A DNA stretch of 64,000 bases from Aureimonas sp. SA4125 (lineage in GTDB: Bacteria > Pseudomonadota > Alphaproteobacteria > Rhizobiales > Rhizobiaceae), in contig NZ_AP025032.1 in the NCBI RefSeq assembly GCF_019973775.1, positions 1,364,001-1,428,000 of the forward strand. Reading direction: 5' to 3'. The position numbers were made by a program, and so were the translations under genes. The notes below the pieces were generated by a model. That model did no database searches and was not told the DNA's origin. It saw nothing but the letters and a program-made list of their open reading frames with translations. Positions 1 through 64,000 of this stretch are shown piece after piece; positions within the stretch are counted from its first letter, which is position 1, and the number at the start of each line of letters is the position of its first letter.

Positions 1-687
1 GCGGCGATCATCCTGACGCTCGCCTTCACGCAAGGCATGCGCATCCTCGCCGCGCTCGGCTTCGGCCTCGCCGTCTGGCTTCTGGCCGGTGCCGCGACCG
101 ATCTCGCTCTGCGCACCGGCTATCCCCGCGTCCCGGCCCGCATCGCGCTCCGCCGCTTCGTTGGTCTGCCGCGATCGGCCTTCGGCACGGCGCTCGCCCA
201 TGCCGGGCTCGGCCTGACGGTGCTCGGCGTCATCGCCACCTCCGCCTTCCAGACCGAGCTCGTGACGACGATGAAGCCCGGCGACATGCGCGAGGCCGGC
301 GGCTACCAGATCCGCTTCGACGGACTCGCGCCGCGCGAGGGACCGAACTATCGCGAGGAGGTCGGCGGCTTCACTCTGAGCCGCGGCGGCGTCGCGCAGG
401 CGACGATGGAAAGCGCCAAGCGCTTCTATCCCGCGCGGCAGATGCCGACGACCGAGGCCGGCATCCACACGCACTGGCTGAGCCAGACCTATATCGCCCT
501 GGGCGAGACGACGGCGGGCTCCACCGTGGTGCGGATCTGGTACAAGCCGCTGATCACGCTGATCTGGATCGGCGCGGTCGTCATGGCCGTCGGCGGCACG
601 GTGTCGCTCGCCGACCGGCGCTTGCGGGTCGGGGCCCCGGCACGCTCGCGCAAGCGGGCGCGGCAGGCCGGAGCCATACCCGCGTGA
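1..687 (+). CDS. ccmF: Cytochrome c maturation protein CcmF, C-terminal part (cut by window start)
   Basis: The frame is open from base 1 and gives about 228 residues ending at a TGA at 685-687, so the N-terminal two thirds of this normally ~650-residue protein lie outside the window. CcmF is the integral membrane haem lyase subunit that joins haem to apocytochrome c on the periplasmic side. The fragment shows a membrane segment near its start, a periplasmic stretch rich in the usual CcmF C-terminal pattern (including a [17 protein letters not shown] segment), and a last membrane helix followed by a basic cytoplasmic tail. The identification is strengthened by the next gene, ccmH, whose GTG start overlaps the ccmF stop by four bases (GTGA), as in rhizobial cycHJKL operons. 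The first ATG in the frame, at 37, is internal. Confidence 0.88.
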
Positions 688-1223
688 GCCGGTTCCTCGA
701 AGTCTCGGTCGTGGCCTTCGGCCTCCTGGTCGGGCCGGTCATGCTGGTCGCGCCGGGCGCCTCGGTGCCGGGGCGTGCCGCACCCTTCGTCGACGTCTTC
801 TCCGGCACGGCCGAGGCGGTGCAGCCCGACGAGGTCCTCGCCGATCCGGCGCTGGAAAAGCGCGCCCGCGCATTGTCGGCGGGCCTTCGCTGCCTCGTCT
901 GCCAGAACCAGTCGATCGACGACAGCGACGCCTCGCTCGCCAGGGATCTGCGCGTCCTCGTGCGCGAGCGCCTGGTGGCGGGCGACAGCGATGGCGCGGT
1001 GATCGACTACGTCGTCGCCCGCTATGGCGAGTTCGTTCTTCTGAACCCGCGCCTGTCGACCGGGACGATCGTGCTCTGGACGGCACCCCTCGCCCTCATC
1101 CTCGCCGGCGCCGCCTTCGCCCTCTACGCCGCCCGCCGCCGCAAGCGCGAGCCGGCGAGTGCCGTGCTGACGGCGGAGGAGGAAAGCGCGGTGGAGCGGA
1201 CGCTGGCGGAGCGGGGGCTGTAG
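684..1223 (+). CDS. ccmH: Cytochrome c maturation protein CcmH (CycL)
   Basis: This 179-residue protein is a thiol oxidoreductase that keeps the CXXCH cysteines of apocytochrome c reduced for haem attachment by CcmF. The diagnostic motif [10 protein letters not shown] is present with the redox pair at C70 and C73. An N-terminal hydrophobic signal anchor occupies roughly residues 4-24, and a single C-terminal membrane helix (about 130-150) is followed by a basic cytoplasmic tail. The GTG start at 684 overlaps the ccmF stop codon, which implies translational coupling. It is the last gene of the operon; degP follows on the same strand only after a divergent diguanylate cyclase gene. Confidence 0.92.
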
Positions 1224-1332
1224 GGCGGCGGAGCGCTGCCGCGCCCCTGCCGCGCTCGCTCGGCAATTCCCCTGAACCCTCATCTTCCCGAACCTCTCAG
1301 GCCGCCGTTACGCCTTGGCGCTGCTTGTCGGC

Positions 1333-3405
1333 CTACGATCCGTGCCCGGAAGTCGTCGATCGCGACAGCGCGCCGCGCGGGAGCGTGACGAGACCCGACT
1401 GAAGCGCAGCGACGACGCGATCGCGTCCGTCGGACTTGGCCTGATAGAGCGCCCCGTCGGTCGCCTTCAGCAGCGCTGCGGCATCGTCATAGCCCGCACC
1501 CGATGACAGGGAGGCGACGCCGATGCTGATCGAGACCACGCCTCGCTCGCTGCCAGCATGCTGAATGTTGAGGTCGCGGACAGCCTGGCAAAGGCTCTCT
1601 CCCAGCCGCGTGGCACCCTCCGAGCCGGTATTGGGAAGAACCGCCGCGAACTCCTCGCCACCGTAGCGGGCAGGCATGTCGCCGGGCCGCCGAAGCATGA
1701 TCCGCAGAACGGCGCTGATCTGCCGGAGGCATTCGTCGCCCTCTGGGTGGCCATAGGTGTCGTTGAATTTCTTGAAATGATCGACATCGATGAGCAGCAG
1801 GCTGAAATCGGACTTGTCGCGAAGACTTCGGCCAAACTCGGACGCCAGTTTTTCATCGAAGACGCGGCGGTTGGCCAGTCCGGTCAGACCGTCCGTCGAC
1901 GCCAGGGCGGCCAGCCGCTGATTGGCCTGCTCCAGCTTGCTCTCCGCCAGCTTGCGCCGGGAGATGTCGCGAATGACGAGAACGATGCCATTGCCCGCTT
2001 CGAGCGGTGTGCCGCCGACCTCTACCCAGAGATAATGGCCGTTGGCATGCTTGATGCGATACTGGATGCCCGAGACGGACTGCCCCGCATCGAGCTTTCG
2101 CATCATTGCGTCGACGATGACGATGTCGTCGGGATGGGCGATCGCCCGCGGGTGCTTGCCTTCCAGCGCCTCCGGTTCAAGGCCGAGGAGGGTGCGGCTG
2201 GCGGGTGAGACGAAGACGCGGAGCCCGTCTACGTCAAGGCAAGTGATGAGGTCGGAGGAGTTCTCGGCCAGCAACCGGTAGCGTGCCTCGCTGGCCGCCA
2301 CGACCTCCTCGGCGCGTTTGCCCGTCGCCAGATCGCCCGCCATCGAATCGAGGGCCTGCCCGAGCGTTCGAAACTCCGGCGCCTGCCACGACTCAATGGT
2401 CGTTCTGGCGTCGAAGTCGCCGGCGCCGATGCGGCCGGCGATCTTTGTCAGCCGATGGATCGGCCGAATCTGCGTCCAGTAGCCGAGCCACCAGGCGCCG
2501 CACAGGACCAATGCCAGGATCGTCAATGCGATCAGCGCGCTGACGATTCCCCTGGAGCGGACCGGCGCGACGATGTCCTCCGTGGCTACCCCGACGACCA
2601 GCATGGCGCCCGCCGTGGCCGCTCCGGCGACGGGCGCAAAGCCGACGACGCTGTCCTGCTTGTCCAACTCCGGGACCTCGGCCTCTCCGCCCTTCGGAGA
2701 GGCTTGGATGGCAGCCATCATGGGATGCATCGTGAAGGACGATCCAAAAGCGATCGTGTTCGGCCAGCGGGCAAGAACCCTGCTGGTCCGCGGCTCCACC
2801 AGCGTCACGGCCCGCCGCCCATCCTCGGAAAACTGCCGTGCCAGGTTCGTGAATCCCCCGAGGTCCATCCCCACGAAAACCGCCCCCGGAACCTTTCCGT
2901 TGACCTTGGGCAGGGCCATCGCGGTGACCACCGTCGGCTTGCGGCTCACTTTGCCGATGTTGAAATTGCCAACCAAGAATTCGGGCGCATCCTTGGCCAT
3001 GATCCGGCGCACAAGGCTGACATCGCCGAACTGCTGACGTTTTCTGAGCATGTTGTGGCAGACGATCGTGCCGTTGGCGTTCATGACGCCCATCGTATGG
3101 AACTGCGGGTTCGCATCGCGCAGGCGCGTGACGAGAGTGTCGCAGAATAGACCGCCCTCGGCTTGGACGCCGGGCACTTGCCTCAGCGCGTCGAGAAGAA
3201 CCCGTGTCTCGTCGAAGACGACGGAAAAGCGTGCGGCGGCCAGTGCGGCCGACTGCCGGACCTCCTCGCGCGCTCGCTCCATCGTTTCGCGAAAATCGAT
3301 GACAATACCGACCCCCATGAAGAGGGCGATTGGCAAAAGGGCGGCCGCCATCATCGCCATAAGCCGCATTCGAATACTGACGTTCTTGAGCAGGCGAAGG
3401 CGCAA
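1333..3405 (-). CDS. Membrane diguanylate cyclase (sensor, HAMP, PAS, GGDEF)
   Basis: A 690-residue protein predicted to make cyclic di-GMP from two GTP. In order it has an N-terminal membrane helix (about 15-36), a ~250-residue periplasmic sensor region of dCache type, a second membrane helix (about 287-308), a HAMP linker, a PAS domain starting near the ASEARYRLLAENSSDLI segment, and a GGDEF domain with the active motif YGGEEF. The sequence RPGD sits five residues before GGEEF, which is the position of the RxxD inhibitory site, so product feedback inhibition is likely. The start at 3405 is a TTG preceded by AAGGA about ten bases upstream; the next in-frame ATG (3369) has no ribosome binding site and would shorten the basic N-terminus. 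There is no EAL domain. The ligand of the periplasmic sensor cannot be read from the sequence. Confidence 0.88.
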   Translation of the reverse strand: MRLRLLKNVSIRMRLMAMMAAALLPIALFMGVGIVIDFRETMERAREEVRQSAALAAARFSVVFDETRVLLDALRQVPGVQAEGGLFCDTLVTRLRDANPQFHTMGVMNANGTIVCHNMLRKRQQFGDVSLVRRIMAKDAPEFLVGNFNIGKVSRKPTVVTAMALPKVNGKVPGAVFVGMDLGGFTNLARQFSEDGRRAVTLVEPRTSRVLARWPNTIAFGSSFTMHPMMAAIQASPKGGEAEVPELDKQDSVVGFAPVAGAATAGAMLVVGVATEDIVAPVRSRGIVSALIALTILALVLCGAWWLGYWTQIRPIHRLTKIAGRIGAGDFDARTTIESWQAPEFRTLGQALDSMAGDLATGKRAEEVVAASEARYRLLAENSSDLITCLDVDGLRVFVSPASRTLLGLEPEALEGKHPRAIAHPDDIVIVDAMMRKLDAGQSVSGIQYRIKHANGHYLWVEVGGTPLEAGNGIVLVIRDISRRKLAESKLEQANQRLAALASTDGLTGLANRRVFDEKLASEFGRSLRDKSDFSLLLIDVDHFKKFNDTYGHPEGDECLRQISAVLRIMLRRPGDMPARYGGEEFAAVLPNTGSEGATRLGESLCQAVRDLNIQHAGSERGVVSISIGVASLSSGAGYDDAAALLKATDGALYQAKSDGRDRVVAALQSGLVTLPRGALSRSTTSGHGS

Positions 3406-4029
3406 CTGTAAGAAATCCTTATGAGCAGGACTTATACTTTACAGGTCAAAGGTAAAGAGAGCCGCATCGGCCAGGAGATTTTCAGGCGTCGGGAGATGCG
3501 TCGACCCGGAGGCCGCCTTCTGCATGTCGCACGCTCCAGTTCTCCGGCTGGGGGCACGGCAGAACGGAGGGGCGGCGATTTTGCCGGAGCCGCATTCCGC
3601 GTCATCCATGCTGCGCGCCGCAGGAGCGCATTCGCAAGCGCCGGGTCGACGGCGGAGGAGGAAGCGCAGACAGCTGATGTCCGGCCGCGCTTTTGCCGGG
3701 CGGAAAGTGTGCTGGCATGGGCGACGTTTGTGGCGAGCGGGCAGCGCGGCCGTGGCTGTCAAAGGCCCCGGTCGGTTTGCCACCCGAATTCTCGACGGGG
3801 ATCGACTCTCCTCGCATGGAGGGAGGAGGACGCTTTCGAAAATCGTCGCTGAACCACCAACATTACCAAGTCTTCACGACGCTGAAGGGGTCCTGTAACC
3901 CGAGACGTCCTATCTCTCCAGGTGAAGCGGGATATGGCGTCGACGATGCCGCCCGCGATATTGTTCACGGCAAGAGCACCGCGGCTGCGGCACTCCTCCC
4001 GAGAATAACCAGGGAAAAGGACGAAATCG
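3406..4029. other. Intergenic region between a divergent cyclase gene and degP
   Basis: About 620 bases lie between the divergent starts of the diguanylate cyclase gene and degP. Several open frames cross it on both strands, but their arginine- and proline-rich composition and lack of recognisable domains suggest they are chance frames in GC-rich DNA. It presumably carries both promoters. I see no tRNA, strong hairpin or repeat. Confidence 0.4.
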
Positions 4030-5583
4030 ATGCCAGACGTAAAGCAGTCTCCCAAGCGTAACCGCATGCTCGTCGCAGCGCTCGCGGCCGGCGTCGCCGG
4101 CTCGGCCTTTGCCGGCGGCGTCATGACCAGCACGACCTCCAGCCACGCCGAACCGGTTCAGGTCACCTCTCCGGTCCAGAGCTTCGGCTTTGCCGACGTC
4201 GTCGAGAGGGTGAGCCCGGCGGTCGTCTCCGTCCGCGTCAAGGAGAAGATGGCCGCCGCAGCGGCCGACCGCGGTGACGACGACCAGGCCAGCCCGTTCG
4301 ACAATCTGCCCGACGATCACCCGCTGAAGCGCTTCTTCGAGTTCGGCAATCCGGGCGGACCAGGGGCCCAGGGCATGCCCGGCCAGCGGGGCGGGCCCCG
4401 CGGCATGCAGCCGCGCCGAGAGAATCGCCAGGCCACCGCACAGGGCTCGGGCTTCTTCATCTCCGATGACGGCTACCTCGTCACCAACAACCATGTCGTC
4501 GACGGCGGCGAGAACTTCACCGTGGTGATGGACGACGGCAAGGAATACGACGCCAAGCTGATCGGCACGGACAAGCGGACCGACCTCGCCGTGCTGAAGG
4601 TCGACGCCAAGAACCAGAAGTTCACCTATGTCGAGTTCGGCGACGACTCCAAGGCCCGCACCGGCGACTGGGTCGTGGCGGTCGGCAACCCCTTCGGCCT
4701 CGGCGGCTCGGTCACCGCCGGCATCATCTCGGCGCGTGGTCGCGACATCGGCGCCGGTCCCTACGACGACTTCCTGCAGATCGACGCGGCGGTGAACCGC
4801 GGCAATTCGGGCGGCCCGGCCTTCAATCTCGAAGGCAAGGTCATCGGCGTCAACACGGCGATCTTCTCGCCGTCGGGCGGCAATGTCGGCATCGCCTTCG
4901 CCATCCCCGCCTCGACCGCCAAGAACGTCGTCCAGTCGCTGCGCGAGAAGGGCAGCGTCCAGCGCGGCTGGCTCGGCGTGCAGATCGCCTCCGTCACCGA
5001 CGACATCTCGGAGGCCGTCGGCCTTGCCAACGAGGACGGCGCCATCGTGACGCTCCCGGAAAACTCGACCCCGGCCTCGGAAGCGGGCATCCAGACGGGT
5101 GACGTCATCACCGCGGTGAACGGCGAGACGATCAAGGGTCCGAAGGAACTGGCCCGCAAGGTCGCCGAGTTCGCGCCGAATACCTCGATCGACGTTACGA
5201 TCTGGCGCGACAATGCCGCGCAGACGATCGCGGTGAAGCTCGGCAACATTGCCAGCCTTGACGAAGCGGCTTCGGCCGACGCGATGTCGAGCGGCTCGCC
5301 CGTCGACCCGTCCTCGCTGTCCGGCTACGGACTGACGCTGACGCCGTCCGATGACGGCAGCGGCCTCGTCGTCACCGAGGTCGATCCGTCCTCGCCGGCG
5401 TCCGAGAAGGGCGTCCAGACCGGCGACATCATCGTCTCGGTCAACGGCAAGGCGGTCAAGTCGCAGGGCGACGTGACGAAGGCACTGTCCGATGCCGACA
5501 AGAGCGGCCGCAAGGCGGCGCTGTTCCAGCTGAAGAACGGCGACCAGAACCGGTTCGTGGCCCTCCCCATCGCCAAGGGCTGA
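4030..5583 (+). CDS. degP: Periplasmic Do-family serine protease DegP/HtrA
   Basis: A 517-residue protease and chaperone that degrades misfolded periplasmic proteins. A signal peptide (basic start, hydrophobic core 13-30) is followed by a trypsin-like domain with the triad H155 (TNNHVVDGG), D185 (RTDLAVLKVD) and S260 (RGNSGGPAFN), then two PDZ domains at roughly 310-395 and 425-510. A Gly/Pro/Arg-rich loop at about 105-135 corresponds to the LA loop region of DegP-like proteins. The ATG at 4030 has AAGGA upstream (in GGGAAAAGGACG). The gene is followed after 117 bases by a response regulator on the same strand; this degP-regulator-kinase-glnE order is, from memory, typical of rhizobia and suggests an envelope-stress function for the two-component pair. 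Confidence 0.95.
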   Translation: MPDVKQSPKRNRMLVAALAAGVAGSAFAGGVMTSTTSSHAEPVQVTSPVQSFGFADVVERVSPAVVSVRVKEKMAAAAADRGDDDQASPFDNLPDDHPLKRFFEFGNPGGPGAQGMPGQRGGPRGMQPRRENRQATAQGSGFFISDDGYLVTNNHVVDGGENFTVVMDDGKEYDAKLIGTDKRTDLAVLKVDAKNQKFTYVEFGDDSKARTGDWVVAVGNPFGLGGSVTAGIISARGRDIGAGPYDDFLQIDAAVNRGNSGGPAFNLEGKVIGVNTAIFSPSGGNVGIAFAIPASTAKNVVQSLREKGSVQRGWLGVQIASVTDDISEAVGLANEDGAIVTLPENSTPASEAGIQTGDVITAVNGETIKGPKELARKVAEFAPNTSIDVTIWRDNAAQTIAVKLGNIASLDEAASADAMSSGSPVDPSSLSGYGLTLTPSDDGSGLVVTEVDPSSPASEKGVQTGDIIVSVNGKAVKSQGDVTKALSDADKSGRKAALFQLKNGDQNRFVALPIAKG

Positions 5584-5700
5584 TGCGTAGGGCCCGGGGG
5601 ATTCTCCCAGGCTCCGCGCGAGGAGGCGGCGGGCCATCGCGGGCCGCCGCCGCTTGCCGTCGCGGCGGTGGGCGACCTGATCAAAAGGGGGCGAAACGTC

Positions 5701-6411
5701 ATGGCACTATCCGCTGAATCCGCTACATCCAGATCCATGCGCATTCTCATCATCGAAGACGATCGCGAGGCGGCCTCCTATCTGGTGAAAGCCCTGAAGG
5801 AGGCGGGACACGTTCCCGACCATGCCGGCGACGGCGCCTCCGGCTTTCACATGGCCGACACGCGCGACTACGACGTGATGGTGGTCGACCGCATGCTGCC
5901 CGAGCGCGATGGCCTGTCGCTCATCTCGGGCCTGCGCGAGAAGGGCAACCAGACGCCGGCGCTGATCCTTTCGGCGCTCGGCCAGGTGGATGACCGCGTC
6001 ACCGGCCTGCGCGCCGGCGGTGACGACTACCTCGCCAAACCCTTCGCCTTTTCCGAGCTCCTCGCCCGCGTCGAGGTCCTTGGCCGGCGTCGCGGCGGAC
6101 GCGACATCGAGACCTCCTACAGGGTCGGCGATCTCGAGCTCGACCGCCTGTCGCACGAGGTGCGACGCGGCGGCAAGCCGATCGTTCTTCAGCCGCGCGA
6201 GTTCCGCCTGCTCGAATACATGATGAAGAATGCCGGCCAGGTGGTGACCCGCACCATGCTTCTGGAAAACGTCTGGGATTACCATTTCGACCCGCAGACG
6301 AACGTCATCGACGTCCACGTCTCGCGCCTGCGCGCCAAGATCGAGCGCGAATTCGGCTCGCCGCTGCTGCATACGGTGCGTGGTGCCGGCTACATCATGC
6401 GGGCGGAATAG
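5701..6411 (+). CDS. OmpR/PhoB-family response regulator
   Basis: A 236-residue DNA-binding response regulator. The receiver domain shows the acidic pair in RILIIEDD, the phosphoacceptor aspartate in VVDRMLPERDG (D63 from this start) and the KPF lysine; the second half is a winged-helix OmpR-type domain ending in VRGAGYIMRAE. The ATG at 5701 is chosen because AAGGGGG lies just upstream; the ATG at 5737 begins closer to the domain but has no ribosome binding site. Its natural partner is almost certainly the histidine kinase at 7732-9168, but the two are separated by a divergent hxlR and SDR pair, which is unusual for such an operon. Confidence 0.93.
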   Translation: MALSAESATSRSMRILIIEDDREAASYLVKALKEAGHVPDHAGDGASGFHMADTRDYDVMVVDRMLPERDGLSLISGLREKGNQTPALILSALGQVDDRVTGLRAGGDDYLAKPFAFSELLARVEVLGRRRGGRDIETSYRVGDLELDRLSHEVRRGGKPIVLQPREFRLLEYMMKNAGQVVTRTMLLENVWDYHFDPQTNVIDVHVSRLRAKIEREFGSPLLHTVRGAGYIMRAE

Positions 6412-6417
6412 CGCCTT

Positions 6418-6789
6418 TCACGTGCCGGGGCGCTGGTCGAAGTTGCGCTGGGCGGCCTGAACGTCTGCCACATGATCGCGCGTCCACTGATAGAGCGCGG
6501 CCATGGGGTCCTTCAGAGAGTGGCCAAGCGGGGTGATGGAGTATTCCACCGCCACCGGCGAGGATGCGATCACCTGCCGCGAGACCAGGCCGTTGCGCTC
6601 GAGCCGCCTCAGCGCCTGCGTGAGCGCCTTCTGCGTCACCCCCTCCAGCCGTCGCCGCAGCATGTTGAACCGCGTCGGCTGGGTGCAGAGCACGGAGAGG
6701 ATCATGATCGACCATTTGTTGGCGATCTCGTCGATGATCGGGCGCGTGGCGCAGGCTTCGGCGAAGACGGGATCGGCAGAATCGCTCAT
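6418..6789 (-). CDS. HxlR-family transcriptional regulator
   Basis: A 123-residue winged-helix regulator of the HxlR/HypR family, which act as dimers and often repress or activate a divergent oxidoreductase gene in response to reactive aldehydes, quinones or oxidants. The HxlR pattern is clear: a cysteine near the N-terminus (C13, in ACATRPIIDEI), then NKWSIMILSVL, RFNMLRRRLEGVTQKALTQA and a LERNGLVSR wing region. The ATG at 6789 is preceded by AGGAGG at a good distance. The gene is convergent with the response regulator, with 6 bases between stops, and divergent from the SDR gene across an intergenic region carrying a 12-bp perfect inverted repeat, which is the expected operator. C13 could be the redox-sensing residue; that is inference from family members. 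Confidence 0.9.
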   Translation of the reverse strand: MSDSADPVFAEACATRPIIDEIANKWSIMILSVLCTQPTRFNMLRRRLEGVTQKALTQALRRLERNGLVSRQVIASSPVAVEYSITPLGHSLKDPMAALYQWTRDHVADVQAAQRNFDQRPGT

Positions 6790-6800
6790 AGCGGTTTCCT

Positions 6801-6850
6801 CCTGTATACCTAGGCGATAGCAAGTGCCTAATTGACCGTAGGTATACAGG
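6801..6850. promoter_or_regulatory. Inverted-repeat operator between hxlR and the SDR gene
   Basis: Bases 6801-6812 (CCTGTATACCTA) and 6839-6850 (TAGGTATACAGG) form a perfect 12-bp inverted repeat with a 26-base spacer. A partial third copy (TATACCTGG) follows at 6852. The arms flank the short divergent promoter region and the left arm touches the hxlR ribosome binding site. Each arm contains GTATAC, itself a palindrome, so each could bind one dimer. The layout fits autoregulation plus control of the SDR gene by the HxlR protein. Confidence 0.75.
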
Positions 6851-6886
6851 ATATACCTGGAAGCTCCACGCAAATGGAGCAAGAGC

Positions 6887-7618
6887 ATGTCGAAAATGAA
6901 CGGAAAGATCGCGGTCGTCGCTGGCGGCGGCAGCGGGATCGGTCTCGCCACCGCCAAGCGGCTCGCGGCCGAGGGCGCAACGGTCATTGTCACAGGGCGA
7001 CGCCAGGCGGAACTGGACAAGGCGGTGGCCGAAATCGGCGGGAGGGCCGAGGCGGTCCGGGGCGACTTGACGGATCCCGCCGATCTCGCCCGGCTGCACG
7101 ACGCGGTCGCGGCGCGGGCCGGCAGGCTGGACATCCTCGTCTTCTCTTCCGGCGTCGCCGAAGTCCTCCCGCTCGCCGATATCACTCCGGCGCACTTCGA
7201 CAAGATCTTCGACATCAACGTCCGCGCCATGGTGTTCACCGTGCAGACACTCGTTCCGCTGATGCGGGAGGGCAGCGCGATCGTTCTGGTCGGCTCGATC
7301 GCTGGTGTGATCGGCACGCCGGGCTACGGTGTCTACAATGCCAGCAAGGCGGCGGTGCGATCCTGGGCGCGGACGTGGACGGCGGAGCTCTCCAGCCGTG
7401 GCATCCGGGTCAACACACTGAGCCCAGGGCCGATCGACACGGCGATGATGGCCGCCGCCTCCGAGGAAATCAGGGCCGGCCTCGCGGCCCAAATTCCGCT
7501 CGGCCGCATGGGGCGGCCGGAGGAGGTCGCCGCCGCGGCCCTGTTTCTCGCCTCGGACGAAAGCAGTTACATCGCCGGTGCGGAATTGTGCATCGATGGC
7601 GGAATGACGCAGGTGTGA
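6887..7618 (+). CDS. SDR-family NAD(P)-dependent oxidoreductase
   Basis: A 243-residue classical short-chain dehydrogenase/reductase. It has the cofactor motif GGGSGIG at 13-19, catalytic S137 (VGSIAG), Y150 and K154 (YGVYNASK), and the usual C-terminal LSPGPIDTAM and CIDGGMTQV segments. The SSG at the position of the common NAG motif is a minor variation. TGRR after the second strand suggests NADPH preference. It is transcribed divergently from the hxlR gene across a palindromic operator, so its expression is probably HxlR-controlled, and a role in detoxifying a carbonyl or quinone compound is likely. The substrate cannot be deduced. Confidence 0.9.
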   Translation: MSKMNGKIAVVAGGGSGIGLATAKRLAAEGATVIVTGRRQAELDKAVAEIGGRAEAVRGDLTDPADLARLHDAVAARAGRLDILVFSSGVAEVLPLADITPAHFDKIFDINVRAMVFTVQTLVPLMREGSAIVLVGSIAGVIGTPGYGVYNASKAAVRSWARTWTAELSSRGIRVNTLSPGPIDTAMMAAASEEIRAGLAAQIPLGRMGRPEEVAAAALFLASDESSYIAGAELCIDGGMTQV

Positions 7619-7663
7619 GACTCGGGCAGGGCCCGGCCTCGTGAAGATGGAAGGGCCCTTGCC

Positions 7664-7732
7664 ATGAACAACTCCCCCCGCGACGCGGGCACCGTGCGGC
7701 TCGCCCCGACAAGGGCGGAGGCGATCGCCTGA
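7664..7732 (+). CDS. Possible 22-residue leader peptide overlapping the kinase start
   Basis: An ATG at 7664 opens a short frame of 22 codons that ends in TGA at 7730-7732, where the A is shared with the ATG of the histidine kinase (TGATG). A purine-rich stretch (GGAAGGG) precedes it. Such an overlap would couple kinase translation to this peptide. It could equally be an accident at the junction where the hxlR/SDR module was inserted. No homology can be claimed. Confidence 0.2.
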   Translation: MNNSPRDAGTVRLAPTRAEAIA

Positions 7733-9168
7733 TGCGCCGGCTGCGCTCGCTCATGCGGATGACGGCGGTCCGCCTGTCGGCGATCTATCTCGCGCTGTTT
7801 GCCATCTTCGCCGTCACGCTCGTCGTCTACGTCACCGCGACGGCCGCCGGCATCCTGCAGAGCCAGGCGCGGGCGACGATCGGCGAGGAGATCGCCGAGC
7901 TCGGCCGGATCTACTACAACGGCGGCATCGTCGGCCTCGTCCGGTCGATCGAGCGACGGGCGCGCCAGCCGGGCGCCTCGCTCTATCTCGTCACCGATGC
8001 GACGGGCAGGATCCTCGCCGGCAACGTCGCCAGCCTCCAGGCCGGAATCCTCGACAAGAGCGGCTTCACCGACAAGGCTTTCGGCTACGAGCGCTTCGCC
8101 GACGACACGAGGGACCGCTACCATCTGGCGCTTGCCGAGATCGTCGCTCTGCCGAACGGCATGCGTGTGCTCGTCGGCCGTGACCAGAGCGAGCAGGAGC
8201 GGTTTCGCGTCATCGTCCAGCGGGCGCTGATCCTCGCCCTCGGCCTGATGACGGCGGGCGCGCTCTTCGCCTGGCTGATCGTCGGGCGGCGCGCGCTGAA
8301 GCGGCTCGACCAGATGTCGGCCTCGAGCGCGCGGATCCTTGCCGGCGACCTCGGCGAGCGCCTGCCGGTCACCGGCGCCGGCGACGAGTTCGACCGCCTC
8401 TCGGCCAATCTCAATACGCTGCTCGCCCGTGTCGCGCTCCTGCAGGAGGGCCTGCGCCAGGTCTCCGACAACATCGCCCACGATCTGAAGACGCCGCTGA
8501 CGCGCCTGCGCAACCGCGCCGAAGGGGCGCTCGCCGACGCTTCGGCCGGCGGCGATCCGCGCGCGGCGCTGGAAAGCAACATCGCCGAAGCCGACCAGAT
8601 GATCCGCACCTTCGACGCGCTGTTGATGATCAGCCGCGTCGAAGCCGGATTTCATCCGGCGGAGAAGGACGTCAGCGACGTCGCGCGGATCGTCGCCGAC
8701 GTCGCCGAGCTTTACGAGCCTCTGGCCGAGGATGCCGGTGCAAAGCTGGTGACCTCGGTCGCGGGCCCCGTCGAGGCGCATGTCAGCCGGGAGCTCATCA
8801 GCCAGGCGCTGTCCAACCTCATCGACAACGCGCTGAAATACGCCGCGCGCGACGGGATGGAGACGACGGTGACGGTCGGGCTCGAACGGCGCGGCGACCG
8901 CTGTGTCCTCTCGGTCTCCGACGACGGGCCGGGCATCCCCGGGGACAAGCGCGACCGGGTTCTGGAACGTTTCTACCGGCTCGACGAGAGCCGCACGAAG
9001 CCGGGCTCCGGCCTCGGCCTGTCGCTGGTGCAGGCGATCGCGCAACTGCACGGCGGGCATCTCGCCCTTGAGGATGCGGCGCCCGGCCTTAGAGTGGTCC
9101 TCGACTTCCCCCTCGACGGAAAGGTCGTGACCCGTGACGAACCGCCCAGGCTCATCGCCGCAAGCTGA
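7732..9168 (+). CDS. Sensor histidine kinase (two-component partner of 5701-6411)
   Basis: A 478-residue membrane kinase. It has one membrane helix at about 13-40, a short periplasmic domain, a second helix near 164-184, a HAMP region, the phosphoacceptor H250 in SDNIAHDLKTPLTRLR, and an ATPase domain with the N box (SNLIDNALKYA), G1 (DDGPGIPGD) and GSGLGLSLV motifs. The HDLKTPL form of the H box is typical of EnvZ/QseC-like kinases paired with OmpR-type regulators. The only such regulator nearby is 1.3 kb upstream, beyond the hxlR/SDR pair. The 3' end overlaps the glnE start by 35 bases, so the kinase and glnE are probably co-transcribed. Confidence 0.92.
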   Translation: MRRLRSLMRMTAVRLSAIYLALFAIFAVTLVVYVTATAAGILQSQARATIGEEIAELGRIYYNGGIVGLVRSIERRARQPGASLYLVTDATGRILAGNVASLQAGILDKSGFTDKAFGYERFADDTRDRYHLALAEIVALPNGMRVLVGRDQSEQERFRVIVQRALILALGLMTAGALFAWLIVGRRALKRLDQMSASSARILAGDLGERLPVTGAGDEFDRLSANLNTLLARVALLQEGLRQVSDNIAHDLKTPLTRLRNRAEGALADASAGGDPRAALESNIAEADQMIRTFDALLMISRVEAGFHPAEKDVSDVARIVADVAELYEPLAEDAGAKLVTSVAGPVEAHVSRELISQALSNLIDNALKYAARDGMETTVTVGLERRGDRCVLSVSDDGPGIPGDKRDRVLERFYRLDESRTKPGSGLGLSLVQAIAQLHGGHLALEDAAPGLRVVLDFPLDGKVVTRDEPPRLIAAS

Positions 9169-12124
9169 AACGCTCCGGCTGACGATCGGCGGCGACGCCG
9201 ACCTCGTCCCGCTCGACGCCGCCAGAGCCGAGGCCTGGATCGCCGATCTCGCCCGGCAGGCCGATGCGAGCGCGTGCCCGCAGCTTTCCGCCCTTCTGCG
9301 TGACGTGGGCAACCCGGACCGGGCGCGCCTTGGCGCGGTCCTCGATCTGTCGAGCCATCTGAACGCCGTGATGCTGTCGCGGCCGGACTTCCTCGAACAG
9401 CTGTTCGAGACCGAGCCGCGGACCCGCATCGCCGAAATCACCGCCGCGCTGGAGGCGATGCCGTCCGAAGCGGCGAGCGAGGCGTCGGTCATGACGCAGC
9501 TGCGCGAGGCCAAGCGCGAGGTGGCGCTGCTGGTCGCGCTGCGCGAGCTTTTCGGCGCCGCCGACGGACGCGAGACGACGGCCGATCTCTCCGATCTCGC
9601 CGAGGCCGCCGTCGGCGCGGCGGTGCGCTTCGCGCTGCTGGATCTGCACAACCGCGGCAAGCTCGCGCTGCCCGATCCGGCGCATCCCGAAACCGGGTGC
9701 GGCCTCTTCGTCCTCGGCATGGGCAAGCTCGGCGGGCGCGAGCTGAACTATTCCAGCGACATCGACCTGATCGTCTTCTTCGACCCCGACGTTGCCGCGA
9801 TCGTCGATGCCGACGAGAGCGTCGAGCTGTTTTCCAAGCTGGTGCGGCGGCTGATCCGGCTGATCGGCGAGCGCACCGGCGACGGCTACGTCTTCCGCAC
9901 CGACCTGCGCCTGCGCCCCGACCCTGGCGCCATGCCGCTGGCGATCCCGGTGCCGGCGGCGATCACCTATTACGAGGCGTCGGGTCGAAACTGGGAGCGC
10001 GCCGCGATGATCAAGGCGCGTGTCGTCGCCGGCGACCCCGAGGCGGGCGCCGACTTCCTCGACGAGATCACCCCCTTCGTCTGGCGCAAATATCTGGACT
10101 ACGCCGCCATCGCCGAGATCCAGTCGATGAAGGACCGGATCGATCGGCACCGCGGCTTCGACGGCATCGGCGTCGCCGGCCACAATGTGAAGCTCGGGCC
10201 CGGCGGCATCCGCGAGGTCGAGTTCTTCGCCCAGACCCAGCAGCTGATCGCCGGCGGCCGCAGGCCGGAGCTGCGCCTGCGCCGCACCGAGGAGACGCTC
10301 GTCGCCCTGGCCGAGGGCGGCTGGATCACGCGCGACGTCGCGGCCGAGATGACCGAGGCCTACTGGTTCCTGCGCCGCGTCGAGCATGCCATCCAGATGG
10401 TCGCCGACGAGCAGACCCACACCCTGCCGGAGGATGCCGAAGGGCTCGAGCGGGTGGCGCGGTTGACGGGATTCGCCGACCTTGCCGGTTTCTCGCAGGC
10501 GCTGCTGCCGCGCATGACGCGGGTGGAAACGCTGTTTGCCAGTCTCTTTGCCCAGCGCACCGAGCCCGACGACACGCTGCCGAAGGTCGGCGGCTTTCTC
10601 GGCGGCGAGGACGAGGCGGGCGTCACCGCCTACCTTGCCGGCCTCGGCTTCCAGAGGCCGGGCGACATCGCCCGCATCCTGCGCGGCTGGGGTGCCGGGC
10701 GGATCCGCGCGACGCGCGCCGAGGCGACGCGGCGCCAGCTCGCCAGCGTCCTGCCGGCCATGCTCGAAGCCTTTTCGCGCGCGAGCGATCCCGATGCGGC
10801 GATGGCCGCCTTCGACGGCTTCGTCTCGCGCCTGCCGGCGGGGCTCCAGTTCTTCTCGATTCTCGCCTCCAATCCGCGCCTTCTCGACCTCCTCGCCCTC
10901 GTGATCTCGGCCGCGCCGCGGCTCGCGGAGACGATCTCGCACCGGCCGCATGTCTTCGACGCGCTCCTCGACCCCGCCTTCTACCGCGAGGTGCCGACGG
11001 CAGCGGTGATGCAGGAACGGCTCGCCGCTTTCCTTGCCGACGCCGACGGCTACGAGGAGCGGCTGGTGCGCCTCCGGCTGTTTGCCTCCGAGCAGAAGTT
11101 TCTCGTCGGCGCGCGGCTCCTGTCGGGCGCGATCGAGGGAGAGACGGCGGGCGCGGTCTATTCCGCCATCGCCGACGTCGTCCTCGCCGCCGCCTTCGCC
11201 GCCGTCGAGAAGGAGTTCGCGCGGGCGCATGGGAGGATTGCCGGCGGGCGGGCGGCGCTCCTCGGCATGGGGCGTCTCGGCAGCCACGAGCTGACGGAGG
11301 GCTCGGACGTCGACCTCCTCCTCCTTTACGACCATGACGAGGGCGCCGAGGAATCGGACGGGCCGCGGCCGCTCGCCACCACCACCTACTACGCCCGCCT
11401 GACCCAGCGCCTGATCGCCGCCCTTACCGCGCCGATGGGGGAGGGCATCCTCTACGAGGTCGATTTCCGCCTCCGCCCCTCGGGCAACAAGGGACCGCTC
11501 GCCACCCATCTCGGCGCCTTCCGGCGCTATCAGGAGAACGAGGCCTGGACCTGGGAGCGCATGGCGCTGACGCGCTCGCGGCCGATCGCCGGGGATCCGG
11601 GACTGCGGCAGGCGGCCGCCGCCACCGTGCGCGACATCCTCGCTCTGCCGCGCGATCCGGCAGCGGTTCGAGCCGACGTCGCGGCGATGCGGGCCCGGAT
11701 CGGGCGCGACAAGCCGGCACGCGGACCGCTCGACCTCAAACTCATCGCCGGCGGCCTGATCGACCTGGAATTCATCGCGCAATGGGCCTTTCTCGCCGGC
11801 CATGTGCCGCTCGACCTCGTCGGCCGCCCGACCGCCGAGGTGCTCGGCTATCTCGAGGGGCCGACGGACTTACCGAATGGTAATGTGCCGCTCACTTTGC
11901 GTTCATCCGCCGACGCCTACACCAGGATCATACAACTGACCCGGCTGGGTCCCGGCGGTGCCCACACCGTCGCGGCGCTTCCCCGGGGGCTGGTGAAACG
12001 GGTGGCCGAGGCCCTTGGTCTTACCGCTCCCGAGGACATCGAGCCGGCAGTTGCAGCAATGGCCGCCGCCGTGCGCCAGACGTTCGAGCGGCTGCTACCC
12101 ACGGATGGCAAGGACGGCGTCTGA
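9134..12124 (+). CDS. glnE: Bifunctional glutamine synthetase adenylyltransferase/deadenylylase GlnE
   Basis: A 996-residue enzyme that attaches AMP to glutamine synthetase when nitrogen is abundant and removes it when nitrogen is scarce, under PII control. Two homologous nucleotidyltransferase domains are visible: the N-terminal (deadenylylase) one with LGGRELNYSSDIDLIVFF and the C-terminal (adenylylase) one with LGSHELTEGSDVDLLLLY. Each carries the Gly-Ser-x-Asp-x-Asp metal-binding pattern. The full length matches the family (about 950-1000). The start is a GTG at 9134 lying inside the end of the kinase gene. The extremely long open frames on the opposite strand here are codon-bias shadows. 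Confidence 0.96.
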   Translation: MTNRPGSSPQAETLRLTIGGDADLVPLDAARAEAWIADLARQADASACPQLSALLRDVGNPDRARLGAVLDLSSHLNAVMLSRPDFLEQLFETEPRTRIAEITAALEAMPSEAASEASVMTQLREAKREVALLVALRELFGAADGRETTADLSDLAEAAVGAAVRFALLDLHNRGKLALPDPAHPETGCGLFVLGMGKLGGRELNYSSDIDLIVFFDPDVAAIVDADESVELFSKLVRRLIRLIGERTGDGYVFRTDLRLRPDPGAMPLAIPVPAAITYYEASGRNWERAAMIKARVVAGDPEAGADFLDEITPFVWRKYLDYAAIAEIQSMKDRIDRHRGFDGIGVAGHNVKLGPGGIREVEFFAQTQQLIAGGRRPELRLRRTEETLVALAEGGWITRDVAAEMTEAYWFLRRVEHAIQMVADEQTHTLPEDAEGLERVARLTGFADLAGFSQALLPRMTRVETLFASLFAQRTEPDDTLPKVGGFLGGEDEAGVTAYLAGLGFQRPGDIARILRGWGAGRIRATRAEATRRQLASVLPAMLEAFSRASDPDAAMAAFDGFVSRLPAGLQFFSILASNPRLLDLLALVISAAPRLAETISHRPHVFDALLDPAFYREVPTAAVMQERLAAFLADADGYEERLVRLRLFASEQKFLVGARLLSGAIEGETAGAVYSAIADVVLAAAFAAVEKEFARAHGRIAGGRAALLGMGRLGSHELTEGSDVDLLLLYDHDEGAEESDGPRPLATTTYYARLTQRLIAALTAPMGEGILYEVDFRLRPSGNKGPLATHLGAFRRYQENEAWTWERMALTRSRPIAGDPGLRQAAAATVRDILALPRDPAAVRADVAAMRARIGRDKPARGPLDLKLIAGGLIDLEFIAQWAFLAGHVPLDLVGRPTAEVLGYLEGPTDLPNGNVPLTLRSSADAYTRIIQLTRLGPGGAHTVAALPRGLVKRVAEALGLTAPEDIEPAVAAMAAAVRQTFERLLPTDGKDGV

Positions 12125-12168
12125 CCACGTCGCGTCTTGCGAGACGCCCCGCGCAACAGGAGTTTCGG

Positions 12169-12963
12169 ATGAACAGAATCAAGCAACTCGCCCTTTCGAG
12201 CGTCGTCATGACGCTGGCCGTCTCCGGCTTCGCCTTCGCCCAGACCGCGACTCCGCCGTCCGTTCCTCCCGCCACGACCGGGCAGGCTCCGGCCGCCATG
12301 CAGGACGATGACGCCATGATGGACCAGGCCGACGATCTCGGTGACGTCGACGACATCGACGCGCCGGATGCCGACCTTGGCGCCGACATGGAGGACGACG
12401 ACGATGCGCCGGCCGATACCGCCGCCATGCCCGCGCCGCCGCGTCCGGGCAAGGACGGTGGCCCCGGTCGCCGCGGTGGGGCGATGGGCTGGCTCGACAC
12501 CAACAAGGACGGCTCTATTGCCAAGGACGAGTTCCAGGGCCGCCGCGTCGAGCGCCTGAAGGCTGCCGACACCGACGGCAACGGCACGCTCAGCCAGGAG
12601 GAGATGGAGACCATGGTTCTGAAGCAGATCGCTGAACGCCGCGCCCGCCAGATGACGAAGCGTCTCGACATCAACGGCGACGGCACGGTCACCATCGCCG
12701 AGGTCCAGGGCATGCGCGACAAGCGCTTTGCCGTCATCGACCGCAATGACGACGGCAAGATCGATGCCCGCGAGCTGCGCGAGATCCACCGCGGCATGGG
12801 TCCGAAGCACCGCGGGATGGAGCGGGGCGGACGCCACGGGGAAATGCACGGCAAGCACCACGGCCGGCATGGCGAAGGCCACGGCCGCCACGGCGGCGAG
12901 GGCATGCGCCACGGCCACGACGGCCAGCGCATGATGCCGGGCGGCGAACGCGATCGCTACTGA
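12169..12963 (+). CDS. Secreted protein with four EF-hands and a histidine-rich tail
   Basis: A 264-residue exported protein. A signal peptide ending at AFA-Q (residues 22-25) is followed by an acidic Asp-rich region (46-82) and four canonical EF-hand loops at 110-121 (DTNKDGSIAKDE), 134-145 (DTDGNGTLSQEE), 167-178 (DINGDGTVTIAE) and 191-202 (DRNDDGKIDARE). Asp at position 1 and Glu at position 12 are kept in all four, so calcium binding is likely. The C-terminal 50 residues are rich in His, Gly, Met and Arg with repeated HG pairs, and could bind transition metals. The ATG at 12169 has AGGAG upstream, and a strong terminator follows the stop. Its biological role is unknown; periplasmic or extracellular calcium sequestration is a guess. 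Confidence 0.85.
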   Translation: MNRIKQLALSSVVMTLAVSGFAFAQTATPPSVPPATTGQAPAAMQDDDAMMDQADDLGDVDDIDAPDADLGADMEDDDDAPADTAAMPAPPRPGKDGGPGRRGGAMGWLDTNKDGSIAKDEFQGRRVERLKAADTDGNGTLSQEEMETMVLKQIAERRARQMTKRLDINGDGTVTIAEVQGMRDKRFAVIDRNDDGKIDARELREIHRGMGPKHRGMERGGRHGEMHGKHHGRHGEGHGRHGGEGMRHGHDGQRMMPGGERDRY

Positions 12964-12990
12964 TCGTCCGACTCCTGCCTGAACGGCATG

Positions 12991-13025
12991 ACGGCCCCGG
13001 AGCGATCCGGGGCCGTTTTCGTTTT
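12991..13025 (+). terminator. Rho-independent terminator after the EF-hand gene
   Basis: An 11-bp perfect stem (12991-13001 with 13006-13016) encloses a GCGA tetraloop and is followed by TTTTCGTTTT. It lies 28 bases after the stop codon of the EF-hand gene and should end rightward transcription. Confidence 0.9.
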
Positions 13026-13155
13026 GGAAGTGGTGGGTGGATGACGAGAACCGCGGGTTCCTCGCTCGGCGGATCGGCGGATCGCCCGATCCGGTTTGTA
13101 CCCTATCCGCTTGTCATACCGGGTCTTCCGAGATGCCGCTCGCAACCCTTCCGGC

Positions 13156-13286
13156 TCGTCATCCCGGCCCTCGAGCCGGGATTCATGCCCTGACGCCGAC
13201 GCTGCTCAATCGGACCACGTGCAAGTCCATCGCCGTCGATCTCGTTTGGCGGTTTGGCATGGATCTCGGGTCAAGCCCGAGGACGA
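13156..13286. repeat. Pair of inverted dispersed palindromic repeats
   Basis: Bases 13156-13189 hold a palindromic unit beginning TCGTCATCCCGG and ending GGGATTCATGCC. Bases 13256-13286 hold a related unit in the opposite orientation (GGCATGGATCTCGGG ... CCGAGGACGA). Both have a GC-rich stem of 5-6 bp with a short loop. Such TCATCCCGG/GGGATCCATGCC units are common intergenic repeats in alphaproteobacteria, and head-to-head pairs resemble REP/BIME elements. They fill the gap between two convergent transcription units. Confidence 0.65.
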
Positions 13287-13354
13287 TAAAACAGAAACGG
13301 GCGACGCGCTGGCAGTCCGAATGGCAAATTGTGAGGAGCGTTGCCGAGCAGCCC

Positions 13355-13876
13355 TTACGCCTCGATGGCCCGTGTCGAGACGGTCTTGTGGCTCACCGGG
13401 ACGAAGCCGGCCTCGACGTAGAGACGGCGGGCGGCCGGATGATCGAGTGTGTTCGTCTCCAGCGTCATCACCGGATTGCCCACGGCAAAGCCCGCGAAGA
13501 TCGCCTCGGACAGGAGATACCGGGCAAGGCCGAGGCCGCGGAAATCGGGCAGCATGCCGAAATGCACCAGCCGCGTCTCGCCGGGCTTGCGCGCCCAGTC
13601 GAGCTCGAACCAGCCGGCCGGCGCGCCGTCGACCGAGAGGACATGGACGGCGATGCCGTCGACGTGGATTTCGTGCGCCAGCTGCTTGGCCGGCAGGAGG
13701 CGCGAGGTCCAGTGATGCGCCCGTCCCACCACCTGGTAGAGATAGGAATAATAGGACAGCGGGATGCGCGGCACGTCCTGCAACAGGAGCCTTCGCCGGA
13801 TATCGGGCGCATGCTGGTGGCGGCTCGGCCGCTGACGCAGCTCGAACTGCGTGACGGTGGTTTCGAGAAGCTGCAC
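13355..13876 (-). CDS. GNAT-family N-acetyltransferase
   Basis: A protein of about 173 residues with the GNAT fold. The acetyl-CoA binding motif A is seen around VHFGMLPDFRGLGLARYLL (R/QxxGxG/A pattern), followed by TLETNTLDHPAARRLYVEAGFVPV, the usual motif B. The substrate is unknown. The GTG at 13876 is preferred because it begins five bases after the sseA stop codon; an ATG at 13957 would add 27 residues that overlap sseA. It is the last gene of the leftward run phr-cysK-alaX-sseA-GNAT, so it may share their promoter. Confidence 0.82.
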   Translation of the reverse strand: MQLLETTVTQFELRQRPSRHQHAPDIRRRLLLQDVPRIPLSYYSYLYQVVGRAHHWTSRLLPAKQLAHEIHVDGIAVHVLSVDGAPAGWFELDWARKPGETRLVHFGMLPDFRGLGLARYLLSEAIFAGFAVGNPVMTLETNTLDHPAARRLYVEAGFVPVSHKTVSTRAIEA

Positions 13877-13881
13877 GAGAA

Positions 13882-14760
13882 TTACTGCACCCCGTCCGGT
13901 CCGGGGTTCTCGGCCGGCCGGCCGGTCTCGACAGGCGTGTCCGGCGCCGAGCCCCATTCCGTCCAGGAGCCGTCATAGAGTTTCGCCGAGCGGTTGCCGA
14001 CGGATTCGAGGGCAAGGCTGATCACCGCGGCGGTGACGCCCGAGCCGCAGGTGGTGACGACGGGCTGGCCGGGATCGATGCCGGCCTCCGTGAAGACCGC
14101 GCGCAGCGCCTCGGGTGATTTCAAGCGGCCGTTCTCGGCGAGGAGGCCGATGGGCAAGGAGCGGGCGCCCGGCATGTGGCCGGCGCGCACGCCCGGCCGC
14201 GGCTCGGGCACTTCGGCGGCGAAGCGGTCGAGCGGACGGGCATCGGCGATCTGGATATCGCGTGCGCCGACATGCTCGCGCATGTCGGCGAGCGTCGCGA
14301 CGGCACCGGCGTCGAAGCGCGGCGTGAAGGTATCCGGGGCAGGGCTCGCCGCACCGGTCTCCGTGGGGAGGCCGCCTTCCGTCCAGGCAGGAAAGCCGCC
14401 GTCGAGCAGCAGCACGCGGCGGGCACCGAAAGTTCGAAACAGCCACCAGACCCGCGGGGCCGAGAAGAGGCCCATGCCGTCATAGACGACGATCGTATCC
14501 GTTTCGGCGATCCCAAGGGCGCCGACCGCTTCGGCAAACACCTCCGCGGGCGGGATCGTGTGCGGCAGCGGGGAACCGGGCGCGACGATGGCGTCCTGAT
14601 CGAAGAACACCGCGCCCGGCACGTGGCCCGCCTCGAACTCGGCCCGCGCCGCACGGTTCTGCGCCGGCAGGTACCAGGAGGCGTCGACGATCTTGAGCCT
14701 GGGCTCGCCGAGGCGGGCGGCGAGGTCGGCGGGCTTGATGAGGAGGGGGTTCTGGCTCAT
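13882..14760 (-). CDS. sseA: 3-mercaptopyruvate sulfurtransferase (rhodanese-type)
   Basis: A 292-residue tandem-rhodanese enzyme that transfers sulfur from 3-mercaptopyruvate to an acceptor such as cyanide or a thiol. The N-terminal inactive rhodanese domain (about 1-135, with VDASWYLP and HVPGAVFFD) is followed by the active domain with C238 in the loop CGSGVTAA. The CG(S/T)GVT loop is the mercaptopyruvate type rather than the CRKGVT thiosulfate type. The ATG at 14760 matches the usual family start. It lies downstream of cysK and alaX on the same strand and probably belongs to a sulfur-amino-acid operon. Confidence 0.92.
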   Translation of the reverse strand: MSQNPLLIKPADLAARLGEPRLKIVDASWYLPAQNRAARAEFEAGHVPGAVFFDQDAIVAPGSPLPHTIPPAEVFAEAVGALGIAETDTIVVYDGMGLFSAPRVWWLFRTFGARRVLLLDGGFPAWTEGGLPTETGAASPAPDTFTPRFDAGAVATLADMREHVGARDIQIADARPLDRFAAEVPEPRPGVRAGHMPGARSLPIGLLAENGRLKSPEALRAVFTEAGIDPGQPVVTTCGSGVTAAVISLALESVGNRSAKLYDGSWTEWGSAPDTPVETGRPAENPGPDGVQ

Positions 14761-14907
14761 GCGGGACACTCTGATGGATCGGGCTGATGGATCGGGACCG
14801 ACTGTTTCACTGTCTTCGCGCCTGCGTCCGGCGACCGCAAGTCTCGATATGGCCGATGCCGGGAATGCGTCCACCTCGCTCATCTCCGGCGCTGCCGCCT
14901 GCGCCCG

Positions 14908-15642
14908 TCAGGCTGGCATCGGACCGAAGCGCAGGCGAAGGCGGCGGTTGGCCTTGCCCTTTTTCTCGATCTTGCCGACATGCACCTCGCCGACCTCCTG
15001 CGTCTCGAGGACATGCGTGCCGCCGCAGGGCTGGGCGTCGATCTCGGCGTCCTCGCCGATGCAGACGAGGCGGATGCGCCCGGTGCCGCGCGGCGGGCGG
15101 ACATTGGCAGACTTCACCAGGCCCGGGTCGGCGTCGAGCTCGGCATCGGTGATCCAGCGCGTGAAGACGGGGTGATTGGCGTCGACCAGCGCCATCAGCT
15201 CTGCCGTGACGGCGCCCTTGTCGAGATCGGCCTCGGGAATATCGAAGTCGATCCGGCTCTCTTCCGGCCCGACAGCGGCGCCCGTAACGGGAAAGGGGCA
15301 GACGACGGTCAGAAGATGCAGGGCGGTATGCATCCGCATCATCCTGTACCGTCTGGCCCAGTCGACGTGCAGGACCAGCGTCTCGCCCGGCGGGGGCAAT
15401 GCGGCGCCAGGCTCTGCGCGCAGGACGATGCAGCTGCGGTCCGCCGCATAGACGGTGTCGACGACGGCGATCTGCCGCCCGTCCGACGTCTCGATGAAAC
15501 CGGTGTCGCCGGGCTGGCCGCCGCCCGTGGCGTAGAAGTTCGTGGCGTCGAAGACGAGGCCGTCCTCACCGTCGAGGCGCAGGAGCCTTGACTCCATGGT
15601 CGAGAGATAGGCGTCGTCCTGATAGGCCTGGATGGTCTCCAT
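14908..15642 (-). CDS. AlaX-like alanyl-tRNA editing protein
   Basis: A 244-residue free-standing editing domain homologous to the C-terminal half of alanyl-tRNA synthetase. It has the zinc-binding pair HTALHL and CGGTHVLETQEVGEV and the GGQPGDTG segment of AlaX-L/-M types, so it should hydrolyse Ser-tRNA(Ala) or a related mischarged tRNA. It starts four bases after the cysK stop, a spacing that implies co-translation. Coupling to cysteine synthesis is interesting because serine is the precursor of cysteine and also the residue wrongly put on tRNA(Ala); that link is inference. Confidence 0.9.
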   Translation of the reverse strand: METIQAYQDDAYLSTMESRLLRLDGEDGLVFDATNFYATGGGQPGDTGFIETSDGRQIAVVDTVYAADRSCIVLRAEPGAALPPPGETLVLHVDWARRYRMMRMHTALHLLTVVCPFPVTGAAVGPEESRIDFDIPEADLDKGAVTAELMALVDANHPVFTRWITDAELDADPGLVKSANVRPPRGTGRIRLVCIGEDAEIDAQPCGGTHVLETQEVGEVHVGKIEKKGKANRRLRLRFGPMPA

Positions 15643-15646
15643 CGGC

Positions 15647-16690
15647 TCAGTCGACAGGCTCGAAGGGCACGTCGTAGGCGGGCGCGCCGGCTTCCAGCCA
15701 GGCCGGCGTCGGCAGGCCCTTGGAGCGCAGGAATTCGGGGTTGAAGAGCTTCGACTGGTAGCGGTTGCCGTAGTCGCAGAGGACGGTCACGATGGTGTGG
15801 CCGGGACCCATCTCGCGCGCCATGCGGATCGCGCCGGCGATGTTGATGCCCGACGAGCCGCCGAGGCACAGCCCCTCTTCGCCGATGAGGTCGAAGACGA
15901 TCTTCACGGCCTCCGCGTCCGGTATCTGATACGCGAAGTCGGGCGCAAAACCTTCGAGATTGCCGGTGATGCGGCCCTGGCCGATGCCCTCGGTGATCGA
16001 AGACCCTTCCGATTTCAGCTCGCCCGTCGTGTAGTAGCTGTAGAGCGAGGCGCCCATCGGATCGGCGAGGCCGATCTTGATGTGGCCGGAACGCCGTTTC
16101 AGGCCCATGGCCGTGCCGGCGAGCGTGCCACCGGTGCCGACGGCGCAGATGAAGCCGTCGATCTCGCCGGAGGTTGCATGCCAGATCTCCTCGGCCGTCG
16201 TGACGACATGGCCGTCGCGGTTGGCGAGGTTGTCGAACTGGTTGGCCCAGATCGCCCCTTGCGGATGCGTCGACGCCAGTTGCGCGGCGAGGCGCCCGGA
16301 AAGCTTCACGTAGTTGTTCGGGTTCTTGTAGGGAACGGCGGGAACCTCGATCAGCTCGGCCCCGAGCAGCCGCAGCGCCTCCTTCTTTTCCTCGCTCTGC
16401 GTCTCCGGAATGACGATCACGGTGCGGTAGCCGAGGACGTTCGCGACCAGCGCGAGCCCGATGCCGGTATTGCCGGCGGTGCCCTCGACGATGAGGCCGC
16501 CCGGCGCGATCAGCCCCTTCTCCTCGGCGTCGCGGATGATGAAGACGCCCGCCCGATCCTTCACCGACTGGCCGGGATTGAGGAACTCCGCCTTGCCGTA
16601 GATCTCGCAGCCGGTCTCTTCCGATGCCCGCTTCAGGCGGATCAGCGGCGTGTTGCCGATGGCGTCGAGAACATTGGTGTGTCTGAGCAT
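15647..16690 (-). CDS. cysK: Cysteine synthase A (O-acetylserine sulfhydrylase)
   Basis: A 347-residue PLP enzyme that makes cysteine from O-acetylserine and sulfide. The PLP lysine is K44 in NPGQSVKDRAG, the substrate loop is EGTAGNTGIGLA (TAGNTG rather than the commoner TSGNTG), and the phosphate-binding glycine loop is GTGGTLAG. The protein is some 30-40 residues longer than enteric CysK because of a C-terminal extension, a form also seen in rhizobia. The ATG at 16690 begins directly at the conserved NVLDAIGNTPLIRL segment. It is followed closely by alaX. Confidence 0.92.
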   Translation of the reverse strand: MLRHTNVLDAIGNTPLIRLKRASEETGCEIYGKAEFLNPGQSVKDRAGVFIIRDAEEKGLIAPGGLIVEGTAGNTGIGLALVANVLGYRTVIVIPETQSEEKKEALRLLGAELIEVPAVPYKNPNNYVKLSGRLAAQLASTHPQGAIWANQFDNLANRDGHVVTTAEEIWHATSGEIDGFICAVGTGGTLAGTAMGLKRRSGHIKIGLADPMGASLYSYYTTGELKSEGSSITEGIGQGRITGNLEGFAPDFAYQIPDAEAVKIVFDLIGEEGLCLGGSSGINIAGAIRMAREMGPGHTIVTVLCDYGNRYQSKLFNPEFLRSKGLPTPAWLEAGAPAYDVPFEPVD

Positions 16691-16821
16691 GGAGGACGCC
16701 TGTCGCAGGAGGATAAGCCGGAACCTATGGTCATGACGGAGCCATGGCAAGGATCGGGCGACCTGTCGGCAACGCCGGGCAGGATGGATTTTCCGGGATC
16801 GGCCGGCGCCGCGGGACGAAG

Positions 16822-18273
16822 CTAATCCTTCAGCGACTTGAACGCCTCGAGCGCCCGCGCCCTGGCCAGGGCGTGATCGACGATCGGCCGGGGATAGGTT
16901 TCGCCGAGCGTGACGCCGGCTTTCGCCAGCGTCGCGGCGTCGAGCTCCCACGGGGCATGGATGTCGCGGTCGGACAGCTTCGTCAGCTCCGGCACGAATC
17001 GCCTGATGTAGACGCCGGCGGCGTCGAATTTCCGGCTCTGGGTGATCGGGTTGAAGATGCGGAAGAAGGGCTGGGCGTCGGCGCCCGAGCCTGCCACCCA
17101 CTGCCATTGCGAGGCATTGCTGGCGGGATCGCCGTCGACGAGCGTGTCCCAGAACCAGTCCTCGCCGTCGCGCCAGTCGATGAGGAGATGCTTGGTGAGG
17201 AAGGACGCGGTGACCATGCGCAGGCGGTTGTGCATCCAGCCGGTCTGCCACAGCTGGCGCATCGCAGCGTCGACCAGCGGATAGCCCGTCCGGCCCTCTT
17301 GCCAGGCCTTCAGCTCCTCCGGCGCCGTGCGCCAGGGAAAGGCGTCGAAGCGGGCGTCGAAGTTGCGGCTGGCCATGGGGCCGAAGTGGGTGAGGAGATG
17401 ATAGTTGAAGTCGCGCCAGACCAGCTCCTTGTCGAAGCGTTCGAGATCGCCGGCTGGCGTGTCGCGGCGCGCGGCCACCTCGTGCGCGCGGTGCCAGAGG
17501 CGGAAGGGCGAGATCTCGCCGAAGCGCAGGTGCGGCGACATGCGCGATGTCGCGTCCTCCGCCGGGCGCTCGCGGCCTGCATCGTAGTCGCCGAGGCTCT
17601 CGGCGCAGAACCGGTCGAAGCGTGCATGCGCCGCCGCCTCGCCGGGCTCGAAGGCTTCCGCAAGGCCCCCGGACCAGTCCGGGCGCGTCGGCAGGAGCTT
17701 CCAGGCAGCCAGATCGTCGGACCGGGGGCCGTTCGTGGAAAGGCCTTGGATTTTCGTTGGCGCATCTACCGGCGCCCGCGGCGCGCCATCGGCCGACAGC
17801 GACTTCCAGAACGGCGTGTAGACCCGGTAGGTGTTGCCGGTCTTCGTCTTAACCGCGGAGGGGTCGTGCAGGATATGGCCGCCGAAGCGCCGGACGTCGA
17901 TGTCGTCCAGCGCGGCGGCGATGTCGTCGTCGACCGCGACCGCGTCCTGCTCGTAGCGGCGGTTGAACCAAAGCGCCATTGCGCCGGCCTCGTCCAATAC
18001 GGCCGGGACGATTTCCGCCGCCCGCCCGCGGCGCAGGACCAGCCGTCCGCCCAGCGCCTCGATCGCCTGCGAGAAGGCGGCGAGCGAATGGTGCAGCCAC
18101 CACCGATGCGCGCCGCCGAGTGGCCGCGGGCCTTCGCTTTCCAGGACGTAGAGAATGACGACCGGCCTCCCGGTCTGGCAGGCCGCGGCAAGGACCGGGT
18201 TGTCGTCGAGGCGAAGGTCGTCGCGCAGCCAGACGAGGATCGGGCCGGCTTCGGGGGAGTCTGGGGCTGTCAT
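16822..18273 (-). CDS. phr: Deoxyribodipyrimidine photolyase (cryptochrome/photolyase family)
   Basis: A 483-residue flavoprotein that repairs UV-induced cyclobutane pyrimidine dimers using blue light. The N-terminal alpha/beta domain begins at ILVWLRDDLRLDDNPVL; the C-terminal FAD domain shows MSPHLRFGEISP, WRDFNYHLL, TGYPLVDAAMRQLWQTGWMHNR, FLTKHLLIDWRDGE and NASQWQWVAGSGADAQPFFRIFNP as successive shorter motifs. This is the class I CPD-photolyase pattern. The ATG at 18273 is chosen over an upstream in-frame start at 18303, as it sits just before the domain. It lies 131 bases upstream of cysK on the same strand. Confidence 0.94.
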   Translation of the reverse strand: MTAPDSPEAGPILVWLRDDLRLDDNPVLAAACQTGRPVVILYVLESEGPRPLGGAHRWWLHHSLAAFSQAIEALGGRLVLRRGRAAEIVPAVLDEAGAMALWFNRRYEQDAVAVDDDIAAALDDIDVRRFGGHILHDPSAVKTKTGNTYRVYTPFWKSLSADGAPRAPVDAPTKIQGLSTNGPRSDDLAAWKLLPTRPDWSGGLAEAFEPGEAAAHARFDRFCAESLGDYDAGRERPAEDATSRMSPHLRFGEISPFRLWHRAHEVAARRDTPAGDLERFDKELVWRDFNYHLLTHFGPMASRNFDARFDAFPWRTAPEELKAWQEGRTGYPLVDAAMRQLWQTGWMHNRLRMVTASFLTKHLLIDWRDGEDWFWDTLVDGDPASNASQWQWVAGSGADAQPFFRIFNPITQSRKFDAAGVYIRRFVPELTKLSDRDIHAPWELDAATLAKAGVTLGETYPRPIVDHALARARALEAFKSLKD

Positions 18274-18860
18274 GCTTCTCGCTTGTCGGACGGAGGTCGT
18301 CACAAGCTAAGGCTCGGCGCTCGGCCTGACAGGTGCAGGCATGGCCGGGCGAAGCAGGTCGCGATCACGCCACCGTCATTTCAGAGCGGGGGTTCCGGCC
18401 TGCCTTCGATATGCAAGGCCGGTTTCGATCACGGTTAGGCACTTGGCTCAGGAACCGCGCGCGGCGGCCTGAGCGGTGGAGCCAGATGTCTTCGAGCAGC
18501 GCCCTTCCTCCAAGGAATGTTTGGCGCTTCCGCCGCACGGCGCTCCGATGTCGGTGGCGCGCCGCGATCCAGAACGTCCTGCGGTCGAAATCGGTCTCGG
18601 GCCGCTGCGACGGGGCCGGGGCTGCCTCGCTCGGACTCTCCACCGCTTTTATAGATCGGCGCCGCGCAAAGCAAAGAGCGCGCCTTGCGCCGGGTGCATC
18701 CTGCAACCGGGTGAGGGGACGACGCGTGACGGGCTTTACCGATCGAGGTATCGCATCGGAGACCGGGGCTGCGACCCGCTGATGCGCGTTCAGCCGCTGC
18801 GGCATCGGCGGCGACCCCACGCCGACGGAGCGGCCAATCCTCCGTCGCGCAGCCTATCGC
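18274..18860. other. Intergenic region between phr and the PleC-like kinase gene
   Basis: Nearly 590 bases with no convincing gene. Frames on both strands are open for 120-200 codons but are Arg/Ser/Pro-rich, contain no domain I recognise and overlap one another. The phr promoter should lie at its left edge. No repeats, tRNA or strong terminator were seen. Confidence 0.4.
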
Positions 18861-21230
<2,370 letters not shown>

Positions 21231-21363
21231 CGCTTCAGACCTTTTGTATGACCCCTCGGCGATCCGCATGCCGCACATCCGAATCAGTGTCACTTGATCA
21301 GACGCGAATCACCTTGTCCATACCTTAACGAAGCGTGAACCCCGCTCTGTGACCCAGAGTCAA

Positions 21364-24018
21364 TTAGCGCAGGGATCTTTCAACAATGTCCTTAAGATCT
21401 GTAGAAAGATTTTTCTTTTCAATAAGTTGCGCAAGGACAGCGCGCGCCTTCTCGCGCCGTACGCTCTCGAAGCAGCGCCAGGATCGAAAGGCCGTGGCGA
21501 TGCGCGCGGCGATCTGCGGATTGAGTTCGTCGAGGGCCTGAATCATTTCCGCCACGAAGGCATAGCCGGCGCCGTCGGCCCGGTTGAACCCGACCTGGTT
21601 GCCGGCGGCAAATGCGCCGATCAGCGCCCGTGCCCGGTTCGGATTGGCGAGACGGAAGGCGGGATGCCCGGCCAGACCTCGAACGGTCTGCAGCGCGGTC
21701 GCGGAAGGGGCCGTCGCCTGCAGCGAGAACCATTTGTCGATGACGAGCGCATTGCCCTCGAAGCGGCGGTAGAAGTCGGCAAGGGCGTCGCGCGTCGCCG
21801 CATCCTCGGGGAAGCGATGGCAGAGGAGCGTCAGCGCCGTGAGCTGCTCGGTCATGTTGTCGGCCGCGCGGTACTGCTCGGCGGCGCGGTCGGGGCTGTT
21901 GCTGGCGGCCAGAAGGAAGTCGAGGAGCACCGAGCTCAGCGCCCGCCGGCCGGCGCTGGCGGCGTCCGGCGAGAAGGGGGCGCGATCGACAAGGCTCTCG
22001 AACAGCGGAATGAACTGTTTCTCGCCGCGCTGCGCGATGGCGGTGACCACGGCGCGACGGGCAGTGTGGATCGCGTCGGGATCGACGTTCTCGCCGAGAA
22101 GGCGGGCGATGTCGGCTTCGCTCGGCAGGGACAGCGCCTGCGCGCGCAGCGCCGGCTCCAGGGTCTCGTCGAGCCCGGTGGCGATCAGCGCATCGGCGAT
22201 GGCCGGGTCGAGCCGGACCTCGCCGCCGCCGCGGGCCTCGATGGTCGCGGCCTGCAGCACCTCGCCGACGAGGTCGGAAAGCGCCCGCCACCGGTTGAAC
22301 GGGTTGCCGTCGAGCCGGGCGAGGGCGAGCCGGTCGCTCTCGCGCTGGGTGGTGCGCAGCGCGACGGGGGCCGAAAAGTCGCGCAGGATCGACACATAGG
22401 GCCGTTCGCCGAGGCCCTCGAAGACGACGGTCGTCTCGGCGCCGCGCAGGTGGATGACGTCTTCCGTTACAGTGCCGCCGTCGCCGACGCGCGCCACGGG
22501 CTCGATGTCATGGCCATTGGCGCCGACGAGGCCGAAGCGAACGGGAATGTGGAGGGGCAGGGTGCCGGTGCCGGCGGGCCCCTGCGCAAGGTTCTGGCTC
22601 AGGGTCAGCGTCAACTCGCCACGGTCCGCGTCGTACTGCTCCGCGACCTTGAGGACGGGCGTCCCGGCCTGGCTGTACCAGCGCGCGAACTGCGTGAGAT
22701 CGGCGCCGGTCGCGTCGACGAAGCAGGCGAGGAAATCCTCGATCGTCGCGGCATCGCCGTCATGGCGCTCGAAATAGAGATCCATTCCGGCGCGAAAGCC
22801 CTTCTCGCCGACGATGGTCGCGATCATCCGCACGAGCTCGGCGCCCTTGTCGTAGATCGTCGCGGTATAGAAGTTGGAAATCTCCTTGTACTCGCTCGGG
22901 CGCACCGGATGCTGCAGTGGGCCCTGGTCCTCGGGAAACTGGTGGGCCGTCAGGCCGCGGACCGAAGCGATGCGCTTGACGGCGGCCGAGCGCTCGTCGG
23001 CGGAGAACTCCTGGTCGCGGTAGACCGTCAGGCCTTCCTTCAGGCAGAGCTGGAACCAGTCGCGGCAGGTGATGCGGTTGCCGGTCCAGTTGTGGAAGTA
23101 CTCGTGCGCGATCACCGTCTCGACGCCGGCATAGTCGCCGTCGGTGGCGGTCTCCGGATCGAGCAGAACGTATTTGTGGTTGAAGACGTTGAGACCCTTG
23201 TTCTCCATCGCCCCCATGTTGAAGTCGGAGATGGCGACGATCGAGAAGACGTCGAGATCGTATTCGCGGCCAAAACGCTTCTCGTCCCAGACCATGGAGC
23301 GCTTCAGGGCGTCCATGGCGTAGAGCGCCTCGTGGGCGCGGCCCTTCTCGGTGTAGATGTCGAGCGCGACGCGCCGGCCGCTCATCGTGGTGAAGTGGTC
23401 GCCGAGCCGGTCGAGATCGCCGGCGACGAGCGCGAAGAGGTAGGACGGCTTGGGGAACGGATCGTCCCAGACGGCGAAGTGCCGGCCACCCTCCATGAGA
23501 CCGTGCTCGGCCGGATTGCCGTTCGAGAGGAGCACCGGCGCCTCGGCCTTGTCGGCCTCGATGCGCACGCGGTAGGTCGCCAGCACGTCGGGCCGGTCCG
23601 GGAAATAGGTGATGCGACGAAACCCTTCCGCCTCGCACTGCGTGCACCAGACGCCGTTCGACCGGTAGAGCCCCATCAGCTTGGTGTTCAGCTGCGGCTG
23701 CAGGCGCGTCTCGATGGCGAGGGTGAAGCTGCCTTTGTCCGGCAGGCCGCGGATCGTCAGGCCCTGCGGCGTCGCATCGTAGCGGGCCGTGTCCAATGGC
23801 GCGCCGTCGAGGGTGAGTGAAACGAGGGTGAGTTCGTCGCCGTCGAGAACGAGATCGGCGCCCGCCACCGAACCATCGCGGCGTTCCAGCGTCAGGAGTG
23901 TCAGGACGTCGGCCTGCTCGGCGAAGAGCTGAACGCGCATGTCGACTGTCGCCAGGCGAAAATCGGTCGGACGATAGTCGGACAGGCGGGTGACCTGATC
24001 CTGATTGGGGCGGAGCAT
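21364..24018 (-). CDS. pepN: Aminopeptidase N (M1 family)
   Basis: An 884-residue zinc aminopeptidase that removes N-terminal residues from peptides in the cytoplasm. The zinc ligands are H305, H309 and E328 in HEYFHNWTGN and CLKEGLTV, with catalytic E306, and the substrate-anchoring exopeptidase motif GAMEN is present just upstream (MGAMENKGLNVF). The length and the C-terminal helical domain match proteobacterial PepN. The ATG at 24018 begins MLRPNQDQVTRLSDYRPTDF, the usual start region. It is transcribed leftward, ahead of the PleC-like kinase gene with a gap of 133 bases. Confidence 0.95.
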   Translation of the reverse strand: MLRPNQDQVTRLSDYRPTDFRLATVDMRVQLFAEQADVLTLLTLERRDGSVAGADLVLDGDELTLVSLTLDGAPLDTARYDATPQGLTIRGLPDKGSFTLAIETRLQPQLNTKLMGLYRSNGVWCTQCEAEGFRRITYFPDRPDVLATYRVRIEADKAEAPVLLSNGNPAEHGLMEGGRHFAVWDDPFPKPSYLFALVAGDLDRLGDHFTTMSGRRVALDIYTEKGRAHEALYAMDALKRSMVWDEKRFGREYDLDVFSIVAISDFNMGAMENKGLNVFNHKYVLLDPETATDGDYAGVETVIAHEYFHNWTGNRITCRDWFQLCLKEGLTVYRDQEFSADERSAAVKRIASVRGLTAHQFPEDQGPLQHPVRPSEYKEISNFYTATIYDKGAELVRMIATIVGEKGFRAGMDLYFERHDGDAATIEDFLACFVDATGADLTQFARWYSQAGTPVLKVAEQYDADRGELTLTLSQNLAQGPAGTGTLPLHIPVRFGLVGANGHDIEPVARVGDGGTVTEDVIHLRGAETTVVFEGLGERPYVSILRDFSAPVALRTTQRESDRLALARLDGNPFNRWRALSDLVGEVLQAATIEARGGGEVRLDPAIADALIATGLDETLEPALRAQALSLPSEADIARLLGENVDPDAIHTARRAVVTAIAQRGEKQFIPLFESLVDRAPFSPDAASAGRRALSSVLLDFLLAASNSPDRAAEQYRAADNMTEQLTALTLLCHRFPEDAATRDALADFYRRFEGNALVIDKWFSLQATAPSATALQTVRGLAGHPAFRLANPNRARALIGAFAAGNQVGFNRADGAGYAFVAEMIQALDELNPQIAARIATAFRSWRCFESVRREKARAVLAQLIEKKNLSTDLKDIVERSLR

Positions 24019-24262
24019 GATGGCAGTCCTCAAGAAATCATCGGCTTTTGTCGTGGGATAGACCCTGGCGCCGGCTTTGCCAATCGATGCGGCCCCGCTG
24101 CGGCGTCATCGACGCGGCATCGTGCGCGCCCTCGTGCTTTCGGTCTCGACGCGACGCGATTTGCGCCATACCTATTGTCATCTCGTTTTCGCCCGTTCCG
24201 GGCCACCCGCCGGTATCGTTTCCCGACAGCACACCGGCGGCCCGTTCAAGGAGCCTCCCCGC

Positions 24263-26563
24263 ATGACCATCATGACGCCGAAATTCGGTCTCGGCGCTTC
24301 CGTGCTGCGCAAGGAAGACGACGCCTTCATTCGCGGAATGGGCCAGTACACCGACGACGAGACCCGCGAGGGCCTGCTCCATGCCGTACTCGTGCGCTCG
24401 CCACATGCGCATGCGACCTTTGCCATCGGCGATCTCGAGGCCGTGCGGTCGGCGCCGGGCGTTCGGCTCGTTCTCACCCATGCCGACATCGCCCATCTCG
24501 GCGACTTGCCGTGCCAGGCGCTGGTCGGGCAGGCCGACGGATCGAAGTTCGATCCGCGTGATGCGCCGGTCCTGTGCAAGGACACGGTCCGTCATGTCGG
24601 CGACGCCATCGCCGTCGTGGTCGCCGACTCGCCGTTCGAGGCGCGGGATGCGGCCGAGCTGTTCGAGGTCGACTACACGCCGCTTCCCGTCGTGCCGGAC
24701 CTGACGGCGGCACGCCGCGAGGGCGGCCCGCTGGTTTGGGAGAACAAGGGCAGCAACGTCGCCGGCGTGATGCACGAGGGCGACAAGGCCAAGGTCCAGG
24801 CCGCCTTCATCGAGGCCGCGCACGTGACCGAGATCGCCATCGTCCAGAACCGCCTCGTCTGCAACTATCTGGAAGTGCGCTCGGCCGTCGGCGAGTTCGA
24901 CGCCGCGACCGGCCAGTATCTTCTCACCACGGGCAGCCAGGGCGTCCATGGCATGCGCAACGCGCTGGCCGAGCGCGTGCTGAAGGTCGGCACCGACAAG
25001 GTCCGCGTCGTCACCCGCGACGTCGGCGGCGGTTTCGGCACGAAGGCCTTCCTGTACCGCGAGCACGTGCTCGTGCTGGTCGCCGCCGAGCGCCTGGGCG
25101 CGCCGGTGAAGTGCACCGCCGACCGCTCGGAGCATTTCGTCACGGACGCCCACGGCCGCGACAATCTCGTGACGGCGCGCATGGCGATCGACAAGGACGG
25201 CAAGTTCCTCGCGCTGCAGATCGACCTCCACGCCAATCTCGGCGCCTACTCCTCGCAGTACGGCCCGATGATCCCGTGGTTCGGCATGTCGATGGCGACG
25301 GGCCTCTACGACATCCCGGCCGTCGACGTCGACTGCCACTCCTACTACACCCACACCGTGCCGGTGGACGCCTATCGCGGTGCCGGGCGACCGGAGGCGG
25401 CCTATCTGATCGAGCGCCTCGTCGATTCCTGCGCCATCGAGCTCGGCCTTGGCCGCGACGAGATCCGCCGCCGCAACTTCATCCGCCCGGACCAGCTGCC
25501 CTACACGACGCCGCTCGGCCGCATGTACGACACCGGCGACTTCGCCGGCCATTTGACCGAGGCCATGCGCCGCGCCGATTGGGACAGTTTCGAGACCCGT
25601 CGCGAGGCTGCCAAGGCCGAGGGCAAGCTCCTCGGCATCGGTCTGGCCACCTATGTCGAGGCCTGCGCCTTTCCCGGATCCGAACCCGCCTATGTCGAGC
25701 TGATGCCGTCCGGCCGGGTCGAATTGAAGATCGGCACCCAGTCGAACGGCCAGGGCCACGCCACGGCCTACGCCCAGTTCGTCGGCGAGGCGCTGAAGCT
25801 CGACTACGACATGATCGACGTGCGCCAGGGTGACACCGACGACACGCCGACCGGGGGCGGCACCGGCGGCTCGCGCTCGATTCCGCTCGGCGCCGTCTCG
25901 GTGCGCCGTGCTTCGGAGAATCTCGCCGACAAATTGAGGAAGCTCGCCGCCGACGAGCTGGAATCGGCGGCTGGCGACATCGAGATCGAGGGCGGCGAGG
26001 CCCGCATCGTCGGCACCGATCGCGCCATCGGCTTTGCCGCGCTCGCCGCGCTGGCCAAGAGTGCCGACGATCTGAAGGCGGTCGGCGAGTTCAAGCAGAC
26101 CGAGGCGACCTATCCGAACGGCACGCATGTCGCCGAAGTCGAGATCGAGGCCGATACCGGCGCGGTGAAGCTGTCGCGCTACACCATCGTCGACGATTTC
26201 GGCGTGACGGTGAATCCGATCCTCCTCGCCGGCCAGATCCATGGCGGCGTCGCGCAGGGCATCGGCCAGGCGCTGGTCGAGAACGCCGTCTACGACGAGG
26301 AGGGACAGCTCGTCACCGCCAGCTTCATGGACTACGCCATGCCGCGCGCCGGCGATTTCCCCTTCTTCGACTTCCGCACCCGCAACGTGCCCTCGACGAC
26401 CAACGCTCTCGGCATCAAGGGCGCCGGCGAGGCCGGCACGATCGGCGCGGCGCCGGCGGTGATGAACGCCGTGCAGGATGCGCTCCGGCATGTCGGGGCG
26501 CCGCATCTCGACATGCCGGCGACGCCGCTGCGCGTGTGGGAAGCGCTGAACGCCGCGGGCTGA
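24263..26563 (+). CDS. Molybdopterin-binding subunit of the xanthine dehydrogenase/CoxL family (form II)
   Basis: A 766-residue large subunit of a molybdenum hydroxylase (aldehyde oxidase, xanthine dehydrogenase or CO dehydrogenase-like). It opens with GLGASVLRKEDDAFIRGMGQYTDD, has GGGFGTKAF, the active-site loop AYRGAGR at 370-376 and the C-terminal GIKGAGEAGTIGA with the catalytic glutamate. AYRGAGR marks form II enzymes and argues against a true form I CO dehydrogenase (AYRCSFR). The FAD (CoxM) and [2Fe-2S] (CoxS) subunits that such proteins normally need are not adjacent: pepN is divergent upstream and an EamA transporter lies downstream. It may use partners encoded elsewhere. The ATG at 24263 follows AAGGAG. 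Confidence 0.9.
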   Translation: MTIMTPKFGLGASVLRKEDDAFIRGMGQYTDDETREGLLHAVLVRSPHAHATFAIGDLEAVRSAPGVRLVLTHADIAHLGDLPCQALVGQADGSKFDPRDAPVLCKDTVRHVGDAIAVVVADSPFEARDAAELFEVDYTPLPVVPDLTAARREGGPLVWENKGSNVAGVMHEGDKAKVQAAFIEAAHVTEIAIVQNRLVCNYLEVRSAVGEFDAATGQYLLTTGSQGVHGMRNALAERVLKVGTDKVRVVTRDVGGGFGTKAFLYREHVLVLVAAERLGAPVKCTADRSEHFVTDAHGRDNLVTARMAIDKDGKFLALQIDLHANLGAYSSQYGPMIPWFGMSMATGLYDIPAVDVDCHSYYTHTVPVDAYRGAGRPEAAYLIERLVDSCAIELGLGRDEIRRRNFIRPDQLPYTTPLGRMYDTGDFAGHLTEAMRRADWDSFETRREAAKAEGKLLGIGLATYVEACAFPGSEPAYVELMPSGRVELKIGTQSNGQGHATAYAQFVGEALKLDYDMIDVRQGDTDDTPTGGGTGGSRSIPLGAVSVRRASENLADKLRKLAADELESAAGDIEIEGGEARIVGTDRAIGFAALAALAKSADDLKAVGEFKQTEATYPNGTHVAEVEIEADTGAVKLSRYTIVDDFGVTVNPILLAGQIHGGVAQGIGQALVENAVYDEEGQLVTASFMDYAMPRAGDFPFFDFRTRNVPSTTNALGIKGAGEAGTIGAAPAVMNAVQDALRHVGAPHLDMPATPLRVWEALNAAG

Positions 26564-26665
26564 GCCCGCCGGGCGGGCGGCGTCACGCCACGTCGCCCGC
26601 CGTCTCGGTCGGGATCGCCGTCCCGGTTCTTTGGGCGCCGTCCCGTCCGCTTTCTGGACCTCGTC

Positions 26666-26710
26666 ACCTCAGTCGTCGCCGGGTCGTTCCCGGCATGACG
26701 GGGCTGAGGT
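26666..26710. repeat. Intergenic palindrome with nested arms
   Basis: An outer 7-bp inverted repeat (ACCTCAG at 26666-26672, CTGAGGT at 26704-26710) encloses an inner 6-bp stem (GCCGGG at 26678-26683, CCCGGC at 26689-26694) with a TCGTT loop. The internal GTCGTTCCCGGCATGACG is of the same general type as the dispersed palindrome near 13.2 kb. It lies between the CoxL-like gene and the EamA gene and could act as a weak terminator or be a mobile intergenic repeat. Confidence 0.55.
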
Positions 26711-26760
26711 CGTCGAACGGGGACGTTTCCGGCGGGAACGTCCGAAAGGCATGGCAGTCC

Positions 26761-27705
26761 ATGGACAGCACGATCGCGACGACCCCCAATCCGACCCGCG
26801 GCATCCTCCTCAAGATCGCCTCGGTCGTCGTCTTCGTCGGCATGCAGACCGCCATCAAATCCGCCGGCGACGGCATTCCGGCGGGGCAGATCGTCTTCTT
26901 CCGCTCGTTTTTCGCCCTGATACCGGTGGTCGGCTATCTGGCCTGGCTCGGCGATCTCCGGACCGCGCTGAAGACCGAGGATCTGACCGGCCATCTCGGC
27001 CGCGGCCTCATCGGCGTGACGTCGATGTCGCTCGGCTTCTTCGCGCTGACGCGGCTGCCCTATCCCGAATGGATCACCATCTCCTATGCCGCGCCGCTCG
27101 TCACCGTGGTCTTCGCCGCGGTGTTCCTGAAGGAGGTCGTCCGGCTCTACCGCTGGACGGCCGTCGTCATCGGCCTCGTCGGCATCCTCGTCGTGTCGTT
27201 GCCGAAGCTCACCCTTGTCGGCGAGGGGCTGGAGGCGGGGGAGGCGGTGGGGATCGCGGCAGCGCTCGCCTCCTCGGTGGTGGCCGCAGTGGCCATGATC
27301 CAGATCCGCCGTCTCGTGCGCCGGGAGAAGACGGCGACCATCGTCATCTACTTCTCGCTGACCTCGAGCGGCATCGCGCTCCTGTCGATCCCGTTCGGCT
27401 GGGTGATCCCGACGGCCGAGCAGGCGACCTTCCTGATTCTGTCGGGCCTGTGCGGCGGCGTCGGCCAGCTGCTTTTGACGGCCTGCTACCGGCAGGCCGA
27501 CGCCTCGACCATCGCGCCCTTCGAATACACCTCGCTGATCCTCGCCATCGCCATCGGTTGGTTTCTGTTCGGCGAGGAGATCTTGGCGACGACGCTTCTC
27601 GGCGGGCTGATCGTCGTCGGTGCCGGCATCTACATCATCTACCGCGAGCACCGCCTCGGCATCGAGCGGAGGAAGGCGCGCGAGGTCTCCCCGCCACAGG
27701 GGTAG
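26761..27705 (+). CDS. EamA/DMT-family transporter
   Basis: A 314-residue inner-membrane protein with about ten hydrophobic segments arranged as two EamA repeats (first ending near KEVVRLYRWTAVVIGLVGILVV, second with FEYTSLILAIAIGWFLFGEE). It belongs to the drug/metabolite transporter superfamily; the substrate is unknown. The ATG at 26761 is chosen; an in-frame upstream start is possible but would add a non-hydrophobic region that includes the palindrome. It converges on the LysE gene with 34 bases between stops. Confidence 0.88.
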   Translation: MDSTIATTPNPTRGILLKIASVVVFVGMQTAIKSAGDGIPAGQIVFFRSFFALIPVVGYLAWLGDLRTALKTEDLTGHLGRGLIGVTSMSLGFFALTRLPYPEWITISYAAPLVTVVFAAVFLKEVVRLYRWTAVVIGLVGILVVSLPKLTLVGEGLEAGEAVGIAAALASSVVAAVAMIQIRRLVRREKTATIVIYFSLTSSGIALLSIPFGWVIPTAEQATFLILSGLCGGVGQLLLTACYRQADASTIAPFEYTSLILAIAIGWFLFGEEILATTLLGGLIVVGAGIYIIYREHRLGIERRKAREVSPPQG

Positions 27706-27739
27706 ACGGGGCTGGACAGGGCGAGGCTCGGATGCCGGC

Positions 27740-28378
27740 TCAGGCCTGTCCGGTCGCCGCGTTCCAGACCGTGACGAAGGCGACGAGGATGAACAGGCCG
27801 CCGACCGCGCGCCCGACAAGAATCGTGGCCGCCGGCCGCGTCGTCACGAGGTTTCGGCTGGAGGCGGCGGCGAGCGCGAGACTGCCATAGACGGCGAGCT
27901 GCATGGCCACGGTGATCGCGCCGATCACGAGCGCCTGGATCCACAGCGGCCCGTAGTCCGGCTTCATGAACTGCGGAAAGACCGACATCGTGAAGAGGTA
28001 GGCCTTCGGATTGAGGAGGCAGGTGACGAGGCCCTGCCGGAAGGCCACGGCCTGCGAGCGGCTGCGAGCCGGACCGACGGACGCCACGGTGATCGAGCTG
28101 CGCAACAGCGTGACGCCGATCCAGGCCATGTAGGCGGCGCCGGCATAGAGCATGGCGGTGAAGAGGGCGGGCGCCCAGGCGAGGATGAGACCGACGCCGA
28201 GCGTTCCGAACAGCGTGTGCACGGCGCCGCCCAGCATGATGCCGGCCGTCGCCGACAGGCCCGACCGGCGCCCGCCCGTCAGGGAATGCGACAGCACGAA
28301 CAGCATGTCCATGCCGGGAACGACGATGATGCCGAAGACGAAGACGGTGTAGAGAAGGAGGTTGTCGGCATAGTCCAT
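27740..28378 (-). CDS. LysE/RhtB-family exporter
   Basis: A 212-residue membrane protein with six hydrophobic segments and the LysE/RhtB hallmark VVPGMDMLFVLSHSLTGGRRSG near the N-terminus (split here as GIIVVPGMD and HSLTGGRR). Family members export amino acids or related compounds. It starts 80 bases from a divergent WYL regulator, which may control it. Confidence 0.88.
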   Translation of the reverse strand: MDYADNLLLYTVFVFGIIVVPGMDMLFVLSHSLTGGRRSGLSATAGIMLGGAVHTLFGTLGVGLILAWAPALFTAMLYAGAAYMAWIGVTLLRSSITVASVGPARSRSQAVAFRQGLVTCLLNPKAYLFTMSVFPQFMKPDYGPLWIQALVIGAITVAMQLAVYGSLALAAASSRNLVTTRPAATILVGRAVGGLFILVAFVTVWNAATGQA

Positions 28379-28458
28379 CGGCGGGATCCTCTTGTCGCGG
28401 GGAGCCATCCGATAGGCCTGGCCAATGGCCAGCGTGGTGTCAGTTGCAGAAGGGTGCG

Positions 28459-29142
28459 ATGCGCAAAGCCGAACGCCTGTTCGAGATCATCCAGATCCTC
28501 CGCCTCGCCAGGGGGCCCGTGACGGCTGCGGCCATCGCCGAACGGCTCGAGGTCGCGCCGCGCTCGGTCTATCGCGACATCGGCGCGCTGCAGGGCATGC
28601 GCGTCCCGATCGAGGGCGGGCGCGGCATCGGCTACATTCTGAGACCCGGCTTCACCCTGCCGCCGCTGATGTTCACCGTGGAGGAGACGGAGGCCGTCGT
28701 TCTTGCCCTCGCGCTTCTCAAACGCAGTGGCGACGGCGACCTGAAGAAGGCCGCAGCGCGCGTCAGCGAAAAACTAGGCGCCGTCGTGCCCACCCCCCTG
28801 CGTCTGGCGATGGAGACGAAGGCGCTCCATGCCTGGGGACCGCCGCCGCCGACGGGCATCGAGCTCTCCCTCGTGCGCCGGGCGATCCGCGACGAGGAGA
28901 AGCTTTTCCTCGCCTATCGCGACGAGGCCGGCAACGAGACCTGCCGCACCGTCTGGCCGATCGCGCTCATCTACTATCCGAGCAGCACGAACATCGTCGG
29001 CTGGTGCGAACTGCGCGGCGCGATCCGGCATTTCCGGGCGGAGCGCGTCCGCGAGGGACGGGGTACCGCGGAACGGTTCGGCGGTCACGGTGAGAGGCTG
29101 CGGGCCGAATGGGCGGCAGGATGGACGAAGCCGGCGGTCTAG
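28459..29142 (+). CDS. HTH and WYL-domain transcriptional regulator (YafY-like)
   Basis: A 227-residue regulator with an N-terminal DeoR-like helix-turn-helix (RLFEIIQILRLARGPVTA, LEVAPRSVYRDIGAL) and a C-terminal WYL-type ligand domain (KLFLAYRDEAGNETCRTVWP, ALIYYPSSTNIVGWCELR). WYL domains sense small ligands or nucleic acids. The ATG at 28459 is preferred over a TTG at 28444. It is divergent from the LysE exporter gene with an 80-base spacer, a layout that suggests it regulates the exporter and itself. Confidence 0.88.
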   Translation: MRKAERLFEIIQILRLARGPVTAAAIAERLEVAPRSVYRDIGALQGMRVPIEGGRGIGYILRPGFTLPPLMFTVEETEAVVLALALLKRSGDGDLKKAAARVSEKLGAVVPTPLRLAMETKALHAWGPPPPTGIELSLVRRAIRDEEKLFLAYRDEAGNETCRTVWPIALIYYPSSTNIVGWCELRGAIRHFRAERVREGRGTAERFGGHGERLRAEWAAGWTKPAV

Positions 29143-29408
29143 CGTTTCGGGCGATTTTCCGGGATTGCGCGAAACGCTGGCTTTCAAGTTGCCGCGCCGG
29201 ATACGGCGAAAAACCGGTTCCCGCTTCTTCGCCCGGCGCTCCGAACGGCTCGCCGATGGACCGCTGTCGCACATCGTGCGCATGGCTGACGATTGTTGAG
29301 GAAAACCGGCCGGAATCTTGCCGATCCGGCAAATCGACGCGATCGCGGCACGATCTTGTTAATCCCCTCAAGGCACACCGATCGCGTCGATGTGCAGGAG
29401 CGAATCCG

Positions 29409-29633
29409 ATGAAATTCAAGAATGGCGACGAATTCACGGCGGCCGGCAAGGCAGTCTTGGCCTCGGCTATGGTCCTTTGTCTCGGCCTGGGGCTCGGCAC
29501 CATGGTGATGATGGCGCCCCCCTCCGAAATCGAGATCGCCCGGGCGGGACACCAGGCGATGGAGAAGGAGCGCGAGCTGGAGCGTCAGCAGATTCTCGCC
29601 CGCGAGATGGGACGCCGCCTCAACGGCGGCTGA
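29409..29633 (+). CDS. Small single-span membrane protein, unknown function
   Basis: A 74-residue frame beginning with AGGAGCGAATCCG before its ATG. It has a charged N-terminus, one hydrophobic helix at about 15-36 (VLASAMVLCLGLGLGTMVMM) and a charged amphipathic C-terminal helix ending RQQILAREMGRRLNGG. A compact hairpin terminator directly follows the stop, which supports a real transcription unit. I do not recognise a family. Confidence 0.6.
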   Translation: MKFKNGDEFTAAGKAVLASAMVLCLGLGLGTMVMMAPPSEIEIARAGHQAMEKERELERQQILAREMGRRLNGG

Positions 29634-29640
29634 GGACGAT

Positions 29641-29673
29641 GGCCCTGGCAGGGCTGCCTTGCCAGGGCCTTTC
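29641..29673 (+). terminator. Hairpin terminator after the small membrane protein
   Basis: A 10-bp perfect stem (29641-29650 with 29660-29669) has a nine-base loop and is followed by TTT. It lies seven bases past the stop codon at 29633 and before the convergent ilvD gene, so it could serve both directions in part. Confidence 0.7.
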
Positions 29674-29706
29674 CACGTCCTCCCAAGGCGGAGGACCGCG
29701 CCAGGA

Positions 29707-31542
29707 TCAGTCGAGCTGGCGCACCGCGCCGCGTGCCGCGCTGGTGGCGAACTTCGCATAGGCCTTCAGCGCCGTCGTCACCTTGCGCTTGCGGATCTCG
29801 GCGGGATGGAAGCCCTTTTCGGTCTGCGCCTGGCGGCGCTCGGCGAGCACGGCATCGGCGACGGCAAGGTTGATCGTCCGGTTCGGGATGTCGATCTCGA
29901 TCATGTCGCCCTCCTCGACGAGCCCGATCGTTCCACCCTCCGCCGCTTCCGGCGAGACGTGGCCGATGGACAGGCCCGAGGATCCGCCGGAGAAGCGCCC
30001 GTCGGTGACGAGCGCACAGGCCTTGCCGAGGCCCTTCGACTTCAGATAGCTCGTGGGATACAGCATTTCCTGCATTCCCGGGCCGCCGCGCGGCCCCTCG
30101 TAGCGGATGAGCACGACGTCGCCGGGGTTGATCTTGTTCGACAGGATCGCCTGCACCGAGGAATCCTGGCTCTCGAAGATGCGGGCAGGCCCCTTGAAGG
30201 TGAGCACCGAGGCGTCGACGCCGGCGGTCTTCACGATGCAGCCGTCCTCGGCGAGATTGCCGTAGAGCACCGCAAGGCCGCCATCGGTGGAGTAGGCGTG
30301 TTCGAGGTCGCGGATGACGCCGGTGGCGCGATCCGAATCGACGGCGTCGAAACGGCGCTCCTGGCTGAAGGCGACCTGAGTCGGCACGCCGCCGGGCGCG
30401 GCGCGGTAGAAGTCGTGCACCATCCGGCTGTCGGTGCGCATCACGTCCCAGCGCTCGAGCGCGGCGCCGAGGTTTTCGGCATGGATCGAGCCGGCCTCCG
30501 CATGGATCAGCCCGGCGCGGTCGAGCTCGCCGAGAATGGCGAGGACGCCGCCGGCGCGGTGCACGTCCTCCATGTGGACATTGGCGACGGCCGGCGCGAC
30601 CTTGCACAGGACCGGCACCCGCCGCGACAGCCGGTCGATGTCGGCCATGGTGAAGTCGACCTCGCCCTCGTGCGCGGCGGCGAGGAGATGCAGCACCGTA
30701 TTCGTCGACCCTCCCATGGCGATGTCGAGCGTCATGGCGTTCTCGAAGGCCTCGAAGCTCGCGATCGCGCGCGGCAGGACGCTTCCATCGTCCTGTTCAT
30801 AGTAGCGCTTGGCGAGGTCGACGATCAGATGCCCGGCCTCGACGAAGAGGCGGCGGCGGTCGGCATGGGTGGCGAGCGTGGAGCCGTTGCCCGGCAGCGA
30901 CAGGCCGAGCGCCTCGGTCAGGCAGTTCATCGAATTGGCCGTGAACATGCCCGAGCACGAGCCGCAGGTCGGGCAGGCCGAGCGTTCGATGGTGGCGACG
31001 TCCTCGTCCGAGATGCGCTCGTCGGCCGCGGCGACCATGGCGTCGACGAGGTCGAGCTTCTTCTCGGTCTTGTCGGGCCAGATCACCTTGCCGGCCTCCA
31101 TCGGACCGCCCGAGACGAAGACGACGGGGATGTTGAGGCGGAGCGCCGCCATCAGCATGCCCGGCGTGATCTTGTCGCAGTTGGAGATGCAGACCATCGC
31201 GTCGGCGCAGTGCGCGTTGACCATGTACTCGACCGAGTCGGCGATGAGCTCGCGCGAGGGCAGCGAATAGAGCATGCCGTCATGGCCCATCGCGATGCCG
31301 TCGTCGACGGCGATGGTGTTGAACTCCTTGGCGACACCCCCCGCCGCCTCGATCTCGCGCGCGACGAGCTGGCCGAGGTCCTTCAGGTGCACGTGGCCCG
31401 GCACGAACTGCGTGAACGAATTCACCACCGCGATGATCGGCTTGCCGAAATCGGCGTCCTTCATGCCGGTGGCGCGCCACAGGCCGCGGGCGCCGGCCAT
31501 GTTGCGGCCGTGCGTGGTGGTGCGGGAACGGTAGGCGGGCAT
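29707..31542 (-). CDS. ilvD: Dihydroxy-acid dehydratase IlvD
   Basis: A 611-residue Fe-S dehydratase in branched-chain amino acid synthesis; it converts 2,3-dihydroxy-isovalerate and its methyl homologue to the 2-keto acids. The cluster cysteines are visible in [12 protein letters not shown] and [11 protein letters not shown], and the substrate region in [16 protein letters not shown] and SDGRFSGG-type sequence ([20 protein letters not shown]). The ATG at 31542 begins [20 protein letters not shown], the normal start; an in-frame ATG at 31689 would add 49 unrelated residues. Two adjacent palindromes lie 24-65 bases upstream. Confidence 0.95.
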
Positions 31543-31565
31543 GGCATATCCTGTGCGCTGCAATG

Positions 31566-31607
31566 AGGTGTACCGGGCATTACACCTGATTGGCGCGGGT
31601 GCCAATC
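31566..31607. promoter_or_regulatory. Two adjacent palindromes upstream of ilvD
   Basis: AGGTGTA (31566-31572) pairs with TACACCT (31581-31587) across an 8-base spacer. Immediately next to it, GATTGGC (31588-31594) pairs with GCCAATC (31601-31607) across 6 bases. Both are perfect 7-bp inverted repeats. They sit 24-65 bases before the ilvD start codon, so they may be regulator binding sites or a structured leader. No known operator is claimed. Confidence 0.5.
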
Positions 31608-31784
31608 TTGCAGTGCAGCATGGGGAGGTCAGGCACGCTTTCGATGTCTTGCTTTGATGCCAATGAAAAAGGGTCGCGCTTGACTGCAAGCCAGTGGCTG
31701 ATCCGGGTAGTTAGGCGACCGTCCGCCTCGGTCCAAGTTATCGTAAAGCAGCCGGTCCCGGTCGAAGGTGACCGACCTCATCCC

Positions 31785-32344
31785 CTACTCGCTCTGAGCT
31801 TCGTCAGCGAATGCGGAATTAATTGCCTTGAAGAGCTTCTCCGCGCTCGCTGGAGTTCCTGGGGGGAGGTCCGAAGCCGTATTCCACTTGTCGAAGCGGT
31901 TCCACATCTCGCTGAGAACACGTCGCTTATCGAGTCCCGACATTCCGTACCGGGCTTTGAGGACATGTTCGACACGCTTGGTGATCATATCCGATCCGTC
32001 CACGGGCAGGTCATCGAGCTTGATCGCCAGTCCAAGCGCGGTGTTCACGCAGTCGAGGTAGAACTTGTCCGGGAACAGGTCCTCAATGGCAAAATCAGTC
32101 TTCTTCGAACCCGCCGCCTTACCAAGCATGAAAGTCCGGAAGCGCTTGGCCTTCTCTGCGGCGAGCTTGGAAACGTACAGATCGTCAATCTTCACCTTAG
32201 CAGCGTGTCCGGCGGCATCACTGTCAAGGAGGACGCCTGCATCCCAGCCCTGCCCAATCGCGAAGCCTGCATACATCGGCGTCTTCGAGGCACCATGCGC
32301 CGGCCACATATAGATGCGATCCGAGAGTCGTTCTCTGCCAGCCG
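31785..32344 (-). pseudogene. OLD nuclease fragment 4 (C-terminal, TOPRIM second half)
   Basis: This piece encodes residues 424-606 of the rebuilt protein, starting RERLSDRIYMWPAHG. It contains the DxD pair of the TOPRIM fold in GVLLDSDAAGHAA and a helical C-terminal domain, and ends in TAG at 31785-31787. Its 5' end is joined to IS256 copy A; the duplication GCCAGCCG is at 32337-32344. Read alone, the open frame extends into the IS with a spurious N-terminus. Confidence 0.88.
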
Positions 32345-33719
32345 GGTAGTGTCCGCGCTCGTGGTGGAAATTCCGACATTGAAAGGTGTGGCTGAGGCGG
32401 TCACCGGATAGGGCGGCTAAGGTGGAGTTGCGAGACTTCAACCTGACCGGAGAACCCGATGACCGAGGACAGACTACCGCTTGCCGAGCTTTTTGCGAAA
32501 GCCGGGGACGGCGATTTCCTGAGAACGATAGCCGAGAGCGTGATGCAGCTCCTTATGGAGGTCGACGTTGAAGGCATGATCGGCGCCGGGCGCCACGAAC
32601 GGACGCAGGAACGGGCGACTTATCGCAATGGCTACCGCGACCGCTCGCTCGACACGCGGCTCGGCTCGTTGCAGCTTCGGATACCCAAGCTTCGGCAGGG
32701 CAGCTACTTCCCGCCGTTCCTGGAGCCGAGAAAGCTCTCGGAGAAGGCCTTGGTTGCCGTCATTCAGGAAGCTTGGATCAGCGGCGTTTCCACCCGGCGG
32801 GTCGACGATCTGGTACAGGCCATGGGGCTGTCGGGGATCGGCAAGAGCACCGTATCGAAGCTGTGCAAAGACATCGACGAACGCGTCGGCGGCTTCCTCG
32901 ACCGTCCTCTCACTGGCGACTGGCCCTACCTCTGGCTGGATGCGACCTACCTGAAGCAGCGCGAGGGTGGACGCATCGTTTCGGTCGCCGCCATAATCGC
33001 CGTGGCCGTGAACACGGACGGCAAGCGCGAGATCGTCGGCCTTCACATCGGCCCCTCGGAAGCGGAGACGTTTTGGTCGAGCTTCCTCAAGAGCCTCGTG
33101 CGCCGCGGCCTGTCCGGCGTGAAGCTCGTGATCTCGGATGCTCACGAAGGGCTGAAAGCCGCCATTCGCCGGGTGTTCAGCGCCTCCTGGCAGCGCTGCC
33201 GGGTGCATTGGATGCGCAACGCCCTGTCGTATGTCCCGAAGGCGCAGCAGAGCATGGCGGCGGCCGCGCTGCGCCAAGCCTTCGCCCAGCCCGATCGTGC
33301 TAGCGCCAGCCAGGCGCTGCGCCACGTCGCCGACCAGCTTCGGGGAAAGTGTCCAAAGCTCGGGGCCTTCATCGACAACAGCGAGACCGACGTGCTGGCG
33401 CACATGGATTTTCCCAGTCAGCACCGGACCCGGATCCATTCGACGAATTCCCTGGAGCGCCTGAACAAGGAGGTGAAGCGGCGTGCCGACGTCGTCGGAA
33501 TCTTCCCGAACGAGGGATCCATCATCCGGCTCATCGGCGCCGTCCTTCTCGAGGCCAACGACGAATGGCAGATCCAGAACCGCTACATGCAGACCGAACC
33601 CATGGCCGACCTCATGGCCATGGGCAACACTGCAAAACCCGAACAGATTTCCACCGAAGTCGCCTGAAACGGAGCCGCTTCAGCTACACTCAATTTCCAC
33701 CACGTTGACGGACACGACC
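32345..33719 (+). mobile_element. IS256-family insertion sequence, copy A
   Basis: A 1375-bp element with imperfect terminal inverted repeats: GGTAGTGTCCGCGCTCGTGG at the left and, on the other strand, GGTCGTGTCCGTCAACGTGG at the right. It is flanked by the exact 8-bp duplication GCCAGCCG (32337-32344 and 33720-33727), the size expected for IS256. It carries one transposase gene on the plus strand. It is a different isoform from copies B and C, with scattered amino acid changes and a different C-terminus of the transposase. Confidence 0.93.
32459..33667 (+). CDS. IS256-family transposase (copy A)
   Basis: A 402-residue mutator-type DDE transposase, intact. The catalytic aspartates are in YLWLDATYL and LVISDAHEGL, the C-x2-H pair in RCRVHWMRN, and the glutamate in STNSLERLNKE. 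It differs from the copies at 34.5 and 60.9 kb at scattered positions and ends TAKPEQISTEVA instead of KPETVRISTAAA. It has no other gene in the element, so this single product should suffice for movement. Confidence 0.95.
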   Translation: MTEDRLPLAELFAKAGDGDFLRTIAESVMQLLMEVDVEGMIGAGRHERTQERATYRNGYRDRSLDTRLGSLQLRIPKLRQGSYFPPFLEPRKLSEKALVAVIQEAWISGVSTRRVDDLVQAMGLSGIGKSTVSKLCKDIDERVGGFLDRPLTGDWPYLWLDATYLKQREGGRIVSVAAIIAVAVNTDGKREIVGLHIGPSEAETFWSSFLKSLVRRGLSGVKLVISDAHEGLKAAIRRVFSASWQRCRVHWMRNALSYVPKAQQSMAAAALRQAFAQPDRASASQALRHVADQLRGKCPKLGAFIDNSETDVLAHMDFPSQHRTRIHSTNSLERLNKEVKRRADVVGIFPNEGSIIRLIGAVLLEANDEWQIQNRYMQTEPMADLMAMGNTAKPEQISTEVA

Positions 33720-34474
33720 GCCAGCCGCAGCGAGAAGCCCAGACAACTTGTGCAGAATAATCGCGTCGTCACCGCCTTCCACAATGAGCACCTGCCGATT
33801 CCCTAGCAGCCCGCTCTGATCCCCGGTGAGGCCGAGGCTCCGCTCTATGACCGCCATCGGCTCCCGCTGCGCGCTAACGATACCCTGTGTGATGGCGAGG
33901 TGGCCGTCTCTGGTTTCTACGATCCGCACGCGCTCCGGATGGGCAAGCTCGACCATGGAGGCGAGGTGCGTCGTGTAGAGGATGGTGTTGTGCTCAGCGA
34001 GCCGCTCGAAAACCTTCAGAAGGTCGCGTTGTCCCGAGAAGTGCAAATGCACCCCCGGCTCCTCTAGAAGTAATACGCAATCTTTGAATTCGCCTTTGGT
34101 GGCGTGGGTGAACTTCCAGGCGAAGGAAACGTACCAGCGGAAACCCGTTGAGCGCCGGTGGAGGCGCACGGGCATCCCGATTGCCGCGTCTTCCGCAAAA
34201 ATGTTCAGGGTAGGACCGTCGATTTCGATGTCGAAATTGACCTCCTTCTGCTGCCACAAGTTGGCGAACTGGCGGGTCAGGAACTTGGAGGCGGACCGCT
34301 TGTCGAAGGAACGAACCGTACGCCCCTCGGCGGATTGCCCCTTCTTAATGAAATCATTGAGGTCAATGTTTGCGAGGTCGAGAATGACGAGGATCGTCTG
34401 GTCCTCGTTGCTTAATTTGTGTCGGCTTTTATCACCCCCGACGTTGTCGAGCCGCTGCTTGAGTTGATCTAGCT
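33720..34474 (-). pseudogene. OLD nuclease fragment 3 (Walker B and TOPRIM first half)
   Basis: This piece encodes residues 175-423 of the rebuilt protein, from QLKQRLDNVGGDKSRHKL to HKLSGLLAAAG. It includes the ATPase signature region (STGFRWYVSFAW), Walker B with the catalytic glutamates (CVLLLEEPGVHLH), the H-loop and the TOPRIM glutamate (VLIVEGGDD). Both ends are interrupted by IS256 elements in opposite orientation, with duplications GCCAGCCG on one side and ATCTAGCT on the other. Confidence 0.9.
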
Positions 34475-35850
34475 GGTCGTGTCCGTCAACGTGGTGGAAA
34501 TTGGGGTGTAACTGAAGCGGCTCGGTTTCAGGCGGCTGCGGTGGAAATACGTACGGTTTCGGGCTTGGTGCTGTTGGACATGAGTTCGGCCATGGGTTCG
34601 GTCTGCATGTAGCGGTTTTGCGTCTGCCATTCGTCGTTGGCCTCGAGGAGGACGGCGCCGATGAGGCGGATGATGGAGCCCTCGTTCGGGAAGATGCCGA
34701 CGACATCGGCGCGCCGCTTCACCTCCTTGTTCAGGCGCTCCAGGGAATTGGTCGAATGGATCCGGGTCCGATGCTGACCGGGAAAGTCCAGATGCGCCAG
34801 CACGTCGGTCTCGCTGTCGTCGATGAAGCTGCCGAGCTTGGGACACTTTCCCCGGAGCTGGTCGGCGACGTGGCGCAGCGCCTGGGCCGCGCCGGCGCGA
34901 TCGGGTTGGATGAAGGCCTGGCGCAGGGCCGCAGCCGCCATGCTTTGCTGCGCCTTCGGGACATAGGACAGGGCGTTGCGCATCCAGTGGACGCGGCAGC
35001 GCTGCCAGGAGGCGCTGAACACCCGGCGGATGGCGGCCTTCAGCCCTTCATGGGCATCCGATATCACGAGCTTCACGCCGGAAAGGCCGCGGCGCACGAG
35101 GCTCTTGAGGAAGGTCGACCAGAAGGTCTCCGCTTCCGAGGGCCCGATGTGAAGGCCGACGATCTCGCGCTTGCCGTCGGTGTTGACGGCGACAGCGATT
35201 ATTGCCGCCACCGAGACGATACGGCCGCCTTCGCGCTGCTTCAGGTAGGTCGCGTCGAGCCAGAGATAGGGCCAGTCGCCGGTGAGCGGGCGATCGAGAA
35301 AGCCGCCGACGCGGTCGTCGATATCTTTGCACAGCTTCGACACCGTGCTCTTGCCGATCCCCGACAGTCCCATGGCCTGCACCAGATCGTCGACGCGACG
35401 CGTGGACACGCCGCTGATCCAGGCCTCCTGGATGACCGCGACAAGCGCCTTCTCCGAGAGCTTTCTCGGTTCCAGGAACGGCGGAAAGTAGCTGCCTTGT
35501 CGAAGCTTGGGGATGCGAAGCTGCAAGGAGCCAAGCCGGGTATCGAACGAGCGGTCCCGGTAGCCGTTGCGATAGGTCGCCCGTTCCAGGGTGCGTTCAT
35601 GGCGCCCGGCGCCGATCATGCCCTCCACGTCGGCCTCCATGAGAAGCTGCATCACGCTCTCGGCTATCGTCCTCAGGAAATCGCCGTCTCCGGCTTTTGC
35701 CAGAAGCTCGGCAAGCGGTAATCTGTCCTCGGTCATCGGGTGCTCCGGTCAGGTTGAAGTCTCGCAACTCCACCTTAGCCGGCCAATCCGGTGGCCACCT
35801 CCGTCGCACCATCTGAGATCCGAGTTTCCACCACCAGCGCGGACACTACC
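34475..35850 (-). mobile_element. IS256-family insertion sequence, copy B
   Basis: A 1376-bp element in minus orientation with terminal repeats GGTCGTGTCCG (34475 side) and GGTAGTGTCCG (read inward from 35850). It is flanked by the exact duplication ATCTAGCT at 34467-34474 and 35851-35858. Its transposase is identical to that of copy C at 60.8 kb, and all translated frames of the two elements that I compared match, so the DNA is probably identical. Confidence 0.93.
34528..35736 (-). CDS. IS256-family transposase (copy B)
   Basis: A 402-residue intact mutator-type transposase, residue-for-residue the same as the protein at 60950-62158. It keeps the DDE residues (WLDATYL, ISDAHEG, SLERLNKE) and C-x2-H. 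It lies in the OLD nuclease gene on the same strand as that gene, so its own promoter or read-through could also transcribe fragment 3 of that gene. Confidence 0.95.
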   Translation of the reverse strand: MTEDRLPLAELLAKAGDGDFLRTIAESVMQLLMEADVEGMIGAGRHERTLERATYRNGYRDRSFDTRLGSLQLRIPKLRQGSYFPPFLEPRKLSEKALVAVIQEAWISGVSTRRVDDLVQAMGLSGIGKSTVSKLCKDIDDRVGGFLDRPLTGDWPYLWLDATYLKQREGGRIVSVAAIIAVAVNTDGKREIVGLHIGPSEAETFWSTFLKSLVRRGLSGVKLVISDAHEGLKAAIRRVFSASWQRCRVHWMRNALSYVPKAQQSMAAAALRQAFIQPDRAGAAQALRHVADQLRGKCPKLGSFIDDSETDVLAHLDFPGQHRTRIHSTNSLERLNKEVKRRADVVGIFPNEGSIIRLIGAVLLEANDEWQTQNRYMQTEPMAELMSNSTKPETVRISTAAA

Positions 35851-36304
35851 ATCTAGCTCCATTTGCGCGCCAGACATCTTATAATCGTGGATATAGACAA
35901 ATTTCGGCACCTTCGCCTTGGCCCAAGCGACGGCCTTATCCTCATCTAGTGTTCCTTCGGCGAAGTCGTGAACCTTGAAGCGGGCCTGGGCGCCGTAGCC
36001 GCGCCAGAGAACAATCCGGACGGCTTCGGGTAGTGGCGGCGCGGGGAGAGCGTCTTTCCCTTCCTCGACCACGGGCGTGACCAGCGCCACCTCAGCCAAA
36101 TCTTCGATCTCCTCGGTTGACAGGACAAACTGGGCCTTACAGACCAGTTTGCCTGTCGCGGTTTTACGCCCTTCCCATCGGTCGACTGGCCAGTCTTCAT
36201 CAAGGCTGTACTCGGCGCCGGCGATGATTGGATTGAGAGTGTATAGCGCCTCGAAGAGATTGCTTTTGCCAGCCTCGTTTTGACCCACAAAGGCCGTAAT
36301 CCGA
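35851..36304 (-). pseudogene. OLD nuclease fragment 2 (Walker A)
   Basis: This piece encodes residues from about 26 to 174 of the rebuilt protein. It begins ITAFVGQNEAGKSNLFEAL, which contains the Walker A lysine and serine, and ends KMSGAQMELD at IS256 copy B. Its upstream edge is IS1595 with the duplication TAATCCGA at 36297-36304. An apparent start within VGQNEAGKS is not genuine, as the true N-terminus lies beyond the IS. Confidence 0.9.
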
Positions 36305-37888
36305 ATTGCTTATCCCCTTCGCTCAGGCGGTAACCATACCTAGCGAAGCCGCGTGACGGCGGGGGCCCTGTCCCCTATCTCGTCTGGATGTCCGAGGCCC
36401 TGTTCCCCACGCGCTGGAAGAAAGACAAGCCGCCGTCGCTCGAGCGGTTTATGGCCACGTTCCCAGACGACTACGCTTGCGCCGACCACCTTGCCCGAAA
36501 GCGTTGGCCGAACGGGTTCCGGTGCCCGCATTGTGCCTCGCAGAAGGGATGGAAGTTGGAATCCCGCCCCTGGGTCTTCCAATGCTCAGGAAAGGGCGAG
36601 AACCCCGGCTGTCGCAAGCAGACTTCGGTAATCGCCAAGACGGTGATGCACGGCACGCACCTGCCGCTGCGCACATGGTTCATCGCGGCCTACCTCGTGG
36701 CAACCCACTCCAACTCGATCTCCGCCCTCCAGCTCCAGCCCAAGATCGGGGTCGGGTCGTACAAGACCGCCTGGCTACTGCTCCATAAGCTCCGACGCGC
36801 AATGGTCGACCCCGGTCGGTCGCCGCTCGAGGGCAAGGTCGAGATCGACGAAACGAGCTTTCCCCATCGCAAGAGGACGGAGAGCCCGGACGGCGGGCAG
36901 GGAAAAAGCACGGTCGGCAAGGTCTTCGTCATCGGTGCGGTCGAGCATCGCGATGGCAGGAAGTCCGGACGGCTGCGGCTCGCCAAGATCGCCGAGGACC
37001 GGCGCGAGTTCATGGTTCCCTTCGTGCTGGCGAACACGGCGAAGGGATGCACGATGGTCACCGACGGAAGCAGTTCCTACGTCGGCATTCCGGATCGCGG
37101 GCATATCTTGAAAAACCTGAGCAAGGACAATGCACCGCCTGGCCATATCGCCATGGAGCGCATCCACCGCGCCTTCTCCAATTTGAAACGCTGGTCGCTG
37201 GGCACGTTCCACGGCTTCCGGGAGAAGCACGTCGACGCTTACCTCAACGAGTTCGTATTCCGCTGGAACCGACGTCGCTCGTTCCAGACCACGATGGAGC
37301 GCATCCTCGGTATCGGCCAGGCGCTGCCACGCACCACCTACCGGGACATCGTGGGCGATACCTCGGAATGGCGAAGGCAGCATCAAGCCCAGATCTTCAA
37401 GATGACCTCTCCCCTTCGGATGAAGATGGCGAGGGAACTGGCACGCGAAATGCGCATCCCCATCATCGAGGCACTCGCGCAGATCCGCACCGAGACCGAT
37501 AAGCGATACGAGCGTCGCCAACCGAAACGGCCAGCCCTTGCCCTGCGCCGGGAGGGTGATGCGCGCCTGTCCGGCCGTTATCGATATGTCGCCCGGCCAA
37601 CAGTGGCCGCGATCGAGGCGCGCTATCCAAAAGTGGTGCCTGAGCCGAAAGTCGCGGCCCACTGACCGAGGCACGGGCTCGGGTTCCGACATCCAGCGAC
37701 ATGAATCCGAGCAGTTTCTGTGGACCGCAGGCCGGGAAGCGGATCTGTGCGCGACGCGCCGTCGCCGATGGTCTCTCCTACTCCAGCAGCTCGATCGATT
37801 CCCTTCCGCGGAGGCCTCCGGCCCCGCCATCGGCTAGCCTAGGCTTCAGCTATATCTGGTGGTCACCTGAGCAAAGGGGATAAGCAAT
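36305..37888 (+). mobile_element. IS1595-family insertion sequence
   Basis: A 1584-bp element. The left end begins ATTGCTTATCCCCTTCGCTC and the right end, read on the other strand, begins ATTGCTTATCCCCTTTGCTC, with matches continuing through CAGG. The exact 8-bp duplication TAATCCGA flanks it at 36297-36304 and 37889-37896, the size known for this family. It carries one transposase gene and has inserted in codon 26 of the OLD nuclease gene. Confidence 0.93.
36388..37665 (+). CDS. IS1595-family transposase with zinc ribbon and ISXO2-like domain
   Basis: A 425-residue transposase. An N-terminal zinc ribbon (FRCPHCASQKGW ... FQCSGKGENPGC) precedes a helix-turn-helix-like region and an ISXO2-like DDE domain with VEIDETSF, MVTDGSSSYVG and MERIHRAFSNLKRW, followed by YLNEFVFRWNRRRS. 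About 100 residues after the DDE domain form a basic C-terminal extension, longer than in many ISXO2-type transposases. The gene is intact. Confidence 0.93.
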   Translation: MSEALFPTRWKKDKPPSLERFMATFPDDYACADHLARKRWPNGFRCPHCASQKGWKLESRPWVFQCSGKGENPGCRKQTSVIAKTVMHGTHLPLRTWFIAAYLVATHSNSISALQLQPKIGVGSYKTAWLLLHKLRRAMVDPGRSPLEGKVEIDETSFPHRKRTESPDGGQGKSTVGKVFVIGAVEHRDGRKSGRLRLAKIAEDRREFMVPFVLANTAKGCTMVTDGSSSYVGIPDRGHILKNLSKDNAPPGHIAMERIHRAFSNLKRWSLGTFHGFREKHVDAYLNEFVFRWNRRRSFQTTMERILGIGQALPRTTYRDIVGDTSEWRRQHQAQIFKMTSPLRMKMARELAREMRIPIIEALAQIRTETDKRYERRQPKRPALALRREGDARLSGRYRYVARPTVAAIEARYPKVVPEPKVAAH

Positions 37889-37964
37889 TAATCCGATTGG
37901 CGTTGATCCAGCCGGAGTCAATTATGTTGCGATAGTTTGTGACCTGAAAGCCTTCAAACTGCAT
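37889..37964 (-). pseudogene. OLD nuclease fragment 1 (N-terminus)
   Basis: An ATG at 37962-37964 opens the frame MQFEGFQVTNYRNIIDSGWI up to INANRI, where IS1595 enters. This is the usual first strand and helix of SMC-like/OLD ATPases (x-F-x-N-Y-R-x-I). Joined across the IS after removing one TAATCCGA copy it continues directly into TAFVGQNEAGKS. The piece is too short to be found by length alone and is what proves the start of the gene. Confidence 0.88.
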
Positions 37965-38280
37965 TACGGCCTGCCCTTGAGTTGCTATGACTTTGTCGGA
38001 GCAAGATGGCGTGCCAGAAGACCAAGATCAAGCCGCGCTCAACGACTTAATTGGATGGGCTTGGACTTTATAAAACTGGTCTTCAGATGGGGTCGGGATT
38101 CGAGTCGCTGAAAAGAGTAATGCCACAGGGCTGAGTTGACGACCTCGGCGAGAACTTGCCAAGTGGGCATGACAGAGGTCATCTTTTGGGATGCCACAGT
38201 GCGCCAGCGAATGGCCAGGAAGGGTCGAAAGCTGCCGTCCAATGGTTTTTCAGCGGTCGCCGCAAATGCGCCGCCTTCAC
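37965..38280. other. AT-richer region upstream of the OLD nuclease gene
   Basis: About 316 bases between the OLD start and the MFS gene. The DNA is clearly less GC-rich than the neighbouring MFS gene. A minus-strand frame of 81 codons (38039-38284, GTG start touching the MFS stop) and short plus-strand frames are open, but none shows a recognisable domain. It probably holds the promoter of the transferred nuclease gene and the left-over boundary of the acquired segment. Confidence 0.4.
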
Positions 38281-39534
38281 TCACTCCGCCGGCGTCTGCT
38301 CGGCCAGATCCGCCCGCGGATCGAGCGCAAAGCTTGCCGGCGTCTGCGTCCGGGCGAGGGGCGTCGTCCTGAAGTCGCCGCGTTCTTCCACCGGCGGGGC
38401 GGTGCGGCGGAAGGTGCGGTAGAAGGCGTAGAAGGCGAAGATCGCGTGCGCGGTGCCGGTGGCGACGAAGATGCCGGAGGGGCCGAACGTCTCCATCAGC
38501 CAGGCGGCCAGCAGCGGGCCGCCCATCGTGCCGAAGCCGTAGAGGATGAGAAGACCGCCCGAAACTTTGACAAAATCCTCCGGCTTGGCATAGTCGTTGG
38601 CATGCGCGACGGTCAGGGAATAGGCGGGATAGATCACCCCGCCGAGGCCGAAGGCGATGGCGAACAGCACCAGCGGATCGTGGCTGCGCAGGGCCATGCC
38701 GACGACGGCGATGCCGACGCCGACGAGACCGGCGACCGTCATGACATAGCGGCGATCGACACGGTCCGAGAACCGGCCGAGCGGGTACTGGAAGACGATG
38801 CCGCCGGCCATGGTGGCGGCGAGCAGCGTCGCGATCTCGGTGTTGGTGAAGCCGAAGCGCTGCCCGAGCACCGGCGACATGTTGTTCCAGGCGCCCGACA
38901 GGACGCCCGCCAGAAAGACGCCGACGGCTGCGGCCGGTGAATTGCGGTAGATCATCGCAAGGTCGAGCGAGGTCGTCGTCAGGGGTTTGGGCGAGGGCGC
39001 CTTCGACAGCGCCGTCGGGATGACGGCGAGGGCGAAGAGGATGGCGCAGAGCATGAAGGGCGTCGTCAGTTCGGGCCGCGTCGCCGCCATGATGTACTGG
39101 CCGCCGATCATCGCCGTCATCGAGACGATCATGTAGATCGAAAAGATGCGCCCGCGCGTCTCGTTGGTGACGCGCTCGTTCAGCCAGCTCTCGATGATCA
39201 TGTAGCTGCCGGCCAGCGCGAATCCCGCAATGCCGCGGATCAGGATCCAGGCGATCGGGTGGACGATCATCGCCAGCATCAGCACGCCGATGGCGAGAAG
39301 GGCGCAGAGGCTGGAGAAGGTCCTGACATGGCCCGCCTGGCGCACGATCAGCGGCACCACGAGGCAGCCGACGGTGAAGGCGATGGCGTAGCCCGTGCCC
39401 ATGAAGCCGATCTCATAGCTCGACCAGCCCTCGATCGAGCCGCGCACCGGCAGGAGAATGCCCTGCAGACCCGCGCCCGCCATCACGAAGAAGGTGGAGA
39501 TCAGGAGGGAGACGATCGGCAGCAGCGCGGACAT
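38281..39534 (-). CDS. MFS transporter
   Basis: A 417-residue permease with 12 hydrophobic segments. The loop-2 region and the central motif GIVFQYPLGRFSDRVDRRYV (a G-x-L-a-D-r-x-g-R-R variant) mark the major facilitator superfamily, of the YcaD/UMF1-like type common in alphaproteobacteria. The substrate is unknown. The stop codon is the first base group after the acquired OLD nuclease region. Confidence 0.9.
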   Translation of the reverse strand: MSALLPIVSLLISTFFVMAGAGLQGILLPVRGSIEGWSSYEIGFMGTGYAIAFTVGCLVVPLIVRQAGHVRTFSSLCALLAIGVLMLAMIVHPIAWILIRGIAGFALAGSYMIIESWLNERVTNETRGRIFSIYMIVSMTAMIGGQYIMAATRPELTTPFMLCAILFALAVIPTALSKAPSPKPLTTTSLDLAMIYRNSPAAAVGVFLAGVLSGAWNNMSPVLGQRFGFTNTEIATLLAATMAGGIVFQYPLGRFSDRVDRRYVMTVAGLVGVGIAVVGMALRSHDPLVLFAIAFGLGGVIYPAYSLTVAHANDYAKPEDFVKVSGGLLILYGFGTMGGPLLAAWLMETFGPSGIFVATGTAHAIFAFYAFYRTFRRTAPPVEERGDFRTTPLARTQTPASFALDPRADLAEQTPAE

Positions 39535-39852
39535 GGAAGGCCTTGGAACGACGGACGGGCCGCGGAGGCGGCAGACGGGCGGCCGACCGCAGACTAGGGG
39601 CGATGCAGCACGCGCTAGGGTGGGTTTGCGACTTCGTCGTGACGGCTATCCGACATTTCCGCCCCGCGCCAGCCCGGGAGGGCCGCGGGCGTCACACAGG
39701 CATTGCCGGACCCATGTAGGCAGCCTAAGCCGGACCGGATCAGCCTGCCTCATCAGGATGCAGGATGCGATGGATCCGGCCGGAGCGCTTTCGGCTCGCA
39801 CCGGGCTCGCGATCGCGATGGCCGGGCAGGTCGGACAGGATGGGTGGTGTGG
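39535..39852. other. Intergenic region between divergent MFS and chrA genes
   Basis: About 318 bases separating two divergent genes. It should contain both promoters. The chrA frame remains open upstream to 39703, but that stretch reads as low-quality coding sequence. No clear palindrome or repeat was seen. Confidence 0.35.
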
Positions 39853-41283
39853 ATGCGGGAAGAGGCCGGGCCGTTGCGGGACAAGGACGGGGCGCTGATG
39901 CCGGCGGTTGCGGGCTTTCCTCTTGAGGCGGCGGACCGGCCGAGCTTCGCCGCGCTGGTGCGGGTCTTCACCACGCTGGGCTTTCTCGGCTTCGGCGGCC
40001 CGGCCGGGCAGATCGCGATGATGCACAAGATGCTGGTCGATGAGCGCCGCTGGATCGGCGAGGAGCGGTTCCTGCACGCCTTGAACTACTGCATGCTCCT
40101 GCCCGGCCCCGAGGCGCAGCAACTCGCGACCTATATCGGCTGGCTCCTGCACCGCAAGCGCGGCGGGCTTGCCGCCGGGCTTCTCTTCGTTCTCCCCGGT
40201 GCGGCCGTGATGCTGGCGCTGAGCGCCCTCTATGTCGCCTTTCGCCACGTGCCGCTTATCGATGCCGCGTTTTTCGGCATCAAGGCGGCCGTGCTCGCCA
40301 TCGTCGTCGAGGCGATGCTGCGCATCGGCGGGCGTGCGCTGCTCGACCGGACGGCGCTCGCCATCGCCGTCGCCGCGTTTCTCGCGATCTTCGTCCTCGC
40401 CGTGCCGTTTCCGCTGATCGTTCTCGGCGCCGGCCTCTTCGGCTGGCTGCGGCAGCGCCGCGTCCCGGCGGCGGTTGGCGCGGCACCGCCGTCCGGCAAG
40501 GTGGCGCCTGCAGGCGTGGTCGATGCGATGTTCGCGCGCGGCGAACTCGGCCATGCCGAGCCGTCGCGGGCGCGGGCCCTGAAGACGCTCGCGGTCGGCC
40601 TGCCGCTGTGGCTGGCGCCCGTCGCCGTGCTCTGGCTCTTCCTCGGCGGCGAGGCCACCTTCACGACCATCGGCCGGTTCTTCAGCCTGATGGCGACGGT
40701 GACCTTTGGCGGTGCCTACGCGGTGCTGGCCTATGTCGCGCAGGCCGCCGTGGAAAACCTCCAATGGCTTTCGGCGGCGGAAATGCTGGACGGGCTCGGA
40801 CTTGCCGAGACGACGCCCGGACCGCTGGTGCTGGTCCTGCAGTTCGTCGGCTTTCTCGCCGCCTTCCATCATCCCGGCAGCCTGCCGCCGCTTCTCGCCG
40901 GCGCTCTCGGCAGCCTGCTGACGCTCTGGGTGACCTTCGCGCCGTGCTTCCTCTGGATCTTTCTCGGTGGCCCCTATGTCGAGGCGCTGAGGCAGAACCG
41001 GTCCATCGCCGCGGCGCTGTCGGCGATCACCGCGGCCGTCGTCGGCATCATCGCCAATCTCGCGCTGTGGTTTGCCCTGCATCTCCTTTTCCGCGACCTC
41101 CAGCCCCTGGCGTTTCTCGGCAATTTCGGCCCGGACCTGCCGGTGCTTACCTCGCTCGACCTGCGCGCGGCCTTCCTGTCGGCGCTCTCGGCGGTCTTCC
41201 TCTTCCGACTGCGGCTTGGAATGTTCGCGACGCTGGCGCTGTCGGCGGCTTTCGGCATCGCCAGCATGGGCTGGGCGGGCTGA
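39853..41283 (+). CDS. chrA: Chromate transporter ChrA, two-domain form
   Basis: A 476-residue CHR-family membrane protein with two homologous halves. Each half carries the family pattern: FTTLGFLGFGGPAGQIAMMHKM and RRWIGEERF with CMLLPGPEAQQLATYIGWL in the first, and FSLMATVTFGGAYAVLAYVAQ with LGLAETTPGPLVLVLQFVGF in the second. Family members export chromate by proton exchange. No chrB regulator or other metal-resistance gene is nearby, so the physiological substrate is uncertain. Two starts are possible, ATG at 39853 and ATG at 39898; the first gives a slightly longer N-terminus. Confidence 0.9.
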   Translation: MREEAGPLRDKDGALMPAVAGFPLEAADRPSFAALVRVFTTLGFLGFGGPAGQIAMMHKMLVDERRWIGEERFLHALNYCMLLPGPEAQQLATYIGWLLHRKRGGLAAGLLFVLPGAAVMLALSALYVAFRHVPLIDAAFFGIKAAVLAIVVEAMLRIGGRALLDRTALAIAVAAFLAIFVLAVPFPLIVLGAGLFGWLRQRRVPAAVGAAPPSGKVAPAGVVDAMFARGELGHAEPSRARALKTLAVGLPLWLAPVAVLWLFLGGEATFTTIGRFFSLMATVTFGGAYAVLAYVAQAAVENLQWLSAAEMLDGLGLAETTPGPLVLVLQFVGFLAAFHHPGSLPPLLAGALGSLLTLWVTFAPCFLWIFLGGPYVEALRQNRSIAAALSAITAAVVGIIANLALWFALHLLFRDLQPLAFLGNFGPDLPVLTSLDLRAAFLSALSAVFLFRLRLGMFATLALSAAFGIASMGWAG

Positions 41284-41388
41284 GGCGGCCGGCCCCGGCG
41301 CCGGCGGAAGGGTTGTGCCCCGTGCGGGTGTATGGTGAGCTTGTTCTCGAGCCGGCCGCCGGGCCGGCATGTCGGATGGGAAATGCCC

Positions 41389-41769
41389 ATGTCAGACTGG
41401 AAGCCCGCGACCTATCCCTCCGTCAGCCCCTATTTGATCTGCGCCGATGCCGAGGCGGTGATCGACTTCATGATCACGGTCTTCGGCGGCACCGTGTTGC
41501 GCCGCATCGATCGGCCCGACGGGACGATCATGCATGCGGAGGTCCGCATCGACGACAGCGTCGTCATGATCGGCGGCGCCACCCCGTCCTATCCGGCACG
41601 GGCCCAGCAGATCCATGTCTATGTCAGGGACGTCGACGCCGTCTTTGCCACGGCGATCGAACAGGGGGCGGCCGCCATCGAGGCGCCGCAACGCAAGCAT
41701 GACGACGACGACCGCAGGGGCGGCTTCACCGACAGCGCCGGCAACGCCTGGTGGATCGCCACGCAGTAA
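41389..41769 (+). CDS. VOC-family (glyoxalase-like) protein
   Basis: A 126-residue single-module vicinal-oxygen-chelate protein of the PhnB/YdeM type: SPYLICADAEAVIDFMITVFGG at the start, GTIMHAEVRIDDSVVMIG in the middle and FTDSAGNAWWIATQ at the end. Such proteins bind metal or small aromatic ligands; function is not known here. The ATG at 41389 has GGATGGGA seven bases upstream; an ATG six bases earlier (41383) is an alternative. Confidence 0.85.
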   Translation: MSDWKPATYPSVSPYLICADAEAVIDFMITVFGGTVLRRIDRPDGTIMHAEVRIDDSVVMIGGATPSYPARAQQIHVYVRDVDAVFATAIEQGAAAIEAPQRKHDDDDRRGGFTDSAGNAWWIATQ

Positions 41770-41871
41770 GCCGCGTGCGCCCTGTCATCGCTGACTGCCG
41801 CGTTCCGCGCAAAGGGCCGCGGCGGGGCTTTGGAGGCGCTTCGGCGGCAGACCCTCGGGTCGGCAGGGCGA

Positions 41872-42789
41872 TCAGGCGCGTTCGTCGAGCCGCGCCTTCA
41901 GCGCCAGCAGATCGCGCCAGGCGAGCTTCTTCTGCGCCGGCTGGCGCAGGAGATAGGCGGGGTGCAGCATCGGCAGGGTCGGGATCGTGTCGCCGGGACC
42001 GACGCCGAAGGTATAGTCGTGCCACGTTCCGCGCAGCCGCAGTATGCCTTCCTCGGTCTTCAGGATCACCTTGGCCGCAGGCGATCCCAGGCACACCAGG
42101 ATTTTCGGCCTGACCAACTCGATCTGGCGGGCGATGAAGGGCAGGCACATCTCGGTCTCGATCGGCGTCGGCGGCCGGTTGCCGGGCGGGCGCCAGGGCA
42201 CCGAATTCGTCACGCGCACGGATTCGCGCGTCATCCCGATCGAGGCGAGCATGCGGTCGAGAAGCTGCCCGGACTTGCCGACGAAGGGCTCGCCTGCAAT
42301 GTCCTCCTCGCGCCCCGGCGCCTCGCCGACGAACATCACGTCGGCATCGGGATTGCCGTCGCCGAAGACGAGTTGCGTCGCCGTCAGCCGGAGATTGCAG
42401 CCGGTGAAACCCGCGAGCGCCTCGCGCAATTCGTCCAGCGTCTTCGCCGAGGCCGCCCGCTGATGCGCATCCGCCACCGCGATCTCGTCCGGCACGGCGA
42501 GGGAGAGCGCAGGAAATCCGTCGACGGTGGGTGGCGGCGCGGCGTGCGCCTCGCGCCGGCTGGCGGCGGGCGGCGACAGCGACCGCTCGGCCGCGCCAGC
42601 GCCGTCGCGCGGCGGCGCCGAGGCCTCCGGCGCCCGTCGTGCCGCCCGGCTCTCGATCTCCGCGGCGGTCTCGGCAAAACGGTCGCGCGGCGCATCGAGG
42701 ACGATCGTGTCGATCCCGGCATCGCCATACCACTCGAGAAGCGCGGCGGCGGCCTCTCTTGTCGTGACGGGGGGCGGATGCGGGATCAT
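41872..42789 (-). CDS. Uracil-DNA glycosylase, family 4-like
   Basis: A 305-residue glycosylase that removes uracil from DNA. After a ~110-residue low-complexity N-terminal region, the catalytic domain shows MFVGEAPGREED, GEPFVGKSGQLLDRML, VPWRPPGNRPPTP and the HPAYLLRQP motif. Family 4 enzymes hold a [4Fe-4S] cluster by four cysteines; here only FTGCNLRLTAT and IETEMCLPF keep plausible ligands and the second cysteine of the usual CxxC is replaced, so the cluster may be missing. This form is, as I recall, common in alphaproteobacteria. The gene lies upstream of the ETF-QO region on the opposite strand. Confidence 0.88.
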   Translation of the reverse strand: MIPHPPPVTTREAAAALLEWYGDAGIDTIVLDAPRDRFAETAAEIESRAARRAPEASAPPRDGAGAAERSLSPPAASRREAHAAPPPTVDGFPALSLAVPDEIAVADAHQRAASAKTLDELREALAGFTGCNLRLTATQLVFGDGNPDADVMFVGEAPGREEDIAGEPFVGKSGQLLDRMLASIGMTRESVRVTNSVPWRPPGNRPPTPIETEMCLPFIARQIELVRPKILVCLGSPAAKVILKTEEGILRLRGTWHDYTFGVGPGDTIPTLPMLHPAYLLRQPAQKKLAWRDLLALKARLDERA

Positions 42790-42851
42790 GCGAAGGTCTT
42801 AGCGCATGGCGGCGGGAGGGGCAAAGCGGGCAGGAGAGGGATTGGCTATTC

Positions 42852-42868
42852 GTACGGTTACACCGTAC
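42852..42868. promoter_or_regulatory. Operator-like palindrome before a HigB remnant
   Basis: GTACGGT (42852-42858) and ACCGTAC (42862-42868) form a perfect 7-bp inverted repeat with a TAC spacer, two bases before the ATG of the HigB-like fragment. Toxin-antitoxin operons are typically autoregulated through such palindromes overlapping the start. The antitoxin that would bind it is not present in the window. Confidence 0.5.
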
Positions 42869-42870
42869 AC

Positions 42871-42978
42871 ATGCCCCTCATGAAAATTCGCAGTGTCCGT
42901 CACAAGGGACTGAGCCGCCTGATCGCGCGGAACGATGCGAAGGGCGTCCGGGATCGCTGCAGGGGCGGGGTGGCCTGA
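42871..42978 (+). pseudogene. Remnant of a HigB/RelE-type toxin gene
   Basis: A 35-codon frame whose first 24 residues (MKIRSVRHKGLSRLIARND, then AKGVRD) match the N-terminus of HigB-like toxins, which typically read IxSFxHKGLxRLFExGDxxGI. A stop follows where the toxin should continue for about 65 more residues, and no higA antitoxin gene follows. An operator-like palindrome remains directly upstream. It is therefore a decayed type II toxin-antitoxin locus. Confidence 0.6.
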
Positions 42979-43004
42979 AAGTCGGGACCGCCCGCCCCCC
43001 CGAC

Positions 43005-43880
43005 TCACCCCAGCGCCAGCACGGCATCCGCAAACACCCCCGGCGCCTCCTGCGGAAAATTGTGGCCGACCCCTCGGACGATCTTCTCCTCATAGCCGGC
43101 CGTGAAGTGGCTCCCTTCCCCGTCGCCCGGCGGGTCGACGCCGTCGTCGGCGCCTTTCAGGACGATCGCCGGCACGGAAATGTGCGGCTGGGCGGCGAGG
43201 CGCTGTTCGATCGCGTCATAGGCCGGGTCGCCGGGGACGAGGCCGAAGCGGTGGCGGTAGGAATGCACGACGACGTCGACGAAATCGGGATTGCGGAAGG
43301 CTTTCGCAGAGCGGGCGAAGGTTTCGTCGGTAAAAGCCCAGGTCGGCGACCAGAGGTTCCAGATCAGCCGGCAGAGCGCGTCGCGGTTCTGCGTCAGACC
43401 AAGACGGCCGCGCTCGGCATGGAAATAATACTGGTACCAGAAGCGATGCTCGGCCGCCGGATCGGCCGGCTCCCCCGAGGCGGCGATGTCCTGGATGTTG
43501 TAGCCGGTGCCGCAGCTGACGAGACCCTTCACCCGCTCCGGCCACAGCGCGGCGACGATGGTGGCGGCGCGTCCGCCCCAGTCATAGCCGGCGACGACGG
43601 CCTTCTCGATCGCCAAGGCGTCCATCAGCGCCAGGAGATCGGCCCCGAGCGCGGCCTGCTGGCCGGAGCGGGGCGTCCCGGCGTCGAGGAAGCGCGTTTC
43701 GCCATAGCCGCGCAGGAAGGGCACGATGCAGCGCTTGCCTTCCGTCGCCAGTCGCTCGGCGACGGTGTCATAGGCATGGGCGTCGTAGGGAAAGCCGTGC
43801 AGGAGGATCACCGGCGGGCCGTCGGCCGGGCCGGTGTCGAAAAAGGCGACGTTCAAGACGCCGGCATCGATCTGCTTCAT
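43005..43880 (-). CDS. Alpha/beta hydrolase of the epoxide hydrolase/dehalogenase group
   Basis: A 291-residue hydrolase. The oxyanion-hole segment VILLHGFPYDAHAY, nucleophile elbow VAGYDWGGRAA with aspartate as nucleophile, and the C-terminal GVGHNFPQEAP histidine are in place. An aspartate nucleophile (GxDWGG) points to epoxide hydrolase or haloalkane dehalogenase chemistry, not an esterase. The long inserted cap with WYQYYFHAERG supports the epoxide hydrolase-like class. The ATG at 43880 starts just before the first strand. Confidence 0.88.
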   Translation of the reverse strand: MKQIDAGVLNVAFFDTGPADGPPVILLHGFPYDAHAYDTVAERLATEGKRCIVPFLRGYGETRFLDAGTPRSGQQAALGADLLALMDALAIEKAVVAGYDWGGRAATIVAALWPERVKGLVSCGTGYNIQDIAASGEPADPAAEHRFWYQYYFHAERGRLGLTQNRDALCRLIWNLWSPTWAFTDETFARSAKAFRNPDFVDVVVHSYRHRFGLVPGDPAYDAIEQRLAAQPHISVPAIVLKGADDGVDPPGDGEGSHFTAGYEEKIVRGVGHNFPQEAPGVFADAVLALG

Positions 43881-44199
43881 GGCAATGTCCCGACTGCTGC
43901 TGTCCCCTCCTTGTAGCCGACCCCCGGCCGTTGGGGGAGAGTTCGAGGCGCTTAAAGGGCGCGGCAGGCGATGCGCGACGGCTGCATTCGCTGGCTCCGA
44001 CCGGCGGGCGGCGCAAAGCGGCGGCGGGCTGGCGCGAAAAGGCCGCGCTTGAACGAAACTTCGACCTATTCTAAGCCGGCAGGGCCGATGCGCGACGCCA
44101 CCCCGGCGGCAGAAGAGCTTGTGGTCGCCTTCAAACCGGCCCGATGGCCTGATCTGGGCAGGCGGGAGCGCGGCGCACCACCGACGGAGACGGGTTGAG
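43881..44199. other. Intergenic region between divergent hydrolase and ETF-QO genes
   Basis: About 319 bases with the promoters of both genes. The sequence AACGAAACTTCGACC near 44051 includes a short palindrome. No additional gene was recognised. Confidence 0.35.
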
Positions 44200-45846
44200 A
44201 TGAACGAGACCGAACGCGAGAGCATGGAATTCGACGTCGTCATCGTCGGCGCGGGACCGGCCGGCCTTGCGGCGGCGATCCGGCTGAAGCAGCGCGATCC
44301 CGACCTCTCCGTCGTCGTCCTCGAAAAGGCCGCCGAAGTCGGCATCCACGTCCTGTCCGGCTGCGTGCTCGATCCGAGCGTGCTGGACGAACTCCTGCCG
44401 GAATGGCGGCAGGAGGAGACGCCGATCCGCCAGGCGGTGACCGAGGACCGCTTCTACTTCTACGGCGCGCAGGGCGGCATCCGGCTGCCGAATGCCCTGA
44501 TGCCGAAGCTGATGGACAATCACGGCAACTTCGTCGTCTCGCTCGGCCTCGTCGCAAAGTGGATGGCGGAGAAGGCCGAAGCCCTCGGCGTCGAGATCTA
44601 TCCGGGCTTTGCCGCGACCGAGATCCTCTACGACGAGTCCAACGTCGTCATCGGCGTCGCCACCGGCGACATGGGCGTGTTGAAGGACGGCACGCCGGGC
44701 CCGATGCACCAGCGCGGCATGGCGCTGATGGGCAAGTATGTCTTCATCGGCGAGGGCGTGCGCGGCTCGCTCGCCAAGGAACTGATCCGCACCTATGGCC
44801 TCGACGAGGGCCGCGACCCGCCGAAGTTCGGCTTGGGCATCAAGGAGCTCTGGGAGATTTCGCCGGAGAAATCGAAGCCCGGCCTCGTCCAGCACTCCTT
44901 CGGCTGGCCGCTCGACATGAAGACCGGCGGCGGCTCGTTCCTGTATCACCTCGAAAACAACCAGGTCTATGTCGGCTTCGTCGTCCACCTGAACTACAAG
45001 AACCCCTATCTCTCGCCCTTCGAGGAATTCCAGCGCTTCAAGACGCATCCCGACATCGCCGAGCTGCTCGCCGGCGGCAAGCGCATCGCCTATGGCGCGC
45101 GGGCGATCACCGAAGGCGGCTGGCAGTCGGTGCCGAAACTCGTCTTCCCCGGCGGCGCGCTCATCGGCTGCTCGGCCGGCTTCGTCAACGTGCCGCGCAT
45201 CAAGGGTGTGCACAATGCCATGGCGTCCGGCATGCAGGCGGCGGACGCCGCGGTCGAGGCGATCAAGGCTGGCCGCGCCCACGATCGGCTGAAGGTCTAC
45301 GAAGACGGCTGGCGCTCTTCCTCGATCGGCCGGGATCTGAAGCGCGTGCGCAACGTCAAGCCGCTGTGGTCGAAGTTCGGCACGGCGCTCGGCGTCGCGC
45401 TCGGCGGCATCGACATGTGGACGAACCAGCTTTTCGGCTTCTCCTTCTTCGGCACGATGAGCCACGGCAAGCCGGACCATCTGTCGACCGAGCCCGCGGC
45501 CGAGCATCAGCCGATCGTCTATCCCAAGCCCGACAACACGCTCACCTTCGACCGACTGACCTCGGTGTTCCTGTCGAACACCAACCACGAGGAGGACCAG
45601 CCGGTGCATCTGAAGGTCGGCGACATGGCGTTGCAGAAGCGCTCCGAGCACGACGTCTATGCCGGCCTGTCCCGGTTCTACTGCCCGGCCGGCGTCTATG
45701 AGTGGATCGAAGGCGAGGACCCGACCTACGTCATCAACGCGCAGAACTGCGTGCACTGCAAGACCTGCGACATCAAGGACCCGAACCAGAACATCACCTG
45801 GGTCCCGCCCCAGGGCGGCGAGGGGCCGGTGTATCAGACGATGTAG
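44200..45846 (+). CDS. Electron transfer flavoprotein-ubiquinone oxidoreductase (ETF-QO)
   Basis: A 548-residue membrane-associated enzyme that passes electrons from reduced ETF, generated by acyl-CoA and other dehydrogenases, to ubiquinone. The FAD motif VVIVGAGPAGLAAA is at the N-terminus, the ubiquinone-binding region includes HSFGWPLDMKTGGGSF, and the C-terminal [4Fe-4S] cluster ligands are in RFYCPAGVYEW and NCVHCKTCDIKDP. The ATG at 44200 follows GGAGACGGGTTGAG. The length matches the family exactly. Confidence 0.95.
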   Translation: MNETERESMEFDVVIVGAGPAGLAAAIRLKQRDPDLSVVVLEKAAEVGIHVLSGCVLDPSVLDELLPEWRQEETPIRQAVTEDRFYFYGAQGGIRLPNALMPKLMDNHGNFVVSLGLVAKWMAEKAEALGVEIYPGFAATEILYDESNVVIGVATGDMGVLKDGTPGPMHQRGMALMGKYVFIGEGVRGSLAKELIRTYGLDEGRDPPKFGLGIKELWEISPEKSKPGLVQHSFGWPLDMKTGGGSFLYHLENNQVYVGFVVHLNYKNPYLSPFEEFQRFKTHPDIAELLAGGKRIAYGARAITEGGWQSVPKLVFPGGALIGCSAGFVNVPRIKGVHNAMASGMQAADAAVEAIKAGRAHDRLKVYEDGWRSSSIGRDLKRVRNVKPLWSKFGTALGVALGGIDMWTNQLFGFSFFGTMSHGKPDHLSTEPAAEHQPIVYPKPDNTLTFDRLTSVFLSNTNHEEDQPVHLKVGDMALQKRSEHDVYAGLSRFYCPAGVYEWIEGEDPTYVINAQNCVHCKTCDIKDPNQNITWVPPQGGEGPVYQTM

Positions 45847-46022
45847 AAGAGGGGGTGGAGGGGCCGCCTGCCTCTGCGCCTCAGCACCGTTTCGATCGAG
45901 GGAGAGGTTCTCCACTCGGCAGCGCTGGTCATGTCGCCGCGGCTGATCACTGCAGGGTGCAAGACCGACGCCAGGCTGAACACATGACGAGGGGCCCAAT
46001 CCTTCGGGGACAGGGCTCCTCG

Positions 46023-46400
46023 TTACCGATCTTGCCGCGGGATCGGCCTCAGCGGGTCAAAGGAGTTTCCTCCCGTATTCCGGCCGTCAGCCTGGGCGCC
46101 GATGGTAACCGGATAGATGCCTGCGCCCGGGACGACAAAGGGAGAGCAGCGTCGGATCGACCTCGCTGCTTCTTCAATCGCAAATCGTCGCGACAAGGCC
46201 ACCGGGGGCTCGCCGATGGTCCCGATATCCAGAACGGCGCCGGCCGCATCGACCCGAATTTCCAGTGGTGGAACAGTGTTTTTGGTCCCCTGCGGCATGG
46301 TCAGGCAACGCTGAACCTGATCGGTCAGGTCATCGGCTGCGCATACGGCGGCGGACGCGTACACCAGCAAGAATACGACTCCCGCTGAAAAAGCTCTCAA
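46023..46400 (-). CDS. Small exported protein, TonB-C-like, unknown function
   Basis: A 125-residue protein with a signal peptide (hydrophobic core, cleavage near VCAADD). The mature part reads QVQRCLTMPQGT, LEIRVDAAGAVLDI and AIEEAARSIRRCSPF, a pattern seen in small periplasmic proteins with a TonB/TolA C-terminal-like fold and a C...C pair. The start is a TTG at 46398-46400, supported by GAGGAG nine bases upstream; no suitable ATG is available. The function is not known. Confidence 0.6.
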   Translation of the reverse strand: MRAFSAGVVFLLVYASAAVCAADDLTDQVQRCLTMPQGTKNTVPPLEIRVDAAGAVLDIGTIGEPPVALSRRFAIEEAARSIRRCSPFVVPGAGIYPVTIGAQADGRNTGGNSFDPLRPIPRQDR

Positions 46401-46577
46401 TCGACACGGCTCCTCGGTTGGATTGGTCTGAATACGCTTATTTAGCTCATCGCATGAATAGGCCTAATGCCGCAGCCCACCGTACCCGACTCTGCGCTGG
46501 TCAGCGGGCAGACAAGCCGGCTGCTGGCTGAAGGCCGGGATGGCGAACTCGTCGGCGTCACGGTCGCTTCGCGAGGC

Positions 46578-47582
46578 TCACCGCGCCACCGTCTGCACCG
46601 CCGGCTCCTGCGGCCTTGCGAAGCGCGGCGTGAAGGTCACGAGCACGGGCAGGTGTTCCGACGTCGTCGCCTCGGTCCGCTCGACCGAAAGGATCGAAAT
46701 GCCGTCGGAGGCGAGGACGTTGTCGATGGGCAGGCCGATGGTGCGGGCGAAGAACGACGGCATGAATTCCAGGAACCAGGTCGGGCCGATGCCGGGAATG
46801 ACGCGCGTGTTGCTGGCCGCCGCCATGGCGCGCATCGAGGCGGTCCAGGGCGCGGAGTTGAAGTCGCCGGCGATGATCAGGGGATCGCCGAGGCCGGCGA
46901 GTTTCGGCGCGAGCGCCTTCACCTGGCGCCACTGCCGGCCCGGCCAGGGCCAGCGCAGATGCTGCGAGCCGATGACGACCTGCGTGCCGTTGAAGTCGAT
47001 GCGCTTGGCGGCAAAGGCGCCGAACGGATCGCAGACGCCCGCGTCCCCCTCCGCGAAGGGGCGGCGGGAAAGAATCCCGGCATCGCCGTCATGCTCGGGA
47101 TAGGCGCAGAAATACTGGTAGGGGTAGCGGTCGAGAATGCCGGCGAAGGCGCGTTCCCAGGAGCCCGTCATCTCCTGCACCGTCACGACGTCGGGCAGGC
47201 GCTCGCCGATGAGGCGAAGCGCTGCGGCCTTGTCGGGCGCGTCGAAGCGAAGGTTCATCTGCAGGAGCGTGTAGCGCGGGGAGCCCGGCAGCGCGGTGCC
47301 GTCCTGCGGCAGGGGCAGGAGGAAGGGGAGGACCGTCGCGAGGCCGAGCCCGCCGGCGCAGATGGAAGCAAGCGCTGCGGCAAAGAGCCGGGTCCAGACG
47401 AGAAAGCCGGCAACGACGAGGATCGCCACCGAAGCATGCGCGCGAAACTGCGCCATGGTGTCGAAGAGATAGACCCGGTCGCCGAAGAAGCCGGCGAGAA
47501 TGCCGAAGCCGAGGGCGACGGCCAGCGCCAGGGCCAGGCCCCCGATGATTTCGCGGCGCCGCGCGCCGTCAGGTGACGTCAT
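46578..47582 (-). CDS. Membrane-anchored endonuclease/exonuclease/phosphatase-family protein
   Basis: A 334-residue protein with three N-terminal membrane helices (about 12-32, 48-66 and 68-90) and a C-terminal EEP domain. The domain shows LLQMNLRF, VVTVQEMTG with the metal-binding glutamate, HDGDAGILSRRPF, LIIAGDFNSAPW and the final TSEHLPVLV histidine. It probably acts as a phosphodiesterase on the periplasmic face; the substrate is unknown. It starts nine bases after the AMP nucleosidase gene on the same strand and may be co-transcribed with it. Confidence 0.87.
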   Translation of the reverse strand: MTSPDGARRREIIGGLALALAVALGFGILAGFFGDRVYLFDTMAQFRAHASVAILVVAGFLVWTRLFAAALASICAGGLGLATVLPFLLPLPQDGTALPGSPRYTLLQMNLRFDAPDKAAALRLIGERLPDVVTVQEMTGSWERAFAGILDRYPYQYFCAYPEHDGDAGILSRRPFAEGDAGVCDPFGAFAAKRIDFNGTQVVIGSQHLRWPWPGRQWRQVKALAPKLAGLGDPLIIAGDFNSAPWTASMRAMAAASNTRVIPGIGPTWFLEFMPSFFARTIGLPIDNVLASDGISILSVERTEATTSEHLPVLVTFTPRFARPQEPAVQTVAR

Positions 47583-47591
47583 GCGGCAGCC

Positions 47592-49088
47592 CTACTGGAA
47601 CGCGGTTTCGAAGAAGGAGCGCAGCTTGCGCGAGTGCAGCCTCTCGGGCGGCATTTCCGACAGCTTTTCCAAGGCGCGGATGCCGATCCGCAGATGCTGT
47701 GCCACCTGCCGCTTGTAGAAGTCCGTCGCCATGCCCGGCAGCTTCAACTCGCCGTGCAGCGGCTTGTCGGAGACGCAGAGCAGGGTTCCGTAGGGCACGC
47801 GGAAGCGGAACCCGTTGGCCGCGATCGTCGCCGATTCCATGTCGAGCGCGATCGCCCGCGAGCGCGACAGCCGCTCCACCGGCTCCTTCTGGTCGCGCAG
47901 TTCCCAGTTGCGGTTGTCGATCGTCGCGACCGTGCCCGTGCGCATGATCTTCTTCAACTCGTAGCCTTCGAGCCCGGTGATCTCCTCCACCGCTTCCTCC
48001 AGCGCCACCTGCACCTCGGCCAGCGGCGGGATCGGCACCCAGACGGGCAGGTCGGCGTCGAGCACATGGTCCTCGCGGACATAGGCGTGCGCCAGCACGT
48101 AGTCGCCGAGCGCCTGCGAATTGCGAAGGCCCGCGCAGTGGCCGAGCATCAGCCAGGCATGCGGCCGCAGCACCGCGATATGGTCGGTGATGGTCTTGGC
48201 GTTGGACGGGCCGACGCCGATGTTGACCATCGTGATCCCGGCGCCGCCCTCGCGCACGAGATGATAGGCCGGCATCTGCGGCAGCCGCAGCGGCGCCATG
48301 CCGGTGGGCGGTTCGCGGTGCCCGGCCGGCGTCACGACATTGCCGGGCTCGACGAAGGCGCTGTAGCCCCTGCCGCCCTCGGCCATCCATTCGCGCGCGA
48401 GCATGCAGAACTCGTCGATATAGAACTGGTAGTTGGTGAAAAGCACATAGTTCTGGAAATGCCAGGGGCTGGTCGCGGTGTAGTGCGCCAGGCGGTGCAG
48501 CGAGTAGTCGACGCGCTGCGCGGTGAAGGGCGAGAGCGGCATGGCCTCGCCCGGCTGCGGCTCGAAATTGCCGTTGACGATGCGGTCGTCCGTCGAGCCG
48601 AGGTCGGGCACGTCAAAAATGTCGCGCAGCGGCTTGTCGAGCTTTTCGGCGGCGGCGCCGTCGACATAGGAGCCCTCGGGAAAGGCGAAATGCAGCGGCA
48701 TGGGCGTTGTCGAGTCGCCGACCGCGACGGGCTGGCCGTGGTTGCGGATGAGAAGCGCGATCTGCTCCATCAGGTAGTTTTCGTAGAGATCCGGCCGGGT
48801 GATCGTCGTCGCGTAGCTGCCCGGGCCGGGAACATGGCCGAAGGAGAGGCGGCTGTCGACGCGGGCGTGGCTCTCGGTGACGAGCGCGACCTGCGGGTAG
48901 TAGGCGCGGAAGCGCCGCGAGGTGTCGCCGCTGGCAATGACCGCGTCAAAATTCTCGCAGAGAAAGGCGACGGAGCGTGCGTAGAGCCGTGTCAGCTCGG
49001 CAACCGCGGCGGCGGCGTCGTTGAAGGACTGGGGCGGTGCCGACGCGGGCGAGGCGAGGATGGGCGTGGTCTTGGCGGGTCCGATCAT
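47592..49088 (-). CDS. amn: AMP nucleosidase
   Basis: A 498-residue enzyme that splits AMP into adenine and ribose 5-phosphate. The N-terminal AMN domain and the C-terminal nucleoside-phosphorylase-like domain are both present, with MVNIGVGPSNAKTITDHIA, LMLGHCAGLRNSQALGDYVL and ALDMESATIAANGFRFRVP as landmark segments. The length equals that of bacterial Amn (about 480-500). The ATG at 49088 begins with MIGPAKTTPIL. Confidence 0.94.
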   Translation of the reverse strand: MIGPAKTTPILASPASAPPQSFNDAAAAVAELTRLYARSVAFLCENFDAVIASGDTSRRFRAYYPQVALVTESHARVDSRLSFGHVPGPGSYATTITRPDLYENYLMEQIALLIRNHGQPVAVGDSTTPMPLHFAFPEGSYVDGAAAEKLDKPLRDIFDVPDLGSTDDRIVNGNFEPQPGEAMPLSPFTAQRVDYSLHRLAHYTATSPWHFQNYVLFTNYQFYIDEFCMLAREWMAEGGRGYSAFVEPGNVVTPAGHREPPTGMAPLRLPQMPAYHLVREGGAGITMVNIGVGPSNAKTITDHIAVLRPHAWLMLGHCAGLRNSQALGDYVLAHAYVREDHVLDADLPVWVPIPPLAEVQVALEEAVEEITGLEGYELKKIMRTGTVATIDNRNWELRDQKEPVERLSRSRAIALDMESATIAANGFRFRVPYGTLLCVSDKPLHGELKLPGMATDFYKRQVAQHLRIGIRALEKLSEMPPERLHSRKLRSFFETAFQ

Positions 49089-49718
49089 CCCTCCCTTCTA
49101 ACCGTCCCCCAGAACGGGCGGAAGACGGCGCCGGGATTTTTGCCGCGTCGGACCTGGAAGATTGCCGGTTTCGCCGCACCGACGACTTGCCGGCAGCGCT
49201 CGATTGAGCGGCATCAGGTAGGCAAAGGCCACCAACGGTCGACAGCTCACGACTGCGTCGTTCCAAGGCCTCCGGCGTCTTCTTCAAAGCGGTCATTCGA
49301 CCGGCAGAGAGTTTCCCGCTTTCGTGCCTGAAAGTGATGAGACCCCGTCAGCAATTGCGCTGGAGATGTAAGCGATTAGATCGACAGCGGTCGCGCTTGG
49401 GCTGGTTGGAGCGTCCGGGCAGCCCATCCCGGACACCAGAAACGCGGTCGGCACCACCATCACCGGTGCCGTTCCGGGCCGATGCCGGGAGGTCGCCGGC
49501 CTTGCCGGCCCCGACAGAAGGGAGCGGCGGTCCGGGCGAAGTCGCCGCGCGTGAATGCCGGCTGCCTTCGGCGCGCGGCAGGAGCCCCCGCGCGCGGCTC
49601 CATCTGGCCGTCGTTGAAGACGGGGCGGTGGAGAGTGCCGGGATCTCCTCGGCGACCACCTTGACGCCTTCTGCTAAAGCAGCCTTTGCTCCCCGAACAT
49701 CTCCAGAGATCGGACATC
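49089..49718. other. Intergenic region between amn and the ion channel gene
   Basis: About 630 bases between divergent genes. Open frames on both strands are low-complexity and overlapping. I see short GC-rich palindromes such as GCCGGCCTTGCCGGC near 49495, but no tRNA, gene or clear repeat family. Promoters for both flanking genes are expected. Confidence 0.4.
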
Positions 49719-50534
49719 ATGCGCGCCCAACTTCAGACCCTGCTCAGTTCGCGCAGGTGGGAATTCTTCATCGTCGCCGTCATCCTCATAAATGCCGTCA
49801 CGCTGGGGCTCGAAACCGACCCGCGCGTCATGAGCGTCATCGGCCCGTTGCTGACCTTCCTCGACCGGCTGACCCTGGCGATCTTCGTGGTGGAGATCAC
49901 GCTGCGGATCTACGCCTTCGGCTGGCGGTTCTTCCGCGATCCCTGGAGTCTGTTCGACTTCACGGTGGTGGCGATCTCGCTGCTCCCGGCGACGGGCCCG
50001 CTGACGGTGCTGCGCGCCCTTCGGATATTGCGCGTGCTGCGGCTGATCTCGATGATCCCGTCGCTGCGGCGGGTCATCGGCGGACTGATCGCCGCACTGC
50101 CCGGCATGGGGTCGATCATCGTCCTCTTGCTGCTGGTCTTCTACGTTTTCTCGGTGATGGCGACCAAGCTCTACGGCGCCTCGTTTCCCGATTGGTTCGG
50201 CAGCGTCGGCGCCTCGGTCTACACGCTGTTCCAGGTGATGACGCTGGAGAGCTGGTCGATGGGCATCGTGCGGCCGGTGATGGAAGTCTATCCGCTCGCC
50301 TGGCTGTTCTTCGTGCCCTTCATCCTGTCGACCACCTATGCCGTACTGAACCTCTTCATCGGCGTCATCGTCTCGGCGATGCAGGAGGAGCACCAGGCGG
50401 TGGACGAGGCGGGCCGCGAGCAGGCGCACGACGAGAGCGTCCAGATCCTCCAGGAGATGAAGGCGCTGCGGGCGGAGATGGCGGAGCTGAAGGCGCGGCT
50501 CGAGCAGGGAAGCGCGGACACAAGACCCCTCTGA
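49719..50534 (+). CDS. Voltage-gated sodium channel homologue (NaChBac type)
   Basis: A 271-residue single-domain ion channel with six membrane helices. The S4 voltage sensor is LTVLRALRILRVLRLISMIP with arginines every third residue, and the pore selectivity filter is TLESWSMG, close to the TLESWAS of NaChBac, so sodium selectivity is expected. After S6 (LNLFIGVIVSAMQEE) the C-terminal tail (about 225-271) is a heptad-rich coiled coil that should hold the tetramer together. The ATG at 49719 is preferred to an in-frame start 33 bases upstream. Confidence 0.93.
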   Translation: MRAQLQTLLSSRRWEFFIVAVILINAVTLGLETDPRVMSVIGPLLTFLDRLTLAIFVVEITLRIYAFGWRFFRDPWSLFDFTVVAISLLPATGPLTVLRALRILRVLRLISMIPSLRRVIGGLIAALPGMGSIIVLLLLVFYVFSVMATKLYGASFPDWFGSVGASVYTLFQVMTLESWSMGIVRPVMEVYPLAWLFFVPFILSTTYAVLNLFIGVIVSAMQEEHQAVDEAGREQAHDESVQILQEMKALRAEMAELKARLEQGSADTRPL

Positions 50535-51135
50535 CCGACCAGATTTCGCGCGGCCCGCGTCAACCGCCCGCCGGGAACGCCGGCCGCCGCGGGTCCAGCG
50601 CCGTCGGAAAGGCTGGGTCGGGCATTTCCCGCACCGGCTCGCAGCGGCCAGGCCCGTGGCCGATCTTCTCGAAGCGGGCGAGACGGCCCACCGTCGCCGC
50701 GGGAGGCGGAGGCTTCCGTCACCGTGACGAGCGTCCGACCTCCTCGCCCAACTCAACCGCCAGCTTCCCCCGTTCTTCGGCGACACTCGCCCCGGGATGG
50801 ACCGGCACCCACTCCTCGACCGATCCCCGGTCTTTCGCTCTGCGTCGTTGCTCGCACCCTGTCGCCGGCCCTCGCCGGGTTGGACCACGAGATCGAGGCG
50901 CCGTTCCCATCACGCGGCGCAGCGATCAAGGGCGTAGGAGAGGGGCGCAACAGGGCCATCCATGGTGGATCAGGACGGACTATCGCCCGGGGCGGCGCCC
51001 TGTCGACAAAGGGCAAACCCGGGGACGGTTCACTGTCGCAGGCCCGCTTGGCGATGGCACCTTCCCCGGCATCGATGAACAGGAAAGACCGGCCGAGAGC
51101 ACGGGCGGACCGATCTGTCGGCCCGCCCTGTATCG
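50535..51135. other. Intergenic region between convergent channel and sugar dehydrogenase genes
   Basis: About 600 bases between the stop codons of two convergent genes. Frames on both strands are Pro/Arg/Ser-rich and without recognisable motifs. No clear terminator with a T-tract was found on either strand. Confidence 0.4.
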
Positions 51136-52785
51136 TTACTGGCCGGGTGTGCCGCCGGCAGGAAGCTCGGCGGGTGCAACCTCCATCGGGACGGGCGACG
51201 GAGCGTTGCCCGCTGCGGTAGCTTCCGGCGCGGGGGCCGCGGGCTCTTGCGCCGTCGGTTCGGGCGCCGCGGGTGTGGCCGGGGCAGCGCCCGCCGTCGC
51301 CGCATCCGCCGCCGGCGCTGCGGGGGTCGCGGGCGCCGATGCTGCCGGGTCCGGCGCGCCTGCCGCTGGTTCCGTCGCAGGCGCTGCGGCTGGCGTCGCC
51401 GTGGCCGGACCGCCGGGCATCTGATCGGTGGCGATGGGCTGCGGCGTCACCGAGCCATCGGCATTGGCGACGCGCCAGACCGTGTTGCCGGCATCGTCCG
51501 CGACCAGCAGGGCGCCGGTGCCATCGATGCCGACGCCGACGGGACGGCCGCGGACCTCGTCGCCATCGAGGAAGCCGGTGACGACATCCTGCACCTTGCC
51601 GACCGGCTTGCCGGCCTCGAAGGCGACGAAGCCGACCTTGTAGCCGTTGAACGCGTCACGGTTCCAGCTGCCGTGCTCGCCGACGAAGGCACCCGCCGTG
51701 TACGGCGCGGGCAGGGCCGATCCGGCGGCGAAGGTCATGCCGAGCGCCGCGACATGGCTCGACAGCGCATAGTCCGGCGCGATGGCGCGCTCCACCATGT
51801 CGGGCCGCGGCGGATGCACGCGCGCGTCGACATGGTCGCCGTAGTAGCTCCACGGCCAGCCGTAGAAGGCGCTTTCCTGGACCGAGGTCATGTAGTCGGG
51901 CACGAGGTTCGGACCGAGCTCGTCGCGCTCGTTGATGACGGCCCAGAGCGCCCCGGTCTCGGGGTTGAAGGTCAGCCCGTTCGGATTGCGCAGGCCCGAG
52001 GCGTAGACGCGCGCAGCGCCGGTCGCCCGGTCGACCTGCCAGATCGCGGCACGGCCTTTTTCCGCCTCGAGGCCGTTCTCGACGATGTTCGAGTTGGAGC
52101 CGACGGAGGCGTAGAGAAAGCGCCCATCCGGGCTGAGGGCGAGATCCTTCGTCCAGTGGTGGTTCAGCGGCCCGCCCGGCAAAGGCGTGAGGACGCGGGG
52201 TGCCTCGGTGATCACATTCTGGCCCAGCGTATAGGGATAGGCGAGGATCGCGTCGGCGGCGGCGACGTAAAGCGTGTCGTCGGCGAAGGCGAGGCCGAAG
52301 GGCGAGGCAAGCCCAGTCAGGAGATCGTGGCGCTCGTCGACGACGCCGTCGCGGTTGCCGTCGCGGAGCAGCGTCACGAGGTTGCTCTCCTTCTGCGGCC
52401 CGGTGTCGCCATGCGAGATCGCCATGATCCAGCCGCGGATGATGTCCTTTGGCCGCGACGGCGGCTTGCCCTCCGGTCCGCGCGACTGGACGACGAGAAC
52501 ATCGCCGTTCGGCAGCGTGTGCACCGTGCGCGGATTGGCGAGGTCGGTGGCGTAGGCGGTGATCGCAAGCCCCTCGGGCACGGTCGGCGTCTCGCCCTCC
52601 TGCCAGCCGACAACGGGGGCGACGTTCAGGTCGGGGATCAGGCTGTGCTGCGGCTCGGGCAGGACGGGATCCGGGCCGATCTGCGTCGAGACGTCGAAAT
52701 TCTCGCCGCCCTGGTCGCTGCAGCCGGCGAGGGCGAGGAGGGCAAGGCAGGTGCCGGCGAGCGCTGTCGAACGGGTCTTAGTCAT
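51136..52785 (-). CDS. Lipoprotein of the PQQ-type sorbosone/glucose dehydrogenase family with an Ala/Pro tail
   Basis: A 549-residue lipoprotein: signal peptide with lipobox LALAGC, then a six-bladed beta-propeller domain of the L-sorbosone dehydrogenase/soluble glucose dehydrogenase group. Landmarks are VPEGLAITAYATDLANPRTV, LPNGDVLVVQSR, NHHWTKDLALSPDGRFLYAS, ASGLRNPNGLTFNP and GEHGSWNRDAFNGYKVGFV. The last ~110 residues (from about 440) are almost only Ala, Pro, Thr, Gly and Glu, a flexible linker-like tail. It should oxidise a sugar or aldose-like substrate in the periplasm if PQQ is available. Its ATG overlaps the end of the upstream DUF2231 gene by eight bases, so the two form an operon. 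Confidence 0.88.
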   Translation of the reverse strand: MTKTRSTALAGTCLALLALAGCSDQGGENFDVSTQIGPDPVLPEPQHSLIPDLNVAPVVGWQEGETPTVPEGLAITAYATDLANPRTVHTLPNGDVLVVQSRGPEGKPPSRPKDIIRGWIMAISHGDTGPQKESNLVTLLRDGNRDGVVDERHDLLTGLASPFGLAFADDTLYVAAADAILAYPYTLGQNVITEAPRVLTPLPGGPLNHHWTKDLALSPDGRFLYASVGSNSNIVENGLEAEKGRAAIWQVDRATGAARVYASGLRNPNGLTFNPETGALWAVINERDELGPNLVPDYMTSVQESAFYGWPWSYYGDHVDARVHPPRPDMVERAIAPDYALSSHVAALGMTFAAGSALPAPYTAGAFVGEHGSWNRDAFNGYKVGFVAFEAGKPVGKVQDVVTGFLDGDEVRGRPVGVGIDGTGALLVADDAGNTVWRVANADGSVTPQPIATDQMPGGPATATPAAAPATEPAAGAPDPAASAPATPAAPAADAATAGAAPATPAAPEPTAQEPAAPAPEATAAGNAPSPVPMEVAPAELPAGGTPGQ

Positions 52786-53233
52786 CGTAACGCACTCCAG
52801 TATAGCCGCGGGTCAGCGCGAGGCGCCCCAGCCAGAGGGTGACGATCATCGCCAGCACAGTGACCGCCGAGAGAATGAGGCCGTTCGGGACGACGGCCGT
52901 CCAGCCGTCGCCGGCATGGACGAGGCTGTTGAAGAAGGCGAGGACAAGCACGACGAGAAAGCCGACGATCTGAGCCGCGCCCGGACCGTTTTCGCGGGTC
53001 GACTGCCGCGCGAGGTCGACAAGGCCACCGACGATCGCAAGCCCGCCGGCGATCAGCCCGGCAAAGAGCAGCCAGGAGGAAAAGTTCTGCCACATGAGGT
53101 CCGACGTCCGCCAGAAGGCGATGTCGGTGAGGAGCGCGAAGGTGAGAGCGACGAAGGCGAACGGCGCCAGCACCGAACTCAGCCGAAAGCTGTCTCGTGC
53201 GGGGTCATAGGGGTAGCGCGTGGCTGAGGACAT
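52778..53233 (-). CDS. DUF2231-family membrane protein
   Basis: A 151-residue inner-membrane protein with four hydrophobic helices (approximately 19-40, 50-72, 83-105 and 118-138). The arrangement, with DIAFWRTSDLMWQNFSSWLLFAG in the loop and second helix, is that of DUF2231 proteins. These are often encoded beside the sorbosone dehydrogenase-like lipoprotein, as here, and may supply a cytochrome or quinone link; that role is inferred. The reading frame overlaps the dehydrogenase gene by eight bases. Confidence 0.85.
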   Translation of the reverse strand: MSSATRYPYDPARDSFRLSSVLAPFAFVALTFALLTDIAFWRTSDLMWQNFSSWLLFAGLIAGGLAIVGGLVDLARQSTRENGPGAAQIVGFLVVLVLAFFNSLVHAGDGWTAVVPNGLILSAVTVLAMIVTLWLGRLALTRGYTGVRYDD

Positions 53234-53369
53234 GGTGGCCGATCCAGATTGACAATGCTTGCAATACGATCGGCTGTCCGTCTGGTTCCTCAGCCAACCA
53301 TACCAAGCGGTTCGCCGGACCGGTCGGGTGGCCTGGCGAGGAGGCGGCAGGGGCGCGGAAGCCGGTCCG

Positions 53370-53690
53370 TCACCTGTCCTCGAACACGGCTAGCCCGACC
53401 ATCATCAGAGCAATAGCAGGCCCGGTCTTCACGAGCGCTCCTAGGGGCTCGATCCACATGTCCGGCGTTAACAAAGCCGCGGAAATCATGTAAAAAAGGG
53501 ATAGCGCAATCCCGGCCAGCAAGCCGAGGCGGCACGTTCGCCTGGTGGCGATCAATATGCCGATCGCGATATCCAGCAGGCTTGTCGCAACGGTAGTCGC
53601 TGTCGCCAGCGACGCGCTGAAACCGTTATCTGTCAGGACTCGGACTGCCGCGTCGAAAGCGACGGAAATCGCGGCTCGACCGTCAGCCAA
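53370..53690 (-). pseudogene. DoxX-like membrane domain, probably N-terminally truncated
   Basis: The frame encodes about 106 residues with three hydrophobic helices and the DoxX-like ending MWIEPLGALVKTGPAIALMM, then VGLAVFEDR, typical of the domain found alone or at the C-terminus of SDR epimerases. The expected first helix is missing: upstream in frame only about 11 codons follow a TGA at 53724-53726, and the only available start is a TTG at 53690 without a good ribosome binding site. It may be a remnant of a longer gene or a shortened but working protein. Confidence 0.5.
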
Positions 53691-53961
53691 ACGAAGACGA
53701 TGGCATTGGCTCGTGGGGATGTCTCACCGCAGACGGGCCAACCGCGAGGGACAAAACTCCCGGCCTTTCGTGGCTTTGCTACCTGGCTCGTCAATCTCGC
53801 CTTCTTCTCCGCCCGGGTTCCTTGCAGGCATTCGTGCATCGCGCCCTTCACCCGGCGCGGCGGGCCGTTTTCGAACGCGCCGTCAACGACGGCGGCGGAT
53901 GGCGCCGCATCGGTCGCGCCCTAGGTGGATCGCTGACGCCCACCCCTCACGGAGATAGCCG

Positions 53962-54645
53962 ATGGCTGCGATCGAACTCTACTACTGGCCAACCCCGAAC
54001 GGCTGGAAGGTCTCCATCATGCTGGAGGAACTCGGCCTTCCCTACGACGTGAAATACATCAACATCGGCAAGGGCGAGCAGTTCGAGCCTAGCTTCCTCA
54101 AGATCGCGCCTAACAACCGCATGCCCGCCATCGTCGATCCCGATGGCCCCGGTGGCGCGCCGATCTCGGTCTTCGAATCCGGCGCGATCCTTCAATATCT
54201 CGCTCGCAAGAGTGGAAAATTCTATCCGCAGGAGGAGCGGGCGCGCGTCGCCGTCGAGGAATGGCTGTTCTGGCAGGTCGGCGGCCTCGGCCCGATGGCC
54301 GGCCAGGCCCATCATTTCCGCCAGTACGCCCCGGAAAAGATCCAGTACGGCATCGACCGCTACACCAACGAGGTCCACCGCCTCTACGGTGTCATGAACC
54401 GGCGTCTCGGCGAGACCGAATACCTCGGCGGCGATTACTCCATCGCCGACATGGCCTGCATCGGCTGGATCGTCCCGCACGAAAACCAGGGCCAGGACCT
54501 CGCCGAATTCCCGAACCTCAAGCGCTGGTTCGAGACGCTCAAAAACCGGCCGGCCGTGGAGCGGGGCCTGGCGCTCGGCGCCGAGCACCGCAAGAACATC
54601 GCGCAGGACGAGGAGGCGAAGAAGGTGCTGTTCGGGCAGCGATGA
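53962..54645 (+). CDS. Glutathione S-transferase, YfcG/YghU (Nu-like) type
   Basis: A 227-residue GST. The thioredoxin-like N-terminal domain begins IELYYWPTPNGWKVSIMLEE, contains KIAPNNRMPAIVDP with the cis-proline and ESGAILQYLARK with the glutathione-binding ES pair. The C-terminal helical domain starts at VEEWLFWQVGGLGPMAGQ. The TPNGWK active-site region is that of the disulfide-bond oxidoreductase subgroup represented by YfcG. GGAG precedes the ATG. A hairpin terminator follows. Confidence 0.92.
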   Translation: MAAIELYYWPTPNGWKVSIMLEELGLPYDVKYINIGKGEQFEPSFLKIAPNNRMPAIVDPDGPGGAPISVFESGAILQYLARKSGKFYPQEERARVAVEEWLFWQVGGLGPMAGQAHHFRQYAPEKIQYGIDRYTNEVHRLYGVMNRRLGETEYLGGDYSIADMACIGWIVPHENQGQDLAEFPNLKRWFETLKNRPAVERGLALGAEHRKNIAQDEEAKKVLFGQR

Positions 54646-54650
54646 ATGAG

Positions 54651-54692
54651 CGCAGCGGGGGGCCTGTACCCCAGGCTCCCCGCTGCGTTCCG
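54651..54692 (+). terminator. Hairpin terminator after the GST gene
   Basis: A 10-bp perfect stem (CGCAGCGGGG at 54651-54660, CCCCGCTGCG at 54678-54687) encloses a 17-base loop that itself can pair (GCCTG/CAGGC). It is followed by TTCCGTT. It lies five bases after the stop of the GST gene. Confidence 0.7.
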
Positions 54693-54850
54693 TTCCGCCG
54701 CTGTCGTCATCTCTCCCTGCCGAGGCTCAAACGCGCAACATGCCACCCGGCGAAGATGATTGCCTGGCTAACATCCTATGATTTTGTTTGATTTACATAA
54801 TTTTAACTTTTACGTTATGCGCACTGAGCGCCTTTATATGGAAATTTATA

Positions 54851-56359
54851 ATGTCATCGGCATGGTCTTTTTTTTCAGGGCGCAACTCAAACGAGAGCAA
54901 GGAACCCTCAGCCAGGGAACCGGTCGTACCAACACTGCCAGGTCCGAACGTGCATGCTGATCCGCAACCTCATCCCCGCCCCTCCCGACCGCTTGATATC
55001 CTGGGACAACGCAACGAGATGCTGCGCGTCCGCTTCAGCCAGATGGTCGATCGGCTCGAGGACCTAAAGTCTCTCAGTGATGACTTCTCGATGATTATCG
55101 AGCCAATCGAGGCTATTGCCGTCGAGCTGCCCCAGGCCAAGGCTCGTGTCATGGAAACTGAAGCTTTGCTCTCCCGAGAGATCGAGGCCAATCAGAATCT
55201 GCGTCGCGAAGTGGATTCTTTGACTAGTGAACTCTCAGCTACTTCGGGCGAGCTGACTTCTTTTTCAGCGCGCTCGCGAAAACTGGAAGCTGAGTGTCAA
55301 GAGATGGCAGGGTCGGTCGATGAGCAGCGTGCGCTGCTTCGCGATCAGGCCCAGCTACTCGACAATGTCGAGCGTCAACTGGCGGTTGAGGCAGAGCAGC
55401 ATTCTTCTGTTGCCGCCGAGTTGGCGCTGCAGCGAGCCGAGAACGAGGCGGTGGTGCAATCATTGCAGCGCGCTCAAAGCGCCTTGCAGCGTGAGTCGGA
55501 ACAGCACTCCATATTCGAGCGCGAAAGTCGGCGTCTGCATCAGCTGGTCGGTGAGCAGAGCGAGCGCATCGTTGCGTTAGAGGCCCGCGCCAACGAACTC
55601 GCCGAGCAGCGGGATCGCCAGGCGCAAACCGTCGCCGCGCTCGAGGCTCGGTTGCACGAGACGGAGCTTGCCCGCCAGAAGGCCGAAGGGGAGCATGAAA
55701 GCGCGGTCGGGCAGCTGACGGCCGAGCGCACGTCTCTTAGTTTGAAGGTTGATGCGGTCGCCGCACGCCTGGCGTCGACAGAGCACATTCTCACCAAGGT
55801 CCGCACCCAGTTCCGCGACAAGGACGAGGCCTTGCGTACGACCGAACGCAGCCTCAAGGACGCACTTCTGGAGCGCATATCTGCCGACAGGCGGCTGGAA
55901 GCGATGCGTAGCGAGTTGGGCCACCAGACTGTGCAACTCGGTGAGCTTCAGCGCCTGCGGCAGGAGGCCGATGAGCGATCCGAGATGCTGACGAAGGCAC
56001 TGGCGGCCAAGGATGTCGCCTTGGAGAACAGCATGGCCAAGGCCGGCAGTCTCGGAGACCGGCTGGAGAGCCTAACGAAGAGATACGAGAATGACCGAGT
56101 GACGCAAGAGGCGGCCAACCGCCGGCTGATTGAAGAATTGGAGAGTGAACGGGCCGAACGCACCCTGGCTCAAGGGGCGCTCGAGATTGCCCGGGAGAAT
56201 CGCGTTGCCTTGCAGCGTCAGAATGAAACCCTGAAACGGGCGGTGCGCGCGATCCAGACCCAGAGCGAGCCCGTCGGCTCCGAACAGTACCATCTGCCGG
56301 ATGCCGGCCATGTGACAAATGTCAGTTTCCTGACGCTATCGGACAGCCGTCCGGAGTAG
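54851..56359 (+). CDS. Long coiled-coil protein (first of three)
   Basis: A protein of 502 residues with a short Ser/Pro-rich head (about 1-50) and then roughly 400 residues of nearly unbroken alpha-helical heptad sequence rich in Glu, Gln, Arg, Ala and Leu, ending in a short non-helical tail. No enzymatic domain or signal is seen. The ATG at 54851 is used. A TTG at 54788 would add 21 residues forming a possible membrane anchor (IYIILTFTLCALSAFIW), but that stretch is very AT-rich and is more likely promoter sequence. It is followed by two smaller coiled-coil genes in the same direction. The composition resembles intermediate-filament-like bacterial cytoskeleton proteins; function is not established. 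Confidence 0.72.
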   Translation: MSSAWSFFSGRNSNESKEPSAREPVVPTLPGPNVHADPQPHPRPSRPLDILGQRNEMLRVRFSQMVDRLEDLKSLSDDFSMIIEPIEAIAVELPQAKARVMETEALLSREIEANQNLRREVDSLTSELSATSGELTSFSARSRKLEAECQEMAGSVDEQRALLRDQAQLLDNVERQLAVEAEQHSSVAAELALQRAENEAVVQSLQRAQSALQRESEQHSIFERESRRLHQLVGEQSERIVALEARANELAEQRDRQAQTVAALEARLHETELARQKAEGEHESAVGQLTAERTSLSLKVDAVAARLASTEHILTKVRTQFRDKDEALRTTERSLKDALLERISADRRLEAMRSELGHQTVQLGELQRLRQEADERSEMLTKALAAKDVALENSMAKAGSLGDRLESLTKRYENDRVTQEAANRRLIEELESERAERTLAQGALEIARENRVALQRQNETLKRAVRAIQTQSEPVGSEQYHLPDAGHVTNVSFLTLSDSRPE

Positions 56360-56453
56360 TATCTACGAAAGTGTCGGCGTTAATAAAAAAAATGAGCTAA
56401 AGCGGGTCAGTGTAATACCGCGGAAGTTATGGCATGGCATCGGGGAGGTAAGA

Positions 56454-56900
56454 GTGTCATCTACAGTTGAGGTTGAAGTTGAGCGTTCGTGGCCGATCCG
56501 GGGATCGGCCGATATCGTCCGGAGCGAAATCTCGAACAAGGAGCGGACTGCGGCAGTTCATCCAATCGAGAAGAGAGACTTTCCCGATGGCATTCCACAT
56601 GAGGAGCCGCGTCGCGATTGGGCAGCAGCGCTCACTCTAGTCGAGGAGGCCTCTGAGGCCATTCGCATGAGCGCCGAGCGAGTGACCGAATTGGAGCGCG
56701 CGGCCGAAACCCAGGCGCATCAGATGCGCGAAGATCTTTTGATGATGCAGCGGCAGTTGCAACAGGCGCAAAGGGAGATCGCCGCTGCCAATATGAGGGC
56801 AGAAGCGGCGGAAGCCCAGGCAAGCGAGTCGGAAGCGTGGTTGATGCGCCTTGATCAGGCGATCACCCATGGCTTCGGCCCGGTCTCTAGGCGCGATTGA
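56454..56900 (+). CDS. Small coiled-coil protein (second of three)
   Basis: A 148-residue protein with a disordered, charged first half and a coiled-coil second half (about 63-135, MREDLLMMQRQLQQAQRE). The start is a GTG at 56454 with GGGGAGG ten bases upstream. It lies 94 bases after the long coiled-coil gene and before the third one, on the same strand. No known domain was recognised. Confidence 0.65.
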   Translation: MSSTVEVEVERSWPIRGSADIVRSEISNKERTAAVHPIEKRDFPDGIPHEEPRRDWAAALTLVEEASEAIRMSAERVTELERAAETQAHQMREDLLMMQRQLQQAQREIAAANMRAEAAEAQASESEAWLMRLDQAITHGFGPVSRRD

Positions 56901-56953
56901 TTTTGCGGATGCAGCCGCATGTTCAATCAGGGTGTGACGTCGGAGAATTGAAG

Positions 56954-57463
56954 ATGGAAGAGGCGATACCAGTCTTTCCAGGGCGATATCGCTCGATGAA
57001 GGGTTCGGACGAACCCGGCATCTGGGATGGTCCAGATGTCTTTGCTCCAGAGGCGTCACTGATGCCTTCGCATGCGCTCGCTGCCACTCAAGGCAGGATG
57101 TCGAGCCAATCGTCGGTCGATGGCGCGAATGCCGTTCAGATGGTCGAGCGGGCCGCCGAACTGATCAAGGAGTACGAGCGGAGGTTCGTGGCGATCGAAG
57201 CGGACGCACGCTCCTTTATCGAACGGGTCGAGAAGGAGCGTGCGGCGCTGAAGTCGCGCATTCATTCGCTGCAGATAAACCTCGCCGAGAGCGAGATGCA
57301 TGCCCGTTCGCTCGAGAATGCCTTGCAGAGATCCAATACCGAAGTCGTCGAGTCACAATTCGAGATCAGGTCGCTGAAGAATGGCCTGCAGAACGCGGCA
57401 AAAGAACTAGCCCAGTCATCGGCCTACTTTCAGCGCATCCAGGAAAAGCTGGGCAATGTCTGA
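56954..57463 (+). CDS. Small coiled-coil protein (third of three)
   Basis: A 169-residue protein: a disordered N-terminal region (about 1-55) and a coiled coil from about 58 to 165 (MVERAAELIKEYERRFVAIE, then IERVEKERAALKSRIHSLQI). The ATG at 56954 has GGAG eight bases upstream; earlier starts at 56909 (ATG) or 56897 (TTG overlapping the previous stop) are possible. It has the same architecture as its neighbour at 56454, which suggests partner subunits of one filament or scaffold. Confidence 0.65.
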   Translation: MEEAIPVFPGRYRSMKGSDEPGIWDGPDVFAPEASLMPSHALAATQGRMSSQSSVDGANAVQMVERAAELIKEYERRFVAIEADARSFIERVEKERAALKSRIHSLQINLAESEMHARSLENALQRSNTEVVESQFEIRSLKNGLQNAAKELAQSSAYFQRIQEKLGNV

Positions 57464-57560
57464 CTGGCATGTCGACGGCGTCCGGGTATCACCCACCGGA
57501 TTTCTTCGTAGCCGGTAGGCTCGTCGGACGCCGTGCACCTTCGGTTGCCGGTGAGGTGGC

Positions 57561-57899
57561 CTACTGCCGCGACCAGGTCTGCGACTTGCAGAAGATCTTC
57601 AGCGCGCAGCCGGTGAGCTTCATCGACGCGCCGGTGACGGTGGCGCTGCCGGCATAGGTCTTGTCGACCTTGGGGTCGGTGATCTCGCCGGAGTATTTTT
57701 GACCCGACCCGCTCATCTTGCCGATCTGGCGGCCCTTCGACTGGCCGGTGAGGAGGGTGATGCAATAGGCCTTGCCGCAGCTGGCGATCTTGGCGGTCTC
57801 GCCGCTGGCGGTGGTCCAGGTGCCGACGACCGGCTCGGCGGCGCTGGCGGCGAGGGATCCGAGCAACAGAGCGGCAAAGGCGATGGAAGTGGTCTTCAT
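57561..57899 (-). CDS. DUF2147-family exported protein
   Basis: A 112-residue secreted protein with a signal peptide (MKTTSIAFAALLLGSLAASA). The mature part is a small DUF2147 beta-barrel-like domain with VVGTWTTASGE near the start, IGKMSGSGQKYSGEITDP in the middle and LKIFCKSQTWSR at the end, including two cysteine pairs. It is probably periplasmic. Its cellular role is not known. The ATG at 57899 is followed by a typical signal. Confidence 0.85.
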   Translation of the reverse strand: MKTTSIAFAALLLGSLAASAAEPVVGTWTTASGETAKIASCGKAYCITLLTGQSKGRQIGKMSGSGQKYSGEITDPKVDKTYAGSATVTGASMKLTGCALKIFCKSQTWSRQ

Positions 57900-58310
57900 G
57901 CGGTGTCCTCCCGAGACAGAGGGGAAGCCGGCGGCATGAGCTGCTCTCTCGGGTTCCCTTGACGTAAGCGTAAACCAGGATGGGCCGGGTGGCCAAGCGA
58001 AATCTGCCGGGCCTTCTGTCCGGATTTCGGCCATGCTCTCTCTCGACGTGTTTTTGCGGCGAAGCCGGGACATGGTTATGGAAGAGTTCACGCCCGACAA
58101 GGTGACAGTTTGTTAATCCGGGGCCAAAGGACTGTAATACAAGGCGTCGGCGTTTCCTGTCTTTGAAGTGTTATCAAGAGATGACCGAAGCATTTAATTC
58201 AAATTAGCCACGCCTTTTAGCGGAGTGTTCAAGCGAAGCCGGCATTCTCGGGACATCCAAACAGGGCGGATCGAGCCGCCCGGAACAACCGAGACAACAG
58301 GGAAAAGACC
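57900..58310. other. Intergenic region between divergent small genes
   Basis: About 410 bases between the DUF2147 gene and the 90-residue protein gene. The middle is AT-richer (near 58100-58210, with GTTAATCC, TAATACAAGG and ATTTAATTCAAATTAG) and likely holds promoters. No further gene or repeat was recognised. Confidence 0.4.
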
Positions 58311-58583
58311 ATGGCCCGCTTCGACTTCACCGACCACTCCACCGGCACCATCGGCGCGACCTTCACCCCCAGCGCCGACGTCCTCTTCCAGATGGGCATC
58401 CTCTGCGCCTCCGGCCGCGACGGCGCCGTCGATCTCGTCGCCGCGCACATGTACCTGAACCTTGCCGACCGCGGCGGCGCCGAGGACGCGGCCTATCATC
58501 GCCAGCAGGTCGCCGAGCAGATGACGAAGCTGGAACTCGCCAAGGCGCTGCGCGCCGCCCGCGAATGGATCGCCTTCCACTGA
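58311..58583 (+). CDS. Small Sel1-like protein
   Basis: A 90-residue soluble protein. The central segment DVLFQMGILCASGRDGAVDL, then VAAHMYLNLADRGGAEDA, resembles one or two Sel1/TPR-like repeats (G at the turn and A/L spacing), with a closing helical region MTKLELAKALRAAREW. I recall similar short proteins in rhizobia and relatives. The ATG has GGGAAAA just upstream. Function is not known. Confidence 0.7.
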   Translation: MARFDFTDHSTGTIGATFTPSADVLFQMGILCASGRDGAVDLVAAHMYLNLADRGGAEDAAYHRQQVAEQMTKLELAKALRAAREWIAFH

Positions 58584-58639
58584 GCTTTCCATCGCTGATG
58601 CCGTCGGTCCGTCGCGACGATCCGGCGCGACGCCGGTGC

Positions 58640-59755
58640 TCAGCCCACTCTCTGCAAGGCGACGTGCAGCGCCGCCTCGAACAGGACCATGTCGGCCTCG
58701 CGCCCGACGCTGACGCGGATCATCCGGTCGAGCGGGGCAATGCCCGGCATGCGGATGAAGACGCCCTCCTTCAGAATTTCCGCCAATATCGCCCTGGCAT
58801 GGGCGGCATCCCGGCCGCAGTCGATGGCGACGAAGTTCGTCGCCGAGGGAAGCGGTTGCAGCCCCGCGGCAGACGCGATGCCTGAAAGCCGCGTGCGTGC
58901 CGCAGCGATGCCTGCCACCGTAGCGCGCAAAAACTCCTGGTCGCCGAGCGCGGCCACCGCGCCGGCCTGCGCCATGCGCGACACGCCGAAATGATTGCGC
59001 ACCTTGTCGAACTGGCCGATCGAGCCGGGATCGCCGAAGGCGTAGCCGACCCGCACTCCCGCCATGCCATAGGCCTTGGAAAAGGTCCGGAAACGCACGA
59101 GGTTCGGCCGGATGAGATCGACCGGGGGCAAGACGCCCTCCGGCGCCATGTCGCCATAGGCCTCGTCGAGGACGAGGATCGTCTCCTCCGGCGTCTCGCG
59201 GATCAGCCGCTCGATCTCCGATGCCGCGTGGAACGACCCCGTCGGATTGTCGGGATTGGCGAAGTAGAGGAGCTTTGGCCGTGTCTCCCGCGCCCGCTCG
59301 AGCAGGGCGTCGATGTCCTCGAAGATCGCGGGTCTTTCGTCGCGATAGGGCACGGTGTCGAGGACGGCGCCGCGGCCGGCTACGTGATAGTTGAAGGTGG
59401 GGTAGGCGCCGCGCGAGGTGAGGACACTGTCGCCGGCCTCCGTCGCGAGATGCACGAGATGGCCGAGCAGCCCGTCGATGCCCTCGCCGACGGTGATGTT
59501 CTCCGGTTTCAACCCGTGATGGGAGGCGAGCGCCGCCTTCAGCGCGAACTGCTCGGGATCGCCATAGGCCCAGCTTTCCGCCGCCGCCGCCGCCATCGCC
59601 GCGACGACTTTCGGCGAGGGCCCGAACACGCTCTCGTTCGCCCCGAGCCGTGCCTTGAAGGCGACGCCCGTCCGGCGCTCCAGCGCCTCCGGCCCGACGA
59701 AGGGGATCGTCGCCGGCAGCGAGCGGGCGAGGGCGGAGAAGAGCGGAGCGGTCAT
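58640..59755 (-). CDS. PLP-dependent aminotransferase, HisC-like
   Basis: A 371-residue fold-type I aminotransferase. The PLP-binding lysine is in RTFSKAYGMAGVRVGYAFGD, the aspartate in LVLDEAYGDM and the asparagine in YFANPDNPTGSF. The sequence follows histidinol-phosphate aminotransferase (HisC), but proteins of this subgroup also act on aromatic or other amino acids, and no his genes are nearby. The ATG at 59755 is preferred; an in-frame upstream extension to 59929 is low-complexity. Confidence 0.9.
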   Translation of the reverse strand: MTAPLFSALARSLPATIPFVGPEALERRTGVAFKARLGANESVFGPSPKVVAAMAAAAAESWAYGDPEQFALKAALASHHGLKPENITVGEGIDGLLGHLVHLATEAGDSVLTSRGAYPTFNYHVAGRGAVLDTVPYRDERPAIFEDIDALLERARETRPKLLYFANPDNPTGSFHAASEIERLIRETPEETILVLDEAYGDMAPEGVLPPVDLIRPNLVRFRTFSKAYGMAGVRVGYAFGDPGSIGQFDKVRNHFGVSRMAQAGAVAALGDQEFLRATVAGIAAARTRLSGIASAAGLQPLPSATNFVAIDCGRDAAHARAILAEILKEGVFIRMPGIAPLDRMIRVSVGREADMVLFEAALHVALQRVG

Positions 59756-60111
59756 GGCGTTTTCCGGCAAAGGATGGGGCAGGCCTCTTCTGCCGCGTTT
59801 TGCCGGTTCTGGCCAGCCGGCCGCCGCGCCGCCGCGGGCCAAGTGCTTTCCGTCACGCGGTGGCGAACGCCACCAAATGGACTTCGCCAGGAGCGCTAGG
59901 AAATGGCTGGGCTGGGTGGAAGCCGTCATTCCCAGGACTGGCGTTCAACGGCGGCTATGCGCCCCCTATGGTCGTTTTGGCGCGATCCAGCGCCTTCCAG
60001 AGGCGGACATCCAATCTTGCCGGGCATGCCGCTAACCTTTCCCACAAACCGCCACTGCCCCGGTTGCGCCGAAGATTCGTCGTTATCTATCATTCGTCCA
60101 GCATCGAGCGC
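59756..60111. other. Intergenic region between the aminotransferase and the split kinase
   Basis: About 356 bases holding the aminotransferase promoter. The right part is less GC-rich than the left and leads into the interrupted kinase. Frames on the plus strand are open but have no recognisable content. Confidence 0.35.
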
Positions 60112-60835
60112 CTAACGAGGATCTCGGTCCAATCTGAAGGTCATTCGAAATGCTGCCCCGCTCACTGTGGGTTCCAGCCTGAAGGTTCCACTCATGCGCC
60201 GCATGGCAGTTTCACATATCGAAAGTCCTAGTCCGCTTCCGGAACGAGCATCGTCATTACCCCGGACGAATCGCGCAAAGGTCGAGTAGGGAAATTCTCG
60301 CGGCAACCCCGGACCCGTATCGGTAAATAGAAGTGTTCCGTCATTGGAGACAGAGACCTTTACACTGGTGCCAGCCGGGGTGTGTTTGCGAACATTGTCC
60401 AATAGATTACGCATGATGAGGGCGATCAGTGTCGAGTCTCCGATTATTTGGACAGGTAAATCTAGGCCGTCCGCCTCAAGCAACCATCCGGCCGACACCA
60501 GCCGCGGGGCCGCCTCATGCAGGACCTGGGCAACTGTCTCGCCGAGGTAGAGCGAATGCAGGGAGAAGACCGTACTGCCATCCAACCGAGCGATGTGCAG
60601 CAGCTGCTCGATGAGACGGGCCATTGCATCGATGTCTTGCATGGCCGCATCCCGGTCGGGATCAGATGCAAGGCTTTCCAGCCGTAGCTTGAGGTCGGCA
60701 AGCGGCGTCCTCAGTTCATGAGCGGCATGAATGGAGAAATCGCGTTGAGCGACGGCACCGGCCCTTATGCTGTCCAGGGCATGGTTGACGGCGGCAATCA
60801 ACGGCTGAACCTCCGCAGGTGCCGATGAGCCGGCG
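60112..60835 (-). pseudogene. Kinase fragment: H box and ATPase domain
   Basis: This part of the interrupted kinase runs from SSAPAEVQPLIAAVNHAL through the H box and ATPase motifs to a TAG/TAA-type stop at 60112. Reading from the IS could give a hybrid protein of up to 327 residues whose first 90 residues come from antisense IS sequence, which is unlikely to be functional. Confidence 0.85.
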
Positions 60836-62211
60836 GGTAGTGTCCGCGCTGGTGGTGGAAACTCGGATCTCAGATGGTGCGACGGAGGTGGCCACCGGAT
60901 TGGCCGGCTAAGGTGGAGTTGCGAGACTTCAACCTGACCGGAGCACCCGATGACCGAGGACAGATTACCGCTTGCCGAGCTTCTGGCAAAAGCCGGAGAC
61001 GGCGATTTCCTGAGGACGATAGCCGAGAGCGTGATGCAGCTTCTCATGGAGGCCGACGTGGAGGGCATGATCGGCGCCGGGCGCCATGAACGCACCCTGG
61101 AACGGGCGACCTATCGCAACGGCTACCGGGACCGCTCGTTCGATACCCGGCTTGGCTCCTTGCAGCTTCGCATCCCCAAGCTTCGACAAGGCAGCTACTT
61201 TCCGCCGTTCCTGGAACCGAGAAAGCTCTCGGAGAAGGCGCTTGTCGCGGTCATCCAGGAGGCCTGGATCAGCGGCGTGTCCACGCGTCGCGTCGACGAT
61301 CTGGTGCAGGCCATGGGACTGTCGGGGATCGGCAAGAGCACGGTGTCGAAGCTGTGCAAAGATATCGACGACCGCGTCGGCGGCTTTCTCGATCGCCCGC
61401 TCACCGGCGACTGGCCCTATCTCTGGCTCGACGCGACCTACCTGAAGCAGCGCGAAGGCGGCCGTATCGTCTCGGTGGCGGCAATAATCGCTGTCGCCGT
61501 CAACACCGACGGCAAGCGCGAGATCGTCGGCCTTCACATCGGGCCCTCGGAAGCGGAGACCTTCTGGTCGACCTTCCTCAAGAGCCTCGTGCGCCGCGGC
61601 CTTTCCGGCGTGAAGCTCGTGATATCGGATGCCCATGAAGGGCTGAAGGCCGCCATCCGCCGGGTGTTCAGCGCCTCCTGGCAGCGCTGCCGCGTCCACT
61701 GGATGCGCAACGCCCTGTCCTATGTCCCGAAGGCGCAGCAAAGCATGGCGGCTGCGGCCCTGCGCCAGGCCTTCATCCAACCCGATCGCGCCGGCGCGGC
61801 CCAGGCGCTGCGCCACGTCGCCGACCAGCTCCGGGGAAAGTGTCCCAAGCTCGGCAGCTTCATCGACGACAGCGAGACCGACGTGCTGGCGCATCTGGAC
61901 TTTCCCGGTCAGCATCGGACCCGGATCCATTCGACCAATTCCCTGGAGCGCCTGAACAAGGAGGTGAAGCGGCGCGCCGATGTCGTCGGCATCTTCCCGA
62001 ACGAGGGCTCCATCATCCGCCTCATCGGCGCCGTCCTCCTCGAGGCCAACGACGAATGGCAGACGCAAAACCGCTACATGCAGACCGAACCCATGGCCGA
62101 ACTCATGTCCAACAGCACCAAGCCCGAAACCGTACGTATTTCCACCGCAGCCGCCTGAAACCGAGCCGCTTCAGTTACACCCCAATTTCCACCACGTTGA
62201 CGGACACGACC
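60836..62211 (+). mobile_element. IS256-family insertion sequence, copy C
   Basis: A 1376-bp element with terminal repeats GGTAGTGTCCG and (inverted) GGTCGTGTCCG, flanked by GAGCCGGCG at 60827-60835 and 62212-62220. Its transposase is identical to that of copy B at 34.5 kb, which lies in the opposite orientation about 25 kb away. It interrupts the histidine kinase gene. Confidence 0.93.
60950..62158 (+). CDS. IS256-family transposase (copy C)
   Basis: A 402-residue intact transposase, identical to copy B in every residue. It keeps the DDE triad (WLDATYL, ISDAHEG, SLERLNKE) and the CRVHW C-x2-H. Identity between two copies 25 kb apart implies very recent transposition. Confidence 0.95.
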   Translation: MTEDRLPLAELLAKAGDGDFLRTIAESVMQLLMEADVEGMIGAGRHERTLERATYRNGYRDRSFDTRLGSLQLRIPKLRQGSYFPPFLEPRKLSEKALVAVIQEAWISGVSTRRVDDLVQAMGLSGIGKSTVSKLCKDIDDRVGGFLDRPLTGDWPYLWLDATYLKQREGGRIVSVAAIIAVAVNTDGKREIVGLHIGPSEAETFWSTFLKSLVRRGLSGVKLVISDAHEGLKAAIRRVFSASWQRCRVHWMRNALSYVPKAQQSMAAAALRQAFIQPDRAGAAQALRHVADQLRGKCPKLGSFIDDSETDVLAHLDFPGQHRTRIHSTNSLERLNKEVKRRADVVGIFPNEGSIIRLIGAVLLEANDEWQTQNRYMQTEPMAELMSNSTKPETVRISTAAA

Positions 62212-62882
62212 GAGCCGGCGAGCCGCTGATGCCCCAAGTTGTCAAAGGTGATCCGTTCGGCCTGCGCGGCCACTTGTCGAAGTCCCAGTAGACTGAAGCG
62301 AACGATGCTCACTGCGGTGAGCACCATGACAACAAGCATTGCCAGCGCCGCCCACCCCAGCTCTTCGAGAGATTGAGCAAAGAAAGTATTGGTCAAAGCG
62401 GTGACATCCGAACGCGGTCGTGCCAGTCGGAGCCACACTCCAAACTCCGGCACAAAAAGTTCGGCGATGAGGACTGGTCCGGTGCCGTCGAGCGTCGGTC
62501 CGATCAAAAGAACGGGTTCTGGGTCTGCTGGTCCGGGGCGTCCGGCTGGAGCATTGGCGTCGGACCGATCCAGCACCTTCCCTGTCGCATCCGTGACGGT
62601 GTAGCCGTAGACTGGCCGTGTGCCTGACAGAAGTCCGCTATAGGGTGGGTCGATCTCTGATGATGGCTCGGTCGGGCGGTCGAACACGACCGTGCCGCCA
62701 GGGTTGTGCCGAAGCAATCCCGCCCATTCCTCGACTTGAGTGGAGAGACCGCGTTCTTCTATCCCGAATTGGCCGCGCGTGAACTCCAGGGACAGGATCG
62801 TACCGGCACCGATAAGGGTCAACGCGGACATCGCGGTCACGATGACCGCGAGCCTCACATCGAGGCGGTAGGTCCGTCTCAC
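62212..62882 (-). pseudogene. Kinase fragment: membrane sensor and HAMP region
   Basis: This part of the interrupted kinase starts at the GTG overlapping the response regulator stop (RRTYRLDVRLAVIVTAM) and runs through a first membrane helix, a ~130-residue periplasmic domain, a second helix (LGWAALAMLVVMVLTAVSIV) and a HAMP-like linker to HQRLAG, where the IS enters. Without the catalytic half it cannot phosphorylate the regulator. Confidence 0.85.
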
Positions 62883-63556
62883 GATCGGGTCTCGCACAGG
62901 ATATAGCCCAGGCCTCGAAGCGCCTTGAGCTCGACCGTCGCCCCCGCGTCCGAAAGCTTCCTGCGAAGCCGATGAACCAGCGTCTCGACCGCGTTGTCCG
63001 ACCAATCCTGATGAAGCGCATAGAGATGCTCGCCCAGCATCCGCTTGGGCGTCACCCGGTCGCCGGCACGGATCAACTTGTCGAGGGCGGCATGTTCCTG
63101 AGCCGTCAGCCTGACGTCTCGATCAGCCACAGTCAGGCTCGTGCTATGAGGATCGTAGAGGAGATTCCCTATGCGCAACTCGGTAGCCGTGATTTCCGGG
63201 AAGCGTCGTCGCAGCGCCCTCAGTCTTGCCAACAGCTCTTCGGTTGCAAACGGCTTGACGAGATAGTCGTCAGCCCCCGCATCCAATCCAGCCACCCGGT
63301 CCCCGATCTCGTCCCGCGCGGTGAGCATCAGCGTCGGCGTGCGCAGACCGGCGGCACGGGCAGACCTAACCAGCGCCCGCCCATCGCCATCGTCGAGCAT
63401 GACGTCCACGATGCAAAGGTCGTATGCCGCTATTTTCCACGCCGCCTCGGCGTCCGCGACGGTCGCGAACACATCGACCGCATGACCGGCCTCGGTGAGC
63501 CGTCGCCCCAAGGCCTCGGAAAGCAAGCGGTCATTCTCGACGACCAGAATTCGCAT
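62879..63556 (-). CDS. OmpR-family response regulator, QseB-like
   Basis: A 225-residue response regulator. The receiver domain has the acidic pocket in ILVVEND, phosphoacceptor aspartate in LCIVDVMLDDGDG and the lysine in DDYLVKPFATEE; the winged-helix output domain ends LRGLGYILCETRS. The ATG at 63556 matches the family start. Its cognate kinase lies directly downstream with a GTGA overlap but is broken by IS256 copy C, so this regulator now lacks its usual partner. Confidence 0.93.
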   Translation of the reverse strand: MRILVVENDRLLSEALGRRLTEAGHAVDVFATVADAEAAWKIAAYDLCIVDVMLDDGDGRALVRSARAAGLRTPTLMLTARDEIGDRVAGLDAGADDYLVKPFATEELLARLRALRRRFPEITATELRIGNLLYDPHSTSLTVADRDVRLTAQEHAALDKLIRAGDRVTPKRMLGEHLYALHQDWSDNAVETLVHRLRRKLSDAGATVELKALRGLGYILCETRS

Positions 63557-64000
63557 CACGACTCCCCATGACCTCACGTCGGCTGGTCAACATGAAGCTC
63601 CCACTTTGCTGACGGGCTGTGTGTATTGCGACGAAGCCGCCCGGGCATTTCCGAGATTTAGTCGCCCGGGATCCCGGGATGATGTCGCCCGCCCCTTCGA
63701 GCGCCGCTGGCCGCTGATTTTCCTGTCACCCAGAGCTTGCCCGGTCAATCTCTCATTGCCGGTCCGGGGCGGGTCTGCCGCATGCTGTCGCCGCAGAGCT
63801 CGATGCGATCGGGTTCTGGATGCGGCGATCGCGTATCGCGTTGGCGTAGGTCTTGTATCGACGACCACGTGCCGGCTGGCGACGACGTCTCAGATAAGCG
63901 AAAGGAGCGGCTCTAGACAGCCCAGCAGCGCCGTCCCCTCGCGGGCGACTTCAAGTCGAGAACGGTGGGCGAGATCATCTCGGACTGGCGGGCGACAACT
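63557..64000. other. Right-edge region without a recognised gene
   Basis: About 440 bases upstream of the response regulator up to the window edge. It contains a perfect 14-bp palindrome CCCGGGATCCCGGG at 63665-63678. A plus-strand frame is open from 63917 to the window end (reading QQRRPLAGDFKSRTVGEII) but has no clear start within the window, so no gene is called. Confidence 0.35.

What the first reader, a model, noticed from the sequence alone, without database searches (positions are those of the whole stretch)
31785..37964. OLD-family nuclease gene cut by three insertion sequences but still open when they are removed
Four separated pieces join into one frame of 606 codons after removal of two IS256 elements, one IS1595 element and one copy of each 8-bp target duplication (GCCAGCCG, ATCTAGCT, TAATCCGA). 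No frameshift or stop has accumulated, and Walker A (30-37), Walker B (305-312) and TOPRIM residues E404, D461 and D463 all survive in the pieces. The OLD family is known for phage-defence nucleases. Three independent insertions in a single 1.8-kb gene, while the surrounding ~20 kb on each side has none, suggests either selection against this nuclease or a hot spot. The rebuilt protein could be a working defence gene worth comparing with class 1 OLD proteins.
Basis: partly seen in the sequence, partly recalled or inferred. Interest (0 to 1): 0.85.

Follow-up and report, generated by a model that had tools for sequence, protein, structure and literature searches.

The report
OLD-type gene broken by three insertions
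A bacterium picked up an OLD-type, probably anti-phage, ATPase-nuclease gene from outside and then lost its use when three jumping elements landed in it during a recent burst; it is a clear example of an ordinary process.

Summary
Window 31785-37964 (minus strand) holds one OLD-type ATPase/Toprim gene in four pieces, cut by two different IS256-family elements and one IS1595 element, each flanked by an exact 8-bp duplication. Kept apart, the pieces align gap-free to residues 1-25, 24-174, 173-423 and 422-606 of an intact 608-residue homologue and keep 164 of 164 residues invariant in a 48-member alignment.

Motifs, fold (middling model) and lack of a helicase neighbour fit Class 1 OLD; intact relatives sit among phage genes or near defence genes. 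The gene looks foreign: 57-58% GC against 66%, absent from the same locus in one sister genome.

Neither a hot spot nor selection is needed. The chromosome holds 70 IS256-family places; all 19 other whole copies fetched are identical to one element, so the burst is recent and the frame had no time to decay. Three hits in one dispensable gene are plausible under neutrality, given an assumed limited target. Intact addA and addB genes argue against a P2-Old-like conflict. Ordinary; low interest.

The parts
37889..37964 (-). OLD gene piece 1 (5' end, start codon at 37964, residues 1-25)
35851..36304 (-). OLD gene piece 2 (Walker A; residues 24-174)
33720..34474 (-). OLD gene piece 3 (Walker B, H loop, E404 and D408 of the Toprim motif; residues 173-423)
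31785..32344 (-). OLD gene piece 4 (Toprim D461/D463, D504/E508/D509, K560, stop; residues 422-606)
32345..33719 (+). IS256-family element A, 1375 bp, transposase 32459-33667 (+)
   Evidence: 100% DNA identity to 19 of 19 other whole copies fetched
34475..35850 (-). IS256-family element B, 1376 bp, 88.9% identical to A, transposase 34528-35736 (-)
   Evidence: 100% identical to the copy at 60836-62211
36305..37888 (+). IS1595-family element, 1584 bp, transposase 36388-37665 (+)
   Evidence: identical copies elsewhere in the genome
32337..32344 (.). target duplication GCCAGCCG, left copy
33720..33727 (.). target duplication GCCAGCCG, right copy
34467..34474 (.). target duplication ATCTAGCT, left copy
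35851..35858 (.). target duplication ATCTAGCT, right copy
36297..36304 (.). target duplication TAATCCGA, left copy
37889..37896 (.). target duplication TAATCCGA, right copy
31621..38282 (.). segment without an aligned counterpart between the ilvD-like gene and the MFS gene of sister genome G003 (about 2.3 kb net of the elements)

Best explanation
A foreign, single-gene, Class-1-like OLD ATPase/Toprim nuclease (probable anti-phage or phage-phage interference function) was acquired between an ilvD-like gene (label recalled) and an MFS gene in an Aureimonas-group bacterium. It was then inactivated by three separate recent transpositions during a genome-wide IS256/IS1595 burst. After the first hit the gene was dead weight, so the later hits were neutral. 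Shown: the pieces, elements, duplications, homology, deviant GC, the locus without the gene in one sister genome, and recency of the elements. Inferred: the defence function, the neutrality of the later hits and the order of events. In an intact relative the ABC-type ATPase head would respond to a phage-linked signal and license a two-metal Toprim nuclease; this is inferred from part of the Class 1 OLD literature.
For: Exact 8-bp duplications at all three elements; pieces that meet on P0022 without gaps and keep 164 of 164 invariant residues; purifying selection in the gene's past, pN/pS 0.15-0.32; GC of pieces 2-4 57.3-58.1% against 66.2% for the window; in sister genome G003 the aligned flanks of the same two neighbours are 324 bp apart, with no OLD gene; P0022, named Cereibacter azotoformans (another bacterial order, recalled), is closer in all four pieces than the same-genus A. 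leprariae protein; 70 chromosomal IS256-family places and identical element copies; first-ranked fold match 6p74, TsOLD; intact relatives among phage genes or near defence genes.
Against: Three hits in one gene is unlikely if the whole chromosome is an equally open target (0.024-0.029 for 75 insertions); the 1-Mb target that makes it likely is an assumption. IS256 gaps of 7 kb or less are more common than random (14 against 6.5, P 0.003): mild clustering of unproven cause. No activity of this family was tested. The model is middling (pLDDT 74.6, pTM 0.49), the 6p74 match has rmsd 10.9 and ties with SMC/PtuA heads, and no Pfam Toprim model scored. In YbjD the Toprim domain is dispensable and a Walker A mutant keeps its effect (PMC13261556), so the proposed mechanism does not hold for every Class 1 OLD.
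Confidence: 0.85

Rival explanations
1. Selection against the OLD nuclease: it was costly in this host (auto-toxicity, or conflict with the host's DNA-end machinery as for P2 Old in recBC mutants), and insertions were favoured.
For: Three different elements in 1.8 kb; P2 Old kills recBC-deficient E. coli (PMC7049728 and PMC10568477, passages); YbjD overproduction is somewhat toxic (PMC13261556, part 1 of 2 of the text).
Against: Selection can explain the first hit but not the second and third. The host's addA and addB are intact and adjacent, so a P2-type conflict has no visible cause. The gene's past shows purifying selection.
Confidence: 0.08
2. A target hot spot for IS256/IS1595 in this gene (local sequence or structure attracts transposition).
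For: Three elements of three kinds close together; IS256-family places are mildly clustered genome-wide.
Against: By eye the three 8-bp targets share no sequence, nor do those of the other copies listed (no motif test was run); two unrelated IS families are involved; nearby copies occur elsewhere too.
Confidence: 0.05
3. The pieces are separate small genes, or the arrangement is a switchable (phase-variable) OLD gene.
For: Some IS256 insertions elsewhere are known to revert (recalled).
Against: All four pieces match consecutive parts of one protein in 6 of 6 homologues compared; Walker A and Walker B lie on different pieces, and three precise losses would be needed.
Confidence: 0.02

Closest known systems
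Class 1 OLD nucleases (Thermus scotoductus OLD, PDB 6P74; P2 Old; E. coli YbjD/OldB)
   Same: ABC-type ATPase followed by a Toprim-like acidic motif; E404, D408, D461, D463, D504, E508, D509 and K560 invariant; no helicase-size gene next downstream; first-ranked structural match 6p74; relatives among phage genes, as for P2 old.
   Different: Only 13-18% identity in the structural alignments to 6p74; the A. leprariae copy overlaps an AbiTii-like gene; one copy follows a PtuA/PtuB-like pair by about 0.5 kb, while Class 1 genes were said not to lie near other defence genes (PMC10568477, passages). The window copy is broken.
Gabija GajA (Class 2 OLD)
   Same: Same domain order and related fold; piece 3 alone scores better to GajA models (1.5e-10) than to Old (1.5e-6) in PADLOC.
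   Different: No helicase-size gene next downstream in the window or in 5 of 5 intact loci with downstream DNA; for the whole A. leprariae protein Old (8.9e-16) is ahead of GajA (9.1e-14).
PARIS AriA / AriAB and Septu PtuA ATPases
   Same: Related ATPase head; AriA scores as well as Old for the whole protein (1.1e-15, 56.4 bits, against 8.9e-16, 55.8 bits), and a fused AriAB model also scores (1.6e-9).
   Different: The best AriA stretch lies in the ATPase part (residues 249-333), while the best Old stretch runs into the Toprim region, to residue 464. PARIS membership was not tested further.

Membership tests
OLD family (ATPase-Toprim) | N-terminal ABC-type ATPase with Walker A and Walker B | tested here: met
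   PF13175 over its cut-off in piece 3 and in the intact orthologue; K36 and E309/E310 present in pieces 2 and 3
OLD family (ATPase-Toprim) | C-terminal Toprim domain with conserved metal-binding acidic residues | tested here: met
   E404, D408, D461, D463, D504, E508 and D509 present in pieces 3 and 4 and invariant in 48 members. Against: no Pfam Toprim model scored, piece 4 alone hit no Pfam, PADLOC or NCBIfam model, and most structural rows cover residues 1-389 only
[quoted passage not shown]
   ORF lists of the window and of 5 of 5 intact loci with downstream DNA (L041, L056, L057, L073, L079) show none of helicase size next to the gene; the first large one on that strand in L079 is a head-tail adaptor. 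No helicase profile was run. L058 and L080 end at the gene and were not counted
Class 1 OLD | Isolated single gene | tested here: inconclusive
   Single in the window; in A. leprariae it overlaps an AbiTii-like gene, not found in 5 of 5 other loci checked, of which L058 has almost no downstream DNA and L065 is a 42% relative; L079 and L080 were not checked
Class 1 OLD | Lack of the Class 2 helical insert in Toprim | not tested
   no comparison of that region was made
Class 2 OLD (Gabija) | Downstream GajB helicase | tested here: not met
   same ORF lists as for Class 1; no helicase profile was run
Class 3 OLD (retron) | Adjacent reverse transcriptase and ncRNA | not tested
   no reverse transcriptase or Rfam search was run; the window neighbours are an ilvD-like gene (label recalled) and an MFS gene
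PARIS (AriA/AriAB) | AriA-type ATPase with AriB Toprim partner or fusion | not tested
   only PADLOC scores are at hand
Anti-phage defence function | Protects against a phage | not testable with these tools
   needs a plaque assay with an intact relative
IS256 and IS1595 families | Family transposase, terminal inverted repeats, 8-bp target duplications | tested here: met

The most novel reading that the evidence does not exclude
This OLD clade (48 aligned members, 61-91% identical to P0022, those with a named source mostly alphaproteobacterial) is a distinct, horizontally mobile Class 1 lineage whose carriage is costly enough that hosts repeatedly inactivate it by transposition, so that IS-disrupted remnants are a signature of autoimmunity or of loss of the phage it guarded against.
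Probability: 0.08. Interest if true: 0.5.

Novelty: new member of a known kind. Interest (0 to 1): 0.22.

Why it matters
It shows cleanly how a newly acquired defence-type gene is lost during an IS burst. It also points to a Class-1-like OLD lineage with intact copies (A. leprariae, a protein named Cereibacter azotoformans, Agrobacterium rubi) that could be assayed. Evidence on isolated Class 1 OLD proteins is scarce: the 2023 review passages say only P2 Old was established to protect against a phage (PMC10568477); a 2026 report adds YbjD and cites a Vibrio cholerae OLD (PMC13261556, part 1 of 2).

Tried and rejected
Hot spot by sequence: by eye the three 8-bp targets have nothing in common, and the duplications of the other copies listed are as varied; no motif test was run. 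P2-Old-like conflict through lost end-processing: addA and addB are intact in this genome. Two-gene OLD plus AbiTii-like system: the partner was found in 1 of 6 same-genus genomes, A. leprariae, in 0 of 5 other OLD loci checked, and in 0 of 385 class genomes (which the tool says shows nothing without a known positive). Plasmid and phage collections held only relatives under 60% identity (85 and 1 records). The upstream 321 bp occurs once in the genome, and it and the 105 bp downstream have no match in 14 fetched loci. The PDB sequence search gave nothing convincing (best E 0.095); the fold search did. PADLOC ranking does not settle the OLD class. VIA-align rows lie within one Z unit of each other near the top.

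Counting choices: of 80 IS256 rows I dropped 5 on the second contig, 3 fragment continuations and 2 weak rows, leaving 70; these include a 58%-identical element. DNA identity and duplications were read on 20 of those 80 rows (L008-L027, one of them the window copy); 18 of 20 had an exact 8-bp duplication, L019 and L020 did not at the frame used. Of the five other matches to the IS1595 transposase, L028, L029 and L031 were 100% over 1584 nt, L032 100% over 1567 nt, and L033 (28% protein identity) gave no DNA match; L029 and L032 showed no exact duplication at that frame. Paper searches (listings only: 15 of 17, 10 of 27, 10 of 20,868, 2 of 2, 8 of 36 papers) showed no title or abstract start on this locus. 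L042, the parts of L060-L062 away from the ilvD match, L081, and the hits beyond their listing were not studied further.
Full report
Observation. On the minus strand of 31785-37964 there is one gene in four pieces. Between them lie an IS256-family element at 32345-33719, a second and different IS256-family element at 34475-35850 (88.9% identical to the first), and an IS1595-family element at 36305-37888. Transposase families are clear (Pfam and NCBIfam). Terminal inverted repeats and exact 8-bp target duplications are present at all three. Translated apart, each piece is open. The pieces align without gaps to residues 1-25, 24-174, 173-423 and 422-606 of an intact 608-residue homologue, P0022, named Cereibacter azotoformans in the database, at 92, 73, 91 and 84% identity. 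All 164 columns invariant in 48 aligned family members are kept; leave-one-out, 47 of those members miss 0-6 each (mean 1.0). The gene's past was under purifying selection: pN/pS summed over the pieces is 0.15-0.32 against five homologues, with synonymous sites near saturation.

Origin. The host is of the Aureimonas group: same-genus genome G004 carries the orthologue on an 84,488-bp contig, and an A. leprariae record of that length encodes the identical protein. Pieces 2-4 have 57.3-58.1% GC against 66.2% for the window and about 67% for both neighbours. In sister genome G003, 92% identical at the ilvD-like gene, the aligned flanks are 324 bp apart and no OLD match was found; the corresponding window segment runs from 31621 to 38282. 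In the other three fetched same-genus loci only the ilvD side aligned, so the empty locus rests on one genome. Of five other same-genus genomes only G004 has a match to piece 3 (G002 is 65% complete). Among 100 genomes including the window's own, 7 have any match to piece 3, several weak. So the gene was most likely acquired. Intact relatives lie among phage genes: in A. leprariae in the same stretch as a terminase and a tape-measure gene, in L073 beside tail genes and a DNA methyltransferase, in L079 between terminase and head-tail adaptor, in L080 after a head protein. In Agrobacterium rubi the copy follows a PtuA/PtuB-like pair by about 0.5 kb, and in Novosphingobium silvae an RmrA-like gene lies about 3 kb upstream.

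Why three insertions. The genome gives 80 matches to the IS256 transposase, reduced to 70 chromosomal places after dropping second-contig, fragment and weak rows, and five full IS1595 copies. Element A is identical over 1375 bp to 19 of 19 other whole copies fetched; element B is identical over 1376 bp to the copy at 60836-62211; the IS1595 element is identical over 1584 bp to three others and over 1567 bp to a fourth. The burst is therefore recent, which by itself explains the absence of frameshifts or stops. With 75 insertions spread evenly over the chromosome, some 1821-nt stretch takes three or more in 2.4-2.9% of simulations; if only 1 Mb is free for insertion, which is an assumption, in 44%. 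Once the first element had broken the gene, further hits cost nothing. IS256 places are mildly clustered genome-wide (gaps of 3 kb or less: 4 observed, 2.9 expected, P 0.33; 7 kb: 14 against 6.5, P 0.003; 15 kb: 20 against 13.2, P 0.017). A special hot spot is not needed, and by eye the target duplications share no sequence. Selection against the gene is not excluded for the first hit, but a P2-Old-type conflict with missing RecBCD/AddAB has no support here, since addA and addB are intact and adjacent.

Mechanism. For an intact relative: the ATPase head binds ATP and, on a phage-linked signal, licenses a two-metal Toprim nuclease that harms phage or host nucleic acid. The steps are taken from Class 1 OLD work: nuclease activity of P2 Old and TsOLD and ATPase/Toprim residues needed for P2 Old killing (PMC7049728 and PMC10568477, passages), and activation of P2 Old by RecBC inhibition followed by tRNA cleavage as cited in PMC13261556 (part 1 of 2). 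The same report shows that YbjD works without its Toprim domain and with a Walker A mutation, so the mechanism may differ within Class 1. None of this was tested here. In the window genome the gene cannot make this protein: Walker A and Walker B lie on different pieces with an element between them, and no intact copy turned up elsewhere in the genome.

Verdict. A well-observed, correctly described broken gene; a new member of a known kind; ordinary in its cause.

Noticed in passing
L035:17-949 and 946-2781 (A. leprariae, also L041:13209-15973): The intact orthologue overlaps by 4 bp a downstream 310-aa AbiTii-like gene (PF18864 E 2.8e-4, below its cut-off; PADLOC AbiTii 1.3e-5), near phage genes; 22 homologues of the partner were found among 7997 scored candidates.
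   Followed up: partly
L057:2951-7839 (Agrobacterium rubi): The OLD gene follows a PtuA/PtuB-like (PDC-M01A/B) pair by about 0.5 kb, unlike the statement that Class 1 OLD genes do not lie near defence genes.
   Followed up: partly
L079:3064-10707: An OLD-clade gene sits between a terminase and a head-tail adaptor gene of a phage-like contig.
   Followed up: no
G000 (whole genome): Heavy IS256 load: 80 matches to the transposase, 51 of them 100% identical over 402 residues, one of these on the 131.8-kb second contig.
   Followed up: partly
60836-62211: A further IS256-family element, identical to element B.
   Followed up: no
L058:1745-2815: An RmrA-like gene (PADLOC E 3e-145) about 3 kb upstream of an OLD-clade gene whose frame ends early (475 aa) near the contig end.
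   Followed up: no
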